Part shown: piece after piece, positions 1-64,000 of the stretch
Layout of the letters: each line of letters starts with the position of its first letter
How positions within the stretch are numbered: position 1 is the stretch's first letter
The notes under the pieces: model-generated
What the model was told of the DNA's origin: nothing
The model's database searches: none
Seen by the model: the letters and a program-made list of their open reading frames with translations, nothing else
Translations under genes and position numbers: made by a program
Assembly: GCA_949290445.1 (NCBI GenBank)
Contig: CASERW010000003.1
Location: forward strand, 1-64,000
Origin: Aeriscardovia aeriphila
GTDB lineage: Bacteria > Actinomycetota > Actinomycetes > Actinomycetales > Bifidobacteriaceae
Reading direction: 5' to 3'
Length of the DNA: 64,000 bases

Positions 1-1263
1 TTGCGAAGAAAGAGTGTTCATTGCGACGAGTTTCAAAGCCTGACAATCTTGAGCAAAGAGAAGAGAAACAGAGTAAGTGCCGTCAACAGAAGCGTGACGG
101 CGAATATTAGCGAAAACCTCTGTCACCAGCTGAATAGCCTCCTGACGAACCTGAGCACTCAGAGCTTCAGGGATGCCGGCGAGCTCAACATCAACAGTGC
201 CAGCGAACCCGAGAGCATCCAGCTTCGCTGTTTCACGGTTCGCGATGCGCGGCAACGCTTGTTGCAATGACCCGCGAGCATCAGCTACTTCATCAACAGG
301 CTCTGGCTCACCACGAAGCCTATCGATGGCAAAGTGAGCTTTATCAAGAGCGTCCTGAGCTTCATCGTATACATACTGCCAATCAGAAGAAGAAGTGACA
401 GGCTGGGGGTTTCCTAACGACGGCGAAGACTGAGATGAAGGTGAAGACGACGGTGAAGATGGAGGCGAAAGCGAAATCGCTGTATTCTCTTTTCCATTTC
501 CTCCGCTTGCAGTTTGGGATTGTTCTTGCAAAATATGCGAATATGCAATGGTTGCAATAAAAGAAAGATCATTAGTCAACCCATCATGCATTTGGCTCGC
601 CAAACGAACATTACGTTCCAACTGCTCAGCACGCTGCTTCTCCACCTGCAACTGAGCTGCTTGAACGTGAACCTGCATACGCCGCTGAATGTTGCGAATC
701 AGCATTCCTAGCAGCGCAGCTTGAAAAATATATCCCATTAATTGCAGCACTTCATCGCGAATCTGGTAGGTAGGGACGACATTGCGGCTTACCAATACGC
801 CCAGCGAGATGGTGAAAAGTAGTAGGGGGACGCAGAGAGAGATAAAGAGCTCCTTGCCGGAGCAATTCACAATTATCATGACGATGCAAGAAAGAGCAGT
901 CAGAATAAACGCAGCACCATTGAAGGTCGGCATTGAAGCTGCAATGCTCCATACACTCAAAAAGAGCATCGCGAAAGGGTATGTTCTCCACGCAAGCCCA
1001 AATGTTAACCCCATGAGCAGGAGAGCAGGAAGAAGATGCTCAACGTTAAAGAATCCAGAACTCATCAAGTAAATGGTGATTTCATAGATGAGAAGAACGA
1101 TAGCCGCGATAACAATAATGGTGTTTACCATTTTCCAATACGAAGCATCAGAAATTGGCTGTTCACCCTTGTTCTGAATCTGGCGATCGTTACTCTGTTC
1201 CGCCTTCTGTTCAGCATGCCGAATACCCACATGTACCAACAGTTGTTCCGCACGCTTCCTCAT
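1..1263 (-). CDS. Sensor histidine kinase, NarL/HisKA_3 type (partial, runs off window)
   Basis: Membrane sensor kinase of a two-component system. The frame is open from the ATG at 1263 to base 1, so only the first 421 residues are present. Five to six hydrophobic segments lie between residues 46 and 190. A charged helix (QAAQLQVEKQRAEQ) then leads to the phosphoacceptor motif MHDGLTND with His226. The ATPase N-box appears as EVFANIRRHAS close to the truncated end. Odd feature: about 55 Ser/Pro/Gln-rich residues (including SPPSSPSSSPSSQSSPS) sit between the two helices of the dimerisation hairpin. The ATG overlaps the stop of the response regulator gene (ATGA), so the two are translationally coupled. 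The signal sensed cannot be told; position suggests control of the adjacent lanthipeptide genes (inference). Confidence 0.85.
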   Translation of the reverse strand, partial: MRKRAEQLLVHVGIRHAEQKAEQSNDRQIQNKGEQPISDASYWKMVNTIIVIAAIVLLIYEITIYLMSSGFFNVEHLLPALLLMGLTFGLAWRTYPFAMLFLSVWSIAASMPTFNGAAFILTALSCIVMIIVNCSGKELFISLCVPLLLFTISLGVLVSRNVVPTYQIRDEVLQLMGYIFQAALLGMLIRNIQRRMQVHVQAAQLQVEKQRAEQLERNVRLASQMHDGLTNDLSFIATIAYSHILQEQSQTASGGNGKENTAISLSPPSSPSSSPSSQSSPSLGNPQPVTSSSDWQYVYDEAQDALDKAHFAIDRLRGEPEPVDEVADARGSLQQALPRIANRETAKLDALGFAGTVDVELAGIPEALSAQVRQEAIQLVTEVFANIRRHASVDGTYSVSLLFAQDCQALKLVAMNTLSSQ

Positions 1264-1952
1264 TTTTGACCTTTCACCCACAGTGCAACCATTTGTACGC
1301 GGTTCTTCGCTCCCACTTTCTCACACATCCGTTTGACGTGAGTGGTTATTGTTCCGTTGCTCACACCGAGCTCTTTCTGAATTTCTGGCGTAGAATAGCC
1401 TTCCGAACATAATCGGGCAATACGGTTTTCTACTTCTGTAAAAGTTTCTAGCCCTTGGGCTTTCGAATTCTGCGCTAACCGCTCGAATGCTTGGCGCGGA
1501 GGGAGAAAACCTGATTCCAGTGTGACGATCTCTGTGGTCTTGTGAGTATTGGCTTCGGAAACGCTCAGTGCAGTGACTATCCGGGAAAGCAAGGCGAGCA
1601 AAGTTGCAGGTTGACCTTTAGAAACAAGAGCTTGAGCTCCGGCTTGTGCCACTGAATCGCGATACTGTTCCAAAGGAAAAGAAGTCATAGCGATAATCCA
1701 CATTGAAGGATCGTGAAGCCGGATTTTCTTCGTCAGATCAATGCCGTCAAGGCCTGGCATAGACATGTCGGTGAGCAGAATTGTAGGATGCCGAGTTGGA
1801 CTCGCACTCAGAGCAAGCTGCTGGGCACGCAAGGAGTCACTCACGGCCCAGATGAGCTTAACCTGCTGCAAAGCTTGAGAAATAAGGTTTTTTAACGCGA
1901 CAAGGCTCAGAGGATCGTTATCGATCAATCCCAGTGTGATTTCCTTGCTCAT
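1260..1952 (-). CDS. Response regulator, NarL/LuxR family
   Basis: DNA-binding response regulator of 230 aa, the usual length. The N-terminal receiver domain shows the acidic pocket (IDNDP, residues 10-14), the phosphoacceptor Asp62 in TDMSMPGLDG and the conserved Lys in LVSKGQ. The C-terminal LuxR-type helix-turn-helix is seen at about residues 170-225 (YSTPEIQKELGVSNGTITTH then VKRMCEKVGAKNR). AGAAGG lies just upstream of the ATG. It is the first gene of an operon with the sensor kinase that follows by an ATGA overlap, and is transcribed away from the ABC permease at 2140. It probably controls the neighbouring lanthipeptide and transporter genes, but that is inferred from position only. Confidence 0.92.
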   Translation of the reverse strand: MSKEITLGLIDNDPLSLVALKNLISQALQQVKLIWAVSDSLRAQQLALSASPTRHPTILLTDMSMPGLDGIDLTKKIRLHDPSMWIIAMTSFPLEQYRDSVAQAGAQALVSKGQPATLLALLSRIVTALSVSEANTHKTTEIVTLESGFLPPRQAFERLAQNSKAQGLETFTEVENRIARLCSEGYSTPEIQKELGVSNGTITTHVKRMCEKVGAKNRVQMVALWVKGQK

Positions 1953-1989
1953 CGCGCCTTCTCTCTTACCAGCTGCTCGTTGACAACAT

Positions 1990-2002
1990 AGGGAAATTCC
2001 CT
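1990..2002. promoter_or_regulatory. Inverted repeat, possible operator
   Basis: AGGGAAATTCCCT is a 6-bp inverted repeat around a single central base, 38 bp upstream of the response regulator start and between the divergent regulator and ABC permease genes. Position suits autoregulation; no second copy was found in front of the precursor gene, so this is tentative. Confidence 0.3.
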
Positions 2003-2139
2003 GCTATTTCCTTCTTCAGCTTAGCTTCTCCTGATAGCAACGCTTACTGAATGCACAGAAAAACAGACAGTGATTTTGAAGTAACGCTATAACCAAGCAC
2101 ACTGATAACACTCGCTTTATGTTCAAAAGGAGGTTCATT

Positions 2140-2916
2140 ATGAAAACAAAGCGTAGCCCTGTTCCTTCGCAGTTTTTCAAACACGTTCTTCTTGAATTGC
2201 GTATCTTTCTCATTGATGCTCGTTTCGAGACGACTGCTCTTTTTATCAATTTTATTCTTCCCAGCGCTTTGCTGGTTATTGCAATCCTCACTGCTCCGCA
2301 ACAAAACCTTACTGATACAACAGTTACTCGCGTGATATTCCAATTCACAACGTATATCTGCCTCACAACAGTAATGAATTTAGTGATCAGCTTCCTTGTC
2401 GTCTCACGGGAAGACGGCAACCTGCTCGTACACGCCCATATCTTTGGTTCGCCCAAACCATATATTTGGGGACTCATCGTCGGGCAGTCCATTATTTGCG
2501 CAGGAGAGGCATTGGCGTTAAGCGTATTGGGCATGCTCCTCACGAAGCATTTTCACTGGACCACTATTATCGCAGTGCTCATCGGGGCCCCTCTTGTTAC
2601 CACTCTTCTGTCCCTCTTCTTTTTGCCTTTAGTATTGTGGAAAGCAACAGCGAATAATAGTGCTGCAGTCATCACTGTGCTTCTCTTGGTTCTCTTTAAC
2701 ATCCCAGGAAAAGCTTCTCACCCACTGCTAGCTTTCTTGTTACAGTTAAACCCCGTTTATTTCTCGCAAAATGTCCAGTTGTTGTTATTCTCACCCATGA
2801 AGATGAGCACAACAGTTCAGCTTATTGCATGTGTTACCGTCCTTCTTCTCGCTGCATTTGCAGGAACTGTCACACTCAAAAAGTTTCCTTTGAGACCATT
2901 CCTCAAGCGAGCATAA
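2140..2916 (+). CDS. ABC-2 type transporter permease, no ATPase beside it
   Basis: Integral membrane protein of 258 aa with about six hydrophobic segments (for example ALFINFILPSALLVIAIL, LVISFLVV, AVITVLLLVLF, VLLLAAFAG), the layout of ABC-2 type exporter permeases of antibiotic and bacteriocin transport. The start at 2140 is chosen because AAAAGGAGG ends six bases before it; an ATG 21 bases upstream has no such site. The gene stands alone on the plus strand, converges on the synthetase gene and shares a strong hairpin terminator with it. It could pair with the intact ATPase at 5851-6618 as an immunity or export pump; this pairing is inference. Confidence 0.78.
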   Translation: MKTKRSPVPSQFFKHVLLELRIFLIDARFETTALFINFILPSALLVIAILTAPQQNLTDTTVTRVIFQFTTYICLTTVMNLVISFLVVSREDGNLLVHAHIFGSPKPYIWGLIVGQSIICAGEALALSVLGMLLTKHFHWTTIIAVLIGAPLVTTLLSLFFLPLVLWKATANNSAAVITVLLLVLFNIPGKASHPLLAFLLQLNPVYFSQNVQLLLFSPMKMSTTVQLIACVTVLLLAAFAGTVTLKKFPLRPFLKRA

Positions 2917-2971
2917 ATTCAGAAAGTAATTCAAGCTATAAGAACCTCCAAGCTCTAGATACTCTAGATAC

Positions 2972-3032
2972 AAACTGCTCCCTGGCAATTGAACAATTCC
3001 ATATCCGTTCAATTTTGTCAGGGAGCAGTTTT
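2972..3032. terminator. Bidirectional terminator between ABC permease and lanKC
   Basis: A long hairpin: AAACTGCTCCCTG and CAATTGAAC on the left pair with GTTCAATTTTG and CAGGGAGCAGTTTT on the right. A-run on the left and T-run on the right let it serve both convergent genes. Its right edge overlaps the stop codon of the synthetase gene. Just upstream CTCTAGATA is repeated twice. Confidence 0.85.
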
Positions 3033-5760
3033 ACGCATTCATAGCAAATAATCTCAACTTAGCTGAAAGCAACGGAAACCACTCACTCCAACTGCCTTCT
3101 TCAGAAATACTGTGGAAAGCAAGAAGAATACCTGCCGATCCAGAGATATAGTCTGTGCTGCATTTATATCCAAACCAACCTGGGACTAATACCTCAGAAT
3201 CATTTCTCAACAGATAGCGAGAAATCTCCTTAATAAGCACATTTTCGGCGTTCTTACGAAGAAGACCCAAACTTTCTCCAGCTTGAGCAATGGGAATAAA
3301 CCCAGCCATTCCAGAGAACAAGCTGCAATTATATGACAATGATGGAAGGCATGAATCGAGAAGTTGCGGTAGGCAGTCAAGAACATCTTTGGTTAATGCT
3401 GTTGGATCGTCTTTATACACTTCCAACAGCAATAAAGAAATTCCAGCAGTTCCTGATTCAATATATGAAACTAACCTATCAAACCCTTTCCTTTGATCAA
3501 TCGCATAATAATCGCCCCTATCCACAATGAGAGAGGCCATAGCTTGTTGAACTATTTCTAAAGTTATTTCTCGTGAAATAGCTCTCAAATGTTCATCATT
3601 ACCGAATTGCGAATATTTCCAAGTAAATAAGGCTGCTCCTGCCCATCCTGTCAATAAGCCAAAGTCGATTGCAGAATTATTCTGCAAGGAATTATCCTCC
3701 GTTGCTTTATTCTGCAGTTCCTTTCTAGCTTCCCATAGTTCGTTAATTCTTCTGACTGCGAGTTCAAGAAGATCTTGATAATCATCAGCAGGTAATGAAT
3801 CTTGTGCTAATAAAGCTAGCGCAATTCCGGAAATACCTGAAAACAAGGAAATATCCGAAGATTCAAGCCACGCTCTATCGCGACTTAGTTCTTCTGTTAA
3901 TTCAGAGAGTGCAGCTGCCTTTCCTAACTCATATTGCGCGAGTTTGATCCCAGTAATTCCTGAGAACAGACCATAGTCATTATGATTACCATTTTCTAAA
4001 CTATGATCACTTTGTTTGCTAATAAAGCTTTGTACTGCTGAATTCAGTTTTTCTCTTTCCGGTACAGAAAGCTTCATTCGATTACTTGTGACATAGCGAG
4101 ACAGGGCGATTAACACTTCCGCACTCCCTGTTGCAATGTTGTCTTTCCCATATTGATAAGCACTCTGAGAAACATCACCAGGGAAACTCAATGTTTTCTC
4201 ATCCCAAGCAGAGATAATCCCTCGCGCAATTGCATCACAAGCTGAGCCGAGTGTATCAGTTGAGATTTCAGCAGTCAGAGGAAACAGAGGATAAGGGACT
4301 TTCCCCAGGTTAGTGCTTAAAGTATGTAGTTCTGCAGTACCTGTTAACTCTAGTAAGCGATGAAGTACATCTTCACCAAATTTCTCTTCAATCGCTTTGT
4401 TCTGCCATACTTCAATCGTGGGAGCTAATTCATGTAAAGGCGCACTCGGATAAAACATCATACGAACGATCTGCCTATATGCATACCAATCTTGCTCTTC
4501 AAAAGTACGTGCAGAATAGGAAACATACCCACGAGTAGCAAGAGAAGGAGCAAACTGAGCGCTAAGGGACATCCCTGCTTCACAGTCAATGATTGTAGGA
4601 ATTCCTTCAGCATTGAGAAGAATATTTTGAGGACTAATATCACACACTGAAATTCCACATTGATGAATGTGCTGAATAGTCTCTTTCAGGATTGCAGCTG
4701 CTTTCAGCATCTTCTGCGCATATGCCTCAGCTGCTTCGCTTTTATCCGCAGCTTGAGAGAAAGGATATTCAGCTGCTACAACCTGCTGAAGAGTATTCCC
4801 TTCTCCATATTCTTCAACAAGATAAGCGTGCCTCCACTCTACAAAGAATTCTATTGGGTTAACGACGTGTTCGACATGAGCCAGATGCGACAATACCCTA
4901 TATTCATTCTCGACGCGAGAAAATCCATCTCTACCAGTAGCGTCAATTCCTGCTCCTTTACGCCCCTCCTTCACAATGTAGTCACGCTTCTTGTCGGATG
5001 CGCGATACACTCCACCTGCATTCGAAAAGTGAATTGCCTGCTTTATCTCGTAACGAGAAAAAAGAGAATCACTTGATATCTGGACATCCTCGTTACCTGA
5101 AACAATTTCGTCAGGTTCTGTTACGAAGTCGGGCAAAACATAATATGGAACGCGAAGGTCTTCAATAGCCTCTCCAGTAGGTGTATAGATAACTGCTTTT
5201 TCTTGACCATCTATTACGGCCGTCATCTTCTTTAATCCGCCGTAGCGGAAATACACATTACTTTCTTTCCACGCCTTATCATTAAGAATGTATGGCCCGA
5301 GGCTGTACTTATCAGTTATATCCTTCAGCTTGTCCAATAGCCAAATAAACTGCTGTGTCGATGAAGGATAAATGGTAATAAATTTTCCTGAGTAAGCACG
5401 ATCAGCATACTTAGAATTCTTTGCAATCCATTCATCGACAGATGGAACATATTTGAAGGAAATATCCTGAGCAATAAGAAAATCAGCAACTTCTTGAAGC
5501 ACAAGCTGTAATTCTGCGGTTGCGGCAGAGATGTGGATCTTCCAACCCTGATTAGGGAATGTCGTCTTCTGAGACAGAACATACGTCCAATGCTCATCAG
5601 AAAAAGTTTCCCATCCTTGAGGAAGACCCATGAGATAAAGCTTGTTGTTCTTTACTGTCTGAGCATTGTCACTACGCTCTTCTTGCTGCACATAATAAAA
5701 ACTATTTCCATTTTTCGCAGCATTCTCATAGCTCATTGCATCTGAATAAATGATTGCCAT
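3031..5760 (-). CDS. Class III lanthipeptide synthetase (LanKC type)
   Basis: Modifies the precursor encoded at 8175-8324 by phosphorylating Ser/Thr, eliminating phosphate and cyclising onto Cys. It is 909 aa, usual for the family. N-terminal lyase region (about 1-215) has the characteristic GWKIHISAA (near 72-80) and LGPYILNDKAWK. The kinase domain (about 235-450) has the ATP-site Lys in YIVKEG, catalytic Asp374 in VCDISPQNILL and metal Asp392 in IIDCE. The C-terminal region (about 510-909) is LanC-like with repeated Gly-rich turns (LFSGITG, LLTGWAGAAL, LFSGMAGF, ISGSAGILLAF). The zinc ligands of LanC and class IV LanL (a Cys, then Cys-His-Gly) are absent, which points to class III. The start at 5760 is chosen for GCAGGAG seven bases upstream; an in-frame ATG at 5784 lacks a site. 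Codon and base use are AT-richer than the housekeeping genes. Confidence 0.92.
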   Translation of the reverse strand: MAIIYSDAMSYENAAKNGNSFYYVQQEERSDNAQTVKNNKLYLMGLPQGWETFSDEHWTYVLSQKTTFPNQGWKIHISAATAELQLVLQEVADFLIAQDISFKYVPSVDEWIAKNSKYADRAYSGKFITIYPSSTQQFIWLLDKLKDITDKYSLGPYILNDKAWKESNVYFRYGGLKKMTAVIDGQEKAVIYTPTGEAIEDLRVPYYVLPDFVTEPDEIVSGNEDVQISSDSLFSRYEIKQAIHFSNAGGVYRASDKKRDYIVKEGRKGAGIDATGRDGFSRVENEYRVLSHLAHVEHVVNPIEFFVEWRHAYLVEEYGEGNTLQQVVAAEYPFSQAADKSEAAEAYAQKMLKAAAILKETIQHIHQCGISVCDISPQNILLNAEGIPTIIDCEAGMSLSAQFAPSLATRGYVSYSARTFEEQDWYAYRQIVRMMFYPSAPLHELAPTIEVWQNKAIEEKFGEDVLHRLLELTGTAELHTLSTNLGKVPYPLFPLTAEISTDTLGSACDAIARGIISAWDEKTLSFPGDVSQSAYQYGKDNIATGSAEVLIALSRYVTSNRMKLSVPEREKLNSAVQSFISKQSDHSLENGNHNDYGLFSGITGIKLAQYELGKAAALSELTEELSRDRAWLESSDISLFSGISGIALALLAQDSLPADDYQDLLELAVRRINELWEARKELQNKATEDNSLQNNSAIDFGLLTGWAGAALFTWKYSQFGNDEHLRAISREITLEIVQQAMASLIVDRGDYYAIDQRKGFDRLVSYIESGTAGISLLLLEVYKDDPTALTKDVLDCLPQLLDSCLPSLSYNCSLFSGMAGFIPIAQAGESLGLLRKNAENVLIKEISRYLLRNDSEVLVPGWFGYKCSTDYISGSAGILLAFHSISEEGSWSEWFPLLSAKLRLFAMNA

Positions 5761-5850
5761 AATCGTCTCCTGCTCATCACCCATGAGAAATAGTGAGAGG
5801 AATATTCTTCGCCACCTTGGGTTTTCCTTTGTTTAACCTGCAGAAAAGAT

Positions 5851-6618
5851 TCACTCTTGCCCGACCAGATTGCGGAAAATGTCTGACGACTGATGAGAAT
5901 TCTCATTCTTGAGGAATGAGGAAGCTTTCCCCGCGCGAATACGAGGTGTAGAAAGCCCTGCTTGCTCAGCCATACTCTCCTGCTCAGCCAAACCTGTACC
6001 ACGCATACCTTCGTCGCTCAGAATAATGAGCCAAGGGTCACCAAAGAGGAAAATCTGTTCCATACTGTGAAGAGTGACGACAACTGTCCTCTTCATCTTT
6101 TCCTGCAGCCGCTGTTGCTGAACATCACTTCCTGCTCGAGGTAAAAGTGAAGTGATGGAATCAGCAATGAGCGAAGCATTATCAGGATCAACTCCCGAAA
6201 GCGGCTCGTCGAACAGGTACAGTTCTCTGTTCAACATGCATGCGCTCCATACGCTGACAATCTGGGCTTGCCCTCCCGAGAGCATACCCATCCGAGTTTT
6301 ACGATGAGGGTTAAGAATACCGATAAGCTTGTTCAGCGCGTGAGAAGAATTTCCTACAGCTTCAGGCCCAGAAATGCGATCAACCTGACGAATGATGTCA
6401 ATTTGCTCACTCACAGTCAGTGATTCAAATAAGCCATGGTTCTGGGTGATATATGCCGTATTGGGTCGAACTGATTGCGTATCGTTTCCGTTCTCATCAA
6501 TCTCGCCAGCAAGCGTATCCAGAAGAGTTGTTTTTCCAATTCCATTTCGACCAATAACGAGATTCACACAGTCATGAGCGAAGGGAATTTGCGAAACTTG
6601 GAATACCGGACGTACCAT
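5851..6618 (-). CDS. ABC transporter ATP-binding protein of the lanthipeptide exporter
   Basis: Cytoplasmic ATPase of 255 aa with every catalytic motif: Walker A GRNGIGKTT, Q-loop ITQNHG, signature LSGGQ, Walker B LYLFDEP and switch His in TLHS. The start at 6618 is fixed by AGGAGG immediately upstream (AGGAGGAAAAATG); a longer frame to 6753 would overlap the preceding gene and is less likely. It lies 49 bases after the permease/degenerate-ATPase gene and 90 bases before the synthetase gene in one minus-strand operon. The intact site here probably complements the degenerate one fused to the permease, giving an asymmetric exporter of the lanthipeptide. Confidence 0.92.
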   Translation of the reverse strand: MVRPVFQVSQIPFAHDCVNLVIGRNGIGKTTLLDTLAGEIDENGNDTQSVRPNTAYITQNHGLFESLTVSEQIDIIRQVDRISGPEAVGNSSHALNKLIGILNPHRKTRMGMLSGGQAQIVSVWSACMLNRELYLFDEPLSGVDPDNASLIADSITSLLPRAGSDVQQQRLQEKMKRTVVVTLHSMEQIFLFGDPWLIILSDEGMRGTGLAEQESMAEQAGLSTPRIRAGKASSFLKNENSHQSSDIFRNLVGQE

Positions 6619-6667
6619 TTTTCCTCCTGATGTTGGTGTTGGTTTGTTGGCTAAATCTGTTATTTCG

Positions 6668-8131
6668 TTAAGCAACAGGTGGTTTGCCACATCTATCTCG
6701 GAATATTTCTTCCGAAAGTTTCCCTTGTTTATCGCTAAATTTTGCGCTGACAATACCTGTCAGCACGATGTTTCCATGATTGTCAAGATTGATGAAACGA
6801 GCAGAGGGAAAATGCTGCATCTCATTAAGGTTGTTGACACTCACCACTGCAATGCTCTTTTCCTTCCTTTGCTCAGCACATATGTCGGCCAGAAGGTCGG
6901 CACAGTCTTTCCTTTCAGCGATAGAAGAAAAAGACGGACCAAAGAAATACACCGACCGGTTGAGATGAGCGATTCCCCACATCATGACCACGTTCCTCAC
7001 CAAACCCGACACATGGTCAATGCGCACCTTTCGATAAGGATGAAGTTCTTCTTCCATTGCCTTCAGCAATACTGGAAATCTTGAGCTCTGTTCGTGAGGA
7101 AGAGGAGGATCAACCTGTGCCATCAATTTCATGTGTTGCTTCACAGTAAGCTCCTGGTACGGCACTGCAAGCACAAGAGCACTTGGCCCATCGCCTGCCT
7201 GCTGAAGTTGGTGATACCAGCGATTCAGAAAAAGTGTTCTGTTCTCTTCATCGTTACCAATGAGGAATATGACAGGATCAGTCTCACCGTGATGATTATT
7301 TCTGGGACGATTATCCTTTGCACCCCACTGGCAAAACTCACCCTCTCCGACAGGGGAAGAAGGAGAAAAAGTGCGACTCCATCTTCTCACTATTGCTCCT
7401 GAGATGATGAGCATCGCAAGCATGAGAATGACCGCAATCACCTTTTCTTCAGTTGAGGCGAGAACCGAGATAAATTGCCCGATGACAATGCTTTGCACAG
7501 TGAAACAGGCATGCAAAGGGTCTACTGTCAAAATAAGATTAATAACAGTGTTGTCAGCAAAAGGTGGAATAACAAATACTATTACTCCGTATAGAACTCC
7601 TGTTATCTTATCGAGCTTCTTCACAGAAACTCTCGTCAACAGAAGAGGAATAAAGAACGCTGAGAAAAACAAGACTCCCAGCGGCTCTAATACCACAAAA
7701 AAGAGAATACAAATATTCAGCGACGACGGGAAAATCGCTATCAAAAAGAGCGAAATAACAATGATTTCGCCTGTTGCTTTGATACTTGCCGCGCTGAGCA
7801 ATCCCCACCATAGCGGTGCGAAACCACTCAATAAACTCTCTAAAGTTAAGAGCTCACCCGTTTCAGCCTTACTGACAAGCGGTAAAAACACACAATAGAG
7901 CGCTTCTCCCATAGCAATGTAACTTGCAACACTCATCAAAAACGGAAATATCGCTCCGTTTGATGCTTGAGGATTATTCAACTGAAAAGGGAGAGTAGCT
8001 AGCGTAAGGAAGAGCGGAAACCCAATTCCAACGACATTGGACATTCCATTCCTCACATCTGCGAGCAACGAAAAGCGCATGCACAGAATGAAATGATGAA
8101 GCGAGTGTGCCTGCCTTACGCTAGCTGTCAT
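6668..8131 (-). CDS. ABC-2 permease fused to a degenerate ATPase domain
   Basis: A 487-aa protein. Residues 1 to about 255 form an ABC-2 type permease with about six membrane segments. Residues about 285-487 follow the layout of an ABC ATPase, but its motifs are eroded: the Walker A position reads LIGNDEENRTLFL without the Gly-Lys-Ser/Thr core, the signature region reads HVSGLVRNVV, and the Walker B position reads VYFFGPSF without Asp-Glu. It therefore should not hydrolyse ATP. The start at 8131 is preceded by GAAGGGA. It is the second gene of the operon, 43 bases after the precursor gene. I infer it is the membrane half of the lanthipeptide exporter, using the intact ATPase of the next gene. 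Confidence 0.85.
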   Translation of the reverse strand: MTASVRQAHSLHHFILCMRFSLLADVRNGMSNVVGIGFPLFLTLATLPFQLNNPQASNGAIFPFLMSVASYIAMGEALYCVFLPLVSKAETGELLTLESLLSGFAPLWWGLLSAASIKATGEIIVISLFLIAIFPSSLNICILFFVVLEPLGVLFFSAFFIPLLLTRVSVKKLDKITGVLYGVIVFVIPPFADNTVINLILTVDPLHACFTVQSIVIGQFISVLASTEEKVIAVILMLAMLIISGAIVRRWSRTFSPSSPVGEGEFCQWGAKDNRPRNNHHGETDPVIFLIGNDEENRTLFLNRWYHQLQQAGDGPSALVLAVPYQELTVKQHMKLMAQVDPPLPHEQSSRFPVLLKAMEEELHPYRKVRIDHVSGLVRNVVMMWGIAHLNRSVYFFGPSFSSIAERKDCADLLADICAEQRKEKSIAVVSVNNLNEMQHFPSARFINLDNHGNIVLTGIVSAKFSDKQGKLSEEIFRDRCGKPPVA

Positions 8132-8174
8132 TGTGAAATCCCTTCAACGAAACAGAGGAATGCAGTCGAGAAAC

Positions 8175-8324
8175 TTATCTACATACAAAACTGCCGAAAC
8201 TGTTAGGAAGAATGAATAGGGTGCTAGAAGCGCTACTCCCACTATCGCTTCCAGGCATCTCCCATTCTCTATGAATAATCCCACCCGATGTTCGCATTTT
8301 TTGAAGATCTAAAATGTTCTTCAT
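8175..8324 (-). CDS. Class III lanthipeptide precursor peptide (LanA)
   Basis: A 49-aa peptide beginning MKNILDLQKMRTSGG and ending LFILPNSFGSFVCR. ILDLQ at residues 4-8 is the leader box recognised by class III synthetases (ILxLQ pattern of labyrinthopeptin-type leaders). The C-terminal part is rich in Ser (GSDSGSSASS, residues 25-34) and carries a single Cys48. S42-F-G-S45-F-V-C48 fits the labionin/lanthionine motif S-x2-S-x(2-5)-C. AGAAAGGAAAACT precedes the ATG. It is first in the minus-strand operon followed by exporter and synthetase genes, the expected place. The leader cleavage point cannot be read; residues MPGSDS around 23-28 are a plausible border. Ring pattern is inference. Confidence 0.88.
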   Translation of the reverse strand: MKNILDLQKMRTSGGIIHREWEMPGSDSGSSASSTLFILPNSFGSFVCR

Positions 8325-8328
8325 AGTT

Positions 8329-8359
8329 TTCCTTTCTAGTTCCTTAATGGTTCCTTTCT
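8329..8359. promoter_or_regulatory. Three TTCCTT repeats at exact 11-bp spacing upstream of lanA
   Basis: TTCCTT occurs at 8329, 8340 and 8351, one helical turn apart, so the same face of the DNA is presented three times (AAGGAA in the direction of the precursor gene). The copy nearest the gene overlaps its ribosome binding site. Next to them GAAAAGGC (8363-8370) and GCCTTCTC (8377-8384) form an imperfect inverted repeat. Candidate binding site for the response regulator or another regulator. Confidence 0.35.
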
Positions 8360-8435
8360 CAGGAAAAGGCTACGTTGCCTTCTCTTGCTCAAGAAATCAG
8401 TGTCTGTTTTCTCTCAATACTCTTCAAAAGGAATG

Positions 8436-8464
8436 TTGCAATAACCCTGTATTCGCCGTACAAT
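8436..8464 (+). promoter_or_regulatory. Sigma-70-type promoter for the divergent lipoprotein transcript
   Basis: TTGCAA at 8436-8441 and TACAAT at 8459-8464 are separated by 17 bases, placing transcription start near 8471, upstream of the short frame at 8511 and the lipoprotein gene at 8600. Confidence 0.55.
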
Positions 8465-8510
8465 TGTGTTACTCACAATGTCGTGAGCCTGATTGAAGGA
8501 GATGATACCG

Positions 8511-8561
8511 ATGCGTATCTTCACAAAGCTATGGCGTCATTGCTCCAATGGATATTGCTAA
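8511..8561 (+). CDS. Possible 16-aa peptide gene (MRIFTKLWRHCSNGYC)
   Basis: A very short frame with a strong ribosome site (AAGGAGAT eight bases before ATG), lying between a good promoter and the lipoprotein gene. The peptide is basic with two Cys (MRIFTKLWRHCSNGYC). It could be a leader peptide setting expression of the lipoprotein gene, a signalling peptide, or chance. It lacks a leader box and is not a second lanthipeptide precursor. Confidence 0.3.
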   Translation: MRIFTKLWRHCSNGYC

Positions 8562-8599
8562 CTCGAATAACGTCACGTTGATAGAACATATCAAGTAGC

Positions 8600-9757
8600 A
8601 TGAAGCGTCTTACCTCTGTGATTATGGTTTTTCTGGCAGTGTTATCACTGCCTGGGTGCTCTCATAAAACGACAACACTGCCAGAAAATACCTTTTATTC
8701 TCTTGTGCAATCCGATATACTCACCGCCCGTGCACAAACCTATGCCTTCTCTGAAAACGGGAAACAGCTCGCTTCTGCAAACATCAAACTGCAAGATGGC
8801 GAATACTACGCACTTGATGAATCCAGAAATTACTACATTGCCGGAGCTCGAGCGAACGATAACCTTCTCACCATCCAGGGTAAACAAAGCAGCTTTCATC
8901 TCCTTGATAACCCACATTATTCGGGCTCAACAGCAATATGCTTTGAAAATGGGATTACTTATTCTTCAATGAATGGGAATATGGATGAGAAAGAAGGGTA
9001 CTTATCGCTTGTAGTAGCACGAGATACCTCGACAAAGAAAACCCTATACAAAACAGTCGTACCTCTTTTCGCTCATGATATGGATGTCATTGGCGATGAT
9101 CTTTATTTAGTGGGTGATAACCAAGGGCCAAATCACAATTCCGCTGTCATAACGATTGTGAACAAGCAAAATGGAACGATCATTTCAACGCAGACTTATC
9201 AACAGTTCTCTAGCTTCAGTTCACTCGTCACACTCGGCAATGCACTCTTCCTCCTGGGCCAATCTACGCTATCTTCTGCAAAGGAAATCTTCACTCTCCA
9301 AGATGGTGACATTTCCGAGCTTCCCCACCGCCAGAAGGGTGATGTTATTGACGGAGGGGATATTCTCAACATCTATCCTTGTGAAGGTAAGTTACTTGTA
9401 TTGAAAGCTAACGAGCTCTTACTCATGGACAAAACCGGAACCGTACTCTCCCGGTATGAGGATGAGAAAATGAGCGAAGGCTCGCATGATATCCAAATCG
9501 TTGATGGAACCATTTACGACATTAAAACTCCTTTCCCAGAATTTGATTATGACACCACAACGATCACCCAATTTGATTCTCAAACACTGAGAAAACACGG
9601 CCATGTGACGTTACACGTGAAACGCCTTCCCAACCAGATCGTTATCGTGAAGCCAGCGCTAGAAGAGAAAAAACGACAGCCGCATATGCGCGAAAATAGC
9701 TCCTCTCCCCCTCATCTTCTCCGCAAGCCAGTAGAATGGCAACTTCTTTATGAGTAG
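8600..9757 (+). CDS. Putative lipoprotein of the lanthipeptide island
   Basis: A 385-aa exported protein with a signal peptide and lipobox (VLSLPGCSHK, Cys20), so it should be lipid-anchored on the outer face of the membrane. The mature part has repeated short beta-strand blocks with Gly/Asp turns (such as DVIGDDLYLVGDN, LVTLGNALFLLGQ, EGKLLVLKANELLLM, IQIVDGTIYDI-like), suggestive of a beta-propeller. No family is recognised with certainty. It is transcribed divergently from the precursor operon behind the promoter at 8436 and ends 32 bases before khpA. Its own ribosome site is weak. A role as immunity lipoprotein or sensor for the lanthipeptide is an inference from position. Confidence 0.75.
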   Translation: MKRLTSVIMVFLAVLSLPGCSHKTTTLPENTFYSLVQSDILTARAQTYAFSENGKQLASANIKLQDGEYYALDESRNYYIAGARANDNLLTIQGKQSSFHLLDNPHYSGSTAICFENGITYSSMNGNMDEKEGYLSLVVARDTSTKKTLYKTVVPLFAHDMDVIGDDLYLVGDNQGPNHNSAVITIVNKQNGTIISTQTYQQFSSFSSLVTLGNALFLLGQSTLSSAKEIFTLQDGDISELPHRQKGDVIDGGDILNIYPCEGKLLVLKANELLLMDKTGTVLSRYEDEKMSEGSHDIQIVDGTIYDIKTPFPEFDYDTTTITQFDSQTLRKHGHVTLHVKRLPNQIVIVKPALEEKKRQPHMRENSSSPPHLLRKPVEWQLLYE

Positions 9758-9789
9758 AATGACAAGAGTTAGTGGGCGAAAGGATGAAC

Positions 9790-10032
9790 ATGCTAGCTGA
9801 AGCATTGAAGCACTTGATTAGCAATATTGTTGATTTCCCTGATGACGTGTCTGTTCGTGACATTGACACTTCTCGCGGCGAAATGCTGCGCGTGCGCGTC
9901 AACCCGGAGGATATTGGTCGCGTGATTGGCCGTGGTGGCCGCACTGCCACCGCATTGCGCACGGTTGTTGACGCTATTGCTGGTGAGCATGTGCGCGTTG
10001 ACATCATGGATAACCGTCGCTCCCGCCGTTGA
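9790..10032 (+). CDS. khpA: KH-domain RNA-binding protein KhpA
   Basis: Small RNA-binding protein of 80 aa, with the KH signature VIGRGGRTATALRTVV (GxxG loop GRGG). The start at 9790 gives the usual family length and has AAAGGA five bases before it; ATG 9784 and GTG 9772 are alternatives. It opens the conserved khpA-rimM-trmD cluster. In relatives rpsP normally stands directly in front of this gene; here the lipoprotein of the lanthipeptide island takes that place, 32 bases upstream. Confidence 0.92.
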   Translation: MLAEALKHLISNIVDFPDDVSVRDIDTSRGEMLRVRVNPEDIGRVIGRGGRTATALRTVVDAIAGEHVRVDIMDNRRSRR

Positions 10033-10106
10033 TACGGTAAGTTGCGCCCCACTCCCGATAGTCAACCCTCAGTACTCAACTCTTAGTACTCACAACAAAG
10101 GTGCAT

Positions 10107-10658
10107 ATGCCTCACAGCAATAACACTACTGATAATCTTCAGAACCTCGTTCGCGTGTGCGTAATAGGCCGAGCCCAAGGCTTGCACGGTGAAGTCAATG
10201 TTCTCTCTTACACCGACTCTCCTGACGAGCGTTTTGCCCGCGGCTCTGAGCTTATCGACGACAAGGGCCACGTGTACCGCGTCCGCGCAGCCCGCCAATT
10301 CAAGCGCCGCTGGATCCTCAAATTCGCAGGAGTGAGCGACCGTACCGCAGCAGAAGCGCTGAACGGCATCACCCTCTACGCCGAGCAAAGCTACGACAAC
10401 GAGAACGAAGAAGATGACGTGGATGAGGGAATCTACTATGAGGACCTCATCGGCATGCGCGCCCAACTGGAAGATGGCACTGACCTCGGCGAAGTGACAG
10501 ACGTTCAGGAGGCTCCAGCACAGTTGCTGCTCGTTCTCACTGAACCGCACGGCCACGAGTCTCTGGTGCCTTATGTTGAGGCGATTGTTCCCGATGTTGA
10601 CTTAGAAAACCGCGTGCTCACCCTCGACCCTCCTGCAGGCTTGTTGCAAGAACACTGA
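10107..10658 (+). CDS. rimM: 16S rRNA processing protein RimM
   Basis: Ribosome maturation factor that binds ribosomal protein S19 during 30S assembly. 183 aa. The N-terminal RimM beta-barrel has [20 protein letters not shown], and the C-terminal PRC-barrel has [15 protein letters not shown] and [12 protein letters not shown]. The start at 10107 has AAAGG five bases upstream. The extended, poorly conserved N-terminus ([12 protein letters not shown]) contains a copy of the GATTATCA motif (reverse, 10130-10137). A 56-base gap separates it from trmD. Confidence 0.95.
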
Positions 10659-10714
10659 CCGACTGTGGCGTAAAACCCTGCCGGCTCGTCGTCGCCCACA
10701 CATTCGAGATCATT

Positions 10715-11617
10715 ATGCTGCTTGATATTGTTTCCGTTTTCCCCGACTACTTCCAGATTCTCAACCTCTCGCTTCTGGGCAAGGCTCAGCAGGATGGTTT
10801 GGTTGAGGTGCACGCCCACAATTTGCGCGATTGGACTCATGACGTTCACCATTCTGTCGATGACACTCCTGTCGGCGGCGGGGCTGGAATGGTGATGAAA
10901 CCTGAAATTTGGGCTTCCTGTTTGGATGAGCTTTTGGGTATGCCTGCGCTCAGTTTAGATGCTTCTGCTCAGGCTATGGCGAACGCTACTGCTGACCTCG
11001 CGTCGTCTTTTTCTTCTGGCTACGCTCCAGATTATCAGTCCGCTTCTTCGCCCGCGGATGATGACAAGCCAGTGTTAATCTTCCCGGACCCTTCGGCTCC
11101 TCTGTTTACGCAGGAAGCCGCCCAGGAGCTTTCCCACCACCAGCATCTTGTGTTTGGGTGCGGCCGTTACGAGGGTATTGATGCTCGTGTGGGGCAATAT
11201 TATGCAGCTCAGGGAGTGGATGTTCGAGAGTATTCTCTGGGTGATTATGTTCTCAATGGTGGTGAGGTTGCCGTCTGCGTGATGATTGAGGCTATCACGC
11301 GCTTGATTCCTGGGTTTATGGGTAACCCTGATTCGATTGTGGATGAGTCGTATACGGGTGAGCCGCTGCTGGAGCATCGTCAGTTTACTCGTCCGACGAC
11401 ATGGCGAGGCTTATCCGTTCCTCCTGTTCTTACTTCGGGTGACCATGCGAAGGTTGATCGTTTTCGTCGTGATGAAAAGTTAGTGCGGACGAATGCTGTG
11501 CGCCCGGACCTTATCGAGAAGTTAGATACTCATTCTTTGGATAAAGCTGACCGTAAGCTTCTCATGAGCTTGGGGTGGGATGTGAGTGGAGATCACCCTC
11601 GGCGAGTGCGCAAGTAG
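10715..11617 (+). CDS. trmD: tRNA (guanine-N1-)-methyltransferase TrmD
   Basis: Makes m1G37 in tRNAs using S-adenosylmethionine. The trefoil-knot motifs are present: [16 protein letters not shown] near residues 49-64 and [10 protein letters not shown] near 147-156, then [11 protein letters not shown]. At 300 aa it is longer than the usual 240-260 because of a Ser/Ala-rich insertion at about residues 75-118 ([20 protein letters not shown] and following). This insertion contains one copy of the GATTATCAG motif at 11030. Third gene of the khpA-rimM-trmD group; no clear ribosome site, so translation may depend on coupling. Confidence 0.95.
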
Positions 11618-11725
11618 GCGAGCTCTCAGCTCAAATTCTTTAGCTGAAGGCGTGGCAATTTACCTACTCCCCCTGCGAACCTTAGAATGAAGGCGTAGGT
11701 TTGTGCCTCGTAGAAGGGAGAGAGA

Positions 11726-12130
11726 ATGGTCACACTCACTGAAGAAATGAAGGCCATGATCAAGGACAATCTTGGCTATGTTGCAACTGTTGATGAGAAC
11801 GGAAACCCAGATGTCGGCCCCAAGATGTCGTTGACGGTTCTCGATGATTCTCACATTATGTACTATGAGCGCACTGCTCGTCAGACTTTGGAAAACCTGC
11901 GCGCTAATGGCAAGCTCGTCATTGCCGTTGCTAACTTGGCAACGAAGAAGGGCTTCCGTTTCAAGGGCGATGTTGTTTTGCACAAGGACGATGACATTTA
12001 TGCAGATGCCATCAAGTTCGCTGATGAGCATGGTCTCAAGCATCCAGAGGTTGTTCCAGTGATGGAAGTCCGCCGCGTTGAGCTTCTCGACGCTGGTCCA
12101 AAGGCTGGCACCTTGCTCGTGGAAGGCTGA
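11726..12130 (+). CDS. FMN-binding split-barrel protein (pyridoxamine 5'-phosphate oxidase-like)
   Basis: 134-aa cytoplasmic protein with the fold of PNPOx-like flavin proteins: LGYVATVDENGNPDVGPK, then TARQTLENLRANGKLVIAV and the closing strand VMEVRRVELLD. GAAGGGAGAGAG precedes the start. A strong terminator follows and the stop codon is directly followed by a GAGATTATCAG motif (12131). The substrate cannot be predicted; likely a flavin-dependent reductase or a flavin/F420-binding protein. Confidence 0.85.
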   Translation: MVTLTEEMKAMIKDNLGYVATVDENGNPDVGPKMSLTVLDDSHIMYYERTARQTLENLRANGKLVIAVANLATKKGFRFKGDVVLHKDDDIYADAIKFADEHGLKHPEVVPVMEVRRVELLDAGPKAGTLLVEG

Positions 12131-12208
12131 GATTATCAGAATGCGATGAGGTGACAGTACTACTTTCCAGCGTTGCTTCACTCGCACGTATCCCGGTTTT
12201 CACGCTGG

Positions 12209-12245
12209 GGGGGGAGCTCCTATGAGGAGCTTCCCCCTTCTTTCT
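12209..12245 (+). terminator. Rho-independent terminator
   Basis: GGGGGAGCTCCT and AGGAGCTTCCCCC form a 13-bp stem (with one G-T pair) around a three-base loop, followed by TTCTTTCT. It ends the transcript of the split-barrel gene. Confidence 0.8.
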
Positions 12246-12307
12246 GTGCGAGTGCGCGATGATGCGCAATGAAAATCTGGAGAAATTCGAGGCGAAACTG
12301 AGGCTGC

Positions 12308-12682
12308 TCAGTACAGAGCAAGCCAGACAACGGTCGCAACGAGCAGAAGGAACGCAACCGTCGAGCTAACCTTTTTCACCTGCGAAAAGTCACCTGTTTG
12401 CCACGCCTTCTTGAGCCAGAAATAGAGGAAAGTTACCACGCAAGCGATCACCTCTGGCAAGACGACGATGATGAGTTTCGTAAAGCCCACACTGAAAATG
12501 GGAAGATAATTCGCGATGACAAAACCCACCAGCATGGGGATAACCCACAGCGCCTCAGTCAACCAAGAGCGAATCCTGCTTTTCTGGCCACTCTGGAGTT
12601 TTACCGGCGAGCCCAAGTGGATACCGGAGAGGATGAGAAATGGCATCAAAACTACATAGCACGCAATAGACAAGTAGTTCAT
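12308..12682 (-). CDS. Small membrane protein, paralogue of 14731-15135
   Basis: 124-aa protein with four hydrophobic segments. It aligns by eye with residues about 35-134 of the protein at 14731: YVVLMPFLILSGIHLGSP against YVALSPLFVAAGVYFGNP, and WVIPMLVGF against LLIPMLAGA. Its ATG overlaps the stop of the small upstream gene (ATGA), so the two appear to represent the N-terminal helix and the rest of a single ancestral protein, still translated together. Function unknown. Confidence 0.7.
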   Translation of the reverse strand: MNYLSIACYVVLMPFLILSGIHLGSPVKLQSGQKSRIRSWLTEALWVIPMLVGFVIANYLPIFSVGFTKLIIVVLPEVIACVVTFLYFWLKKAWQTGDFSQVKKVSSTVAFLLLVATVVWLALY

Positions 12683-12819
12683 AGTGATTCCTTACAAATA
12701 GAAGATCCTTCTGCAAATGCGGACTGAGGGAGGACGAGTGCACTCGTCACAATAAGGGCGCAAGCGGTCAACATGCTGAAAACATGATTGCGATTGCCGC
12801 CCGAGCGGGCGCTAGACAT
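12679..12819 (-). CDS. Small exported or membrane peptide, 46 aa, coupled to the next gene
   Basis: Begins MSSARSGGNRNHVFSM, then one hydrophobic segment (LTACALIVTSALVLP) and a signal-peptidase-like site QSAFA, ending EGSSICKESL. The first seven residues (MSSARSG) and 33 bases around the start (12799-12831) are identical, in inverted orientation, to the start of the gene at 14731. The stop overlaps the next ATG. It may be a genuine short exported peptide or the 5' part of a gene split by mutation. Confidence 0.6.
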   Translation of the reverse strand: MSSARSGGNRNHVFSMLTACALIVTSALVLPQSAFAEGSSICKESL

Positions 12820-12831
12820 CGAAGGTGCCTT
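12799..12831 (-). repeat. 33-bp inverted copy of the 14719-14751 sequence
   Basis: Exact reverse complement of 14719-14751, covering the ribosome-site region and first seven codons of two paralogous genes about 1.9 kb apart. The identity ends abruptly while the rest of the genes is diverged, which suggests recent gene conversion or an inverted duplication. Confidence 0.9.
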
Positions 12832-12893
12832 ATACGGCGTGCCGAGCATGGATCTATTGTCCCTCTATCCCAGAGGTCTTTGCGAACAAGAAA

Positions 12894-12921
12894 CAAAAAA
12901 GCCGCGGGTAACACCCGCGGC
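12894..12921 (-). terminator. Terminator of the nitroreductase gene
   Basis: GCCGCGGGT and ACCCGCGGC form a perfect 9-bp stem with a three-base loop; on the minus strand it is followed by TTTTTTG. Confidence 0.85.
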
Positions 12922-12988
12922 AATGCAAACAAAGATGCTTCTGCGTACTGATAATCTTGAGCAACAGAAGCCGGAGCTTATAGCAAGC

Positions 12989-13594
12989 TCACTTGAGAAC
13001 CTTGAAACGATCCTCCAAAGCGACGCTATCCTGCTTCTCGCCAGCAGGAGCCTTCACCTCGCCGAACACCATCTGGGAGACGAGCTGGCGGCCAGCTGGA
13101 ATGTCAAAGGCTGCAGCAACCTTCTCATCAATGAGTGGGTTGTAGTGCTGCAGGTTCACGCCCAAGCCAGCTTCTTCCAAAGCTGCCCACACGGCAATCT
13201 GGAGCATGCCGATGCCCTCGTCAGCCCACTGCGGGAAGTGATCTGCGTAGAGTGGGAAGTTCTTCTGCTGATCAGCAACGGTTGCAACATCAGAGAAGAA
13301 GAGAACGGTGCCGTGGCCTGCGGCGAAGCTGTCGAGCTTAGCGCCGGTCTTTGCCTTGGCTTCCTCATCGGGGAGCATGGCGAAGAGAGTTTCGCGAACG
13401 ATTTGCCACAGCTGCTGGTGCTTTTCGCCGAAGAGAACGACGGCGCTCTGAGTCTGTGCGTTGAATGCGGATGGGATTGCTTCGACGGCGTCCTTGACGA
13501 GCTGTGCAATCTCATCGTCGGAGACGGGGCTGCCAGAACCCAGTGCGTAAATAGAGCGACGATTCTTCAAAGCCTTGATTACTGCGGATTCCAT
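12989..13594 (-). CDS. Nitroreductase family protein
   Basis: FMN-dependent oxidoreductase of 201 aa, cytoplasmic. The N-terminal FMN-phosphate motif is RRSIYALG (residues 12-19); GIGMLQIAVWAALEEAGLG (near 128-146) is the helix typical of the family, followed by NPLIDEKVAAAFDIPAG. Length and layout fit the single-domain YdgI/YfhC-type nitroreductases. AAGGAG lies upstream of the ATG. It stands alone with its own terminator at 12894. The substrate (quinones, nitro compounds) cannot be told. Confidence 0.88.
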   Translation of the reverse strand: MESAVIKALKNRRSIYALGSGSPVSDDEIAQLVKDAVEAIPSAFNAQTQSAVVLFGEKHQQLWQIVRETLFAMLPDEEAKAKTGAKLDSFAAGHGTVLFFSDVATVADQQKNFPLYADHFPQWADEGIGMLQIAVWAALEEAGLGVNLQHYNPLIDEKVAAAFDIPAGRQLVSQMVFGEVKAPAGEKQDSVALEDRFKVLK

Positions 13595-13781
13595 AGTTCT
13601 CCTTCAATCACGTTTCTGGCGTTTTCGCGCCCCTCGGCCAGCTTATTTCCTCACTGCGTGAGGTGGGGCTGTCTGTTTCTGTTGGTCAGCTTAGTGGAGC
13701 TAGCTGAACAAAATCTGTATTTTCGCCTAACTCAGAAACTGAAAGTTTTCGGGAATAAATCTGAATAGAAAGAATCTGCAA

Positions 13782-14381
13782 TTACAGGCTTTCCGTTCTC
13801 ACGATGTAGTAGATCGTCGTTTCCCCATACTTCTTGCTCTGTTCGATACTCCAGCCTTGAGGAGGTGTGGGGATTGCTGTGCGAGAAGAACGCTCTGCCA
13901 CGATCTCGCATACGCGAGAAAGTTTCCCGCTCTTGTCCAGGTCGGCCATGAGTTGGTTAAACGCTTCGTCAGAGAAGGCATAAGGCGGGTCGAGGAACAC
14001 GAGATCCCACTGGTCAGAAGGCTCAGCTGGTGCCTCTAGGCGAGTCACAAACTTTTCCGCGCTCACACGTTCAACATTCACCTGCATGCGCGAAGAATCC
14101 CACGCCTTGAGCTTGCGAATACGGCGAACAGCATCACTGAGCAATGCATAAGCCTGAGGCGCGTTATCCACGAGAACCACCGAATGAGCGCCGCGCGAGA
14201 GCGCCTCAAAACCTAAAGCTCCCGTTCCAGCGAAAAGGTCGAGCACAGCCACGCCATCCAACATGTTCTCAGAAGCGAGGTGCGAGAAAATCCCCTCTTT
14301 GGCCCGATCCGTCGTCGGCCTCGTCCCCGCATGAGGAGCTTTCACCTCAAAACCTTTGAAAATGCCAGAAATTAGGCGCAT
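13782..14381 (-). CDS. rsmD: 16S rRNA (guanine(966)-N(2))-methyltransferase RsmD
   Basis: SAM-dependent methyltransferase of 199 aa acting on 16S rRNA in the 30S subunit. Sequence landmarks: MRLISGIFKG at the start, RPTTDRAKEGIFSHL, the SAM-binding LDLFAGTGALGFEALSRGA (residues about 46-64) and the catalytic DPPY in LVFLDPPYAF. The start at 14381 is preferred because GGAGG lies six bases before it; the ATG at 14387 abuts the site. Confidence 0.95.
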   Translation of the reverse strand: MRLISGIFKGFEVKAPHAGTRPTTDRAKEGIFSHLASENMLDGVAVLDLFAGTGALGFEALSRGAHSVVLVDNAPQAYALLSDAVRRIRKLKAWDSSRMQVNVERVSAEKFVTRLEAPAEPSDQWDLVFLDPPYAFSDEAFNQLMADLDKSGKLSRVCEIVAERSSRTAIPTPPQGWSIEQSKKYGETTIYYIVRTESL

Positions 14382-14730
14382 GCTCATCCTCCTTCAACCT
14401 TCTTTAGATTACCAGTACAGCCAATCCACATCGGCTGTTCGCTTGCCTCAGTCTGGGGTGGAGCAACCGGCTATTACTGACCCCGACTATGAAAGCGACT
14501 CCAGCTGGAGCGAGCAAGCCTTGCAACACGCCGTGTGGGGTGGGATACTAAAGTTTTCTGATAACAAACCTGCATTTCGTGAAATGTGAAGATGAGCTTT
14601 TCCGCCATTCATCCATTACGAATATATTTCTTCCACTTTTTTCTTCTCACCACTATGCACAGCGTCGTGTTTGCCGTATAGTTTTCCTCACTCCACTTGG
14701 AGCACACTTCTTTTGAGAAAGGCACCTTCG
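14382..14730. other. Intergenic region, no supported gene
   Basis: About 350 bases between the divergent rsmD and membrane-protein genes. A plus-strand frame (14380-14589) crosses part of it but has no ribosome site or recognisable domain. A GATTACCAG variant of the genome motif lies at 14407. The 3' end holds GAGAAAGGC before the 14731 start. Confidence 0.5.
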
Positions 14731-15135
14731 ATGTCTAGCGCCCGCTCGGGCAGCAAATACACTGTCATTCTTATTGTCACAGTCACTGTTGCCCTCATTC
14801 TGATGGTAGGAAGTTCACGTCTTAACTCTTTCACTACCTGGCTTTACGTGGCACTCTCTCCACTCTTCGTTGCTGCAGGAGTCTACTTTGGTAATCCTCA
14901 ACAACTGACTTCTCGCGCTTTCTACAGCAAGCTCAACAAACCAGTGCGCTTGCTCATCCCTATGCTTGCTGGCGCGATTCTGCTCTCCATGGGATTGTTG
15001 ATGAGGTATTTTCCTCTTCACCTCACCATCTCTCCAATGAACACTTTCATGCTTGTCTGGCCGCTTTACCTCTGGCCTTTCTTCATCTCGCTCAGCAAGA
15101 AGCTCGATGACAAATATAAGAAGACCACCGCTTAA
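14731..15135 (+). CDS. Small integral membrane protein, intact paralogue of 12308-12819
   Basis: 134 aa starting MSSARSGSKYTVILIV, with four hydrophobic segments (VTVTVALILMVG, LYVALSPLFVAAGVYF, LLIPMLAGAILLSMGLL, FMLVWPLYLWPFFI) and a basic C-terminus. The start at 14731 follows GAGAAAGGC and matches the start of its paralogue. Function unknown. The stop codon overlaps that of recG, which converges on it. Confidence 0.7.
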   Translation: MSSARSGSKYTVILIVTVTVALILMVGSSRLNSFTTWLYVALSPLFVAAGVYFGNPQQLTSRAFYSKLNKPVRLLIPMLAGAILLSMGLLMRYFPLHLTISPMNTFMLVWPLYLWPFFISLSKKLDDKYKKTTA

Positions 15136-17531
15136 CTCTTGGTCAGGTACTTTTCGTTCGCCCGCAAGAAGTCCAACACTGCGCCCATGAGCTGCGGGTA
15201 GGCTGCCAGGTTCGAATCTGCTTGGAGAAGGTCACGCGCCTGCTCACGAGCAGATTCGATCATCGCCGCATCCTTCACCACGCGCAACAGCTTGAAGGAA
15301 CTCTTACCACCGCTCTGCGCATCACCCAGAACATCACCGACACCGCGCAATTCAATGTCCGCTTGGGCGATCTGAGCGCCATCATGCGAACTTTGAATCA
15401 CCTTCAACCGCTGCTCGGCCAAACTGCCTGGTTCAGCGGTGGAGATGAGGAAGCACCAGCCTTGTGTGCCACCGCGGCCTACGCGGCCACGCAGCTGGTG
15501 TAACTGGGTGAGGCCAAAGTGGTTGGCATCGAAAATGACGATGCAGCTCGCCTGCTTCACATCCACACCCACTTCGATCACGGTTGTGGCTACCAGCACC
15601 GGTGTAGCACCGCTTTCAAAATCAGCCATCACCTGGTTCTTGGTTTCTTCGTCGTCGCGACCAGTCAACGTGGCGAGTGTGATACCAGCAAATTGCGGCA
15701 GCGCAGAAAGCCTCTCTTGGATTTCCGTCACCGAATGTAGAGGGTGCTGCGCATCCATACCCGCATCTTCCTCGTCTTCCGTGAAGTATTCCACTCCGGA
15801 CGCCAGTTCGCGGTGTGCGGCATTATTCGTGCTATCGATGGCCGGGCAGATAATATACGCGCGTTCACCCTGCTCGATTCTGGAGCGCACATGCTGGAAC
15901 ACTTGTGCCATCAGTGGCCCGTTTGCTTCCGGGATGATATGCGTGCGAATAGGTTTACGTCCTGATGGCAGGCCTTTGAGCTCACTCAATTCGAGATCAC
16001 CAAACCACGTCATTGCAGCGGTTCTCGGGATTGGTGTGGCTGTCATCACCAGCAGGTGTGGGGTGCGCTCTGCCTTAGAAAGCAGCGTATCGCGCTGTTC
16101 TACGCCGAAGCGGTGCTGCTCGTCGATGATGGCTAAAGCCATGCGAGGGGCTTGGAAGTGCGTTGAAAAAGCCGCATGGGTGGCAATCACGAGGCAGGGT
16201 TCGCCGCTGGCGACGAGCGCGAGATTTTCTCGCTTTTCCTTCTGTTTCAGCGCTCCCGTCAGCAGCACGACTGGTGGCAAGTCCGCCCCCTCGAGCTGGG
16301 CGATTCGCTGGCGAATATTCTCATAATGCTGCTCGGCAAGCACTTGAGTGGGCGCAACGAGCACTGCCTGGTATCCTGCATCAACCGCTTGGAGCATCGA
16401 CAGCAGCGCGACCAAGGTTTTGCCAGAACCCACTTCGCCCTGCAGGAGGCGCTGCATGGGGTGAGTGAGAGCCATGTCAGTGCTAATCTCGCGAAGTACC
16501 TGCTCTTGGCCTGGGGTGAGCGCGAAGGGCAAGCTCGCGCGCAAACGTGCCACCAGGCTGGGTTTTCCTTGCGCGGTGAGGCCGGTGGCAAGGGAAGGCT
16601 CGGGGCAAGGGAAGGCTTCTTTTTCCTCGGTTTGGCGGCGTTGGTGTAAAAGGCTGGTTTGCGAGACGAAAGCCTCTTCGAAACGCATGGTGCGCAGGCC
16701 TTCATAAAATTCTTGCGTCGTTTGCGGGTTGTGAATGGCGACGAGGGCTTGGAAGCGGCTCATCAGCTGGTTTTTCTCGCGAATTTCTTGTGGCAGGACG
16801 CTGGGTACGCTCTGGCTCTCGAATTTCTCCAGATTATCAGTGCTTACCATCGCCTGCTCGCTCGCCGCATTCAGCTCGCTCGCAGTACTCGCCAATTGCG
16901 CTGGACGCGCAGGCGCGAGCTCACCCTCGCTCACGCTCGTGGACGCAGGAGTGGTTTCCCCCATCAGCCCATCTTGGAGGGCGAGTGCGGTGAGAAGCCC
17001 CACAATCTGCTCGTGGATACGGTCGGTCGAATAGCGAGCGGAAGCGTGATACACCGGGCGTGGACGCGTTGCTCTGTCAATAGCAGCCTGAGCGGTGGGA
17101 GCATCGTGGCCAATCACCTGAATATCGGGATGGGTGAACTGCAGAACATTGTTGTATACGCTCGCGGAACCGTTGAACACGATCTCCGTGTTCGCACTCA
17201 AGCGCGAGAGCATCCAGGAAGAATAACCCTGGTTGCGAGAGAAGAACACGAGTTCTGCAGTGGCTGTGTCATCTTTGACCACAGCGATGACGCGGGTTCC
17301 TCGCCGTGCTGCAAAGGGAACGGCGCGGCTGGAGAGCACGCGCGCATGCACAGCAACTGCCTGGCCGCTGGCCGCATCACGCAAAGAGGCGAGAGGCAGA
17401 GGGTCGGTGACGCGGAAGGGGTAGTAGGTGAGCGCGTCAGCAACGGTTCGCAAGCCAAAATGCTTGAGCATCGTCGCTTTACGCTTGTTACCCAGAGCAG
17501 TTTCCAAGGGCATTTCCCACGAAAGGCGCAT
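15132..17531 (-). CDS. recG: ATP-dependent DNA helicase RecG
   Basis: Branch-migration helicase that remodels stalled forks and Holliday junctions. 799 aa. The wedge/OB domain precedes helicase motifs: Walker A LLQGEVGSGKT, motif II DEQHRFG, TATPIPRT (motif III) and QLRGRVGRGGTQGWC (motif VI). Longer than usual because of an Ala/Ser/Glu-rich insert at about residues 190-255 (including STASELNAASEQAMVS), in which a GATTATCAG motif lies (16832). The start at 17531 directly follows GGGAGGGGAGA; an ATG at 17546 has no site. Confidence 0.96.
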   Translation of the reverse strand: MRLSWEMPLETALGNKRKATMLKHFGLRTVADALTYYPFRVTDPLPLASLRDAASGQAVAVHARVLSSRAVPFAARRGTRVIAVVKDDTATAELVFFSRNQGYSSWMLSRLSANTEIVFNGSASVYNNVLQFTHPDIQVIGHDAPTAQAAIDRATRPRPVYHASARYSTDRIHEQIVGLLTALALQDGLMGETTPASTSVSEGELAPARPAQLASTASELNAASEQAMVSTDNLEKFESQSVPSVLPQEIREKNQLMSRFQALVAIHNPQTTQEFYEGLRTMRFEEAFVSQTSLLHQRRQTEEKEAFPCPEPSLATGLTAQGKPSLVARLRASLPFALTPGQEQVLREISTDMALTHPMQRLLQGEVGSGKTLVALLSMLQAVDAGYQAVLVAPTQVLAEQHYENIRQRIAQLEGADLPPVVLLTGALKQKEKRENLALVASGEPCLVIATHAAFSTHFQAPRMALAIIDEQHRFGVEQRDTLLSKAERTPHLLVMTATPIPRTAAMTWFGDLELSELKGLPSGRKPIRTHIIPEANGPLMAQVFQHVRSRIEQGERAYIICPAIDSTNNAAHRELASGVEYFTEDEEDAGMDAQHPLHSVTEIQERLSALPQFAGITLATLTGRDDEETKNQVMADFESGATPVLVATTVIEVGVDVKQASCIVIFDANHFGLTQLHQLRGRVGRGGTQGWCFLISTAEPGSLAEQRLKVIQSSHDGAQIAQADIELRGVGDVLGDAQSGGKSSFKLLRVVKDAAMIESAREQARDLLQADSNLAAYPQLMGAVLDFLRANEKYLTKS

Positions 17532-17695
17532 TCTCCCCTCCCCCATTCACGTGGCCAGCTGACGGTCACTCGCTGGCCCGCCTGTGATTCACACCACATC
17601 GACCGCCTCGACCAACCAGTCGGCCACTTGCAACGACGTCAACCTGTCCATTAGCCCGTCAGCCGCGGCAACTTCACATCAGCCGGCACATATAG

Positions 17696-17722
17696 AAAAA
17701 CCCGAGGGCTTCCCCTCGGGTT
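17696..17722 (-). terminator. Terminator of rpmB
   Basis: CCCGAGGG and CCCTCGGG pair around CTTC; on the minus strand the stem is followed by TTTTTC. Confidence 0.85.
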
Positions 17723-17740
17723 AAACGTTCACTGAGAACT

Positions 17741-17938
17741 TCAGCGAGCAGCGCGCTGAACCTTACCAGCCTTCAGGCATTTGGTGCACACGCGCAGCTT
17801 CAGGGAAGCACCCTCGCCAGCGTCCACGCGCACAACCTGCAGGTTTGGCATGAAGCGACGCTTGGTGCGACGATGCGAATGAGAAACGTTGTAACCGGTC
17901 TGCGGGCCCTTACCGCAGACAGCGCAAAGAGCAGACAT
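17741..17938 (-). CDS. rpmB: Ribosomal protein bL28
   Basis: Large-subunit protein of 65 aa, starting [20 protein letters not shown]. It keeps the zinc ribbon as two CxxC pairs (CAVC and CTKC), followed by LKAGKVQRA. The start at 17938 gives the family N-terminus and has GGTAGGGGC upstream; the frame extends further without support. Single-gene transcript with its own terminator. Confidence 0.96.
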
Positions 17939-18091
17939 ATTGCCCCTACCTTCCACAAGCCGAGCGGGCGTTAGCCAAACACTCGGAAAACTCAAGCCAG
18001 AATGCCCTCAAGGTACAATGACCCCTCACAGGCACAACGGAACAAGACTAGCGCACACGCCGGACTCATTCAACTGTTCATGAACTTGCGC

Positions 18092-19216
18092 TCACAGCGA
18101 GGAGTTGATCAGCTGAGTAATCGCATCCGTGTAGCTCAAACCCATATGTTCCCACGCCATCGGCCACATGGAAATAGCAGTGAAACCAGGCATCGTGTTC
18201 ACCTCGTTCACCATCACCGTGCCGTCTGGCTCGACGAAGCAATCCACACGCATCAAACCGCGGCCGTTCAAAGCCGTGAATGCGCGAGAAGCAACATCAC
18301 GCACCTTTTGCAAAGTCTCCTGAGGAAGGTCGGCAGGAACTTGAGCGTGAGAAGTGGAAGAAGACTGATACTTCTGCTCGAAATCGTAGAAAGTATCGGA
18401 CTGGTTCACCACCTCGCCTGGCCATGCCGTTTGAGGCTCAACCGTCTGGTCCAGCGACAGCACAGCGCACTCAATTTCGCGAGCGGTGATGCACTTCTCA
18501 ATGATAATCTCATGGTCGTAGCCTGCTGCCAGCCACAAGGCAGGAAGGAGCTCCTCAAGATTATCAACGCGAGAAACTCCAATAGACGAGCCACCATCAC
18601 CCGGCTTCACAAAGAGCGGGAAAGCCAAGCCTTCCTTCTCCACGCGCGCGAGGATCTGCTCCTTATTCGCTTCAAAGTGGCTTGCAGCGTCGAGCGTACG
18701 AGCGTCCAAGGCAAAGCCAGGAGCTACCGGGATGCCAGCAGCCTTCAAAATCACCTTGGTGAAGCGCTTATCAATGCCAGCAGCGGAAGCAAAAATGCCG
18801 CAACCCACATAGGGGACGCCCAAAGTTTCCAGCATGCCTTGAATAGCGCCATCTTCGCCACCCAAACCGTGCAAAACCGGGAAAACGGCGTCAACATGGC
18901 CCAAAGGCTGCAAGTTCTGCTCAGAAACCGGCTTACCCACCGTCCCTGGTTCACCAACGAAGAAACCATCACCATGAGCAGTGAAATCGATCACCACCGG
19001 GCGAGAGTTCTCATCGGCGGTGAGCTCGGGCAGAGAGTCGAGAGAGTAAGAAGTAGGGTCCGTGTTGGAAATAATCCACTCGCCCTGCTTGGTAATGCCA
19101 ATGGCCACCGGCTCAAAGAGGGTACGATCGATAGCCTTGAGGGCAGAGCCCGCAGAAACGCAGGAAATAGAGTGCTCCGACGAGCGGCCACCATAGAGTA
19201 CGACAACGCGCTTCAT
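18092..19216 (-). CDS. ddl: D-alanine--D-alanine ligase
   Basis: Cytoplasmic ATP-grasp enzyme that joins two D-Ala for peptidoglycan. 374 aa. Landmarks: VVVLYGGRSSEHSISCVSA at the start, VFPVLHGLGGEDGAIQG, PLFVKPGDGGSSIGVSRV (ATP-grasp loop) and VNEVNTMPGFTAISMWP at the end. The start at 19216 follows GAGGTGAGC. It lies 7 bases downstream of gpsA, same strand. Two oppositely oriented GATTATCA motifs 57 bases apart (18502 reverse, 18559 forward) lie inside it. Confidence 0.96.
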   Translation of the reverse strand: MKRVVVLYGGRSSEHSISCVSAGSALKAIDRTLFEPVAIGITKQGEWIISNTDPTSYSLDSLPELTADENSRPVVIDFTAHGDGFFVGEPGTVGKPVSEQNLQPLGHVDAVFPVLHGLGGEDGAIQGMLETLGVPYVGCGIFASAAGIDKRFTKVILKAAGIPVAPGFALDARTLDAASHFEANKEQILARVEKEGLAFPLFVKPGDGGSSIGVSRVDNLEELLPALWLAAGYDHEIIIEKCITAREIECAVLSLDQTVEPQTAWPGEVVNQSDTFYDFEQKYQSSSTSHAQVPADLPQETLQKVRDVASRAFTALNGRGLMRVDCFVEPDGTVMVNEVNTMPGFTAISMWPMAWEHMGLSYTDAITQLINSSL

Positions 19217-19223
19217 GCTCACC

Positions 19224-20216
19224 TCACTCGCCTTGTGCGTTCATGAGAGCGGCGAACATCTGCTGGAAGGAGTAGCCGTCCTTCAACACATGGTTCATGG
19301 CCTCAGCCAAAGGCATGCGCACACCCAAACGGCCAGCAAGCTCGAGCACGGCGGCGGTGGTAGCAACACCTTCAGCAACGCCATCAGAAGCAGCAGTGGC
19401 CTCTTCAATGCTCATACCCTTGCCCAGGTTGAAGCCGAAAGTGTAGTTTCGCGACAGTGGCGACGAGCAGGTAGCCACGAGGTCGCCGAAGCCTGCCAAG
19501 CCTTGGAAAGTCTCAGCCTGAGCGCCAGCAGCTTCGCCCAAACGGGTAAGCTCGTGCAAGCCCATCATCATAATCACGCCAGCGGTGTTCTCGCCATTGC
19601 CAGCACCATGGCTCATTCCCACGGCCAAAGCGGTGACGTTCTTGAGCGAGCCGGCCATCTCCACGCCGACCACGTCGTTGGAGGTTACTGGGTAGAAATA
19701 GTCAGTGCGGCAGGCATTAGCCACAGCCTGAGCCGCTTCCTCATTCTCGGAAGCCACAACAGCGCCGGTTGGCTGACGTAGAGCTACCTGCTTGGAAAGG
19801 TTCGGGCCAGAAACAGCGACGAAACGCGATGCAGGAAGGTCAAGAGCTTCACGAACAACTTCGTCCATGCGCTTGCCCGTGTTCTTCTCCACGCCCTTCA
19901 TCAGAGAGACGACGATGGCGGAAGCAGGAATGAGGTCCTTGAATTCCTTGAGAGCCACACGAGCGAACTGCGCTGCGATGGCGACAACGATGATCTCGGC
20001 GTTCTTCACAGCTTCAGCGCGGTCGCCGGTTGCCGTCATATTGGCTGGCAAAGTGCCAGCTGCGGGAAGACGATAGGAATTTTGATGGTTTTCACGGATG
20101 TCAGCGACGATCTCAGGCTCGATAGCCCACATCGTCACGTCATTACCAGCGTCAGCCACCACACGGCCGAAGCCAGTTCCCCATGCACCTGCACCTAGAA
20201 CAGTAACGTTAGTCAT
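19224..20216 (-). CDS. gpsA: Glycerol-3-phosphate dehydrogenase [NAD(P)+]
   Basis: Makes sn-glycerol 3-phosphate from dihydroxyacetone phosphate for phospholipid and lipoteichoic-type polymers. 330 aa. Rossmann motif VTVLGAGAWGTGFG at the N-terminus, SLMKGVE, SGPNLSKQVA and the catalytic-region GVEMAGSLKNVTALAVG (Lys). The start at 20216 fits the family length; ATG 20225 is an alternative. Ordered plsC-gpsA-ddl, which suggests joint transcription of envelope precursor genes. Confidence 0.95.
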   Translation of the reverse strand: MTNVTVLGAGAWGTGFGRVVADAGNDVTMWAIEPEIVADIRENHQNSYRLPAAGTLPANMTATGDRAEAVKNAEIIVVAIAAQFARVALKEFKDLIPASAIVVSLMKGVEKNTGKRMDEVVREALDLPASRFVAVSGPNLSKQVALRQPTGAVVASENEEAAQAVANACRTDYFYPVTSNDVVGVEMAGSLKNVTALAVGMSHGAGNGENTAGVIMMMGLHELTRLGEAAGAQAETFQGLAGFGDLVATCSSPLSRNYTFGFNLGKGMSIEEATAASDGVAEGVATTAAVLELAGRLGVRMPLAEAMNHVLKDGYSFQQMFAALMNAQGE

Positions 20217-20324
20217 GCCTCCCATGGTAATGGGCAGGGCTAACGAATAGGCGCGTGCTCGCGCAGGCCGGCTGCAGCCGCGCGAAAGCTGCAGCAGGCC
20301 GGCGCAAGTCAAACAAGTGGCAGT

Positions 20325-21329
20325 TCAGTCCTCTCCGGCGACGTCACCTTCGCCGAGGTCTTTACTGCGTGGCACGAGCGGCTCGTCAAACTGGTTGGTT
20401 TCATCGAGGCGCTCGGTGTCCATCTCATATTCCGCGCTCAAAGCTGGGCGAGGAACACGGCTCATCGTGCGGTAATCCCACATGCCTTCCTGAGGTGGGT
20501 TCTCCCCACGAATTTCAGCCATGATGAGCTCCATCGCACGCCTGATTCGCTCGGTGAGCTCAGCAACAGCCTCCTTGCTCGGCTCACCCTTCCACGACGC
20601 TGCATCGACGAGCAAGTCAGAGTAGTCCAAAGCCTTACCAATGCCGAGCATGATGTTCTTGCGCGGCCACGGCCAGAAGTTGTTGATGGATGCGCCACCC
20701 CACGTCACCGCAGGGAAAATCGGCACAGGGTAACCCAAACGCTGGGATGCTTCCAAAGCGATGTAAGCAATTCCGGGCTTGAGGGACATCGGCCACTTCT
20801 TCGGGTCGCGGCTCACCGTACCCTCAGGGAAAATGGTGAGAGGCCTTCCCGAAGTGAGAATCTTGATAGATTGCTCTTCAATTTCCTTGGCCTTACCGCC
20901 CCTGCGCTCCACAGGCTGCATGCCCACGCATCGCAGAGCTGAGCCGACCCACGGCCATTTGGCCAGCTCAGCTTTCGCCATAAAGCGCGGGCGACGGCCC
21001 AAGTGGAACAACGTCATCATCGGCACAAACACGTCCATCTGCGTGACGTGCGTGGCAGCGGTAATAAACACGCCATTTTGTGGAATATGCTCTACACCGA
21101 AGGCGTAGCAGTGAGAACGCATGCGCGTCACAGCAGCAACTCCCGCGAGCAACCTTTCGGTTCGCTTGGGGTTTTGGGCCTCGATTTCCTTGGTGTTTGG
21201 CTGGTGCAGACGCCCGTACAAATAGTGCGTCGGGTCCACCAGAGCATGGCGACGCGACAGACGGCGCACTTGCTCGTCACTCAACGCTGGAACAGACCTA
21301 CCCGGTGAAGGCTTGCCTGGAGATACCAC
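20325..21329 (-). CDS. 1-acyl-sn-glycerol-3-phosphate acyltransferase (PlsC family)
   Basis: Membrane-associated acyltransferase of phospholipid synthesis, 334 aa. The HX4D motif is THVTQMD and the substrate-binding motif is FPEGTVS. A Gly/Pro loop (GMQPVERRGGKAKE) lies between. The C-terminal 60 residues are acidic and unlike the enzyme core. It starts with GTG at 21329 after GAAAGG. It precedes gpsA, which supplies the acyl acceptor precursor, in the same direction. Confidence 0.92.
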   Translation of the reverse strand: MVSPGKPSPGRSVPALSDEQVRRLSRRHALVDPTHYLYGRLHQPNTKEIEAQNPKRTERLLAGVAAVTRMRSHCYAFGVEHIPQNGVFITAATHVTQMDVFVPMMTLFHLGRRPRFMAKAELAKWPWVGSALRCVGMQPVERRGGKAKEIEEQSIKILTSGRPLTIFPEGTVSRDPKKWPMSLKPGIAYIALEASQRLGYPVPIFPAVTWGGASINNFWPWPRKNIMLGIGKALDYSDLLVDAASWKGEPSKEAVAELTERIRRAMELIMAEIRGENPPQEGMWDYRTMSRVPRPALSAEYEMDTERLDETNQFDEPLVPRSKDLGEGDVAGED

Positions 21330-21398
21330 TGTTGGCCTTTCTCACTCATTCCTGTAACACACTGAGATTATCAGCGTGGCACTATCAGCAACGCCCGC

Positions 21399-22748
21399 TC
21401 ACTCGATCGTGGCGCCCAATGCGCGCAGCTTACCGCGGAAGTTCTCATAACCGCGGTCGATCAGCGAAATTCCGTGAACGGTGCTCATGCCATCAGCGGC
21501 GAGAGCGGCGATCAGATGGCTGAAACCACCACGGATATCAGGAACATCAATGTCAGCACCGTGCAACGGAGTAGGACCCATGATGACGGCCGAATGCACG
21601 AAGTTACTCTGACGGAAGCGGCACGGCAGAGAACCCAAGCACTCTTTGTACAGCTGGATTTTTGCGCCCATGCGAATCAGTGAATCAGTGAAGCCGAAAC
21701 GGTTCTCGTACACGGTTTCGTGAACAATCGACAGGCCGTTGGCTTGCGTCAAAGCGCAGACTAATGGCTGCTGCCAATCTGTCATAAAACCAGGGTGAAC
21801 GTCGGTTTCGATGGCCACCGGGTTGAGCTCACCACCCGGGTACCAGAAGCGGATACCGTCGTCGCGAACCTCAAACTTGCCACCAATCTTGCGGAAAACG
21901 TTGAGGTAGGTGATCATCGTCTCCTGCTCAGCACCCTTGACGAAAATGTCGCCGCGAGTAGCCAAAGCTGCCGAAGCCCAGGAAGCGGTTTCGATGCGGT
22001 CGGTGAGAGCGCGATGCGAGTAAGGCTCCAAGTGGTCCACGCCCTCAATACGGATAGTGCGATCCACGTCGACGGAAATGATGGCGCCCATCTTCTGCAG
22101 CACAGCAACCAAAGCCATGATTTCTGGCTCCACAGCAGCATTTGTCAACTCCGTCTTGCCCTGAGCGAGGACGGCAGCGAGCAAAGTCTGCTCGGTAGCG
22201 CCCACCGACGGGTACGGCAGGTGGATCTGTGCGCCGTGCAGGCCGTGAGGAGCGGTGATATGCGTGCCGCCCTTGTACGTGTTATCTACCACTGCGCCGA
22301 GCTTTTGCAAGGTTGCCAGGTGGAAGTCGATCGGGCGGTTGCCGATCATGTCACCACCAAGGCTCGGCAGGAATGCTTCGCCCAAACGGTGCAGCAGTGG
22401 GCCGGAGAAGAGGATCGGGATGCGAGAAGAACCGGAGAGGGTGTGCACGTCGGCGACATCAGCGCGGGAAACGTCGGAGGCATCGATCGTTACGACGCCT
22501 TCTTCAGGCTGATAATCTACCGTAATGCCGTGCAGGCGCAGGAGATCGGAGACGACGCGAACATCGCGGATTGCGGGGACATTGCGCAAAACGGATGTGC
22601 CTGGTGCCAGCAGAGCAGCCACCATTGCCTTGCTCACGAAATTCTTGGCGCCGCGAACCTCAATGGTGCCTTTCAGCGGTTTGCCGCCCCACACCTTGAG
22701 AATATCAGTATCGTTTTCATCGAACTGCATAGCCGTATTTTCGGCCAT
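21399..22748 (-). CDS. murA: UDP-N-acetylglucosamine 1-carboxyvinyltransferase MurA, Cys-to-Asp form
   Basis: First committed step of peptidoglycan synthesis: transfers enolpyruvate from PEP to UDP-GlcNAc. 449 aa. Substrate-site GAKNFVSKAM near the start; the active loop reads SLGGDMIGNRPIDFHL, with Asp133 where most bacteria have the catalytic Cys (Cys115 of E. coli). The same exchange is known in mycobacterial MurA and gives intrinsic insensitivity to fosfomycin. The start at 22748 has AGGAAGGGG six bases upstream. In the leader ATTGGTACTCGG is repeated in tandem (22782-22805). Confidence 0.95.
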   Translation of the reverse strand: MAENTAMQFDENDTDILKVWGGKPLKGTIEVRGAKNFVSKAMVAALLAPGTSVLRNVPAIRDVRVVSDLLRLHGITVDYQPEEGVVTIDASDVSRADVADVHTLSGSSRIPILFSGPLLHRLGEAFLPSLGGDMIGNRPIDFHLATLQKLGAVVDNTYKGGTHITAPHGLHGAQIHLPYPSVGATEQTLLAAVLAQGKTELTNAAVEPEIMALVAVLQKMGAIISVDVDRTIRIEGVDHLEPYSHRALTDRIETASWASAALATRGDIFVKGAEQETMITYLNVFRKIGGKFEVRDDGIRFWYPGGELNPVAIETDVHPGFMTDWQQPLVCALTQANGLSIVHETVYENRFGFTDSLIRMGAKIQLYKECLGSLPCRFRQSNFVHSAVIMGPTPLHGADIDVPDIRGGFSHLIAALAADGMSTVHGISLIDRGYENFRGKLRALGATIE

Positions 22749-22781
22749 AGTGAGCCCCTTCCTCAAGCCGATTCCCCTTGA

Positions 22782-22805
22782 ATTGGTACTCGGATTGGTA
22801 CTCGG
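22782..22805. repeat. Tandem 12-bp direct repeat upstream of murA
   Basis: ATTGGTACTCGG occurs twice without gap, 34-57 bases upstream of the murA start. It may be regulatory or chance duplication. The rest of the 228 bases between murA and the phosphoesterase shows nothing recognisable. Confidence 0.6.
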
Positions 22806-22976
22806 TTAAGGTTGCGTCTAAGCTTTAGTCGTTTCTGGCACGCGCGCAGAAACTATCCCTTCTCACCTTACCGTGAACTTCAGCATCGTGCACATAGGAA
22901 CGACGAATTAGCACACAGCGTGAGAAGAGCAGTGTGCGAACGCGAGCGGAGGCGGCAGCGGCGCACCTCTCAGCTG

Positions 22977-24536
22977 CTATTTCTTACCGCGCAAGCGCGC
23001 ACCGACAGCGGTGAGCGCACCGGCGAGCAAAGCCAGCCCGGCAGCCACGCCAGCAGCCTTCTTCGCCACTTTGCCCGACTTGCGCAAAGCATCCTTCGTC
23101 TGCGCCACATTCACGGGGACATGGCTGTTGACGAAGGTGTACACCGAGCGTGAACCCGGAGTTTCGCCCACAATATCAGCGAAGTAGAGCAGCTGCGTAC
23201 GGGGTGCTTCCGGGTGGCGAATATCGAACTCTACGAGCCGGATCGCGCGCTCAGCAGCAGGCGGACCGTACGAGCCGAACCCCGAGGTTGGTGTCGCGCA
23301 CATTTTCACTGAGCTCTTCGGCAAACGGCCCACGAAAGCATTGCGATGGTCGTGGCCGGTGAAAATCGCTCCCACATGCGTGGCACGCAGAATGTCATAT
23401 TCGCCGCAATCTTCATCCGGGCAGGAAATTCCCTCCCCGAGCTTCGAGCCTTCCTCAACCAGCTCCGGGTTGAGAACATAGCAATTCTGCCCATGTGTGC
23501 GGTAGCCCTGAATGGCACCGTCATGTGTCGGCTCGACGCGCAGCAGCAGATCGTAATACTGCGGTAGCGGGAAGTGTTGGAAGAGCGCAGCCGGGATGGT
23601 AGGAGCAGCCGAGGTGTCCGCACTGATAATCTGGGGCAATTGGCGAAGCCATTCAAGCGCACGCTCACTGGGCGTACCATAGCCACCCTCTCGCGCGTAA
23701 TCGCCAGAATTGAGCACCACCAGGTTGAGCGCCGGGGCATCATCCTTATTTTCCTGAGCTTGCTGAGCCTCCGCCTGGGACGGGATTGCGCCATGGTACA
23801 CCGCGCGTGCCACACGAACTGAGAGGTCCTCGGCCGTATTGTTCGGCAAATCCCACACAGGCAGGGCAAAAGTCCCTGGCTCCACACCGTACGCAACCTG
23901 ACGGCTCATCCCGCTGGCCGGCACATACTGGCCTGAGATTGCCACGCTGCGCTTCTCCCCCGCTTCTGGGTTCAGGCATCCAGGGAATTGCCGGTAGATG
24001 GCGTCCAGCTCAGCAGTCGAGAGACCGCACTGAAAATCATGGTTGCCGTAGGTAATGGCAAAAGGAATGTGACGCTCGATCAGAGGCTTCAAAAACTGTT
24101 CAGCCTGTTCACGCACGAGCTTGCGCGTGTGTTCGAGAGGGTCAACCGGCAAGCGTGAGGCGCCGGCAGCTTCCGGCTGGTTGCCAGCCATCACCTTTTT
24201 CAGCGTGTCTGCCGCACCGCCAGCTACCTGGACTGTTGCCGAATAGGCGCCGTTCCAGCCGCTTGCCCACCTGCGGTTGCGGAAGGTGGGGGCGAAAGCT
24301 TTGTCGTAGCCTTTGATCTGGTTGCCGGTAAAGATGACGAGGTCAGGGCGGGCTTCATCGCACGCCTTTTGCAGCAGGTGGATCATATCCGCGGAAACTT
24401 TGACGCCTTCTTGAATGTCGGCGACCTGCAGCACGCGGAACTTACCAGATCGGTGAAATTGGAGGCGTCCCAGGCGCATCGAAACGCTTGTTGCGTTGGG
24501 AAGGTGGCCTGCGGACGACATTGTTGGCGAATTCAT
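22977..24536 (-). CDS. Calcineurin-like metallophosphoesterase, C-terminally anchored
   Basis: 519-aa protein of the metallophosphoesterase superfamily. Motifs in order: FRVLQVADIQEG (usually DxH), LVIFTGNQIKGYD (usually GD), ITYGNHDFQ and GAIFTGHDHRN. The first two metal-binding motifs are thus altered (His to Gln, Asp to Asn), though some actinobacterial members look similar. A hydrophobic segment near the end (AAGLALLAGALTAVGARL) followed by RGKK suggests a membrane anchor. The start at 24536 has GCAGGTG upstream. Substrate unknown. Confidence 0.85.
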   Translation of the reverse strand: MNSPTMSSAGHLPNATSVSMRLGRLQFHRSGKFRVLQVADIQEGVKVSADMIHLLQKACDEARPDLVIFTGNQIKGYDKAFAPTFRNRRWASGWNGAYSATVQVAGGAADTLKKVMAGNQPEAAGASRLPVDPLEHTRKLVREQAEQFLKPLIERHIPFAITYGNHDFQCGLSTAELDAIYRQFPGCLNPEAGEKRSVAISGQYVPASGMSRQVAYGVEPGTFALPVWDLPNNTAEDLSVRVARAVYHGAIPSQAEAQQAQENKDDAPALNLVVLNSGDYAREGGYGTPSERALEWLRQLPQIISADTSAAPTIPAALFQHFPLPQYYDLLLRVEPTHDGAIQGYRTHGQNCYVLNPELVEEGSKLGEGISCPDEDCGEYDILRATHVGAIFTGHDHRNAFVGRLPKSSVKMCATPTSGFGSYGPPAAERAIRLVEFDIRHPEAPRTQLLYFADIVGETPGSRSVYTFVNSHVPVNVAQTKDALRKSGKVAKKAAGVAAGLALLAGALTAVGARLRGKK

Positions 24537-24611
24537 ACACACCTGCTTTCTGCCTTATCTGTTACGAGCATAAGGCAGAAAGCTGAAGGCGAGCAGAATT
24601 TTTTGAGATTA

Positions 24612-25088
24612 TCAGCGGTACATTTCCTGATCTTCGACAGCAGTGTGCAGCATTTCGTTGTAGTCGTTGATGGCGTATTTCGGTGCTGCCACGCGCTGGT
24701 TGACGAGGTTGCAGAACTCTTCGGCCTTGCGAGCCTGGGATGGGCTGGTACCTGCTTCAACTTCCCACAACACGTCGTTGTCGATGTCGGCGGAAACGGT
24801 GATGATGCCGGTTTCGGTGTCATATTCGGCGCTCAAGTAGGTCAGGTCAGCCACGTCGTAGTCGGCGACGGCAGTGTTGTTGCCTTCGGCCGCGGCCACG
24901 CGAGGGTTGAGGTCGACGAAGCGAGGTGCGTTCTGCTTAGGAACGACGCGCTCGCCGCGCTTGTTTTCGCCAGCTGCCACGTAACGGATTTGGGAGTTTT
25001 CGAGGACGAGCTGTGCGCCATCTTCTCCGGTGAAGGTGGAAAGGGACTTAGCAGTGTAGATGCTGCGTGTTTGTTCAACATAAGTCAT
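24612..25088 (-). CDS. Conserved hypothetical protein
   Basis: 158 aa, acidic, soluble, no signal peptide or membrane segment. Starts MTYVEQTRSIYTAKSLSTFT; internal strands such as AEYDTETGIITVSADIDND and a C-terminal helix (ARKAEEFCNLVNQRVAAP). No family recognised. The stop codon is embedded in a GAGATTATCAG motif (24607-24614). It faces the same way as the upstream tRNA and gltX genes but is separated from them by a terminator. Confidence 0.7.
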   Translation of the reverse strand: MTYVEQTRSIYTAKSLSTFTGEDGAQLVLENSQIRYVAAGENKRGERVVPKQNAPRFVDLNPRVAAAEGNNTAVADYDVADLTYLSAEYDTETGIITVSADIDNDVLWEVEAGTSPSQARKAEEFCNLVNQRVAAPKYAINDYNEMLHTAVEDQEMYR

Positions 25089-25129
25089 ACTTCTAGCCTA
25101 GTTCGGGCTTTCTACAGAATGGGGTTATG

Positions 25130-25205
25130 TCTGAGAGACCGGGTTGAAGGCCAAGAGACTGGGCGAGAGCTGAGAGACCGGGCGAGAAGCTGAGAAGCTG
25201 CACGG
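25130..25205. repeat. Degenerate tandem repeats
   Basis: Imperfect units around GAGAGACCGGGCGAGA and AGCTGAGA follow each other in the gap between the hypothetical gene and the tRNA terminator (CTGAGAGACCGGGTTGA, AGAGACTGGGCGAGAGCTGA, GAGACCGGGCGAGAAGCTGA). No coding sense. Confidence 0.6.
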
Positions 25206-25215
25206 TAGCTGAAAA

Positions 25216-25248
25216 CAAAAAAGCCCGGGAGCTGAACTCTCGGGTTTC
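25216..25248 (-). terminator. Terminator of the tRNA-Glu/tRNA-Gln transcript
   Basis: CCCGGGAG and CTCTCGGG pair with one mismatch around CTGAA; on the minus strand TTTTTTG follows. Confidence 0.75.
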
Positions 25249-25253
25249 CTTCG

Positions 25254-25325
25254 CTGGGGTGCCTGGACTCGAACCAAGAATGGATGAACCAGAATCACCT
25301 GTGTTGCCAATTACACCACACCCCA
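25254..25325 (-). tRNA. tRNA-Gln (CTG)
   Basis: 72-nt cloverleaf on the minus strand. Acceptor TGGGGTG pairs with CACCCCA, discriminator G. Anticodon loop TTCTGGT gives CTG. The T-arm carries GGTTCGAGTCC. It follows tRNA-Glu in one transcript. Confidence 0.93.
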
Positions 25326-25385
25326 ATGGAATGTTCCAGCGCTTTACTGTAGCACCTTCATGCAAAGGAAACGCCGAAGCATTGG

Positions 25386-25458
25386 TACCCCCAAGCGGAT
25401 TTGAACCGCTGTTTGCGCCGTGAGAGGGCGATGTCCTGGGCCGCTAGACGATGGGGGC
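25386..25458 (-). tRNA. tRNA-Glu (CTC)
   Basis: 73-nt cloverleaf on the minus strand, acceptor GCCCCCA with TGGGGGT. Anticodon loop CCTCTCA gives CTC; T-arm GGTTCAAATCC. Lies downstream of gltX, which encodes its synthetase, and upstream of tRNA-Gln. Confidence 0.93.
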
Positions 25459-25499
25459 ATATTCACTTTTTCACCTCGCTGGCGAGGCAACAAAGAAAG

Positions 25500-25528
25500 A
25501 CTATACCGATAGTCCAGCAGGAGCGCAA
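25500..25528 (-). promoter_or_regulatory. Promoter of the tRNA-Glu/tRNA-Gln transcript
   Basis: On the minus strand TTGCGC and TATAGT are separated by exactly 17 bases, ending 42 bases before the tRNA-Glu 5' end. Confidence 0.7.
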
Positions 25529-25534
25529 GCGATT

Positions 25535-25600
25535 TCTCTTTCGGCGTGTCGAAAGAGACCGTTCTGCGCTGCGCGATTCACTAGACGCAGCGCAGAGCGG
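25535..25600. other. Two adjacent hairpins between gltX and the tRNA promoter
   Basis: TCTCTTTCG/CGAAAGAGA (9 bp, six-base loop) stands next to CCGTTCTGCGCTGCG/CGCAGCGCAGAGCGG (15 bp with one G-T pair, 12-base loop). Neither has a T-run. They lie just downstream of the gltX stop and a TGATAATCT motif (25608), so they may protect or end the gltX mRNA. Confidence 0.6.
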
Positions 25601-25640
25601 CACAGCCTGATAATCTCAAGAAATACGAGGGAAAGTGGCC

Positions 25641-27173
25641 TCAGCCCTTCAACTCACCGAGGTGCTCGCGCAAGGAGCGCAGGCGAGCAACAGTGAGGTC
25701 CTTACCCAAAATTTCCATCGACTCAAACAGAGGCGGGGAAACGCGACGGCCAGAAACAGCAACGCGAACCGGGCCATAAGCCTTACGCGGCTTGTAACCA
25801 GCCTTCTCAATGAGCTCAGCATCCAAAAGGTCATGCAAGCTCTGAGCCTTCCACTGGCCTTCCTCAACGCCTTCCAGCGCGTCAGCAGCCTTGGCCAACA
25901 CATCGTCGGACTCATCCTTGAGCTGCTTGATGGCGTCTGGTTCTGGAGCAATATAAGGCTCTTCGCTCAACAAAGAGCCAACCATGCCAGAAACTTCACC
26001 CAGCAAGCGCACACGAGGCTGAACGAGCTCCACCGAGTCGCTCAACACCTGCTGCTCGCGAGGGGTGAGCTTGTCCCACGAGTCTGCAGAAACCACGTGG
26101 TCGCGGAAGAGGTAAGGAACGGAACGGTTCAGGAAATCCTGAGGCTCGAGCTGGCGGATGTGCTCAGCGTTGAGGGCGATGGCCTTGTTCAAATCGAAGT
26201 GAGCAGGGTTGGCCTTGACGTTGCGAATGTCGAAGTTATCAGCGAGTTCTTGCATGCTGAACACGTCGTTATCTGGGGAAATCGACCAGCCGAGCAGTGC
26301 CAAGTAGTTGAGCAGGCCTTCCTTGATGAAGCCCTGGTCGCGCAGCAGGAAGAGGTTGGACTCTGGGTCGCGCTTGGAGAGCTTCTTGTTGCCTTCGCCC
26401 ATCACGTATGGCATGTGGCCAAAGAGCGGGGTCTGCTTGGCGATGCCGAGCTTCTTCAAGTAATCGTAGAGAACAACCTGGCGTGGGGTGGAGCTCAACA
26501 GGTCCTCACCGCGCAGAACGACGTTGATGTTCATCATGGCGTCGTCGACAGGGTTGGTCAGCGTGTAGAGCGCGTCGCCGTTAGGACGCACGATCACGTA
26601 GTCAGGAGTGGAGCCAGCCTTGAAGGTGATCGGGCCACGAACGAGGTCGGTGAAGGTGATGTCCTCATCAGGCATGCGCAGGCGGATGGCTGGCTTGCGG
26701 CCTTCTGCCAGGTACTTTTCGCGCTGCTCTGGCGTGGTGTTGCGGTCGTAACCGTCGTAGCCGAAGCTTGCCGGACGGCCGTTGGCAACATTGCGCGCGG
26801 CAGTCTCTTCTGGAGTGGAGAAGGATTCGTAAGCGTAGCCTGCGTCGAGGAGTTTCTGGGCGACATCCTTGTAGATGTCGGTGCGCTGAGACTGGAAGTA
26901 GGGGCCGTCTGGGCCGCCGACTTCAACACCCTCATCCCAGTCGATGCCCAGCCAGCGCAGAGCTTCGATGATCTGGTTCAAGCTCTCTTCGGTATCACGC
27001 TGATTATCAGTGTCCTCAATGCGGAACACGAGAGTGCCGTGCGTGTGGCGAGCCTCAGCCCAGTTGAACAGGGCCGTACGGACCATGCCGACGTGTGGAA
27101 TGCCCGTTGGAGATGGGCAGAAGCGCACGCGCACGTCCTTTGGCAACGTAATGTTTTCAGTGTTTTCACTCAT
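25641..27173 (-). CDS. gltX: Glutamate--tRNA ligase
   Basis: Class I aminoacyl-tRNA synthetase of 510 aa charging tRNA-Glu. HIGH-type motif in [18 protein letters not shown] near residues 18-35 and KMSKS-type motif KLSKRDPES near 246. Fits the bacterial type in which the same enzyme may mischarge tRNA-Gln for the GatCAB route (family knowledge; GatCAB is not in this window). The two tRNAs that such an enzyme serves lie immediately downstream. Ribosome site weak. Confidence 0.96.
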
Positions 27174-27335
27174 AATTCCATTGTGCCTAGGTATAGGGAC
27201 GCCCTTGCGCGCGAGCTGGCGGCTTTACTCGTATACTGGATTGCGCATTATTAATTTGTCAGGACGCACGCGGGCTCATCACCTTCCCGCCTCTGCCACC
27301 TGGCACCAGCGCACAAGCGCAGGAAAAGGTGAAAT

Positions 27336-28481
27336 ATGATGAATAACTTCAAGCGCGTTCACGGCGTTCGCACCACTCGTAACATCAACGGCGTTCACAT
27401 TGCTCGTCGAGCTCTCAGCATTCTGGCTTCTGCCGCACTCCTGACTTCTCTGGCCGCCTGTGGTAATCAAAAGTCGTCAAGCTCGAGCGCCACCACCTCG
27501 TCGAACCAAACGAGCGCAACGAATAAAACCGATGACAAGAATCTCACCCCCATGAGCTTTATGCTCGATTGGACGCCCAATACCAACCATGTCGGTGTTT
27601 ATGTTGCCCAGAAGCTCGGCTATTACAAACAAGCCGGCCTGAAACTCACCATTCTTCCTACCGCCCAGACTGGCGCGGAAACTGCCGTCGAATCAGGCGT
27701 TGCCAATGTTGGCTTCACTACCCTGTCGAATGTGGCTGCAGTGAACGCATCCGGCTCGCATCTGCACTTTGTTTATGATCTGACGCAAAAGCAGGTGGCC
27801 CGCTGGTGCTCGCTCAAGGCCCGCAAGGACATCACTTCTCCGAAGGATTTCTCGGGGAAGACTTTCGTCACTTTTGGCTCTGCTGAACAAACTGCTGTGC
27901 TCAAGCAGATGATCCGTCACGACGGCGGTAAGCCTGATTTCAAGACGGTGACGGTGGGCACTTCTACTTTCCAGACCTTGACCTCGGGCAAGGGCGATTT
28001 CGGTGGCTTCTATGAAACCTGGGAAGGCGTGCAGTCCCGCTTGGACGGCCCAGCTCTCAACTGCTTCATCGCTGGTGATTACGGTGTTCCTGGCAACCCT
28101 GACCAGCTGGGCTTCGCTGTGTCGAGCACGTGGGAGAAGGCTCATAGCAAGCAGGTGAAGGCTTTCGTTCAGGCCACTGCTCGCGGCTACCAGTATGCGC
28201 TGAAGAACCCTGACAAGGCCGCTTCGATTCTTTTGGAGGCAACTCGCTCCTCGGCCCTCGACCCAAAGCTCACGAAGGCTTCGATGAAGGATATTGTTGC
28301 GGGCAAGTATTGGGGTGACGCTTCTGGCAAGACGGATGTGACCGCTGCTCAGCAGTACATCAACTTCTTGGCTGACAACAATGTTTACCGCGACATCGCT
28401 CAGGACGCCAAGGTGAAGGATGTGGACGCTGCTGCTCACCCTCAGGCTTCAACTCTGGCAACGAACGACTATGTTTCGTAA
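27336..28481 (+). CDS. ABC transporter substrate-binding lipoprotein, NMT1/THI5-like (thiamine precursor type)
   Basis: 381-aa lipoprotein with signal peptide and lipobox LTSLAACG (Cys near 42), then a Ser/Thr-rich linker. The mature domain has the NMT1/ThiY hallmark FMLDWTPNTNHVGVYVAQKL and VGFTTLSNVAAV, as in proteins binding formylaminopyrimidine or related thiamine precursors. AAAGGTG precedes the ATG. The permease gene that follows overlaps it by 11 bases. I saw no TPP-riboswitch consensus in the upstream 160 bases, so thiamine control is not evident. Confidence 0.88.
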   Translation: MMNNFKRVHGVRTTRNINGVHIARRALSILASAALLTSLAACGNQKSSSSSATTSSNQTSATNKTDDKNLTPMSFMLDWTPNTNHVGVYVAQKLGYYKQAGLKLTILPTAQTGAETAVESGVANVGFTTLSNVAAVNASGSHLHFVYDLTQKQVARWCSLKARKDITSPKDFSGKTFVTFGSAEQTAVLKQMIRHDGGKPDFKTVTVGTSTFQTLTSGKGDFGGFYETWEGVQSRLDGPALNCFIAGDYGVPGNPDQLGFAVSSTWEKAHSKQVKAFVQATARGYQYALKNPDKAASILLEATRSSALDPKLTKASMKDIVAGKYWGDASGKTDVTAAQQYINFLADNNVYRDIAQDAKVKDVDAAAHPQASTLATNDYVS

Positions 28482-29346
28482 AACACACTCTGGCTCGGTG
28501 CGCGCTGGCGAGGGTGGCCGCTCTGCCGTCGAAGAAACCCGCTCTGCCGGTCGCCCTACTGGTCACTCTACTGGGCACTCTCGCTCCCGTCGGCTTGCAG
28601 ACACCCTGATTGCCACTGCTACCACGCTGCTCCTGCTCGTGTTGTGGCAGGTTGCCGTGGACGTCACGCACGTCTCTTCGCGCGTGATCACCGGCCCACT
28701 CCAGGTTGCGCAAACTCTGGTGGAAGAGTGGGATATTCTCTGGCCTGCAGCGAGCCTCACGGCGGTGGAAGGCTTTCTCGGCTTTTTCATCGCCGTGCCC
28801 TTGGGCATCGCTTTTGGCGTGTGCCTCTACGCTTCTCACGCTTTGCGCGCTGGCCTGTACCCGCTGCTCACTTTTTTGCAAACCCTGCCTTTGATTACCA
28901 TTGCGCCGCTTTTCATCATTTGGTTTGGTTTTGAGCCGGTGGGCAAGGTGGTGATGGTGGCGATGCTCTCCTTCTTCCCGGTGGCGATCGGCACGTATCG
29001 AGGCCTCGCTTCTGTGCCGAGTTACTTCTCAGATGTTGCTCTGACGTGTGGCGCGGGCAGGCTCTGGACTCTGTTTCACGTGAAAATGCGCGTTGCTGCT
29101 CGCCAGATTCTCTCCGGCATGCGTATTTCGGCGGTCTATGTTTTCGGCACGGCTGTCACTGCGGAATACCTCGGCGCGCAAAACGGCTTGGGCATTACGC
29201 TTCAGGCCGCTTTCAACTCGTTCCGCACCCCGCTGGTCCTCGCCGTCACCGTGCTCGTCGTGGCGCTCACTGGCCTGCTGACTGGCTTGGTTGCGCTGGT
29301 CAATAGCCTGTGGCTGGGTCGCGATGATGACAACTTCGATATGTGA
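28471..29346 (+). CDS. ABC transporter permease (ThiX/SsuC type)
   Basis: Inner-membrane permease of 291 aa with about six hydrophobic segments and the cytoplasmic EAA-like loop DVALTCGAGRLWTLFHVKMR that contacts the ATPase. The start at 28471 lies within the end of the binding-protein gene (11-base overlap); residues 2-40 are polar and basic. No ATP-binding partner follows: the next gene is on the other strand. The ATPase must be encoded elsewhere, or the system shares one. Confidence 0.88.
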   Translation: MFRKTHSGSVRAGEGGRSAVEETRSAGRPTGHSTGHSRSRRLADTLIATATTLLLLVLWQVAVDVTHVSSRVITGPLQVAQTLVEEWDILWPAASLTAVEGFLGFFIAVPLGIAFGVCLYASHALRAGLYPLLTFLQTLPLITIAPLFIIWFGFEPVGKVVMVAMLSFFPVAIGTYRGLASVPSYFSDVALTCGAGRLWTLFHVKMRVAARQILSGMRISAVYVFGTAVTAEYLGAQNGLGITLQAAFNSFRTPLVLAVTVLVVALTGLLTGLVALVNSLWLGRDDDNFDM

Positions 29347-29419
29347 GTTGCTTAAGATTTACACCGCAGATTATCAGCGCTGACCATCACTGCGGGCCCG
29401 CGCAGCGGGAAACCGCAGG

Positions 29420-30241
29420 TCAGGAAAGTGCAACATCCTTTGCAGGGTCGTGATAATCTACCTGCACGAGCTGCGGGATTTGGTTAAAGGTGAGGCTCGT
29501 CACCGACGCGAGGGCCGTGCCGCGCGTGAGGATGTTCGAGCTCGCCTTGCCTGTAGTGAGTACGTGACGCAAGGTCCAGATCGGCGACTCATGAGCCACG
29601 ACGATGACGTTTTGGCCCGGGTAGCGCTTGACCATTTCGAAAGCGAAGCTTTGCATGCGCTGAGCCACCTCAGAATAAGGCTCTCCCCATCCGGGGCGCT
29701 TGAGGTTCAAAATGCGCTTCCAGTTATTATGTTTCCACAGCGCAGCCTCACCTTTGCCAGGCCTCTGGCCGCGAAACACATTCCACACCTCCATAAGCCG
29801 CTCATCCGTTTGGATTGTCAGTGCTGGTAATCCAAGGTCAGCGCGCGCTTCATTTATCGCGTTCAGAATGTGGTCGGAGGTGTCGAGGGTGCGGTCCAGA
29901 GGCGAGCTGAAGAAGGCCACAGAGCGCACGATTTCCGGCTGCTCGGCCATCCAGCGAGCGGTCGCTTCGGCCTGCGCGTGGCCCAACTGCGAGAGGTGGA
30001 AGCCCGGGATTCGCTCGTACACTACCCCGGTGGGGTTCTCCACTTTTCCGTGGCGAACGAAGTTCAGCGTGGTGTGAGGGGTGTCGAGGCCCGCCTTCAA
30101 AAAGTCGGTTGTTTGGCGGGTTTGCTTAGTGGCTCCTTCGATTTCTCCAGCGTTTAAGTGCCGAGAAATGCTGGGGAAACTGCCGGTTGCGCGTTCAAAG
30201 GTGACAGGAGCTTGCCACACTGTTCCTTCTCGAGTTGCCAT
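29420..30241 (-). CDS. Histidine phosphatase (phosphoglycerate mutase-like) family protein
   Basis: 273 aa. The catalytic RHG motif is NFVRHGKVENP; the second catalytic region is VIVVAHESPIWTLRHV. Sequence between (RLMEVWNVFRGQRPGKG) fits phosphoglycerate mutase-like phosphatases rather than glycolytic GpmA. The start at 30241 has AAAGGGTGAC upstream; the longer frame to 30436 lacks support. Two oppositely oriented GATTATCA motifs (29369, 29451) flank its 3' end. Substrate unknown. Confidence 0.88.
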   Translation of the reverse strand: MATREGTVWQAPVTFERATGSFPSISRHLNAGEIEGATKQTRQTTDFLKAGLDTPHTTLNFVRHGKVENPTGVVYERIPGFHLSQLGHAQAEATARWMAEQPEIVRSVAFFSSPLDRTLDTSDHILNAINEARADLGLPALTIQTDERLMEVWNVFRGQRPGKGEAALWKHNNWKRILNLKRPGWGEPYSEVAQRMQSFAFEMVKRYPGQNVIVVAHESPIWTLRHVLTTGKASSNILTRGTALASVTSLTFNQIPQLVQVDYHDPAKDVALS

Positions 30242-30757
30242 GTCACCCTTTCTCGTGCTGCGATACTGGCCGCGCATGAGTCTGTCGCTGTTGCGAACTG
30301 CGCAAGTGCCGGCCAGAGCGGCGGCGGCCGCGCGGACGCTTGCCAGAAACTTCCGTTCTTGTAAGCCTAACAGCTGAAGCGGTTCATTCGCAGTGATAAT
30401 CTCACAGCTTGCCGTGCCAAAAGTTGCCGCGAGCAAGCCAGCATGCCAGCATAACTGCGCATTATAGGCATTTGAATATTAAGTGAAAGGGGGCTTTTCG
30501 CCTAGCTTTGGGCGAGTTTTTCTGCCCTATCCGTCCCCCGGGTTCTCATAGACTTGTAAATACGAACCTGCTACGAAAGAGTGGGTCACCCAGACCATAC
30601 GAAGCTCAGTACAGGGGCAGCACAAACAAAGAGGCAGTGCGCTGCAACCTGTATGGTGAGTTCGACGGTGATCGTGGAGGAAAGGCATGAGAGGGGACGT
30701 GCCTTTTTGCTGAAATTGAAGACCTTATACGTACCAGCCAGTTGAGTGATGATCTGC
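30242..30757. other. Intergenic region of about 515 bases
   Basis: Lies between the phosphatase gene and the divergent MFS gene. It holds a GTGATAATCTC motif (30394) and a small hairpin TCGCC/GGCGA followed by GTTTTT near 30500-30520. No gene or clear promoter seen. Confidence 0.5.
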
Positions 30758-32632
30758 ATGCCTGAACAACCGCTGAACACGAACAAAGCAAACGAAACAG
30801 AACTAACACAACCACAAGTCACGCCTACCAACGAAGCGACAGCCACAAACGAAGATTTCCCTGCCGCAGCGCCGATTGCCATTGTCGCCGCCCCGGTATC
30901 AGCAGGAGTGCGAACCAACAGCATTGCAGCCGCCGCTCCTGCCATCACTGCTGCCTATGATGAAGCGGCAACAGGAGAAGATGCGCCGCATCACAAAATG
31001 TCGCTGAAATCCGTGGGCCATGCAGTGAGCAAGGCTGGTCATGCAGCAGGCCATGCTGTCAGTAAAGCAGGTCACAAAGCCACTCAAGCGATGAGCCGTG
31101 CAGGCCACAAAGCCAGCAGCGCAACAAAAGCCGCAACTTCTCAAGTCCTTCACCCAACAGGCAAGTTAGCAGCAAAGCGTGCAAGCACTCCTTTAAGCGA
31201 CGGCGCCACACCGCAGATTCGCGAGCAACAACCTCGCACGCGCAAGCGGCGCACTCCCGCCCAGCTGCTCGCCCGTCTTTTCGGCGGCTATGTTGAGCTG
31301 TTACGTATCCCGTACACTCTGCGTTTCGTCATCGCGGCACTCTTCGGCTCCATGGTCGGGCCGATGGTGGGTATGACGGTGACAATCTCGATCAAGCAGG
31401 TTTACGGCTTGTATGTGCTCGCCGGAACCTTGAGCGCCATCCAGTCCATCTCCTCGGCCATCATCGGCCCGATTTTGGGCCAGCTCATCGACCGTTACGG
31501 CCAGCGCCAGGTCGCTATCCCGACGGTTGTTATTTGGACGACCGCCGCCGTGAGCTTCACCCTGGCTCTCGTCTTCCACGCGCCGTACCAGATCTTCTTC
31601 TTCATCATGCCGTTCCTGGGCGTCCAAGCTCCGTGGGGCTCGATGTCCCGCGCACGCTGGGCCTACATTTTGAAGGGTGACACCGTTCGCACCGACCGCG
31701 CGCTTGCCATGGCCTCCATGTTCGACGAGATCACTTGGGTGGTGGGCAATCCACTGGCCTCCATCATCGCCGTGTGGAGTTACGTTGCCGCCTTCGTTTT
31801 CACCATCGCTTGCGTGCTGACCGGCTGCACCCTCTTCTTCACCGCCGTTGGTGTCACCCCTCCTTCTATCCGCGAGCGCGCCGAAAAGGCTGGCTTGCCG
31901 ATGAAAGATTATCAGCGCCAACTTGCCCAGAGGGTTGCTGAAGAGCAGGCTCGTCAGGATGCTCAGAACGCCCTCAAAGCAGGTAAAGACGCTGAACAGG
32001 CTGAAAAGCTCGCGTCGAAGGCCAAGAATACCAAGCAGCTGGGCTACCTCTCTCCTGCTGTTCTCGCTTTGGCGGCCACTTACTTTGGTTTGGGTGCTTT
32101 CTCCTCGACGACCGGTATTTCGATTATCGCTATGGCCAACGAGCATCATCAAAGCCAGTTCGCCGGCCTCGTGTTCGCCTGCTTCTCCTTCTCCTCGCTG
32201 ATCGGAGCAGCTTTCTATGGCGCTATTAATTGGCGTTCGGCCTTGTGGAAACGCTACTACATTGGCCTGCTCGTTTTGACAGTGGGAATCTCAAGCTTTA
32301 TTTTTGCTCACGAATTGTGGCAAATTATGATCGTTTACCTCATGGTCGGCGTCTGCCAGGCTCCTACCTGGATCAACGGTTCTCAGACGGTCATGCGCGT
32401 CGTGCCTACCGACAGATTTACAGGAACGATGGCTCTGATGTGGGCTATGAATGCTGTCGGTGGCTCCATCGGCTCCGCTCTGGGTGGTCACTTCATCGAT
32501 CAGTTCGGCTCGCATGGTGGCTTTGCCACGGTGTGCGTGATGGGCTTGCTGGTGATGGTGCTCTCCTTGCTCGGATTACCACAGATCAAGAAGGCTACCT
32601 CTCGCGCCATCATCTCTCAGCTTGAGGTGTAG
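30758..32632 (+). CDS. MFS-type transporter with a long repetitive N-terminus
   Basis: About 624 aa. Residues 1-170 are cytoplasmic and of low complexity, with repeats of SKAGHA/K (VGHAVSKAGHAAGHAVSKAG, then SRAGHKASSATKAA). From about residue 185 there are 10-12 membrane segments in the major facilitator pattern, with the loop motif GQLIDRYGQRQV between helices 2 and 3, and a charged central loop (RVAEEQARQDAQNALKAGK). Substrate unknown. The start is uncertain: 30758 is used; 30746 and 30749 are in frame. No operon partner except the small gene 38 bases downstream. Confidence 0.82.
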   Translation: MPEQPLNTNKANETELTQPQVTPTNEATATNEDFPAAAPIAIVAAPVSAGVRTNSIAAAAPAITAAYDEAATGEDAPHHKMSLKSVGHAVSKAGHAAGHAVSKAGHKATQAMSRAGHKASSATKAATSQVLHPTGKLAAKRASTPLSDGATPQIREQQPRTRKRRTPAQLLARLFGGYVELLRIPYTLRFVIAALFGSMVGPMVGMTVTISIKQVYGLYVLAGTLSAIQSISSAIIGPILGQLIDRYGQRQVAIPTVVIWTTAAVSFTLALVFHAPYQIFFFIMPFLGVQAPWGSMSRARWAYILKGDTVRTDRALAMASMFDEITWVVGNPLASIIAVWSYVAAFVFTIACVLTGCTLFFTAVGVTPPSIRERAEKAGLPMKDYQRQLAQRVAEEQARQDAQNALKAGKDAEQAEKLASKAKNTKQLGYLSPAVLALAATYFGLGAFSSTTGISIIAMANEHHQSQFAGLVFACFSFSSLIGAAFYGAINWRSALWKRYYIGLLVLTVGISSFIFAHELWQIMIVYLMVGVCQAPTWINGSQTVMRVVPTDRFTGTMALMWAMNAVGGSIGSALGGHFIDQFGSHGGFATVCVMGLLVMVLSLLGLPQIKKATSRAIISQLEV

Positions 32633-32670
32633 TAGACTATCGTCCACAGTTGCCTGTGAGAGGAGAGATC

Positions 32671-32826
32671 ATGCGCTCGCGTAAGAAGAAGCCGGCATCC
32701 CATCACAAGGACCCGTTTTACAACCCTGAGCACCTCGCACAGCTCGAAAAAAGAGCTCGTGAGATGGATGCCAGATTACACATCCATGCTCACGAGCTCC
32801 TCGAAGTTGACGATCAAGAAGACTGA
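32671..32826 (+). CDS. Small basic/charged protein, 51 aa
   Basis: Begins MRSRKKKPASHHKDPFYN, continues with a charged helix (EHLAQLEKRAREMDARLH) and ends LLEVDDQED. AGGAGAGATC directly precedes the ATG, a strong ribosome site, and the frame fills the gap between the MFS gene and the convergent GtrA gene. Function unknown. Its stop codon is the first part of a TGATAATCT motif. Confidence 0.7.
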   Translation: MRSRKKKPASHHKDPFYNPEHLAQLEKRAREMDARLHIHAHELLEVDDQED

Positions 32827-32831
32827 TAATC

Positions 32832-33428
32832 TTATGCCTTCTTGTAGGCTTCGCTGGCGGCAGTGCGGTACCTCTTCGGGCCATGCTCGAGCGACCACAA
32901 GCCAATGCGGCGAGCAAAGGTGTTATCCTCCTCATGGCCAGGGCGAGGCACGTCGATGGTGAGCTTACGCGAGACGAAGTTCCACACGGAAACGATGATA
33001 GTGGCAATGATCTTGGCGATATTCGTCATCAAAATAATCATCGCGCGGTTCGGGTGAGCTGCCCTCGTGAACGGGCTGGTCATCGCCCAAATAATGCCGG
33101 AGTTAATGCCCAGGCCAATCACCGAGCAGACGACGAAAAGCACCAGCTCCATCCACTGAGCCATGTCAGAGCGATGCTGGAAAACGTAGCGCATGCTGGC
33201 CACATAATTGACCACCAGCGAGATCAAGAAGGAGATTGTTCCTGCCATCGTCGGGTTGACGTGGAAGAAAGCCACCAAAATGTTGAGGACACCCCAGTCG
33301 ATGAAGAAGCAGACGAAGCCAATTACACCGAACTTGATGAATTGCGCCAGCAGATGCCTCAGTGCCGGGTTCATCTTCTGTGCCCACTGAGGAAGCTTCG
33401 TATCTGGGGTATCTTCTGGGGTTGCCAT
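32832..33428 (-). CDS. GtrA family membrane protein
   Basis: 198 aa with four membrane segments (FIKFGVIGFVCFFIDWGVLN, ISFLISLVVNYVASM, LVLFVVCSVIGLGINSGIIW, IIATIIVSVWNFVSRK), the GtrA layout; the family helps move undecaprenyl-linked sugars across the membrane in glycan modification. AGAGGAGAACTC precedes the ATG. The C-terminal 40 residues are polar. No glycosyltransferase partner is beside it, so its polymer is unknown. Confidence 0.9.
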   Translation of the reverse strand: MATPEDTPDTKLPQWAQKMNPALRHLLAQFIKFGVIGFVCFFIDWGVLNILVAFFHVNPTMAGTISFLISLVVNYVASMRYVFQHRSDMAQWMELVLFVVCSVIGLGINSGIIWAMTSPFTRAAHPNRAMIILMTNIAKIIATIIVSVWNFVSRKLTIDVPRPGHEEDNTFARRIGLWSLEHGPKRYRTAASEAYKKA

Positions 33429-33574
33429 GAGTTCTCCTCTTATCGTCGTACCTGAATGTTTTAGCAGATGAACCCGCCAATCTGGGTGGAATTCAGCCTT
33501 TTTGCACTCTATTCAGGGGATTTATCTACAGTATCCTCTCCATTCGCCCAACAACCACATGCAAATGGTAAGGC

Positions 33575-33601
33575 GTGCGCGCTCGAGGGGTGAGCGCGCG
33601 C
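33575..33601. other. GC-rich hairpin
   Basis: GTGCGCGCTC and GAGCGCGCGC form a 10-bp stem with a seven-base loop, then TTTCTG. It lies in the 303-base gap between divergent gtrA and MIF-like genes, where no terminator is needed. Otherwise nothing recognisable there. Confidence 0.5.
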
Positions 33602-33731
33602 TTTCTGATACGGACACGAGCTGCGGGCGCGGGCGGCGGAACGAGGACTGGCGGCGGCGAGCTAACGTACCAGGCCGGCGCAAAAGGTAGAGTGGAAGCG
33701 TACGAAAACTCTCAGTTTTGTGGAGGTTGCT

Positions 33732-34082
33732 ATGCCGTGCATTATCACTCACACCAGCCAGCCTATTTCCCCCGAACAGCGCGAGCGCATGAAGGCTCAG
33801 TTCGGTAAGGCTATTTCCGACCTTCCTGGCAAGTCCGAAATGTGGTTGCTGTGCGCCTTTGAGGACAACGTTCCTATGTACTTCGGTGGTGACGACTCCG
33901 AGCCTGTTGCCTTTGTGGAGGTCAATGCTTACTCCACCTCTGAGGTGCCGCGCTCGGCGTGGGAACGCTTGTCTGCCGACATTCAAAAGATTGTCAGTAC
34001 GGAACTTCATGTCCCCACGAATCGCATGTATGTGCGCGAGATTGCCAGCCCAGATTGGGGCTGGAACGGCGGAAACTTCTGA
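33732..34082 (+). CDS. Tautomerase of the MIF (macrophage migration inhibitory factor) family
   Basis: 116 aa. After removal of Met the chain starts with the catalytic Pro (MPCIITHTSQPIS). The middle has the family pattern MYFGGDDSEPVAFVEV and the end reads SPDWGWNGGNF, matching the C-terminus of MIF proteins. GGAGG lies before the ATG at 33732. Reaction probably keto-enol tautomerisation of phenylpyruvate-like substrates; physiological role unknown. Confidence 0.92.
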   Translation: MPCIITHTSQPISPEQRERMKAQFGKAISDLPGKSEMWLLCAFEDNVPMYFGGDDSEPVAFVEVNAYSTSEVPRSAWERLSADIQKIVSTELHVPTNRMYVREIASPDWGWNGGNF

Positions 34083-34084
34083 GT

Positions 34085-34630
34085 TTACGCCCTCGAATCA
34101 AAACGGCGGTGATGGTCTCTATTGCTGAGAACATCTTGCCAATCACAGTGGAGCTCTCCCCCGGTCTCGCTGATGAGCAAGTCGGAGAGCTTCACTTTTC
34201 TTAGTTTTTCCACGAAAGCATCTGCTCCGTCACGAAGAGCATCATTGAGAATCGACTGCGAATGGTGCAGCGAATCAGAGAAAATATGGGAAGCAAGATC
34301 CTCGTGGGGAATATCCACCACAGGGTCGCCTTCCATCACTCGGCATACATCGCCGAGAGTGATTTCTTCCAATGGAGTGGCCAGCGTATAACCACCATCT
34401 CGCGTTGCTGATGATTGAATAAACCCAGCCGTCACGAGGCGGCGAAGAGTTTTCTTCAACGAAGAATCGGAAACACCGAGGAGAGCGCTGAAAACAGAAC
34501 TCTTCACCGGTTTGTTTTCCACCTGGGATCCCAGCATCAACAACACATAAACGCTGTTCTCAAAAGGTTTTCCTATCCTCATACACGGTATTGTGACGCG
34601 ATCACTTTTTCTTGTCAGTTTGCGAGACAT
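34085..34630 (-). CDS. Rrf2 family transcriptional regulator
   Basis: Up to 181 aa. Winged helix at about residues 20-85 (SSVFSALLGVSDSSLKKTLR, then RRLVTAGFIQSSATRDGGYT), the Rrf2 pattern with wing GGYTLATPLEEITLGDV. The Cys cluster of IscR/NsrR-type members is not present (one Cys in ITLGDVCRVM and one near the end, ELHCDW), so an Fe-S cluster is unlikely. Start uncertain: ATG 34630 or ATG 34582, neither with a good ribosome site. Its stop is two bases from that of the convergent MIF-like gene. Confidence 0.82.
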   Translation of the reverse strand: MSRKLTRKSDRVTIPCMRIGKPFENSVYVLLMLGSQVENKPVKSSVFSALLGVSDSSLKKTLRRLVTAGFIQSSATRDGGYTLATPLEEITLGDVCRVMEGDPVVDIPHEDLASHIFSDSLHHSQSILNDALRDGADAFVEKLRKVKLSDLLISETGGELHCDWQDVLSNRDHHRRFDSRA

Positions 34631-34678
34631 ACCGCGCTTATGCTTTCAGATGCATAACCTCTTGTGTACAGAGAAAAT

Positions 34679-34715
34679 AAAAGACCCTGTTGTATTCCAT
34701 ACAACAGGGTCTTTT
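34679..34715. terminator. Terminator of the rpsF-ssb-rpsR-rplI operon
   Basis: AAAAGACCCTGTTGTAT and ATACAACAGGGTCTTTT form a perfect 17-bp stem with loop TCC, with A- and T-runs on both sides. It lies 58 bases after rplI. Confidence 0.9.
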
Positions 34716-34772
34716 GGCTTAGCTAATAAATGTCAAACGACTGTGTGACATATCACTTCACAATGAAGTGAC

Positions 34773-35234
34773 TCACTTCTTCTCAGCAACAACCTTCACG
34801 GTGAACTGAGCGGCGATCTCTGGGTGGAGCTGTGCCTTCACAGTGAAATCACCGGTGGTGCGGATTGGTGCGAAGGAGAGGGTCTTTGCGTTGACCTCGA
34901 GGTCCTTCTCAGCGAGAGCAGCAACGATCTTATCGGCAGAAACACCACCGAAGAGCTTGCCGGACTCGGACACCTTGGCACGGACGGTAACTGCGAAGCC
35001 ATCGAGCTTGCTCTTGAGCTCAGCAGCAGACTCACGAGTCTCGAGGGCGAGCTTGCGCTGTGCGCGACGCATGTCCTCAATCTGCTTTGCAGCACCCTCG
35101 GCCCACTGGAAGGCATAGCCCTGTGGAACGAGGAAGTTACGAGCATAACCAGCGGCAACGGTGACAACGTCACCCTTCTGGCCCAGACCATTGACTGGCT
35201 GACGAAGAATGAGCTTGGTTTCCTTGTTAGTCAT
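34773..35234 (-). CDS. rplI: Ribosomal protein bL9
   Basis: 153-aa large-subunit protein. N-terminal domain ILRQPVNGLGQKGDVVTVA and GYARNFLVPQGYA, long connecting helix, then the C-terminal RNA-binding domain KLFGGVSADKIVAAL. GGAGG precedes the start. Last gene of the operon, 11 bases after rpsR. Confidence 0.97.
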   Translation of the reverse strand: MTNKETKLILRQPVNGLGQKGDVVTVAAGYARNFLVPQGYAFQWAEGAAKQIEDMRRAQRKLALETRESAAELKSKLDGFAVTVRAKVSESGKLFGGVSADKIVAALAEKDLEVNAKTLSFAPIRTTGDFTVKAQLHPEIAAQFTVKVVAEKK

Positions 35235-35245
35235 CGTTTACCTCC

Positions 35246-35494
35246 TCAGCGGCCGTTAGTGGCGTATGGCAGGAGGGCCATCTCACGCGCATTCTTGATT
35301 GCGCGGGAGAGCTCACGCTGCTCCTGGATGGAAACGCCGGTGATACGGCGGCTACGGATCTTGCCACGGTCAGAGATGAACTTACGAAGAAGTGCAACGT
35401 CCTTGTAATCGATCTCGGTAACCTTAGCAGCCTTGAGTGGGTCTGCCTTCTTCTTGAAAGGCTTTACTGGAGGATGTGGCCTCTTACGCGACAT
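35246..35494 (-). CDS. rpsR: Ribosomal protein bS18
   Basis: 82-aa small-subunit protein with the family core [18 protein letters not shown] and [19 protein letters not shown]. Binds next to bS6, encoded two genes upstream. Third gene of the rpsF-ssb-rpsR-rplI operon. Confidence 0.97.
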
Positions 35495-35576
35495 AATGTC
35501 TTCTTTCAGTACATGCTGCTCTATGCAGCTATCATTTCTGTTTTTCTGATGAAGAGTAACTTCACTTGTCCGGGCT

Positions 35577-36122
35577 TTAGAAGGCGGCTACGTCGTCTGT
35601 ACCAAAGTCGGAATCGAAGGAATTAGATGCTCCATAGTTGGAAGAACCAGCCCAAGAATCTGCAGAACCAGTAGCAGGAGCTGCCTGCTGCTGTTGTGGA
35701 GCAGAATAACCACCGGTGTAACCACCCTGTGCAGCTGCTGGCTGGAAGCCACCAGACTGACGCGCCTGACGCTGAACCTGTGCGGTTGCGTAGCGCAAGC
35801 TCGGGCCAATTTCATCCACAGTAAGCTGGAATACACGACGGGTTGAGCCGTCCTTTGCCTGATAGCTGCGCTGGGTCAAACGACCTTGCACGAGCACGCG
35901 CATTCCCTTAGCCAGAGACTGCTGAACATGCTGAGCCAAGTCACCCCAAGCGGAGCAATCGAGGAACATAGCCTCACCGTCTTCCCATTGATTGGTTTGA
36001 CGGTTGAAGTTACGCGGCGTCGAAGCAATGCTGAAATCAGCCACCTGACGAGAACCGACAGTTCTCAATTCAGGATCGCGGGTCAAATTACCAGCAACGG
36101 TGATAACAGGTTCGTTTGCCAT
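35577..36122 (-). CDS. ssb: Single-stranded DNA-binding protein
   Basis: 181 aa. OB fold at residues 1-110 ([40 protein letters not shown]), followed by a Gln/Gly/Ala/Ser-rich linker and the acidic partner-binding tip [10 protein letters not shown], a variant of the DDDIPF-type end. Placed between rpsF and rpsR as in most bacteria. Confidence 0.96.
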
Positions 36123-36171
36123 GTTTCCTCACTCACACGTTTTTCATCAGATTAAAGCGCAAAAGCGCAGA

Positions 36172-36468
36172 TCACTTCACATCCTTGCGCAGGATCTTGG
36201 TGCGCAGGACGGAACCATTGAGCTTGAGCTGACGATCGAGCTCGGCAGAGGTCTCTGGAGTTGCAGAATACTCAACAACAACGTAGGAACCTTCGGCCTT
36301 GCCTGCGATCTCGTAAGCGAGCTTGCGGCGACCCCAGAAATCGGTCTTCTCAACAGTGCCCTTGGCGCTGGTGACGACCTCGAGGTACTGATTGACGAGC
36401 TTCTTGACGGATGCGTCTTCAACCTGCGGGTCGACGATCATCATGAGTTCGTACTTATGTGCAGACAT
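36172..36468 (-). CDS. rpsF: Ribosomal protein bS6
   Basis: 98-aa small-subunit protein: YELMMIVDPQ at the start, WGRRKLAYEIAGKAEGSYVV in the middle. ATG 36468 is chosen because AAGGAGGT lies six bases before it; a GTG three bases upstream is the alternative. First gene of the operon. Confidence 0.97.
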   Translation of the reverse strand: MSAHKYELMMIVDPQVEDASVKKLVNQYLEVVTSAKGTVEKTDFWGRRKLAYEIAGKAEGSYVVVEYSATPETSAELDRQLKLNGSVLRTKILRKDVK

Positions 36469-36492
36469 CACCCACCTCCTTCGGTCTCATGG

Positions 36493-36509
36493 GCCACGGT
36501 CTTTCCGTG
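36493..36509 (-). ncRNA. Leader hairpin before rpsF, candidate ribosomal-protein control element
   Basis: CCACGG and CCGTGG pair around TCTTT close to the rpsF ribosome site. In many bacteria the S6:S18 complex binds an rpsF leader hairpin to repress its own operon; this position fits, but I cannot confirm the diagnostic CCG bulge. Confidence 0.3.
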
Positions 36510-36655
36510 GCAGGAGGATGTTCTGCGTTACGCCCGGCAAGTGCACTGCAGGTACACTCTTCGAGCATGAACCATCCCAGTTTACACGCATCGGTGACGA
36601 AAAAAGGGAAGGCTGCACTCGCGTACAACCTTCCCTGCAGTGATAATCTCAAGCC

Positions 36656-38776
36656 TTACTTTTGCAGCGTCAAGAAGTTCGAGTTCTTCAAGTACTGGTG
36701 ACCAGCCGTGATGTCGTACTGGATGAGCCTGTACTCTTCCATCAGCTGCTTTTGCTGAGCAGTAAGCTTGCGCAAATCGAGCTGCTTGCCTTGAGAATCA
36801 ACGAAAAGCGCGGCACCGGAAGGAATGGAACTCCAGCCCTGAATCTTGTTGACAACAGGAGGTTCCATCGCCGGCAACTGCTCGTGCAAGCGAGTCAGGA
36901 AGGCGAGGTACGGCGACACCTTCGAGTTCGTATGCTCGGCAGCCTGAGCCATGAAGAAGTTCGGCGACGAGTACGCGGAATTCTTCTCCGAGAGCTTAGC
37001 CTTATGCGAGCTACTCGCCTTATTCGACCAGATGAAGTAGTCCGTTTCGTGCAGCTTCAAGGTGTTCTTCTCGTGAGCCGCCGCCGAAGCGTAGATGCCG
37101 GGCAGGTGGTCGCCATACCAGATCACCGTCACAGGCTCCTTGAGCTCGTCGAGCTCGGTGAGGAACTTCTTGGTGGCGTTATCCGTGATTTCCACGCCCT
37201 TGGCGTACGTCTTGATGCGTACTTCTTCCTTCTTGGTCAGCGGCTTAGCGGTAGTAGAGGTAGCTTCAAACTCGTTATTGGGGTACCAATCCTTGTAATC
37301 CATGTGGTTTTGCATGGTTTCCAGCTGGTAGAAAGCGTTGTGATACTTACCGGACTTCAAAGCGTTCACAACAGCCGTGTAGCTCGAATCGTCGTTAACG
37401 TACGGCGACTTACCCGACTTATTCTGCGGAGTGAACTTCTCACTCGTACCCGTCTTCGCCCAGAAGTGCGAGAAACCGAACTTCTGGTAATTTTGAGCGC
37501 GAGCGTACATGGAAGCCATATACGGGTGGAAGCCCAGAGAGGTAGAGCCCGCTTCATTCCACAACTGGTTGAAGGTTGGAATCCACCTGAGCGCTGGAAC
37601 CAGCTGCTGATATGGCGAAACCAAGGATGGGCTGAAGTTTGCCATGGACAGGCCGGTGCCCGCCATGAACTCCAGATTTGCCGTGCCACCGCCATAACCG
37701 GAGGAAACCATGAGGCCAGAGGTGGTCTTCTCCTTCAGACTGCGGATGAACGGCATCGGGTCCTTGTTGAGTTTCACGCCTGGCACACGAGTCGGGTCGG
37801 AGAACGACTCGGAAAGAATCAGCACCACATTTTCATCAGTGAGGGTGTTCTTCCTCGTGCTGTTAATCTTGGTGGCTTCGGCAGAATACTTCGCCTCCAG
37901 CTTCTTCATCGCCTCTTGCGAGTAGGCCTTTGGCTTGTCCATCACCTTGACGTTGATGAAGCGCAGGAAGTCGATCGCCGTGCCATTGCCCTGAGCGTCC
38001 AGAAGCGAGTTCCACAAATGCGGAACATCGCCAAAGAACCACGCGAAACCATGCGCAAAAGTGCCAGAAGTGCCGAGATTCATGGAGAAGAGGACAATGA
38101 GCAAGCCCGTCACAAAAACAGTGGCAATCTGGCTGGCAATGCGAGCGCCCACTTGAGAGGCCTTCGTTTTCAAGCGAGCCCAGTCAGAAACTTGGAAAAC
38201 GGCGGCTTTCTGGCCATCGAGGTGCCATAGCACCATGTTGGCCACCCAAATGAGGGCGACGATGGCGAACATGCCCAGGATCATGGGCAGAGAATCTTGA
38301 GGGATGAAGTCGGCGATACCCGCCGCATTGCCGTTAGCCGACATCGTCACGTCCGACGGCAGAATCGCCTCTTCACGCATACTCACCTTCATGCGCTCAG
38401 CCAGCGAGCAGATTGCCACAACGGTGATAAACAGCGAGCTCGACAGCCAGAAGCGGTTGATGAGGAAGACGAAGAAGAGGTAAAAGGCGGCGATCACGAT
38501 GAAATTGAGCACCGGGATCATACGCCATGCGCTCTGCGGGCGGAAGGGAAAGATGAAGAAGGTCCAGATTGCCTCACCCGTCTTCTCCGGGTTGACTGCC
38601 CACTGCAGCGCGATCTCCGAGAGGATGGTGTAGAAGACGAAGAACCACACGTAGCACTTCGTCGGGTATGTGCCCGCGAGGATGCGCTTGCCCGCACGCT
38701 GGAAGATATTTCCCGTTTTCGCCGGCTTTGGCTTCTGCCGCTGCTGAACCTTTTCAGTCGGAACCTTATCGGCCAT
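36656..38776 (-). CDS. LtaS-type phosphoglycerol transferase (sulfatase family)
   Basis: 706-aa membrane enzyme. Five membrane segments lie between residues about 40 and 235, then a large extracellular sulfatase-like domain. Active-site features: metal-site LSESFSDP (Glu323), catalytic Thr365 in GYGGGTANLEF and VIWYGDHLPG near residue 565. This is the layout of lipoteichoic-acid synthases that polymerise glycerol phosphate from phosphatidylglycerol on the outer face. Start at 38776 has GAAGGGATGG upstream. Divergent from the class A PBP gene, so two wall-building enzymes share one 215-base control region. Confidence 0.9.
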   Translation of the reverse strand: MADKVPTEKVQQRQKPKPAKTGNIFQRAGKRILAGTYPTKCYVWFFVFYTILSEIALQWAVNPEKTGEAIWTFFIFPFRPQSAWRMIPVLNFIVIAAFYLFFVFLINRFWLSSSLFITVVAICSLAERMKVSMREEAILPSDVTMSANGNAAGIADFIPQDSLPMILGMFAIVALIWVANMVLWHLDGQKAAVFQVSDWARLKTKASQVGARIASQIATVFVTGLLIVLFSMNLGTSGTFAHGFAWFFGDVPHLWNSLLDAQGNGTAIDFLRFINVKVMDKPKAYSQEAMKKLEAKYSAEATKINSTRKNTLTDENVVLILSESFSDPTRVPGVKLNKDPMPFIRSLKEKTTSGLMVSSGYGGGTANLEFMAGTGLSMANFSPSLVSPYQQLVPALRWIPTFNQLWNEAGSTSLGFHPYMASMYARAQNYQKFGFSHFWAKTGTSEKFTPQNKSGKSPYVNDDSSYTAVVNALKSGKYHNAFYQLETMQNHMDYKDWYPNNEFEATSTTAKPLTKKEEVRIKTYAKGVEITDNATKKFLTELDELKEPVTVIWYGDHLPGIYASAAAHEKNTLKLHETDYFIWSNKASSSHKAKLSEKNSAYSSPNFFMAQAAEHTNSKVSPYLAFLTRLHEQLPAMEPPVVNKIQGWSSIPSGAALFVDSQGKQLDLRKLTAQQKQLMEEYRLIQYDITAGHQYLKNSNFLTLQK

Positions 38777-38866
38777 GACACCATCCCTTCATTGCATAAT
38801 CACCCCCATTATTCGCGAGTGCCTCAACGTTTCCTGAAGAATGAGTCATTTTGCGCGTCACATTTA

Positions 38867-38922
38867 CAGATTCCACACCACAGATTCACCTTCACAGATT
38901 TCTCACTACAGATTCACCATGT
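38867..38922. repeat. Four CAGATT repeats with exact 14-bp period
   Basis: CAGATT starts at 38867, 38881, 38895 and 38909; the units are CAGATTCCACACCA, CAGATTCACCTTCA, CAGATTTCTCACTA and CAGATTCACCATGT. They lie in the divergent region between the LtaS-like and PBP genes, 70-125 bases before the PBP start. Regulatory array is possible. Confidence 0.75.
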
Positions 38923-38991
38923 GAGCGCATACTCAGAAGGCTATGCTCAGGCAATCCCGCTAAAATTTGCGTAGTCAACGTGAGGAGGACT

Positions 38992-41733
38992 ATGTCAAAG
39001 CCGCAAATGTGGGGAAACCGCAACATCGAAGAAGAGGCACGCGCCGACCAGCAGAACGGAAGGCGCGCTGCTTCGAGCTCCGGTGCTCGGCCTCGCACCG
39101 CCTCTTCGCGCGGTTATTCGTCTCATAATACTTCTTCGCGTGGGGACGCTTCGCGCTCGAGCCGCACCTCTCATACAACCCGCGCTACTCGTTCGACGCG
39201 CGCTACTCGTTCGACGCGCTCAACTCGTTCTTCACGCAGCTCACGCGCCATGCGCTCCTCGCGCGACCAATATTCACAGCGCGGCGGCGAGTACGCCGAC
39301 AACGCCTTTGATAATCCTGTGATGCGCGCCAACGACGGCGTACGCTACTCCAGTTCACGCGCAAACGAGCGTTCTTACCAGCAAACCAGCCGACGAGCAG
39401 GTCAACAAGCTGGCCAGCGCACCAGCCACCGCGCCACCAGGCCAACACGAGCCAATCGCAGCCACCGCCTGCAGCCAGGCGACCCCGGCTACAAGAAGAA
39501 GTCACGCGTCGGCCTGTTCTTCAAAATTTTCGGCATCGTCATCGCCGTTCTCGCCGGCATTGGAATTGCCGCATTTGCTTATTTATACGCAACAACGGAT
39601 GTGCCCGAACCAGAATCTTTCGCGCTCGCTCAAAAAACAACCGTCTATTATGCGGACGGAAAAACACCGATTGGTAATCTTTCTGCGCAAAATAGGACGA
39701 TTATCGCCTGCGACACCCTTCCCAAATATGTTGGCAATGCGGTCGTCGCCTCGGAAAACCAGACTTTCTGGAACGATTCAGGCATCGACCTCAAAGGTAT
39801 TGCTCGCGCGCTCGTCAACAACGTGACCAAGGGCACGCGCCAAGGCGGCTCGACCATCACCCAGCAGTATGCTGAACGCTACTATTTAGGCCAAACGGAT
39901 ACCTACCTGGGCAAGCTGCATGAGGCGATTCTCGCGCTGAAAATCACGCAGTCGCAAAGCAAGAGCCAAATCCTGTGCAACTACCTCAACACCATCTATC
40001 TGGGCCGAGGAACTTACGGAATTGAGGCGGCCGCGCGCTCCTACTTCAATAAGCCAGCCAAGGACTTGACCATCGAAGAGTCGGCCCTGATCGCCGGAAT
40101 TATCCCCTCCCCAGGCTATTGGGCTCCGGACGTCAACCCTCAGATTGCGCAAAAACGCTATAACCGCACGATCGAGCTGATGTACAAGAACAAGTTCATC
40201 ACCGCCGCCGAGCTCGAGCATGCGAAAAAGAACTTCCCTCAGGTTGCCGAACACCAGGTTTCCAACGATTACGAGGGAACGAAGGGCTACCTTCTGCAGC
40301 AAGTAAAGAACGAGCTCGTGCAGCGCAAGGCTTTCAGCGAGGATGAGATTTCCACTGGCGGCTACTCCATCGTCACGACCATTGATCAGAAGGCTCAGGA
40401 TGCTCTGGTCAAGGTGGGGCAAACTCGTTTCGCTGGCGAGCCTGATTCGTATAAGCAGACGGCCATTTCTGTAAAACCGCAGACTGGCGCCATTATTGCA
40501 ATTTACGGTGGCGACGACTTCCTCAAGCATCAGTACAACAACGCCACTCAGGCCGTTTTCCAGCCTGGCTCAACGATGAAGCCGTTTACTTTGCTCACCG
40601 GCATTCAAAAGGGCGTGAGCCTGAAGACGGTGTATAACGGCAATTCTTTCCGCCATTTCGACGGTCTGAATGGCACGGTTTCCAACGCTGAGCAGATCAA
40701 TTGGGGCAATATCAACCTGTGGCAGGCGCTAGCGAACTCTGTGAATACGCCTTTCGTCCAGCTCGACCAGGAGGTCACCCCGCAGGCTGCCGCGGCCAAT
40801 ATGAAGAAGGCGGGCTTCCCGTCGGTTGATGAGAACAATCCGCTGAATACCTTGGGTATTAATGCGACGACGGCTTTGCAGATGGCTCGCGCTCATAGCA
40901 CGCTTGCTGCTGGTGGCATTCGCCCCGATGTTCATATTGTCGCTTCGGTGCGCACGGCCTCGAATGAGGAGCTGTACCATGCGAACACTCAGGGTACGCG
41001 CGTGTTCTCTCGCCATGATTCGCTGCTCGTGTTGCGCGCAATGCAGAACGTTACTCGCTTGGCTGCCGGTGCTGAGCCTGCTGCTCTGTTGCGCTCTGGC
41101 CGCGAGATCGCTTCGAAGACGGGTACTGCTAACGACATGACTGCCTTCTCGTATGTGGCGTCGATGCCGTCGAATACCACAGTTTTTGCGGTGTGGAATG
41201 AGGATGATAAGGGCAACCCGGTCGCGCTTCCGGTGATGTTGGGCGGTTACGCTTATTCGAATTATCCTGCTCACCTCTACGCTCAGTTTGCGAACGCTTA
41301 TTTGACGAGCTTGCCGGTGGAGAAGTGGGAGAATGTGAAGGATACCGGTAAGATTGGCGGACCTTCTGGCACGTGGGGTTTGGGTAACGGTCAGGCTTCT
41401 GATGCTTTGGCGACGGCCTCATATGATGCTCCGGTGGTCAAGAAGAAGGACTCTTCGCAGGACACTCCCGCTCCTCAAGATTCTCAGAATGGCGAGAATC
41501 AGACGCAGGAACCTGAGCAGTCCGGCTCAGGTCAGTCGTCTGATAGCTCGCAGGAGAACAAGCCTGATGATCAGAGTTCATCTTCCGGCTCTCACGACAC
41601 CACTACTCCAGATTCTCAGGGCAATGATTCAAATACGCCGGAGAAGAACCCATCCACGGATACTTCGCAGCCGACCACCCCAGGTGATGGCACTGGCGCG
41701 GGCGCAGACAGCGCTGAAAGCGCGGAGAACTGA
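38992..41733 (+). CDS. Class A penicillin-binding protein (bifunctional transglycosylase/transpeptidase)
   Basis: 913-aa peptidoglycan polymerase. Cytoplasmic residues 1-165 are Arg/Ser/Thr-rich with repeated RATRSTRATRSTRSTRSS; the DNA there repeats CGCGCTACTCGTTCGACG. Then a membrane helix (FKIFGIVIAVLAGIGIAAFA), the GT51 domain (SENQTFWNDSGIDLKGIARA, RQGGSTITQQYAE) and the transpeptidase domain with SxxK in PGSTMKPF, SVN in LANSVNTPF and KTG in ASKTGTAND. The C-terminal 110 residues are Ser/Gln/Pro/Asp-rich. Start at 38992 has GAGGAGG before it. Confidence 0.95.
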   Translation: MSKPQMWGNRNIEEEARADQQNGRRAASSSGARPRTASSRGYSSHNTSSRGDASRSSRTSHTTRATRSTRATRSTRSTRSSRSSRAMRSSRDQYSQRGGEYADNAFDNPVMRANDGVRYSSSRANERSYQQTSRRAGQQAGQRTSHRATRPTRANRSHRLQPGDPGYKKKSRVGLFFKIFGIVIAVLAGIGIAAFAYLYATTDVPEPESFALAQKTTVYYADGKTPIGNLSAQNRTIIACDTLPKYVGNAVVASENQTFWNDSGIDLKGIARALVNNVTKGTRQGGSTITQQYAERYYLGQTDTYLGKLHEAILALKITQSQSKSQILCNYLNTIYLGRGTYGIEAAARSYFNKPAKDLTIEESALIAGIIPSPGYWAPDVNPQIAQKRYNRTIELMYKNKFITAAELEHAKKNFPQVAEHQVSNDYEGTKGYLLQQVKNELVQRKAFSEDEISTGGYSIVTTIDQKAQDALVKVGQTRFAGEPDSYKQTAISVKPQTGAIIAIYGGDDFLKHQYNNATQAVFQPGSTMKPFTLLTGIQKGVSLKTVYNGNSFRHFDGLNGTVSNAEQINWGNINLWQALANSVNTPFVQLDQEVTPQAAAANMKKAGFPSVDENNPLNTLGINATTALQMARAHSTLAAGGIRPDVHIVASVRTASNEELYHANTQGTRVFSRHDSLLVLRAMQNVTRLAAGAEPAALLRSGREIASKTGTANDMTAFSYVASMPSNTTVFAVWNEDDKGNPVALPVMLGGYAYSNYPAHLYAQFANAYLTSLPVEKWENVKDTGKIGGPSGTWGLGNGQASDALATASYDAPVVKKKDSSQDTPAPQDSQNGENQTQEPEQSGSGQSSDSSQENKPDDQSSSSGSHDTTTPDSQGNDSNTPEKNPSTDTSQPTTPGDGTGAGADSAESAEN

Positions 41734-41858
41734 CGCCGCTGCAGTGCGTGGTGCGGTGTGCGGCTGCGGTGTGTGACTGCGCTATGTGACTGCGGTGTGG
41801 CTGCCTGCCTTGCGCTGAGTTACTGCACTGATTTACTACGCTGTTTTATTGCGCTGTG
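41734..41858. repeat. Degenerate short repeats between PBP and DUF5701 genes
   Basis: Imperfect units around GTGACTGCGCTATGTGACTG and TTATTGCGCTGTGTTATTGC follow each other over the whole gap. No gene or terminator with a good stem is visible. Confidence 0.6.
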
Positions 41859-42479
41859 TTATTGCGCGAGGAGGGAAACTCCTCGGCGGGCGAGGCAATA
41901 AGCGTTGCCAATCCAGGTGTGTTTGCTTGTTGGCCACATCGAGCCTAAGCGTGGGGAACCTTGACTCATCCAAATGCTGGGGACGCGCCCATCAGAGGAG
42001 CGAGAGCCGAGCAGGTTGAATCCGTTGCGGCTGGAGAGCCACTCTGGCCTCTGCGTTGCGATGGCGAGGCCTTCTTCCAGGGTGAGTGGTTGGAAGCCGT
42101 CAGAATCGATGAGTTTGCGGGCAACATCAGGTTCGCGGTTGACGTAGCGTGAGCCGGTGTGCGGGTGGATGACGATGTAGAACGGGCCTTCGGGTGGCAT
42201 GAAACCTTCGGGAAGGAAGCTGGCAATATCGCGCGGTGGCATGGTGGAGAAGCCTGCGTTTCTGCCGATGGAGGTTCGTGCGATCAGTGATTGCGGAGAG
42301 ATCAGCTCTCGTGTGGGGACGAGGAGAACGTCATCTGCGATTTCTACCTCGTCGAGTGCTGCGAGCAGTGGTTGGGCGAGGGCGACAAAAGAGTCGACTG
42401 TCATGTCAGCAACATCGGGGTAGCCGAGAGCGACAATCTTCTCCAATTGTGCTCGAACTGCATCTGCTGTTCTCGACAT
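41859..42479 (-). CDS. DUF5701 family protein
   Basis: 206 aa, soluble. Begins MSRTADAVRAQLEKIVALGY; centre has PFYIVIHPHTGSRYVNREPD and LTLEEGLAIATQRPEWL, and the end GSMWPTSKHTWIGNAYCLA, a pattern I associate with the actinobacterial DUF5701 family of unknown function. The start at 42479 follows AAGGAGCACAC. Lies downstream of dnaX-recR on the same strand. Confidence 0.72.
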   Translation of the reverse strand: MSRTADAVRAQLEKIVALGYPDVADMTVDSFVALAQPLLAALDEVEIADDVLLVPTRELISPQSLIARTSIGRNAGFSTMPPRDIASFLPEGFMPPEGPFYIVIHPHTGSRYVNREPDVARKLIDSDGFQPLTLEEGLAIATQRPEWLSSRNGFNLLGSRSSDGRVPSIWMSQGSPRLGSMWPTSKHTWIGNAYCLARRGVSLLAQ

Positions 42480-42573
42480 GTGTGCTCCTTCATCTGTGAT
42501 TTCGTCTGTACTGCGCTTGCGCTGTATGTACATCACCAGCGTACTGACCCCGGTTATTGCGCGAGTTGCGCTT

Positions 42574-43176
42574 TTACACGCTTCTTCTGCCTGCCAAGGC
42601 CCTGCCGAGGGTGACTTGGTCGGCGTATTCCAAATCTGCTCCCACTGGCAAACCGGATGCGAGGCGCGTCACCGTTATACCGCTGGGGCTAATCAGACGA
42701 GAGAGGTACGTGTTCGTCGCTTCGCCTTCCACATTGGGGTTCAAGGCGAGGATGATCTCTTTGACGGTTTCGTCTTTCAAACGGGTGAGCAGCTCTTGGA
42801 TGCGCAGATCTGCTGGGCCGATGCCTCCCATCGGGTTGATGGCTCCGCCAAGAACATGGTACAAACCGTGGTATTCTGCCGTGTTCTCAATAGCCATGAT
42901 GTCACTCGCGTGTTCAACAACACAGATGACGCTGTGGTCACGGCGAGGGTCTTGGCAGATAGCGCACGGGCTAATTTCGGTGACGTTTCCGCAGATTTCA
43001 CAGAAGCGAACTTTTTCGCGCAGTGTGGTGATTGCTTGGGCGAGGTGCTTCACATCGTTCTCTGAAGTGGAGAGAAGGTGGAAGGCGATGCGTTGTGCTC
43101 CTTTCGGTCCGATGCCGGGAAGGTGCGCGAAGGAGTCAATCACATCCTGGATTGCTCCGTCGTAGATTAACGCCAT
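42574..43176 (-). CDS. recR: Recombination protein RecR
   Basis: 200-aa recombination mediator acting with RecF/RecO. N-terminal helix-hairpin-helix ([18 protein letters not shown]), zinc site [17 protein letters not shown] and Toprim domain starting [15 protein letters not shown], then [21 protein letters not shown] precedes the start. Follows dnaX as in most bacteria, with a 94-base gap. Confidence 0.97.
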
Positions 43177-43270
43177 ATTTGCTCCTCGTTTATGCTCTGT
43201 TCCTCACTGTGCTCATCACCGAGATCACGCATGTAGAGATACGCAGGGAGTGATCGCGGTGATGACCTGG

Positions 43271-45790
43271 TTACTGTTGGACGATTTTAGCCTCTTGTTT
43301 CTCGTCTGAGTCAGTTCCATTCTCTGCTGGAATAACTGTCACTTTTTTCGCATCGAAAAGTGCGCCTACTTGTTCGATGCTCAAGGTTTGATGCTGTGTC
43401 AGCTGTTCGTCATCGCGAGAGTAGACATCTTCTTCCGGTGCTACCTCAGGTGTTGACGGCGCTGAACTTTGCGTTGCAGCAGCAGCAGCTGTAGGCGTTT
43501 GCGCGCTCAGCGGCAGCGACGTCACACCTTGGCTCAGGCCTGGCATTTGTGCGCGCTGAGGCTGAGCTGCTGGTGCAGGCTGCTCCGGCTGCGGTTGCTC
43601 AGCAGCGTTTGCTGCAGGTGCTGTTTGCTGCTCAGAAGTGTTGTTTTCCCAAGAAGAGCGCGCTTCAGCGGTTGCTTGAGCTTGCTGAGCGGCTTGCGCT
43701 TCTTGAGCTTTACGCTGCTTTTCTGCCTGCTGTTGCAACAGCTCTGCACGCGAAGGCTGGTTTGCCCATGGGTCCGTTTTATCGTCAGGAGAAGGAACAG
43801 CTACCTTCTTGTGGTGGCGAGGGTGAGAATCGTCGGAAGAATCACCTTGCGATGAATCATCCGATTTTTCTGAACCTTGTGCCTTCTCTTCAGAGCCGCT
43901 CTCCCCTTCATGTTCTCGTGCAGTAGGGGTTTGCTGGCGAGTAGACTTCAACGCATTACTCGCTTGAAGTTGGCTTGCCGTCATGAGCTGGAAGCCGCCA
44001 TTTTCTCCTGCTTTGTTCTGTCCCATCAGAGCAATTTGCAGTTTGATCCTCTTCTGCTCTTCCACCGGCAAGCTGGAAACTGGCTTGACGGCTTCGCCGT
44101 TAGCAGCTGCACCTGCTGGGCGAATGAAAGTGTTCGCTCCGAAGATGCTTTGAATGTGCTTTTGGAAGGAGACCGGAACCTTTTCACTGCCTACCACGCC
44201 CAGGGAGAAGGCATGCTGGGACAGTGGGGTGTCGAAGGTGAGGATGACGAAGCGGCGAGCCTTCACGTTTTGGAAGTCCACATGAGGGATCGTCGTTTCA
44301 TTCACCCACTTCTTCAAATCCTCAGGAACAGTAGTGATAGCTTTCTTCCACAGCTCTTGTGGAGGTTCATTGCTCATCACTGCTGATCGTGGTTGTGCTT
44401 GCGAAGCAGGTTGTGATTGCGAAGCAGGTTGTGCTTGCGCAGCTGGTTGGGCTTGAGCTGCAGGAGCAGGCTGGACTTGCTGCACCGGCTGTTGTGGCTG
44501 AACAGGCTGAGCTTGCTGAACAGGCTGCTGTTGCACCTGAGCTTGCTGTGCGGCAACCTGAGGCTGGAAACCACGGGTCGGCTGTGCAGCAGTCTGCGGC
44601 GCGAAATGCGGCGTAGAAACAACAGGAGCGCTCGTCACAGGTCCCGAAGCAGGCTGCGAGGAAGGTGCAGAAGCAGCATTCTGAGAAGAGCGAATTTCCA
44701 GCAATTGCGCAATCAGCAATTCCAAGCGCATACGCGGCGAAACCGCACCGGCCATCGTTGCCAAAGCCTCGTTAATCTGGTCTGCCAATCTGGTGAGCTG
44801 AGCCAAGCCTAAAGCATGAGCCTGCCTCTTTAACTCGTCAGCATTTTCCTGACGCTCTTCCTCTCCCAAACTGGCCACAGCTTGAGGACCAGCAATGCTG
44901 AGCACCAGAAGGTCACGCATATACGCGAGAAGGTCTTCCACAAAGCGGCGAGGCTCAAAACCACCCACCACCACTTTTTCAACCGTGGAATACAAAGCGT
45001 TACCATCACGCGAGATCAACGCATCAACTGTGCCGGAAATCAGTTCGGCAGGGGTGAAGCCCAACAGCATCGAAGCATCGGCCAAACGCATAACGCCCGA
45101 ATCGGAACCCACCATCAGCTGGTCCAACACGGAAAGCGTATCGCGCACAGAACCACCGCCGGCTCGCATCGCCAGCTCCAAAACACCCGGTTCTGGTTTC
45201 ATATGCTCTTTCTCGCACACGTCCTTCAAGAACGGGCCCATAATTTCCGGCGGAACCAGGCGGAAGGGATAATGGTGAGTGCGCGAACGAATAGTCGACA
45301 GAACCTTTTCCGGCTCAGTCGTTGCAAAGATGAAGATGACGTGCTCCGGCGGCTCTTCCACAATCTTGAGCAAAGCATTGAAGCCTTGCGGAGTGATCAT
45401 GTGAGCCTCATCGAAGATGAAGATCTTATAGCGGTCGCGAGTAGGAGCAAACTGGGCGCGCTCACGAATCTGACGAGCATCCTCCACCGAATTATGGGAA
45501 GCAGCGTCAATCTCCACCACATCGATAGAACCTTGACCGCCGGCAGCGAGTTCCTTGCAACTCTCACATTCTCCACACGGATGAGAAGTAGGCCCTTTCG
45601 CACAGTTGATGCAGCGAGCGAGAATACGCGCAGTACTCGTCTTACCGCATCCGCGAGGCCCAGAGAACAGGTAAGCCTGGATGAGCTTGCCATTGTCCAA
45701 AGCGCGGCGAAGTGGCACGGTCACTTGGTCCTGACCGATCACTCCATCCAAGGTATCCGGACGATAGCGCCTATACAGTGCTAATGCCAT
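43271..45790 (-). CDS. dnaX: DNA polymerase III subunit gamma/tau
   Basis: Clamp-loader ATPase of 839 aa. Start MALALYRRYRPDTLDGVIGQ; Walker A FSGPRGCGKTSTARIL; zinc Cys cluster CINCAKGPTSHPCGECESC; Walker B FIFDEAHMI; sensor ATTEPEKV. The C-terminal half is unusually rich in Gln, Ala and Pro with near-repeats (QPVQPQQPVQQVQP, AQPAAQAQPASQSQPASQAQ). The start at 45790 has GGAGGGAAT before it. No sign of a programmed frameshift was found, though long Gln codon runs make slippage hard to exclude. Confidence 0.95.
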   Translation of the reverse strand: MALALYRRYRPDTLDGVIGQDQVTVPLRRALDNGKLIQAYLFSGPRGCGKTSTARILARCINCAKGPTSHPCGECESCKELAAGGQGSIDVVEIDAASHNSVEDARQIRERAQFAPTRDRYKIFIFDEAHMITPQGFNALLKIVEEPPEHVIFIFATTEPEKVLSTIRSRTHHYPFRLVPPEIMGPFLKDVCEKEHMKPEPGVLELAMRAGGGSVRDTLSVLDQLMVGSDSGVMRLADASMLLGFTPAELISGTVDALISRDGNALYSTVEKVVVGGFEPRRFVEDLLAYMRDLLVLSIAGPQAVASLGEEERQENADELKRQAHALGLAQLTRLADQINEALATMAGAVSPRMRLELLIAQLLEIRSSQNAASAPSSQPASGPVTSAPVVSTPHFAPQTAAQPTRGFQPQVAAQQAQVQQQPVQQAQPVQPQQPVQQVQPAPAAQAQPAAQAQPASQSQPASQAQPRSAVMSNEPPQELWKKAITTVPEDLKKWVNETTIPHVDFQNVKARRFVILTFDTPLSQHAFSLGVVGSEKVPVSFQKHIQSIFGANTFIRPAGAAANGEAVKPVSSLPVEEQKRIKLQIALMGQNKAGENGGFQLMTASQLQASNALKSTRQQTPTAREHEGESGSEEKAQGSEKSDDSSQGDSSDDSHPRHHKKVAVPSPDDKTDPWANQPSRAELLQQQAEKQRKAQEAQAAQQAQATAEARSSWENNTSEQQTAPAANAAEQPQPEQPAPAAQPQRAQMPGLSQGVTSLPLSAQTPTAAAAATQSSAPSTPEVAPEEDVYSRDDEQLTQHQTLSIEQVGALFDAKKVTVIPAENGTDSDEKQEAKIVQQ

Positions 45791-45998
45791 ATTCCCTCCC
45801 TCTGCTCGGACGATGAGCTGTTTTACCTTCAACGATAGTGGACGCCCGCTATCAGCTTAAACCAGCGTGGCATTCGTAAAAACATTGAATTTTCGCCATT
45901 CTTCTTCCCCAATTCTCCCCGTTTTTGAAAAGAGATAAACTAAGGCGAATAGATATCCTTCGCGATTGAAACTCTCTTCTGAGTCACCTCAGGAAGCT

Positions 45999-46014
45999 GT
46001 TTCAACGCAGAAAC
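45999..46014. promoter_or_regulatory. Inverted repeat before the LacI-type gene, possible operator
   Basis: GTTTC and GAAAC pair around AACGCA, directly upstream of the ribosome site of the regulator gene. Autoregulation is possible but the centre is not a typical LacI CG. Confidence 0.3.
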
Positions 46015-46030
46015 ATGACGGGGAGGCTGC

Positions 46031-47098
46031 ATGCCAAGTCATCACGTGCCCACACTTCACGACGTCGCACGGCAAGCAGGAGTCTCCGTATCTACGGTTT
46101 CCAACTATCTGCGCGATTACCCTTATATGAGCGAGAAAACTCGCGATCGCATTGCCAACGCTATTAACCACTTGGGTTATGTGCGTAACGAGCAGGCCAG
46201 TAGCTTGCGCTCCGGCAAAACACACAACATCACCTTGTGCGTTCCTGACCTTCGCCAGCCGTATTTTGGCCGTATTGCAGAGCAGATCATGACAGCCGCT
46301 CGTTATCGCGGTTATTCCGTCATCGTTAAGTCGTCGGCGTATTCGCGTCGCGAAGAGCTGGAAGTGCTCTCGCAGATGGGCTCTCACGCTTCTGATGGCT
46401 TGATTTTCAACCCGGTTGCTATGACGGAGGCGGATGTTCGCGCTTTTGCTGGCGATTATCCGTTGGTCATTTTGGGTGAGCGCATCTTCACCGCTCCGGC
46501 TCCTCATATTGAGATTGACAATACGGGTGGGGCACGTGCGATGGTGAGGCATCTTCTTGCCAGTGGCAGGCGCAAGATCGCTATTCTTGGCGGCTCTTTG
46601 GAGAAGCAAGCTACCTCTTCGCGTTCGTTGCGAACTCAGGGTTTTCTCGATGAGATGCACGCTCAAGGGGTGAGCGTTGATCCTTCGTTGATCATCCCTT
46701 GCGATAGTTGGACACTGTCGGAAGGTTTGTGTGCGACGAAGGAGCTTTTCGAGTCGGGAGCGCGCCCCGATGCCATTTTTGCTCTCAATGATCCTCTGGC
46801 TATTGGCGCGATGAGTGAGTTGAAGGTGATGGGAGTTTCTATTCCTGACGACGTTCATGTCGTCGGTTTCGATAACTCGGATGATTCTGAATATTTCAAC
46901 CCTACTCTCACGACGGTGGACCCTCATTCTCAAGAGATTGCCACGAGAGCCGTTGATTCATTGATCTCGCAAGTGTATTCAGGTGTTCGCGCTCCCCATC
47001 GTCACGAGGTTGTGGAAAGCTCGCTTGTTTTCCGTGAGTCTTCCCCGGCAACTGATGCGGAAATGACGGATCAGCAAGCTACGGCGGGCAAGGCATAA
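46031..47098 (+). CDS. LacI family transcriptional regulator
   Basis: 355 aa. N-terminal helix-turn-helix TLHDVARQAGVSVSTVSNYL with hinge region; then a periplasmic-binding-protein-like sensor domain (DGLIFNPVAM, AIFALNDPLAIGAMSELK, VHVVGFDNSDDSEYFNPTLT, TTVDPHSQEIATRAVD). GGGGAGG precedes the ATG. No sugar gene lies beside it, so the regulon is unknown. Its 3' end overlaps the convergent Tad-like gene by 20 bases. Confidence 0.94.
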   Translation: MPSHHVPTLHDVARQAGVSVSTVSNYLRDYPYMSEKTRDRIANAINHLGYVRNEQASSLRSGKTHNITLCVPDLRQPYFGRIAEQIMTAARYRGYSVIVKSSAYSRREELEVLSQMGSHASDGLIFNPVAMTEADVRAFAGDYPLVILGERIFTAPAPHIEIDNTGGARAMVRHLLASGRRKIAILGGSLEKQATSSRSLRTQGFLDEMHAQGVSVDPSLIIPCDSWTLSEGLCATKELFESGARPDAIFALNDPLAIGAMSELKVMGVSIPDDVHVVGFDNSDDSEYFNPTLTTVDPHSQEIATRAVDSLISQVYSGVRAPHRHEVVESSLVFRESSPATDAEMTDQQATAGKA

Positions 47099-47531
47099 TT
47101 CCCGCGACGGCGTGAACGCTGAAGTGTAATCCCATCACGGTAATTTTCACCGTGATACTGCTTCTCTCCTCTCCTGCAGCGCAATCTTGCACGCTCAGGC
47201 TCGAACGGCTTTCTTTCCAGCTGGCGATATAGCTGTTCACGGCAGAACATGCGCTGTTGCTCGCATGCACGCTTGCAGTGGTAACTTGTTGTTGCGCGTG
47301 TGCAGTGCGGGCGAGAGCGAGTGCGGAGACGTTTGCCATGCCTTGAGCTTGGCGAAGTGTTGCAATCACGCTGCCGACCATGCCTACGCCGACCATCATC
47401 AGGACGCAGCTGATAATCAGTGCTATGCCGACCACTGTTCCTGAGCCGCGGTCAGTGGCGTGAAGGAGACGGGAAATGCTTGTCGTGACTTTCTGCGGCT
47501 CGCTTGCAGCTTGATAATCGAGGTGTTTCAT
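47079..47531 (-). CDS. TadE/TadG-like secretion-neighbourhood protein
   Basis: 150 aa. One hydrophobic helix near residues 33-56 (GSGTVVGIALIISCVLMMVG) preceded by a basic stretch, then an Ala/Gln-rich helix, as in TadE-like proteins at the end of actinobacterial Tad loci. Cys pair in the mature part (SNSACSAV, SVQDCAAG). AAGGAGGTGAC precedes the ATG. Last gene of the Tad locus on the minus strand. Exact role (minor pilin or envelope protein) unproven. Confidence 0.72.
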   Translation of the reverse strand: MKHLDYQAASEPQKVTTSISRLLHATDRGSGTVVGIALIISCVLMMVGVGMVGSVIATLRQAQGMANVSALALARTAHAQQQVTTASVHASNSACSAVNSYIASWKESRSSLSVQDCAAGEERSSITVKITVMGLHFSVHAVAGIMPCPP

Positions 47532-47544
47532 GTCACCTCCTTCC

Positions 47545-47671
47545 TGAGTTGTGTTGCTGGTTGAGATTGACCATTGTTGATTGTCACCGGCTGTTGCTGG
47601 CTGTTGTTGACTGTTCTTGACTGTTACTGGTTGTTGTCAGCTTTCGTTGAATGTTTCTGACTGTTCTTTGC
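47545..47671. repeat. Degenerate TGTTGCTGG/TGTTGACTG repeats
   Basis: The gap between the two TadE-like genes is filled with imperfect 9-11 base units such as GGCTGTTGCTGGCTGTTGTT, GACTGTTCTTGACTGTTACT and GGTTGTTGTCAG. No coding sense. Confidence 0.6.
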
Positions 47672-48061
47672 TTACTGGCTGGGCAAGGCGAGAGCATGAC
47701 CTTCCACCGAGAAAGGCAGAAGTTGCAAGGGGCCTTGGCCAATAGGGCAGATCACACTGATCGAGGTTGAACCGTCGGAAAGCTCGCGAAATGTTGTGCT
47801 TGCTGTTCCTACCGAGCGAGTGATTGCCTGGCGGGCGGCTTGAGAATCGTCATCTTGAGTGAGAACCCAGGCCGCTTTGTTCGCAGCATCCTGGCAGGTC
47901 ACGCGCCTGGCACTGGCCGCACCTAACGCGATTATCAGGCCGATGAGAATAGCGATAGCTGGCAGCAGGACTGCAAATTCAGCGGTTACTGACCCGCGGT
48001 CATACCGCTCAAGGCTGACTGTGCTACCCCGCGTACGAGCGTTACCCTGCTTGTAAAGCAT
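47672..48061 (-). CDS. TadE-like pilin-related protein
   Basis: 129 aa. A basic N-terminus is followed by DRGSVTAEFAVLLPAIAILI, the TadE/pilin processing pattern (Gly, then Ser-Val-Thr-Ala-Glu-Phe with Glu at +5) and one hydrophobic helix. The mature part holds two Cys (VTCQDAANKA, SVICPIGQG). Probably a minor pilin processed by a Tad prepilin peptidase encoded elsewhere. Start overlaps the end of the preceding Flp-like gene by 20 bases. Confidence 0.82.
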   Translation of the reverse strand: MLYKQGNARTRGSTVSLERYDRGSVTAEFAVLLPAIAILIGLIIALGAASARRVTCQDAANKAAWVLTQDDDSQAARQAITRSVGTASTTFRELSDGSTSISVICPIGQGPLQLLPFSVEGHALALPSQ

Positions 48062-48275
48062 TTTTCACCATCTCACTGAGAATGTTTTTAATCGCGTCCG
48101 ATTTGAGCACGAGCAACAGGATCCCTGCGAAACCGGTCGCTGCGACCAAAACAATGACGTATTCGGCTGTCATACTGCCCTGATCACGAGCAGTGATAAT
48201 CTCCTGAAACTCATGAGATGTGCGAAGAAAAGCTTCGTCACAATGGCGCGTGAGAGCGGATATTACTTTTTTCAT
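48042..48275 (-). CDS. Flp-like major pilin (DUF4244 type)
   Basis: 77 aa. The cleavage pattern DQGSMTAEYVIVLVAATGFA has Glu at +5 after Gly, followed by a hydrophobic helix (VIVLVAATGFAGILLLVL) and a short polar end, as in actinobacterial DUF4244 pilins of Tad loci. ATG 48275 with AAAGGACAATC upstream is preferred; the longer frame has no support. Lies between the TadBC and TadE genes. Confidence 0.82.
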   Translation of the reverse strand: MKKVISALTRHCDEAFLRTSHEFQEIITARDQGSMTAEYVIVLVAATGFAGILLLVLKSDAIKNILSEMVKNALQAG

Positions 48276-48388
48276 GATTGTCCTTTCTGTTGAATGAGTT
48301 TGGGGTGAGCGCCGGGCAATGCACTTGTCACATGCACTGCTGAAACGCTGCAGAACAAGAGTCCAGCAGCAACGCCTGCCCCTCACGG

Positions 48389-49660
48389 TTAGAGAACTCC
48401 TGCAAATGCAGCGATTGTAGGGATGATAACCAGCACGATAAATGCTGGGAGAAAACACAAGCCGATGGGCAAGAGGAGGTGGAGGGAAAGGTTGACTGAG
48501 TTGAGGTCAATCTGCTCCTTGACCTTCTGTTCCATAGCGCGCGAAAGCCTAGCGAAACGATGGACGCACGGTTCTCCGCGAATCCATGCACCTTCGCTCG
48601 TCTGCTGGAAGCGGCGCATCATGCTCTCCTCAGTGACGAAACAACAGGCAGCATTCCACGCCATTTTCCACGGGCATCCGCGTTGTAAGAACAGCCCCAG
48701 TTCGCGCAAAGGTTGAGCGCGAGCAGTGTGCCCGACGACGCTGAATGCTGCGGGAAGTGGCAGGCCGGCTTGTAAGCACAGGCGGATGAACTCAGCCAGC
48801 AGCGCAGCATCGGTGAGCCGCGTCATATCAAGGCTTTTCGCAGGTCTCGTCAGCGCTTTCCACCGCCTGGTCTGCCTGTTGTCCCCATGCATGCGAGTAG
48901 GCACTGCGATAGCTGTTGGCTGGAAGAAGTCAGCCACGACTTTTCGCATCCACGCTCTACCGAGCATCATCAGCCCGGTCCCGGTAAGAGCACAGATCAG
49001 GCCCGGAAGGCTGAGGTAGAACAGCAGTGGATTTGCACCGATTCCACCCGTGGTGAGCAGCACCGCGAAAGGCAGAATGAGGAAAAGCTTGATGGTGGCT
49101 TGCGGTAAGGCTTGGGCTTGCTTGAGCTTTTCCCTGCTTCTCTGCTCCAGATTTTCACTGCGCTCTAGGGCTTCCAGGCCTGCAGCTGCAGGTACTCCGC
49201 TATTTTCGCACAAGTCGAGAAGCATGAGAATATGAGCCGCACAATCGCGGTATTCTTCCACACTTTCTGTGCCGGAGCAGTAGGAGCAGATTGCTTCTTG
49301 CAACCATGTTTGAGGGATGCAATGGGCTGGCGGGTGCTGCCCTAAAGCTTGAAATAGTGCTTCACGCAGCGTGCAACCAGAAAGCAGGGAAGAGTGGATT
49401 TGCGAGCACAAATCACCAGGAGTTCGCTCCATGGGCACGGCTGCTCGCGCGCGCAGGTTTACTTGTTGCGCTACTTGCTTTGCGCTGGAAACGAGCGCGT
49501 GGATAGCGCGCAAACGCAGTGTTTTCGGCACAAACTGAGCTGCGGTTGAGTCAGCAGCAGAAGTAGAGGCAAAAGAAGCCTTCGCGATGTGTACATTCGC
49601 GGTGTGCACGTGCACGGTGCACGCATGCGCACTGCTACCGCTGAGTTTAGGTATTCTCAT
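48389..49660 (-). CDS. Tad pilus assembly membrane protein, TadB-TadC fusion
   Basis: 423 aa. Two type II secretion F-like halves in one chain. First half: about residues 82-250 (CSQIHSSLLSGCTLREALFQ, LLDLCENSGVPAAAGLEALE) with two membrane helices (LFLILPFAVLLTTGG, LLFYLSLPGLICALTG). Second half: about 285-423 (LLAEFIRLCLQAGLPLPAAF, SRAMEQKVKEQIDLNS) with helices near the end (LSLHLLLPIGLCFLPAF). Usually these are separate tadB and tadC genes. Start at 49660 has AAGGAGAG upstream and overlaps the end of tadA by 14 bases. Confidence 0.8.
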   Translation of the reverse strand: MRIPKLSGSSAHACTVHVHTANVHIAKASFASTSAADSTAAQFVPKTLRLRAIHALVSSAKQVAQQVNLRARAAVPMERTPGDLCSQIHSSLLSGCTLREALFQALGQHPPAHCIPQTWLQEAICSYCSGTESVEEYRDCAAHILMLLDLCENSGVPAAAGLEALERSENLEQRSREKLKQAQALPQATIKLFLILPFAVLLTTGGIGANPLLFYLSLPGLICALTGTGLMMLGRAWMRKVVADFFQPTAIAVPTRMHGDNRQTRRWKALTRPAKSLDMTRLTDAALLAEFIRLCLQAGLPLPAAFSVVGHTARAQPLRELGLFLQRGCPWKMAWNAACCFVTEESMMRRFQQTSEGAWIRGEPCVHRFARLSRAMEQKVKEQIDLNSVNLSLHLLLPIGLCFLPAFIVLVIIPTIAAFAGVL

Positions 49661-50774
49661 ATGTCACTCTCCTTTTCACTGCTGTCGGGTCGATGGCGTT
49701 CGCACCAGCAAGGTAACCGCTGAGCGAGCTGTACTGCTCGCTCGTTTTCTCACTCCAAATCGGCACTGCTTGAACAATGCCGTCAGGCGATAAACGCAGC
49801 CTGCCAATCTGGGAAATACGCCGTTTGCCTTTGCTTCTTTCCACATGGATTGCCATGTCAAAAGCGGCGCAACTGAGCAGCGAGGTTGTGCGAGGGTCGA
49901 GGCCTGCTAACTGGCCTAAAGCGACCAGGCGCAAGGCAAGATGTTGAATGTCGTCGGCATGGATGGTGACGAAACCTCCGCGGTGGCCCGTGTTAAAAGC
50001 CCTCAAGAGGTCAGCAATCTCCGCTCCTCGGCATTCGCCCAGAACGATGCGATCAGGCCGCATTCTCACCGTGGCGCGCACAAGCTGAGCTAAACTCACC
50101 TCTCCCTTGCCCTCAGAATTGGCGGGACGGGAAACTAAGCTCACGTAGTTTTCGCGGTGGGCTCCGCTCAGTTCCCGCACCTCTTCCACGCTGATAATCC
50201 GCTCGTTTGCGGGGCAGATTTGTAGTAGTGCGCGTACCAGTGTGGTTTTGCCAGTTCCTGTTCCTCCCGAGATGATGATTGTTGAACGTTTCATCACAGC
50301 GTCCCGGATCGCCTGCGCAACAGATTCTGAGCAGAAACCGCGCGCTATGAGCCCGTCAAGATCAATGTTTTCGCGCGGTGGAATGCGTATGGAGATACTC
50401 GCTCCACCCACGACGAGAGGTGCAAGAACTGCGTGCACGCGCAATCCACTGGTCGCGCAGGCATCCGCGATGGGTGAAGAGTCGTCGAGGCGCACTCCCA
50501 GTTGTGCGCACAGGTGGATTGCGTATTCGCGGACGAGTTGTGGGCTGGAGAAGGGGATGCGCACGTGCATTTTCTGCATTCCGTCACCGCAATCTGCCCA
50601 CACGGAACCGTCGGGAAGAACCGCGATATCAGTGATTTCTGGCCGAGCCGCGAGATCGCGCAGAGGGCCCAATTCGATGCCGTCGTCAGCACTCCCCGCG
50701 CTAGCCGTCCCGTAGCACAACTGATCACTGGCCGTTCCGCTGGCCTGTTCACCGTGCAATTCACTGCGCGGCAT
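49647..50774 (-). CDS. tadA: Tad pilus secretion ATPase TadA/CpaF type
   Basis: 375-aa hexameric ATPase that drives pilus assembly. Walker A ISGGTGTGKTTLVRAL, Asp-box region RIISVEEVREL, Walker B-type LGECRGAEIADLLRAFNTGH (with the His box GFVTIHADD). The start at 50774 has AGCAGG just before it and overlaps the CpaE-like gene by 14 bases; a longer frame to 51047 only shadows that gene. Coupled overlaps link all Tad genes. Confidence 0.93.
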   Translation of the reverse strand: MPRSELHGEQASGTASDQLCYGTASAGSADDGIELGPLRDLAARPEITDIAVLPDGSVWADCGDGMQKMHVRIPFSSPQLVREYAIHLCAQLGVRLDDSSPIADACATSGLRVHAVLAPLVVGGASISIRIPPRENIDLDGLIARGFCSESVAQAIRDAVMKRSTIIISGGTGTGKTTLVRALLQICPANERIISVEEVRELSGAHRENYVSLVSRPANSEGKGEVSLAQLVRATVRMRPDRIVLGECRGAEIADLLRAFNTGHRGGFVTIHADDIQHLALRLVALGQLAGLDPRTTSLLSCAAFDMAIHVERSKGKRRISQIGRLRLSPDGIVQAVPIWSEKTSEQYSSLSGYLAGANAIDPTAVKRRVTYENT

Positions 50775-51606
50775 CCTGCTCACCTGCCTTCTCCTCAACC
50801 AGCTCGCGGCGACGCACACCCTCGAGGAGCGCCTCAAGCACCGCGCACGCCATCTGTTGCAGGCGCGCTGAAGGGTGCAGCCCTGTTCCGCGCTGCATAT
50901 TTCTGGAAATCTTGGCCTCCCAATTGAGCTTCCCCAGGCAGGGCACAGCCAGCCATTCTTCGGCGTCCTTGACGTTGACTTGCGCGCTGCCGCCTCGAGG
51001 AGTACAGGCCACAAAGCCTGCTGGCGGGGAAAACTTCTCGTGCGCAAGCACCCCTCTCATCCGCGCGCAGGCCAGAATGCTGAGAGGCAGAAGCTCCACG
51101 CGCGTGATACTCACTCTCGCTTCATCGCCCGCATGACGCACCATCGCCGGAGCTTCATGCGCAGTTCCCGCATCGATGATCAGCACACTGAAAGCCCGCG
51201 TCAGCGCAGCATAAACAGCCTCTTTTTCCCAAGGGTTCTCGATAACCCCATTCCACGGGTCGGCAGAGAGGACGGCTACAGATTTCCACCGCGGCAGTTG
51301 CACCGCTAAAGCCTGATAATCTAGGGTTCCCAAGGGAGCTTCCAGCCCACTCCAGCGCAGGCCTTTCTCCTCCTCAATGCCAAGGAGCACATCAAGGCCT
51401 CCGTTGCGAGGGTCTCTGTCAACCAATGCGACAGAAGAAGTGAATTGCCGGGCAGCCAGGGCAAGCAAAGCCGCGAAAGTGCTCGTGCCTACTCCTCCGC
51501 AGGGAGAGGACACGAGTATGCACACCGTGTGCTGCGCTTCGTGAGGCGAAGCTGGTGGAGTTGTGGGCTGAGCATGAGCTCGCCAGAGAGGTTGCTGTGT
51601 TCGCAT
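50761..51606 (-). CDS. CpaE-like / septum-site-determining-like ATPase of the Tad locus
   Basis: 281 aa, ParA/MinD superfamily. The deviant Walker A SSPCGGVGTSTFAAL lacks the second signature Lys (Thr instead), as typical of CpaE proteins; the Walker B-like strand is FSVLIIDAGTA. Probably positions the Tad machinery. First gene of the minus-strand Tad operon, overlapping tadA. The C-terminus is charged (RRRELVEEKAGEQ). Confidence 0.88.
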   Translation of the reverse strand: MRTQQPLWRAHAQPTTPPASPHEAQHTVCILVSSPCGGVGTSTFAALLALAARQFTSSVALVDRDPRNGGLDVLLGIEEEKGLRWSGLEAPLGTLDYQALAVQLPRWKSVAVLSADPWNGVIENPWEKEAVYAALTRAFSVLIIDAGTAHEAPAMVRHAGDEARVSITRVELLPLSILACARMRGVLAHEKFSPPAGFVACTPRGGSAQVNVKDAEEWLAVPCLGKLNWEAKISRNMQRGTGLHPSARLQQMACAVLEALLEGVRRRELVEEKAGEQDAAQ

Positions 51607-51997
51607 GCCTTGAGTGTGACAGAGAAGAAAGGGGCGAACAGGAATTTCTTCAAACTGTGGATAACTTTGAAAACATGTGAAAACAGAAGGAAAACAGAAG
51701 GAAAACGTACGCTAGCCTTGAGCAGCACACTTAACACCATCTTACGCTCAAAGCAGGCTGGTAAGGAAAATACCTACCTACCTCACCCTTGAGCGTATTT
51801 TCCCGATCAGCTCGACAGGTCTTGAAAACCTTGCAATAATAGGGGTTACAAGGAAAAGTTCAGAGAGCAGAAACCCCACAAGTAGTAAACCTACGCGAAG
51901 GTTATTACGTTGGGCGGATTGAAAAAGAACACGAAACTTACCGCTACAACGATGGTGTTGTGGATTGAGCACTGCTCCATTAAGTAACTTCCTTGGA
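51607..51997. other. Long intergenic region before ppk, no recognised gene
   Basis: About 390 bases upstream of the terminator at 51998 hold no supported gene. AAAACAGAAGG is repeated in tandem near 51679-51705. Because a plus-strand terminator follows with no plus-strand gene before it, this region may encode a small RNA; no known RNA family (tmRNA, RNase P, SRP) was recognised. Confidence 0.4.
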
Positions 51998-52034
51998 GGG
52001 GAGGTTCCGAACTAGGCGGAACCTCCCCTTTTCC
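51998..52034 (+). terminator. Rho-independent terminator without an upstream gene
   Basis: GGGGAGGTTCCG and CGGAACCTCCCC form a perfect 12-bp stem with a seven-base loop, followed by TTTTCC. Confidence 0.85.
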
Positions 52035-52191
52035 ATGCTGAAAATCTTAAGAAATACCCTCACAACAAAAACGCGTACCTCAGCCACAAGCCCAGCAACA
52101 CCAAAAGCGCGAAAATAAGCCAAAAACCGGCGCGAAACCCGTTTCACAACACGAAACATAAATTGCCTGCCCATCTCCTACACTAGAAAGC

Positions 52192-54477
52192 ATGGCGCAG
52201 ATGTACAACGAACCAACGAAGGCAGAGCTCCGCGAACTCATCGCAGAGCATATCGCAGAAAAGCACGGTGCTGAGAAGGCACGCGAGGAACTCGGCTTGG
52301 GCGAAAACCAACTCGTCGAGGGCCACCCGCTGCTCGAAAAGCCGCTGCCCGAACGTCGTTTTTACGACCGTGAGCTCAGCTGGCTTCTCTTCAACAACCG
52401 CGTTCTCGATCTGGAGAAGGATAAGAGCGTTCCTCTACTGGAGCGCGCCTTGTTCGGCTCTATTTTCGCGTCCAATTTGGATGAGTTCTTCATGGTTCGC
52501 GTGGCAGGTTTGAAGCACCGCATCGAAATGAACATTGCTGTTCCTTCCCCTGCAGGCCTCTCCCCACGCCAGCAGTTGCATGCCATCTCGCAGATGAACC
52601 ATCAGCTGCAGCAGGATCATGCTCGTTATACGCTCAACACTTTGTTGCCAGAGCTGGAGAAGGAGAATATTTCCCTCCTGCGCTGGAATGAGCTGACTAT
52701 TGCCGAGCAGGAAATTCTCTCCCAGTTCTTCAAGCGTCAAGTTTTCCCTGTGCTCACTCCTTTGGCAGTGGACCCTGCGCATCCGTTCCCGTACATCTCT
52801 GGTAATTCGTTGAACTTGGCTGTTATTGTGCAGAATCCACAGTCGGGCAAGTCGCATTTTGCTCGCGTGAAGATCCCGGATAACATGCCTCGTTTGGTGC
52901 CTGTGGAGGACCGTACCGACACGAATACGGCCGATCCGAAGAACCAGCATTACGCCTTCATCACGATGGAGAACCTGCTGGTCGCCCACCTCGATTCGCT
53001 GTTCCCGGGCATGATCGTCAAGGAGGCTCGTTCCTTCCGCGTCACTCGTAATGAGGATATTGACCTGGAAGAGGACGATGCTGATAATCTTTTGAACGCC
53101 TTGGAGAAGGAGCTTCGTCAGCGTCGCTTCGGATTACCAATCCGCTTGGAGTTGAACGAGAATACTTCTCCCTTCCTGTCGAATCTGCTCGCCCAGCAGC
53201 TGGGTGTTACGCAAGACGAAATTTATCGTCTTCCTACCCCACTGGACCTCACCTTCCTCTCCGAGTTGCGCGGCTCAGTGGACCGTAGCGACCTCAAGTA
53301 CAAGCCATATATTGCTCCAACAAACCGCCAGATTGCTGGTATGAAGACGGCTGGCTCGTCGGAATCGGATATTTTCGCCGCTATTCGTGAGGGCGATGTG
53401 CTGTTGCACCACCCGTACGATTCCTTCCAGACTTCCGTCGTAGCCTTCTTGCAGCAGGCTGCAAGCGACCCGAACGTGCTGGCAATCAAGCAGACTATTT
53501 ACCGTACGTCTGGTGATTCGGCGATTATCAACGCGTTGATCGACGCAGCAACTGCTGGCAAGCAGGTGTTGGCTCTGGTGGAGATTAAGGCTCGCTTTGA
53601 TGAGGAAGCCAATATTGCTTGGGCCCGCAAGCTCGAACATGCAGGCGTGCACGTCGTCTACGGCATTGTTGGTTTGAAGACGCATTGCAAGCTTTCGCTC
53701 GTGGTGCGCAAGGAAGGTAACCAGCTGCGTCGTTACTGCCATGTGGGCACGGGTAATTACAACCCGAAGACGGCTCGTCTGTACACTGATCTGGGCATTC
53801 TGACCTGCGACCCTGTTGTTGGCCAGGATCTCACTCGCCTGTTCAACCAGCTTTCTGGCTATGCTCCACGTGAAACCTTCCACAGGCTGCTCGTGGCTCC
53901 TCGCACCATCCGCCCAGGTCTGATTGAGCGCATTCGCCGTGAGGAGAAGGCTGCACTGGCTGGTAAGGAAGCCTGGATCAAGATCAAGGTCAACTCTTTG
54001 GTCGATGAGAAGTGCATCGACGAGCTGTACCGCGCTTCCCAGGCTGGAGTGAAAATCGACTGCGTAGTGCGCGGTATTTGCTCCATTCGCCCCGGCATTC
54101 CTGGCTTGTCGGAGAATATTCGCGTTCACTCGATTCTGGGTCGCTATTTGGAGCATTCGCGCATCTTCGCCTTTGCTAACTCCAACGGCCCGCAGATTGA
54201 CGAAGGCCCTGAGCATGGTCCCGAAGTGTGGATCGGCTCTGCCGACATCATGCACCGCAATCTCGATAGGCGCGTGGAAGCTCTGATCCGCATCACCGAT
54301 CCTCATCAGGCTCAGGAGCTGATCGACTATGTGGATGAGCAAATTTCTGACTCCACGTCGAGCTGGCGTGAGAAGTCGGATGGCACGTATGAGCGCGTGA
54401 CTACCGATAAGGAAGGGAACCCTCTGCAGGATTCTCAGACCGTCGAAATGCATAAACACTTGCATCCACGTCACTGA
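52192..54477 (+). CDS. ppk: Polyphosphate kinase 1
   Basis: Reversibly polymerises ATP gamma-phosphate into polyphosphate. 761 aa. N-domain [20 protein letters not shown], head domain [13 protein letters not shown], and active-site histidines in [20 protein letters not shown] and [16 protein letters not shown]-terminal [17 protein letters not shown] lies only seven bases before the ATG, so the mRNA may be leaderless; no ribosome site is evident. Followed by the Nudix gene 18 bases later. Confidence 0.96.
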
Positions 54478-54495
54478 GAGGTAAGGCTGCTGCGC

Positions 54496-56058
54496 ATGAG
54501 CAAGAAGAACGATAAATCCTCGCATGATATCGTCTGGGCTGCAGGGTGCGTGGTCTGGCGTCGTATCCAGTCCGCCCCTGCGGCGCAACAGCCTCATACC
54601 GACCAGAACACAGCTGGACAGCCTGCTGCTGCAACTTCAGCGGCTTCTGCAGCCGCTCAGGTCGTACAACCTCAGGGCGCAGCTCAAGCCGCAACCGCAC
54701 AACCTCAGGCCGCAACTGCACAGCCTCAGGCCGCAGCTCAGAACACAACAGCGAAGCCAGCCTTGACTGCGCGTCAGCTTGCTCAGTACGGCCCGCGACC
54801 CCAGCCGGATATTTCCCAGTTCAATAAGCGCCAGCGCGTGGTCTACGCCATGAATGATTTCGCCCTGGATGCGCAGGATATGAAGGCTTTGGCCGTTTCT
54901 GCGGCTCAGACCAGTGATAATCAGAAGCGTTTGCGTGCGGAAAACTACCAGCCTGATTTCGACGTCATGACCGATGTGGACGGCGTAGGCATGCGCTCTC
55001 ACTCGGGCTTGGCGAACAACCCGCACATCCCGATTTATTCGGATATTCAGCTGCCTCACGACGTGGAAATCTGCCTTATTCACCGCAGAAAGTACGACGA
55101 CTGGGGGCTTCCGAAGGGCAAGAGTGACAAAAATGAGTCTCTGGCCCATACGGCTGTTCGCGAAACTATGGAGGAAACTGGCATTCCGGTTCGCCTCGGC
55201 CCTCTGGTGGGCTGCGTGGGCTACCCCATCGACGAGGTCAAGAAGCATGGGAAAGCCAGCCGAAAGCTCGCCTCTGCTCAAACAACCTCTTCCGAACCGC
55301 TGGAGATTACCAGAACCTATCGCAAACAAGTGGTGTATTGGATGGGCGAGCCACTCAGCCCAGCCGCTCACGCGCAACGCGAACTGGCTTTAGGCGGCCC
55401 GATTACCAAGGATGAAGAGGCAGACGAACTGGTGTGGATGCCTCTCGCCGAGGCCATGAACCGCCTGTCTTACCCATCCGACCAGCAGATTGTGCAGAAC
55501 TTCGCCTACCTGTGGGAGCTCGGAGCCGGAGATGCAGGAACTGTTCTGCTGCTGCGCCACGGCACGGCTCAGTCGAAGAAGCACTGGCATTATGCCGATT
55601 CTCAGCGCCCGCTCACCCCTGTTGGCGCTGCTCAAGCATGTGGTTTGGCACCTGATATTGCCGCTTTTGCGCCATCTCGCTTGTTGACCTCGCCTGCTCG
55701 CCGTGCACGCCAGTCGCTGTTGCCGTACTCGCTGGAAACTGGCTTGACCTTGCAAGAGTGTAACGAGCTAACACCGGAGGCGACCGCTCACGATTCTCAC
55801 GCTGGCCGCGAGTTCCTAGCGAAGGTAATGTGTGAAGCACAGAAAGCACACGAATGCGTCGTTGTGGAAACACATAAGCCTGTTATCGCCAAAATGATGA
55901 AGCTGTTGCGCAAGTCGGCGCTGAGCAATACCTCGCAGTCGCTGGCAGATGATGGTTTTGTTGAATCCGGCGCAGGATTAGCACTGACAGTTCGCACCAG
56001 CTCGTCCGGAAAGCCTGAAGTGATTGATTCCTTCGAGATTTTCCCGACACTGTACTGA
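54496..56058 (+). CDS. MutT1-like Nudix hydrolase fused to a histidine phosphatase domain, with a long insertion
   Basis: 520 aa. The Nudix domain begins IVWAAGCVVWRR (residues 12-23), is interrupted by about 165 residues, and resumes VEICLIHRRKYDDWGLPKGK with Nudix box GKSDKNESLAHTAVRETMEE-TGI. The insertion contains Ala/Gln/Pro repeats (AAQAATAQPQAATAQPQAAA) and a more ordered stretch with a GATAATC motif (54915). The C-terminal domain has LLLRHGTAQS (RHG) as in mycobacterial MutT1, which degrades 8-oxo-dGTP and diadenosine polyphosphates. Follows ppk closely. Confidence 0.88.
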   Translation: MSKKNDKSSHDIVWAAGCVVWRRIQSAPAAQQPHTDQNTAGQPAAATSAASAAAQVVQPQGAAQAATAQPQAATAQPQAAAQNTTAKPALTARQLAQYGPRPQPDISQFNKRQRVVYAMNDFALDAQDMKALAVSAAQTSDNQKRLRAENYQPDFDVMTDVDGVGMRSHSGLANNPHIPIYSDIQLPHDVEICLIHRRKYDDWGLPKGKSDKNESLAHTAVRETMEETGIPVRLGPLVGCVGYPIDEVKKHGKASRKLASAQTTSSEPLEITRTYRKQVVYWMGEPLSPAAHAQRELALGGPITKDEEADELVWMPLAEAMNRLSYPSDQQIVQNFAYLWELGAGDAGTVLLLRHGTAQSKKHWHYADSQRPLTPVGAAQACGLAPDIAAFAPSRLLTSPARRARQSLLPYSLETGLTLQECNELTPEATAHDSHAGREFLAKVMCEAQKAHECVVVETHKPVIAKMMKLLRKSALSNTSQSLADDGFVESGAGLALTVRTSSSGKPEVIDSFEIFPTLY

Positions 56059-56290
56059 CTGTACTGAGCGGAAACTGCGGCTGTACTGAGCGAAACCGCG
56101 TTTTTAACGCATATTATTTATTCCCGCACGTACGCTACTGGCTGAGTACAGAAATTGCGGGTAGTGTGCCTGCCTATACTAAGCACACAGCGCAGGAACA
56201 CAGCTTGGTGATAAGCCAGAAGTAATCACCGCAAGTAATGAGCACACCTGAGCAGCACCTGAGCCGCGCACAAACAACGAAGGAGGGAGC
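56059..56290. repeat. Intergenic region with a direct repeat
   Basis: CTGTACTGAGCG occurs twice (about 56061 and 56082), with a weak GCGG/CCGC hairpin followed by TTTTT near 56100 that may end the ppk transcript. No gene seen in the remaining bases. Confidence 0.45.
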
Positions 56291-57259
56291 ATGAGCACAG
56301 CTACATCTCAGCCGCGTTCTGCATCAGCTCCCACACGCTCTTCGCAGCCCGGCACCGAGCCTGGCGACAAGAAAGCCGCTGTACGCGCCCGCTCACGGTG
56401 GGCATCGCCCGCACTTGTATGGGGAACCGTTATCGTTTCCTTCTTCGTGTTGCTGGCTCTCCTTGCACCTGTTTTCACCCTGATCACCGGCAACGACCCG
56501 TACCAAGAACATCGCGAACTGCTCGGCCCTTCTTCCGTTCCGACCGGTTTCGGCGGCGGAATTTCCGCACAACACTGGTTTGGCGTCACGCCTTTGCGCG
56601 GAGTTGACGTGTTCTCCATCGTCTCCTACGGCGCTCAAGTATCCCTGGGTATTGGCCTCGCCTCCACCGTTATTTCCACTATTCTCGGTTTGGCAATCGG
56701 CTTGCTTGCTGGCTACTTCCCTGGTGTTGTGGACGCACTGCTGTCGCGAACGATGGATGTTTTCTTCGGCTTCCCATTCTTGATTTTTGCTATCGCACTC
56801 TCAGCGGTCGTCCCGTCTTCCTTCCCTCGCCCACTCCTGCTCATCTTGGTGTTAGGCTTCTTTGGCTGGCCAGGTACCGCCCGCCTGATGCGCGCGCAAA
56901 CGCTGACCTTGCGCGAGCGCGATTACACGACGGCTGCTCTCGTCATGGGTGCCAGCCCGTGGCATATTTTGCGCTATGAAATCCTGCCAGGCCTGCTGCC
57001 TCTGTTGATTGTTCGTACAACTTTGGCTATCCCGGGTCGCATCGGTTCGGAGGCAGCTTTAAGCTTCTTGGGTGTGGGCATTAACCCGCCAACACCGTCG
57101 TGGGGTCGCGCCATTTCTGACGCAGTGAATTGGGCTTTGGTTGACCCCATGTACCTGATTTTCCCTGGTATGGCGCTCTTCCTCGTCACCTTTGGCTTTA
57201 ACCTGTTGGGCGACGGATTATCAGATGCTCTTGATCCACGAAAGGGGGAGAAAGCATGA
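56291..57259 (+). CDS. Oligopeptide ABC transporter permease, OppC/DppC type
   Basis: 322 aa. N-terminal polar 35 residues, first helix (GTVIVSFFVLLALLAPVF), then the OppC core with five more helices and the EAA loop DYTTAALVMGASPWHILRYE. AAGGAGGGAGC precedes the ATG. Its stop overlaps the next gene start by ATGA. Gene order here is C-B-A-DF rather than the commoner A-B-C-D-F. Confidence 0.94.
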   Translation: MSTATSQPRSASAPTRSSQPGTEPGDKKAAVRARSRWASPALVWGTVIVSFFVLLALLAPVFTLITGNDPYQEHRELLGPSSVPTGFGGGISAQHWFGVTPLRGVDVFSIVSYGAQVSLGIGLASTVISTILGLAIGLLAGYFPGVVDALLSRTMDVFFGFPFLIFAIALSAVVPSSFPRPLLLILVLGFFGWPGTARLMRAQTLTLRERDYTTAALVMGASPWHILRYEILPGLLPLLIVRTTLAIPGRIGSEAALSFLGVGINPPTPSWGRAISDAVNWALVDPMYLIFPGMALFLVTFGFNLLGDGLSDALDPRKGEKA

Positions 57260-58281
57260 GCACCTTCGCTTCTTCCCCACTGGCACGTACGCTGTGGTAC
57301 ATCCTCAAGCGCGCCGTTCAAGCACTTGTGGTGATCATCCTCATCGCCGTCGCGCTCTTCTTGGTTTTCTACATGCTTCCGGCAAACCCAGCTCAGCTTT
57401 CGTGCGGTAAGCCGTGCACTCCCGAACAGTTGCAGCGCGTCTCCGCCTTCATGGGCACTGATCAGCCGTGGTATGCGCAGTTGGGAGCTTATATGCTCGG
57501 CATTTTCGCTGGCCGCACTTTCGGCACCGGCGCTTCTGCCGTGGTGTGCAGCGCTCCATGCTTAGGTTATTCGTTCCGCTTGAGCACTCCGGTCACCACT
57601 TTGATCGCTCAGCGCTTCCCCGTCACCGCATCGATTGCCATTGGTGCAGCTGTGCTGTGGATGCTTGTGGGCGTGAGCACAGGTGTTCTGGCTGCTGTGA
57701 AGCGTGGAACGTGGGTGGATCGCCTGCTCAATGCTCTTTCCAGCATTGGCATTTCGTCGCCAAGCTACCTGATTGGCCTGCTCGCCATCATCGTTTTCGC
57801 CATTGAACTGCCGCTCTTCCCTTCCTCGGGCTATGTTGCTTTCAGCACGAACCCGTTGGAATGGTTGCAGCACATGCTCTTGCCATGGCTGGTTCTGGCT
57901 TTGCTCAATGCTGCAGGCTACACGCGCATCACTCGCGCTCAAATGGTAACGGAACTCGAGCAGGATTACATTCGTACCGCACGCTCGAAGGGCGTGCCAG
58001 AGCGTCGCATTATTGGTGTGCACGCTTTGCGCAATGCTCTTCTGCCTGTGATGACACTGTTCGGCCTGGACCTGGGTGCTCTTCTCGGTGGCGCTGTGCT
58101 CACCGAAAAGGTGTTCTCCATGCAGGGTTTGGGCATGCTTCTTCTTGATTCGGTGACGAATTTGGACCTCCAAGTGCTGGTGGGCTCCACTCTCTTCGCC
58201 GCCGCTCTCGTCATTATTGCTAATCTCATCGTCGATATCTGTTATTCCTTGCTCGACCCTCGTGTCACGCTCGGCCACTGA
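57256..58281 (+). CDS. Oligopeptide ABC transporter permease, OppB/DppB type
   Basis: 341 aa, six helices, EAA loop DYIRTARSKGVPERRIIGVH typical of OppB. A larger outer segment with Cys residues (LSCGKPCTPEQ and VVCSAPCLGYS) is not usual and could form disulfides. Start overlaps the OppC stop. 225 bases then lead to the binding-protein gene. Confidence 0.94.
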   Translation: MSTFASSPLARTLWYILKRAVQALVVIILIAVALFLVFYMLPANPAQLSCGKPCTPEQLQRVSAFMGTDQPWYAQLGAYMLGIFAGRTFGTGASAVVCSAPCLGYSFRLSTPVTTLIAQRFPVTASIAIGAAVLWMLVGVSTGVLAAVKRGTWVDRLLNALSSIGISSPSYLIGLLAIIVFAIELPLFPSSGYVAFSTNPLEWLQHMLLPWLVLALLNAAGYTRITRAQMVTELEQDYIRTARSKGVPERRIIGVHALRNALLPVMTLFGLDLGALLGGAVLTEKVFSMQGLGMLLLDSVTNLDLQVLVGSTLFAAALVIIANLIVDICYSLLDPRVTLGH

Positions 58282-58352
58282 CTTTCCGGCACTGAGTCAC
58301 CCGTTGCGGCGCTTTTGCGGAACACAGAAAAGGACATCGCCGATGGAGGATA

Positions 58353-58475
58353 ATGCCTCGGCAACTGCCAACCGGCATTTATCAGACCATAGATCACCGG
58401 GCTGCCACAGCCACCACAACTGATACCGTTGCAACAGCCAAAACCGTTGCCACAACAGTTGTACCTCAACTGTGA
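58353..58475 (+). CDS. Possible 40-aa peptide between oppB and oppA
   Basis: GGAGGATA precedes an ATG that opens 40 codons: MPRQLPTGIYQTIDHRAATA then a Thr/Val/Ala-rich end. It has no domain and the DNA there repeats (ACCGTTGCAACAGCC, ACCGTTGCCACAACA). Could be a leader peptide or chance. Confidence 0.2.
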   Translation: MPRQLPTGIYQTIDHRAATATTTDTVATAKTVATTVVPQL

Positions 58476-58506
58476 CTAACCCTGATCAGGAAAATAAGGA
58501 AAGCAT

Positions 58507-60186
58507 ATGAAGAAGAAATCTCTGGCGCTGACCGCCGTTGCTGCACTCACTACTCTGAGCTTGGCACTGGCAGGTTGCGGCTCTTCGGCAACCGGCTTGG
58601 GTGGAGCAAACGCTTCCAACGGTTCAAACACTCAAGCAGCCCCTACAAAGGGCGGCACTCTGACCGTTCTGACCTCAGGCACGAGCATCAACCTCGACCC
58701 TGCTTCCAGCCAGAACCTCGCCACCACAACGGGCGGCATGATCCACCGTCGTTTGAACGAGTGGAAGGTGAGCAAGAACGGTGATGCCGAGCTCGTCCCA
58801 GACCTCGCCACTAACACTGGTAAGCCCAGCGAGAACGGCAAAGTGTGGACCTTCACCCTCAAGAAGGGCCTGAAGTTCTCCAACGGCCAGCCCATCACCT
58901 CGAAGGACGTCAAGTGGGGCCTCGAGCGCTCCTTCGCTGACACCTTCTCGGGAGGCTTGAGCTACCACAAGCAGCTGCTGGAAGGCGCTCAAGATTATCA
59001 CGGCCCATTTGAAGGCCAGGAGCTCAATTCCATTGAAACTCCTGACGACCAGACCATCGTCTTCCACTTGAACCAGTCTTTCGGTGAGTTCGACTGGGTG
59101 GCTTCCCTCATCTCCTTCTCCCCTGTTCCTTACGGCGAGGGCAAGAATAAGGATTACGGAACCACTCCTGTCACCACTGGCCCGTACGAGGTGAAGAGCA
59201 ACGTTCCTGGACGCGAGCTGGTGATGGTTCGCAACAAGTATTGGGATGCTTCCACCGATTCGGTGCGTAAGGCTTACCCGGATTCCATCGTGTACAAGAT
59301 GAGCCAGGATTCTTCCGTCGCCGCTCAGCAGATCATGGCTGGTTCTGGCGATGGCAAGACCAGCATGTTGGGCGATCTTGTTCCTCCAGCACAGCTCGCT
59401 CAAGCACAGGCCAACCCTGCTCAGAAGGCGCTGCTGGCAACCTCTGGCGATGGCGCTTTGGAATACTTGGCTATTAACAACGAGCGTGTGAAGGATAAGC
59501 GCGTTCGCGAGGCCATCCTCTACGCAACAGACCGTGAGGCTTACCGCACTGCAGCTGGTGGCGAAATTGCCGGTGGTTACGCCAGCACTCTCATCACTCC
59601 TGGCATTTCTGGCCGCGAGCAGTATGACTTGTACAAGCCAGGTAAGACGGGCGATGTGAAGAAGGCGAAGGCTTTGCTTGCTCAGGCTGGCAACCCGAAG
59701 CTGAACCTGACGTTGGTGGCTACTTCTTCTCAGACGGAGAAGGCTTCCGCAATTCAGACGGCTTTGAAGCGCGCTGGCATCACGGTGACGATCAAGACGT
59801 TGGATAGCACCGTCTACTCCGATACGGTGAGGAACGCTGGCGACTTCGACTTGGCTATCAGCTCCTGGCAGCCTGATTTCCCGAGCCCGTACGCTAACAT
59901 TGCCCCGCTCTTCGACTCCTCCCAGATTGGCAACGGCAATATGAACGAATCCCACTACAACAACCCTGAAGTGGACAAGCTCATCGCTCAGGCCACTGGC
60001 ACTGTGGATAAGGCGAAGGCTTTGAAGCTGTGGGCTGAGGTCGACAAGCGCATCATGGAGGATGTTCCTGTGGTTCCGCTGATCTACTCGCACAACACCT
60101 TCCTGCGTGGCTCCAAGGTGGCGAACTTCATGATCGGCACCTTCCCGGCTTACCCGGATTACCTGGTGGTCGGCCTGTCCAAGTGA
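58507..60186 (+). CDS. Oligopeptide-binding lipoprotein (SBP family 5, OppA type)
   Basis: 559 aa with signal peptide and lipobox LALAGCGSS (Cys near 24). Core features: family signature WTFTLKKGLKFSNGQPITSK, DVKWGLERSF, FHLNQSFGEFDW, and YATDREAYRTAAGG. Captures peptides for the permeases encoded before it. AAGGAAAGC precedes the ATG. Ends at a strong terminator (60288-60345). Confidence 0.94.
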   Translation: MKKKSLALTAVAALTTLSLALAGCGSSATGLGGANASNGSNTQAAPTKGGTLTVLTSGTSINLDPASSQNLATTTGGMIHRRLNEWKVSKNGDAELVPDLATNTGKPSENGKVWTFTLKKGLKFSNGQPITSKDVKWGLERSFADTFSGGLSYHKQLLEGAQDYHGPFEGQELNSIETPDDQTIVFHLNQSFGEFDWVASLISFSPVPYGEGKNKDYGTTPVTTGPYEVKSNVPGRELVMVRNKYWDASTDSVRKAYPDSIVYKMSQDSSVAAQQIMAGSGDGKTSMLGDLVPPAQLAQAQANPAQKALLATSGDGALEYLAINNERVKDKRVREAILYATDREAYRTAAGGEIAGGYASTLITPGISGREQYDLYKPGKTGDVKKAKALLAQAGNPKLNLTLVATSSQTEKASAIQTALKRAGITVTIKTLDSTVYSDTVRNAGDFDLAISSWQPDFPSPYANIAPLFDSSQIGNGNMNESHYNNPEVDKLIAQATGTVDKAKALKLWAEVDKRIMEDVPVVPLIYSHNTFLRGSKVANFMIGTFPAYPDYLVVGLSK

Positions 60187-60287
60187 AAATGCTGAAACTG
60201 GTACCTCAATTCGCTGGCCAGTCGGTTGGCTGGTGAACTGGTGTCAATAACTCAGTCGGTAAGAATTAACTAAATAGGTAAAACTAG

Positions 60288-60345
60288 GCCGCTCGGCTTG
60301 TCGCGTAGTGAGCTACGCCGGCGCGCTGAGCGGCTTATTCTTTGA
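60288..60345 (+). terminator. Terminator after the OppA-type gene
   Basis: GCCGCTC pairs with GAGCGGC, with an inner stem GCGTAG/CTACGC, followed by TTATTCTTT. Confidence 0.75.
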
Positions 60346-60363
60346 GTAGCACAACAACACATG

Positions 60364-60397
60364 CTGGTAATCTTGAGGAATTTTGTAAGATTACCAG
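60364..60397. repeat. Perfect inverted pair of a genome-motif variant
   Basis: CTGGTAATCTT and AAGATTACCAG are exact reverse complements 12 bases apart, each a one-base variant of the over-represented motif. The pair lies 20 bases before the OppDF start and could form a hairpin in its leader or be a binding site. Confidence 0.85.
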
Positions 60398-60416
60398 TAC
60401 CCAGAAGAGGAGTGAC

Positions 60417-62060
60417 ATGGCCACAGATAGCACGCGCGAGCCTTTGCTCACTGTTTCCCACGTGTCGATTGGTTTTAACGGCACTCCAGTCACTCATGAC
60501 GTTCACTTTTCCCTGTTCCCTGGCACGATTACCGCGCTGGTCGGAGAGTCAGGTTCCGGCAAGTCGGTGTCGGCGATGGCACTGGCCCATCTTGACCCTT
60601 CCCAAGCTGAGGTTTCCGGCCAGGCTTTTCTCGACAGCAACACGACGCTCAATATTTTGGACAATACACTTGATCAGGCGAGCTTGCAGAAGTTGCGCGG
60701 CGGCCAGATCGGCGTTGTTTTCCAAGAGCCGATGACGGCTTTCAACCCTTTGATGACTTTGGGCAAGCAGGTGGAGGAAAGCTTGATCTACCACCAACCC
60801 AAGCTGAGCAAGCAGGAGCGCAAAGAGGCTGTTTTACACGCTTTTGAGGCGGTTCGCTTGCCGCAGCCGGAGCGTATTTTCACTGCTCATCCTCATGAAC
60901 TTTCTGGTGGCCAGTTGCAGCGTGTGATGATTGCGATGGCTATTATCAACAATCCTTCGATTATCATTGCTGACGAGCCGACGACCGCCTTGGATGTGAC
61001 GACACAAAAGGCGATTTTGCAGCTGTTGGAGAGCCTCGCGCGCGAGCGTCACCTGGCGATCTTGATTATCACGCACGATATGGGTGTGGTGTGGGAAGCT
61101 GCGCAGTACGTGTACGTGATGCAGAAGGGTGAAATCGTTGAGGAAGGTAGCACGCGCCAGATTTTCACTGCGCCAACTCACCCGTATACGCGTATGCTGC
61201 TGGACGCTGTGCCGAAGCTGACTGTCGACAGCGAGGGCGAGGACAGCCCCACCGCCGACTCGCCAGCTCCAGCCCTCGTCCAGCTCGAACACGTGTCGCT
61301 GTCGTATTCTCACCGCGCACACGCCAAGCTCGCGCTCCACGACATCTCCCTGCGCATCGGCGCAGGGGAAACACTCGCGCTCGTCGGAGAGTCAGGCGCG
61401 GGCAAAACCACTATCGGCAAGGTGATTTCTGGGCAGCTGACCCCACAACAGGGAACCGTGCTCATCGGCGGTGATAATCTTGCGGGATTGAAAGGAAAGA
61501 AACTTCGCCAGGCGCGCTCCTCTATCGGCTTTGTATTCCAAAACTCAAGCTCGGCGCTCGTACCGACCAAAACGATTGGCTGGTCGATTGCCGAACCACT
61601 GCTCGTTGAGGAGAGTCTGGGTGGCACGAAGCTGAGCAGCCAGCAGAGGCTCGAGCGTGTGGAAGAGCTGATGAAGCATGTGGGTTTGGACCCTGCTCTC
61701 GCCTCTCGCTTCCCCTACCAGCTTTCTGGCGGCCAGCGTCAGCGCGTGGGTATTGCTCGAGCGATCGCATTGCGCCCGAAGCTTCTCATTGCTGATGAGC
61801 CGACGAGTTCGCTAGATGTGACCGTTCAAAAGCGCGTGCTGGACCTGTTGCGCACGCTTCAGCAGGAGTATGGCTACGCTTGCTTGTTCATCACGCATGA
61901 TCTGGGCATTGTGCAGGAGGTTGCGCATAATCTCGCCGTCATTAAGAGTGGTGAGATTGTGGAGCAGGGCAGCGTTTCTGAGGTTCTTGCTCACCCTCGC
62001 CATGCGTATACTCGTACTCTGTTGGATGCTTCTCCGCGCATCGACGTCAGCGCACGATAA
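60417..62060 (+). CDS. Oligopeptide ABC transporter ATPase, OppD-OppF fusion
   Basis: 547 aa with two complete ABC domains. First: Walker A GESGSGKSVS, signature LSGGQLQRV, Walker B IIADEPTTALD. Second: GESGAGKTTIGKV, LSGGQRQRVGIARA, LIADEPTSSLD. Linked by an acidic segment (DSEGEDSPTADSPAP). The start at 60417 follows AGAGGAGTGAC; the frame to 60342 has no site. A TGATAATCT motif at 61472 falls in GGDNLAGL of the second domain. Probably energises the OppBC permeases upstream. Confidence 0.95.
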   Translation: MATDSTREPLLTVSHVSIGFNGTPVTHDVHFSLFPGTITALVGESGSGKSVSAMALAHLDPSQAEVSGQAFLDSNTTLNILDNTLDQASLQKLRGGQIGVVFQEPMTAFNPLMTLGKQVEESLIYHQPKLSKQERKEAVLHAFEAVRLPQPERIFTAHPHELSGGQLQRVMIAMAIINNPSIIIADEPTTALDVTTQKAILQLLESLARERHLAILIITHDMGVVWEAAQYVYVMQKGEIVEEGSTRQIFTAPTHPYTRMLLDAVPKLTVDSEGEDSPTADSPAPALVQLEHVSLSYSHRAHAKLALHDISLRIGAGETLALVGESGAGKTTIGKVISGQLTPQQGTVLIGGDNLAGLKGKKLRQARSSIGFVFQNSSSALVPTKTIGWSIAEPLLVEESLGGTKLSSQQRLERVEELMKHVGLDPALASRFPYQLSGGQRQRVGIARAIALRPKLLIADEPTSSLDVTVQKRVLDLLRTLQQEYGYACLFITHDLGIVQEVAHNLAVIKSGEIVEQGSVSEVLAHPRHAYTRTLLDASPRIDVSAR

Positions 62061-62118
62061 CTTCAGAAGCTGAACTTCACAGTGTTAGCTTCTGGCCCGT
62101 TACTTCAGGAGGAAGTTC

Positions 62119-62838
62119 ATGCCAGTTCGCCCGGTTTCTCAGGCTTTTGACGCTCATCGTACGGGTTCTACTCGCCCTGCGCGCCCAGCTCAGCTCGACG
62201 AAGCGAGTTTGAACCAGATGAGCTCGGGTTTGAGCCCCGAGCAAGTGTCAGAAATGAGCCACCAGTCTGCCTTGGCTTTACTGCATCGCGTTCATGAGTC
62301 GAAGGATCCTGCTCTTGTCACGCGCGTGCTGACGGTGGTGGAGAATGAAGGCTTGGATATTATCGCCGAGTTGTGGGAGAAGTCCGAGCCGGAAACTCTT
62401 CCTGGCATGATGTGGCGTTTGTATAACTTGCGCTTGTGGATGCGTCAGAACCCGGAGTCTCTGTCGCATTTTTGGCGTTTGGGTGAGCCTGTGGTGGGTG
62501 CTGCGTCGGCGATTACCGGCATTGATGAGGCTCCTACCGCTGAGGATATAGCTGCTACTGCCGACTCTATTTTGGCTGGCGCTTTTGTGGGTGATTTTTC
62601 GGTCGCTTTGCAGCGCGCTTCTGCTTTCGTGATGATTGAGGCTGCTGGAATGGACCTGTTGGCTGCTCGTGAGGCTCATGAGTTGCCTGAGCTTGAGGAG
62701 CGTCGCTTGGCTGATAGTGACACTCGTCGTCGTATGGCTCGTATTTCTGCTTTGCGTGCTACTGCTTCTCGTTTGGCGCAAACTGGTAAGGATTTCCGCG
62801 CCGGTGCAAGCTTGTGGAAGCAAGGCAGGTTGGAGTAG
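62119..62838 (+). CDS. Conserved hypothetical, helical protein
   Basis: 239 aa, no signal or membrane segment. Residues 1-30 polar with RP repeats (STRPARPAQLDE); then long helices (LSPEQVSEMSHQSALALLHR, GMMWRLYNLRLWMRQNPESL, AHELPELEERRLADSDTRRR) and a basic end. No family recognised with certainty. AGGAGGAAG lies before the ATG. It follows the Opp genes at 58 bases and may be cotranscribed. Confidence 0.7.
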   Translation: MPVRPVSQAFDAHRTGSTRPARPAQLDEASLNQMSSGLSPEQVSEMSHQSALALLHRVHESKDPALVTRVLTVVENEGLDIIAELWEKSEPETLPGMMWRLYNLRLWMRQNPESLSHFWRLGEPVVGAASAITGIDEAPTAEDIAATADSILAGAFVGDFSVALQRASAFVMIEAAGMDLLAAREAHELPELEERRLADSDTRRRMARISALRATASRLAQTGKDFRAGASLWKQGRLE

Positions 62839-63163
62839 CGCTCAAGATTATCACTGCGCTTCATCACTGATGTCACTCTTCCTTCGCCACGCCGGACACG
62901 CGAATCATGGCGGGAGTCTCACTCTCGCGCTAAGCGCAATGCACTGTTTTGAGCTGTAACCGTGTATGCTGTTAATCGCGTCGAGTCGTAGTCAACTCCG
63001 GGCTCCATTTTTTGCCGCTACGAGCGGCCTTTGCGCCGACAGGCGTGTTGCGGCTCGACGTTTCCTTTCATTTCTGCTTGTTTTGCGATTGAATTTCGCT
63101 GGTATTTTGTCTGCCTTTCGCTCTTGCCCCACATGCCTTCCTGCTGATTTTGCGCATGTCCAC
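62839..63163. other. Intergenic region, nothing recognised
   Basis: About 325 bases with one CAAGATTATCAC motif (62846) just after the preceding stop, then no gene; short frames there have no ribosome site. Confidence 0.4.
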
Positions 63164-63191
63164 TTGGCGAAATCTAATCTGCGCGTATACT
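63164..63191 (+). promoter_or_regulatory. Promoter of tRNA-Lys
   Basis: TTGGCG and TATACT separated by 16 bases, ending 10 bases before the mature tRNA 5' end. Confidence 0.65.
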
Positions 63192-63201
63192 AGTAGCCGA
63201 T

Positions 63202-63274
63202 GCCCCTTTAGCGCAATTGGTAGAGCAGCGTCCTTTTAAGTCGTAGGTTGTGGGTTCGAGTCCCACAGGGGGCA
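63202..63274 (+). tRNA. tRNA-Lys (TTT)
   Basis: 73-nt cloverleaf. Acceptor GCCCCTT with AGGGGGC, discriminator A. Anticodon loop CTTTTAA gives TTT; T-arm GGTTCGAGTCC. The anticodon stem as I pair it contains one T-T mismatch. Confidence 0.9.
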
Positions 63275-63331
63275 CTATTTATACAGCATCACTCGTAGCA
63301 CCAATTTTTCTCATCGGATCGAGGTGGATCA

Positions 63332-63973
63332 ATGGGAAACTTTGATAACCCGGAAGAAGAAGACACAATCGGAGTCGTTATTCAAGCTCTTGATTGGGAT
63401 GAAGAGTGCACCCTCTATATGAAAGATGGTTCCATTCTTCGCGCTCGAATGAATGACGGTTTCGAATCTGACAATGGTGGTGAGTACGACGACGATGACC
63501 CACGCTACTGCGAGTATTACGCGCTAGGCTGGTTATGCGTTGACGTCATCAAACGCGGCTCCAATCCTTTTGAGAAAGGCGATCTATTCCTCTCATGGTT
63601 TAAGGATATGCCTCAACAGGTCACCTCGCAGACAGGTCGAGTTCTGTTCCCAATCTCCTCTGATCGCCATGGCGAGGGGCTTACTGTCCCTAACTATGCC
63701 AACGAGATAGGCGATACCCCCGGTAACATCAGCATTTTCTATGGTGATGAAGAATGGGCTCAATACATGATCAACGAAAAAGCAGGGTATGGCACGAGAT
63801 TGTCACGAACGAGAGAACTCGTATCTTACCCTCAATATGTTGGTCTGTGGGTTAATCAGCACACCTGCGGAAAGCGCTTATCCCACCAAGGCATTATCCA
63901 CTACTCCGATCAGGGAACGTGGATTGTGCCTGCTGAGCCGTTAAACCCAGTCATCCTCGATCGCATGCCATAA
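63332..63973 (+). CDS. Hypothetical acidic protein
   Basis: 213 aa, acidic, soluble. Begins MGNFDNPEEEDTIGVVIQAL; a strand-rich region (CTLYMKDGSILRARMNDGFE), an Asp-rich turn (GGEYDDDDPRYCEYYALGW), and a C-terminal part with LVSYPQYVGLWVNQHTCGKR. No family recognised. GAGGTGGATCA precedes the ATG. It starts 57 bases after tRNA-Lys, a common site for integrated DNA, but no integrase or repeat is seen in the window. Confidence 0.65.
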   Translation: MGNFDNPEEEDTIGVVIQALDWDEECTLYMKDGSILRARMNDGFESDNGGEYDDDDPRYCEYYALGWLCVDVIKRGSNPFEKGDLFLSWFKDMPQQVTSQTGRVLFPISSDRHGEGLTVPNYANEIGDTPGNISIFYGDEEWAQYMINEKAGYGTRLSRTRELVSYPQYVGLWVNQHTCGKRLSHQGIIHYSDQGTWIVPAEPLNPVILDRMP

Positions 63974-64000
63974 ACGCCTTACTACTACTCTTCGTATCAA

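Follow-up and report, generated by a model that had tools for sequence, protein, structure and literature searches.

The question raised by this locus is whether a gut relative of the bifidobacteria, from the genus that holds Aeriscardovia aeriphila, makes a class III lanthipeptide, a kind of product of which no description from Bifidobacteriaceae was found in the literature. Bifidobacteria are described as poor bacteriocin sources (PMC11840169), and reports list lanthipeptide clusters of classes I, II and IV in them; no report of a class III cluster in bifidobacteria was found. The DNA analysed here (the window) is a 64-kb stretch from a 71-contig assembly of 84% completeness, and the cluster is truncated by the contig end. 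A preliminary description had assigned 3031-8324 to a class III cluster, with a 49-aa precursor frame heading a minus-strand run of exporter and LanKC genes. That gene order (precursor - permease/NBD fusion - ABC ATPase - LanKC) was confirmed, and a class III cluster does lie there, but the gene set extends beyond the interval to a regulator, a kinase and a second permease at 1-2916. The predicted features are:

1-1263, minus strand: sensor histidine kinase, truncated by the contig end so that 421 aa are read, and 87% identical to its A. aeriphila counterpart
1260-1952, minus strand: LuxR-type response regulator, with relatives near LanKC in Bifidobacterium genomes G073 and G050
2119-2916, plus strand: 265-aa ABC-type permease, by sequence comparison a paralogue of the membrane part of the 487-aa protein
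3031-5784, minus strand: class III lanthionine synthetase LanKC, 917 aa (lyase, kinase and zinc-free LanC-like cyclase), assigned by model NF038151, the RamC_N, Pkinase and LANC_like domains, a residue check and homologues in PDB (8sap/8sam)
5851-6618, minus strand: ABC ATPase with intact motifs (GRNGIGKTT, LSGGQ, LYLFDEP), 90% identical in A. aeriphila
6668-8131, minus strand: 487-aa ABC protein with an N-terminal membrane domain and a C-terminal nucleotide-binding domain that has no recognisable Walker A, signature or Walker B
8175-8324, minus strand: lanthipeptide precursor (LanA), 49 aa, with leader box ILDLQ, Ser-rich core and C-terminal SFGSFVC(R), homologous to a Jeotgalibaca dankookensis plasmid peptide
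8329-8336, minus strand: Shine-Dalgarno-like AGAAAGGA 5' of the precursor ATG, read from the sequence

Each gene that lies wholly inside the contig is open and of full length. The locus is best read as a functional-looking class III cluster with the 49-aa precursor as its substrate, at a probability of about 0.88, since LanKC passes the curated model, the residues that matter in a solved relative are conserved, and a homologous precursor stands beside the nearest LanKC. The cluster is assigned to the known class III, of the labionin or lanthionine type, with one ring motif as in the paenithopeptins and bacinapeptins.

The synthetase scored 619.4 bits against the curated class III model NF038151 (cut-off 575), as compared with 311 bits against the class IV model (cut-off 650). 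Several of its relatives have solved structures, among them ThurKC (8sap, 8sam), to which it was aligned using the residue list of PMC10604976. The eight catalytic residues of the ThurKC lyase (K65, H67, K94, K108, K117, D152, R163 and R191; PMC10604976) are all identical by alignment and correspond to K82, H84, K111, K125, K134, D169, R180 and R211. The kinase retains K272 and E294 (beta-3 Lys and alpha-C Glu) together with CDISPQN and IIDCE, and in the leader pocket Y165, Y260, E273 and W317 are the same as in ThurKC. The short motifs reported earlier for the lyase and kinase parts (GWKIHISAA, VCDISPQN and IIDCE) are all present, and the LanC-like part had rightly been described as lacking zinc ligands: the corresponding positions read E776/F823/S824 against S726/F770/D771 in ThurKC, the first being alignment-dependent owing to loops. 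D771 of ThurKC is conserved neither in the window LanKC nor in the other Bifidobacteriaceae LanKCs aligned. A single-sequence structure model of the enzyme (mean pLDDT 36) was too poor for use. No LanKC was found in viral contigs.

Translation of 8175-8324 on the minus strand gives MKNILDLQKMRTSGGIIHREWEMPGSDSGSSASSTLFILPNSFGSFVCR, in which residues 4-8 are ILDLQ and residues 42-48 SFGSFVC, followed by one Arg, just as had been claimed for this frame. It thus combines an LxLQ box near the N-terminus with S-x2-S-x(2-5)-C in the core, as expected of a LanA; the core has a single ring motif and only one Cys. The AGG of the Shine-Dalgarno-like element lies 6 nt upstream of the ATG. All frames of the window were scanned for open reading frames of 30-120 aa that combine a strict leader box with a ring motif at the C-terminus, and this frame was the sole match. 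By 40 first-order Markov shuffles, 0.075 such frames are expected by chance per 64 kb; loosening the box to LxLQ raises this to 1.3. The motif by itself is only moderately unlikely by chance, so the case is carried by the frame's place as first gene of the operon and by its homologue in another genome. Curated precursor models NF038154, NF038159 and NF033212 gave 15.7, 11.2 and 12.9 bits, all under cut-off; the last is the SapB/AmfS family model (cut-off 25 bits), whose two-ring core is absent here. TBLASTN with the precursor against 189 Bifidobacteriaceae genomes gave chance-level matches only, besides itself, and no match was found among plasmids. The promoter and terminator scan was likewise at chance level.

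The nearest LanKC found is encoded on a 20-kb plasmid (NZ_CP019729.1) of Jeotgalibaca dankookensis EX-07, a member of the Lactobacillales, with 37.2% identity over 98% of its length. Two genes upstream of it lies a 45-aa peptide annotated as hypothetical, MKNPVLDLQVVTYGNPVKEHPGLGGGSSSSSSSSSIENSSFSIFC, of the pattern MKNPVLDLQ...GGGSSSSSSSSSIENSSFSIFC. Its alignment with the window precursor scored 68, against 25.1 +/- 4.9 for 500 composition-preserving shuffles (0/500 reach it, z = 8.7), a score owed partly to the common Ser-rich region; BLASTP with composition adjustment aligned the leader only (E = 0.033). On the shuffle-tested alignment the J. dankookensis peptide is a clear homologue. The proposed check of the precursor against relatives therefore had a divided outcome: a homologous precursor does stand beside the nearest LanKC, but no orthologue was found in other Aeriscardovia genomes, so that purifying selection on the precursor cannot be demonstrated. 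Since the J. dankookensis homologue matches none of the curated class III models either, the two peptides would form a precursor subfamily outside them; peptides of Bifidobacterium G050 and S. salivarius, unlike these two, score above a curated precursor cut-off. Endings of the form S-x2-S-x2-C are shared by the window precursor, the J. dankookensis peptide, the peptide of Bifidobacterium G073 (SSWSWFC) and those of L. helsingborgensis (SHKSKYC, SHTSFHC), whereas S. salivarius, S. simulans, Priestia and S. epidermidis, the remaining relatives from Firmicutes, end in S-x2-S-x3-C. A smaller ring is therefore possible in the LanKC clade of the first four, and ring size may follow clade, as far as these few sequences go. 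The J. dankookensis locus resembles the window in its MKN-x-LDLQ leader, Ser run and single C-terminal S-x2-S-x2-C; it differs in that its precursor precedes a fused ABC exporter and in having no adjoining two-component system or split ABC set. No characterised product of this lanKC locus was found in the literature.

In the 487-aa protein the N-terminal part is related to the permease at 2119-2916 and the C-terminal part to the adjoining ATPase, for which a start at ATG 6618 is preferred over TTG 6753. The 487-aa protein had no sequence match in Pfam or PDB and no relative beyond Aeriscardovia among 297 genomes of the class and plasmids, and its single-sequence structure model (mean pLDDT 41.5) was too poor for use. 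A LanFEG-type immunity transporter would have one ATPase and two small permeases with LanF/E/G family matches. The window has a live ATPase and a pair of related membrane domains, one of them in a permease bearing a dead ATPase domain, and neither the 487-aa nor the 265-aa protein matched LanE or LanG at E up to 1. Permease, fusion and ATPase would together make up an asymmetric transporter in which one ATPase domain is live and the other dead, serving immunity or export. On another contig of the same genome, C59 (L086:1-8163), the regulator, kinase, permease, fusion and ATPase each have a paralogue, and a 653-aa ABC exporter lies beside rpsP. The two fusion paralogues (window 6668-8131 and L086:479-1894) are 23% identical and both keep the permease/dead-ATPase design. 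Window bases 1-99 recur exactly in C59, and the two contigs therefore meet at an assembly branch, as two alleles or two (tandem) copies. Since C59 carries the 653-aa exporter next to rpsP, the exporter of the peptide may sit just outside the window. A leader protease was not found within the cluster, nor an M16 peptidase in the 84% complete assembly; the one M1 peptidase of the genome, on contig C13, is no more than a generic candidate for a role like that of AplP. A 385-aa lipoprotein gene (8600-9757, plus strand) is divergent from the precursor, and only its last ~56 codons are left in A. aeriphila; it was dropped as a cluster member, its relatives having been found in genomes without LanKC.

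In a maximum-likelihood tree of 23 LanKCs, in which Firmicutes were drawn from plasmid records only, the window enzyme groups with that of Bifidobacterium G073 (95/92), then with J. dankookensis (99/96) and L. helsingborgensis (100/99), within a Firmicutes clade. A fully supported branch separates this clade from most actinobacterial enzymes and from that of Bifidobacterium G063. A SapB-like actinobacterial origin is dismissed in view of this tree, within its plasmid-only sampling of Firmicutes. The cluster was apparently acquired horizontally from a Lactobacillales-type source. The GC content of the cluster genes is 41-49%, that of the rest of the window 55% and that of the adjoining KH-rimM-trmD genes 54%.

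The cluster occupies the site between rpsP and KH-rimM-trmD, and the same site can be followed in other genomes. In A. aeriphila LMG 21773 (L031, L088), rpsP is followed by an ABC remnant, then by kinase, regulator and permease, a LanKC remnant, the ATPase, an ABC fusion remnant and a lipoprotein remnant, and finally by KH, rimM and trmD. Its flanks are 87-94% identical to those of the window, but it has no precursor left, almost no LanKC and only half of an ABC gene: the LanKC remnant has 61 codons (93% identical), and the 220 bp bearing the precursor have given way to ~30 bp. Genome G002 has an empty site, with KH directly after rpsP. Genome G003 has a 3.6-kb rpsP-KH gap with an ATPase relic similar by eye to the window ATPase. 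From these three states it follows that the rpsP-KH site gains and loses such material. The gap in G003 holds a different insertion (L101:2862-7046), with LytTR-like and Fic/Doc-like frames recognised by eye beside the ABC ATPase relic.

The locus had been presented as lacking any characterised class III counterpart in the family. No paper on such a product was found, and in this respect the claim stands, but class III clusters are not confined to the window genome; Bifidobacteriaceae genomes hold at least three kinds. Bifidobacterium G073, whose LanKC is the sister of the window enzyme, has an exporter different from that of the window. The G050 cluster has precursors that exceed the curated lanthi_III_b cut-off, and its exporter differs from that of the window. 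Three precursor-like frames occur in G050 (L033:7905-8045, the region 8074-8203 in another frame with its start within 7991-8203, and 10807-10941), two of them above that cut-off. The G063 cluster (L034:6326-6460, 6441-8993 and 4460-6262) is, unlike that of the window, of the actinobacterial type, with a different exporter and an adjoining prolyl oligopeptidase that is likely the leader protease; its precursor, MGNNVLDFQ...STLTYSNC, is the same in G029, G080 and G124. In genus g5 (L038-L042) LanKC fragments were observed, N-terminal in G134, G147, G143 and G150 and C-terminal in G133. They adjoin a 481-aa frame (FtsX-like in G133, where scanned), in some cases with ABC exporters, and are apparently decayed class III clusters.

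Several other explanations of the locus have to be weighed. The peptide might be surface-active or a signal to its own producer, like SapB/AmfS from the ram/amf systems of Streptomyces, with no antibacterial role. Antibacterial activity is often absent from class III products (PMC10673953), and the precursor gave a weak match to the SapB/AmfS model (E = 0.092). The cluster also encodes a LuxR-type response regulator, which is what RamR is in the ram cluster. The window LanKC, however, groups with Lactobacillales enzymes and apart from the majority of actinobacterial ones, the core carries a single ring motif instead of two, and the extra permease/ATPase set looks more like self-protection; to our knowledge, moreover, Aeriscardovia is not known for aerial hyphae. 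A role confined to the producer is thus unlikely, if by no means far-fetched.

A cluster that is decaying and silent, with LanKC and precursor still open while the system is being lost, would agree with the state of A. aeriphila, which has no precursor, little of LanKC, only a part of the ABC fusion gene and a minor part of the lipoprotein gene, with the lone ATPase relic of G003 and with the LanKC fragments of other Bifidobacteriaceae. Such a state is rather improbable for the window itself, where the complete genes are all open and the LanKC catalytic residues intact. It is far less probable still that the 49-aa frame arose by chance and that the true precursor lies elsewhere. The failure of every curated precursor model to reach cut-off and the missing Aeriscardovia orthologue would fit a chance frame, but the low strict-motif expectation, the position first in the operon behind a ribosome-binding site, the same ring spacing in the homologous neighbour of the nearest LanKC and the lack of any other candidate in the window all speak against it.

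For a functional-looking class III cluster with this precursor, the anatomy of the locus suggests the following course. The LuxR-type two-component system (1-1952) would switch the cluster on, and the ILDLQ helix of the precursor would settle into the LanKC groove that separates the lyase domain from the kinase domain. The enzyme would then phosphorylate and eliminate up to nine core Ser/Thr residues and, needing no zinc, join S42, S45 and C48 in a single labionin or lanthionine ring. For a core cut ahead of G25, complete dehydration would lower the calculated [M+H]+ from 2523.18 to 2361.09. The peptide would presumably leave through an ABC exporter and lose its leader to a protease encoded elsewhere, while the permease, the permease/dead-NBD fusion and the live ATPase most likely act as a transporter for peptide export or producer protection. 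The likeliest role of the peptide is narrow-spectrum antibacterial action or signalling, directed against close relatives. More tentatively, and with somewhat less than even chances, the window and J. dankookensis peptides may be the first members of a new subfamily of class III precursors (a dehydrated Ser run with one small S-x2-S-x2-C ring), paired in Aeriscardovia with a genus-specific permease/dead-ATPase fusion that works alongside a live ATPase of its own gene in immunity or export. Together with the other clusters of the family, the locus shows that class III reached Bifidobacteriaceae on more than one occasion, in this case apparently from a source of the Lactobacillales type. It would also be a compact system of one precursor, one enzyme and one ring, and its presence at a single chromosomal site, intact in one species and decayed in another, illustrates the gain and loss of such clusters among closely related species.

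Among known systems, SapB of Streptomyces (ramCSABR) has a class III synthetase, an LxLQ-type leader, ABC genes and a LuxR-type regulator, all of which have counterparts in the window; it differs in having two ring motifs, and the window LanKC belongs to the Firmicutes clade. The paenithopeptins and bacinapeptins (the Pre_24 group of Firmicutes), which come from different genera and are matured by an M16B pair, are likened to the window peptide by ring motif only, their cores too having just one S-x2-S-x(2-5)-C (PMC8960859). Andalusicin of Bacillus thuringiensis, with its synthetase ThurKC (PDB 8sap, 8sam), differs from the window system in its several precursors, its methyltransferase and its M16B proteases. 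ThurKC and the window LanKC are about 29% identical, both zinc-free class III enzymes with the same catalytic and leader-pocket residues, and andalusicin carries a single terminal Cys ring behind many upstream dehydrations (PMC10604976), the arrangement predicted for the window product.
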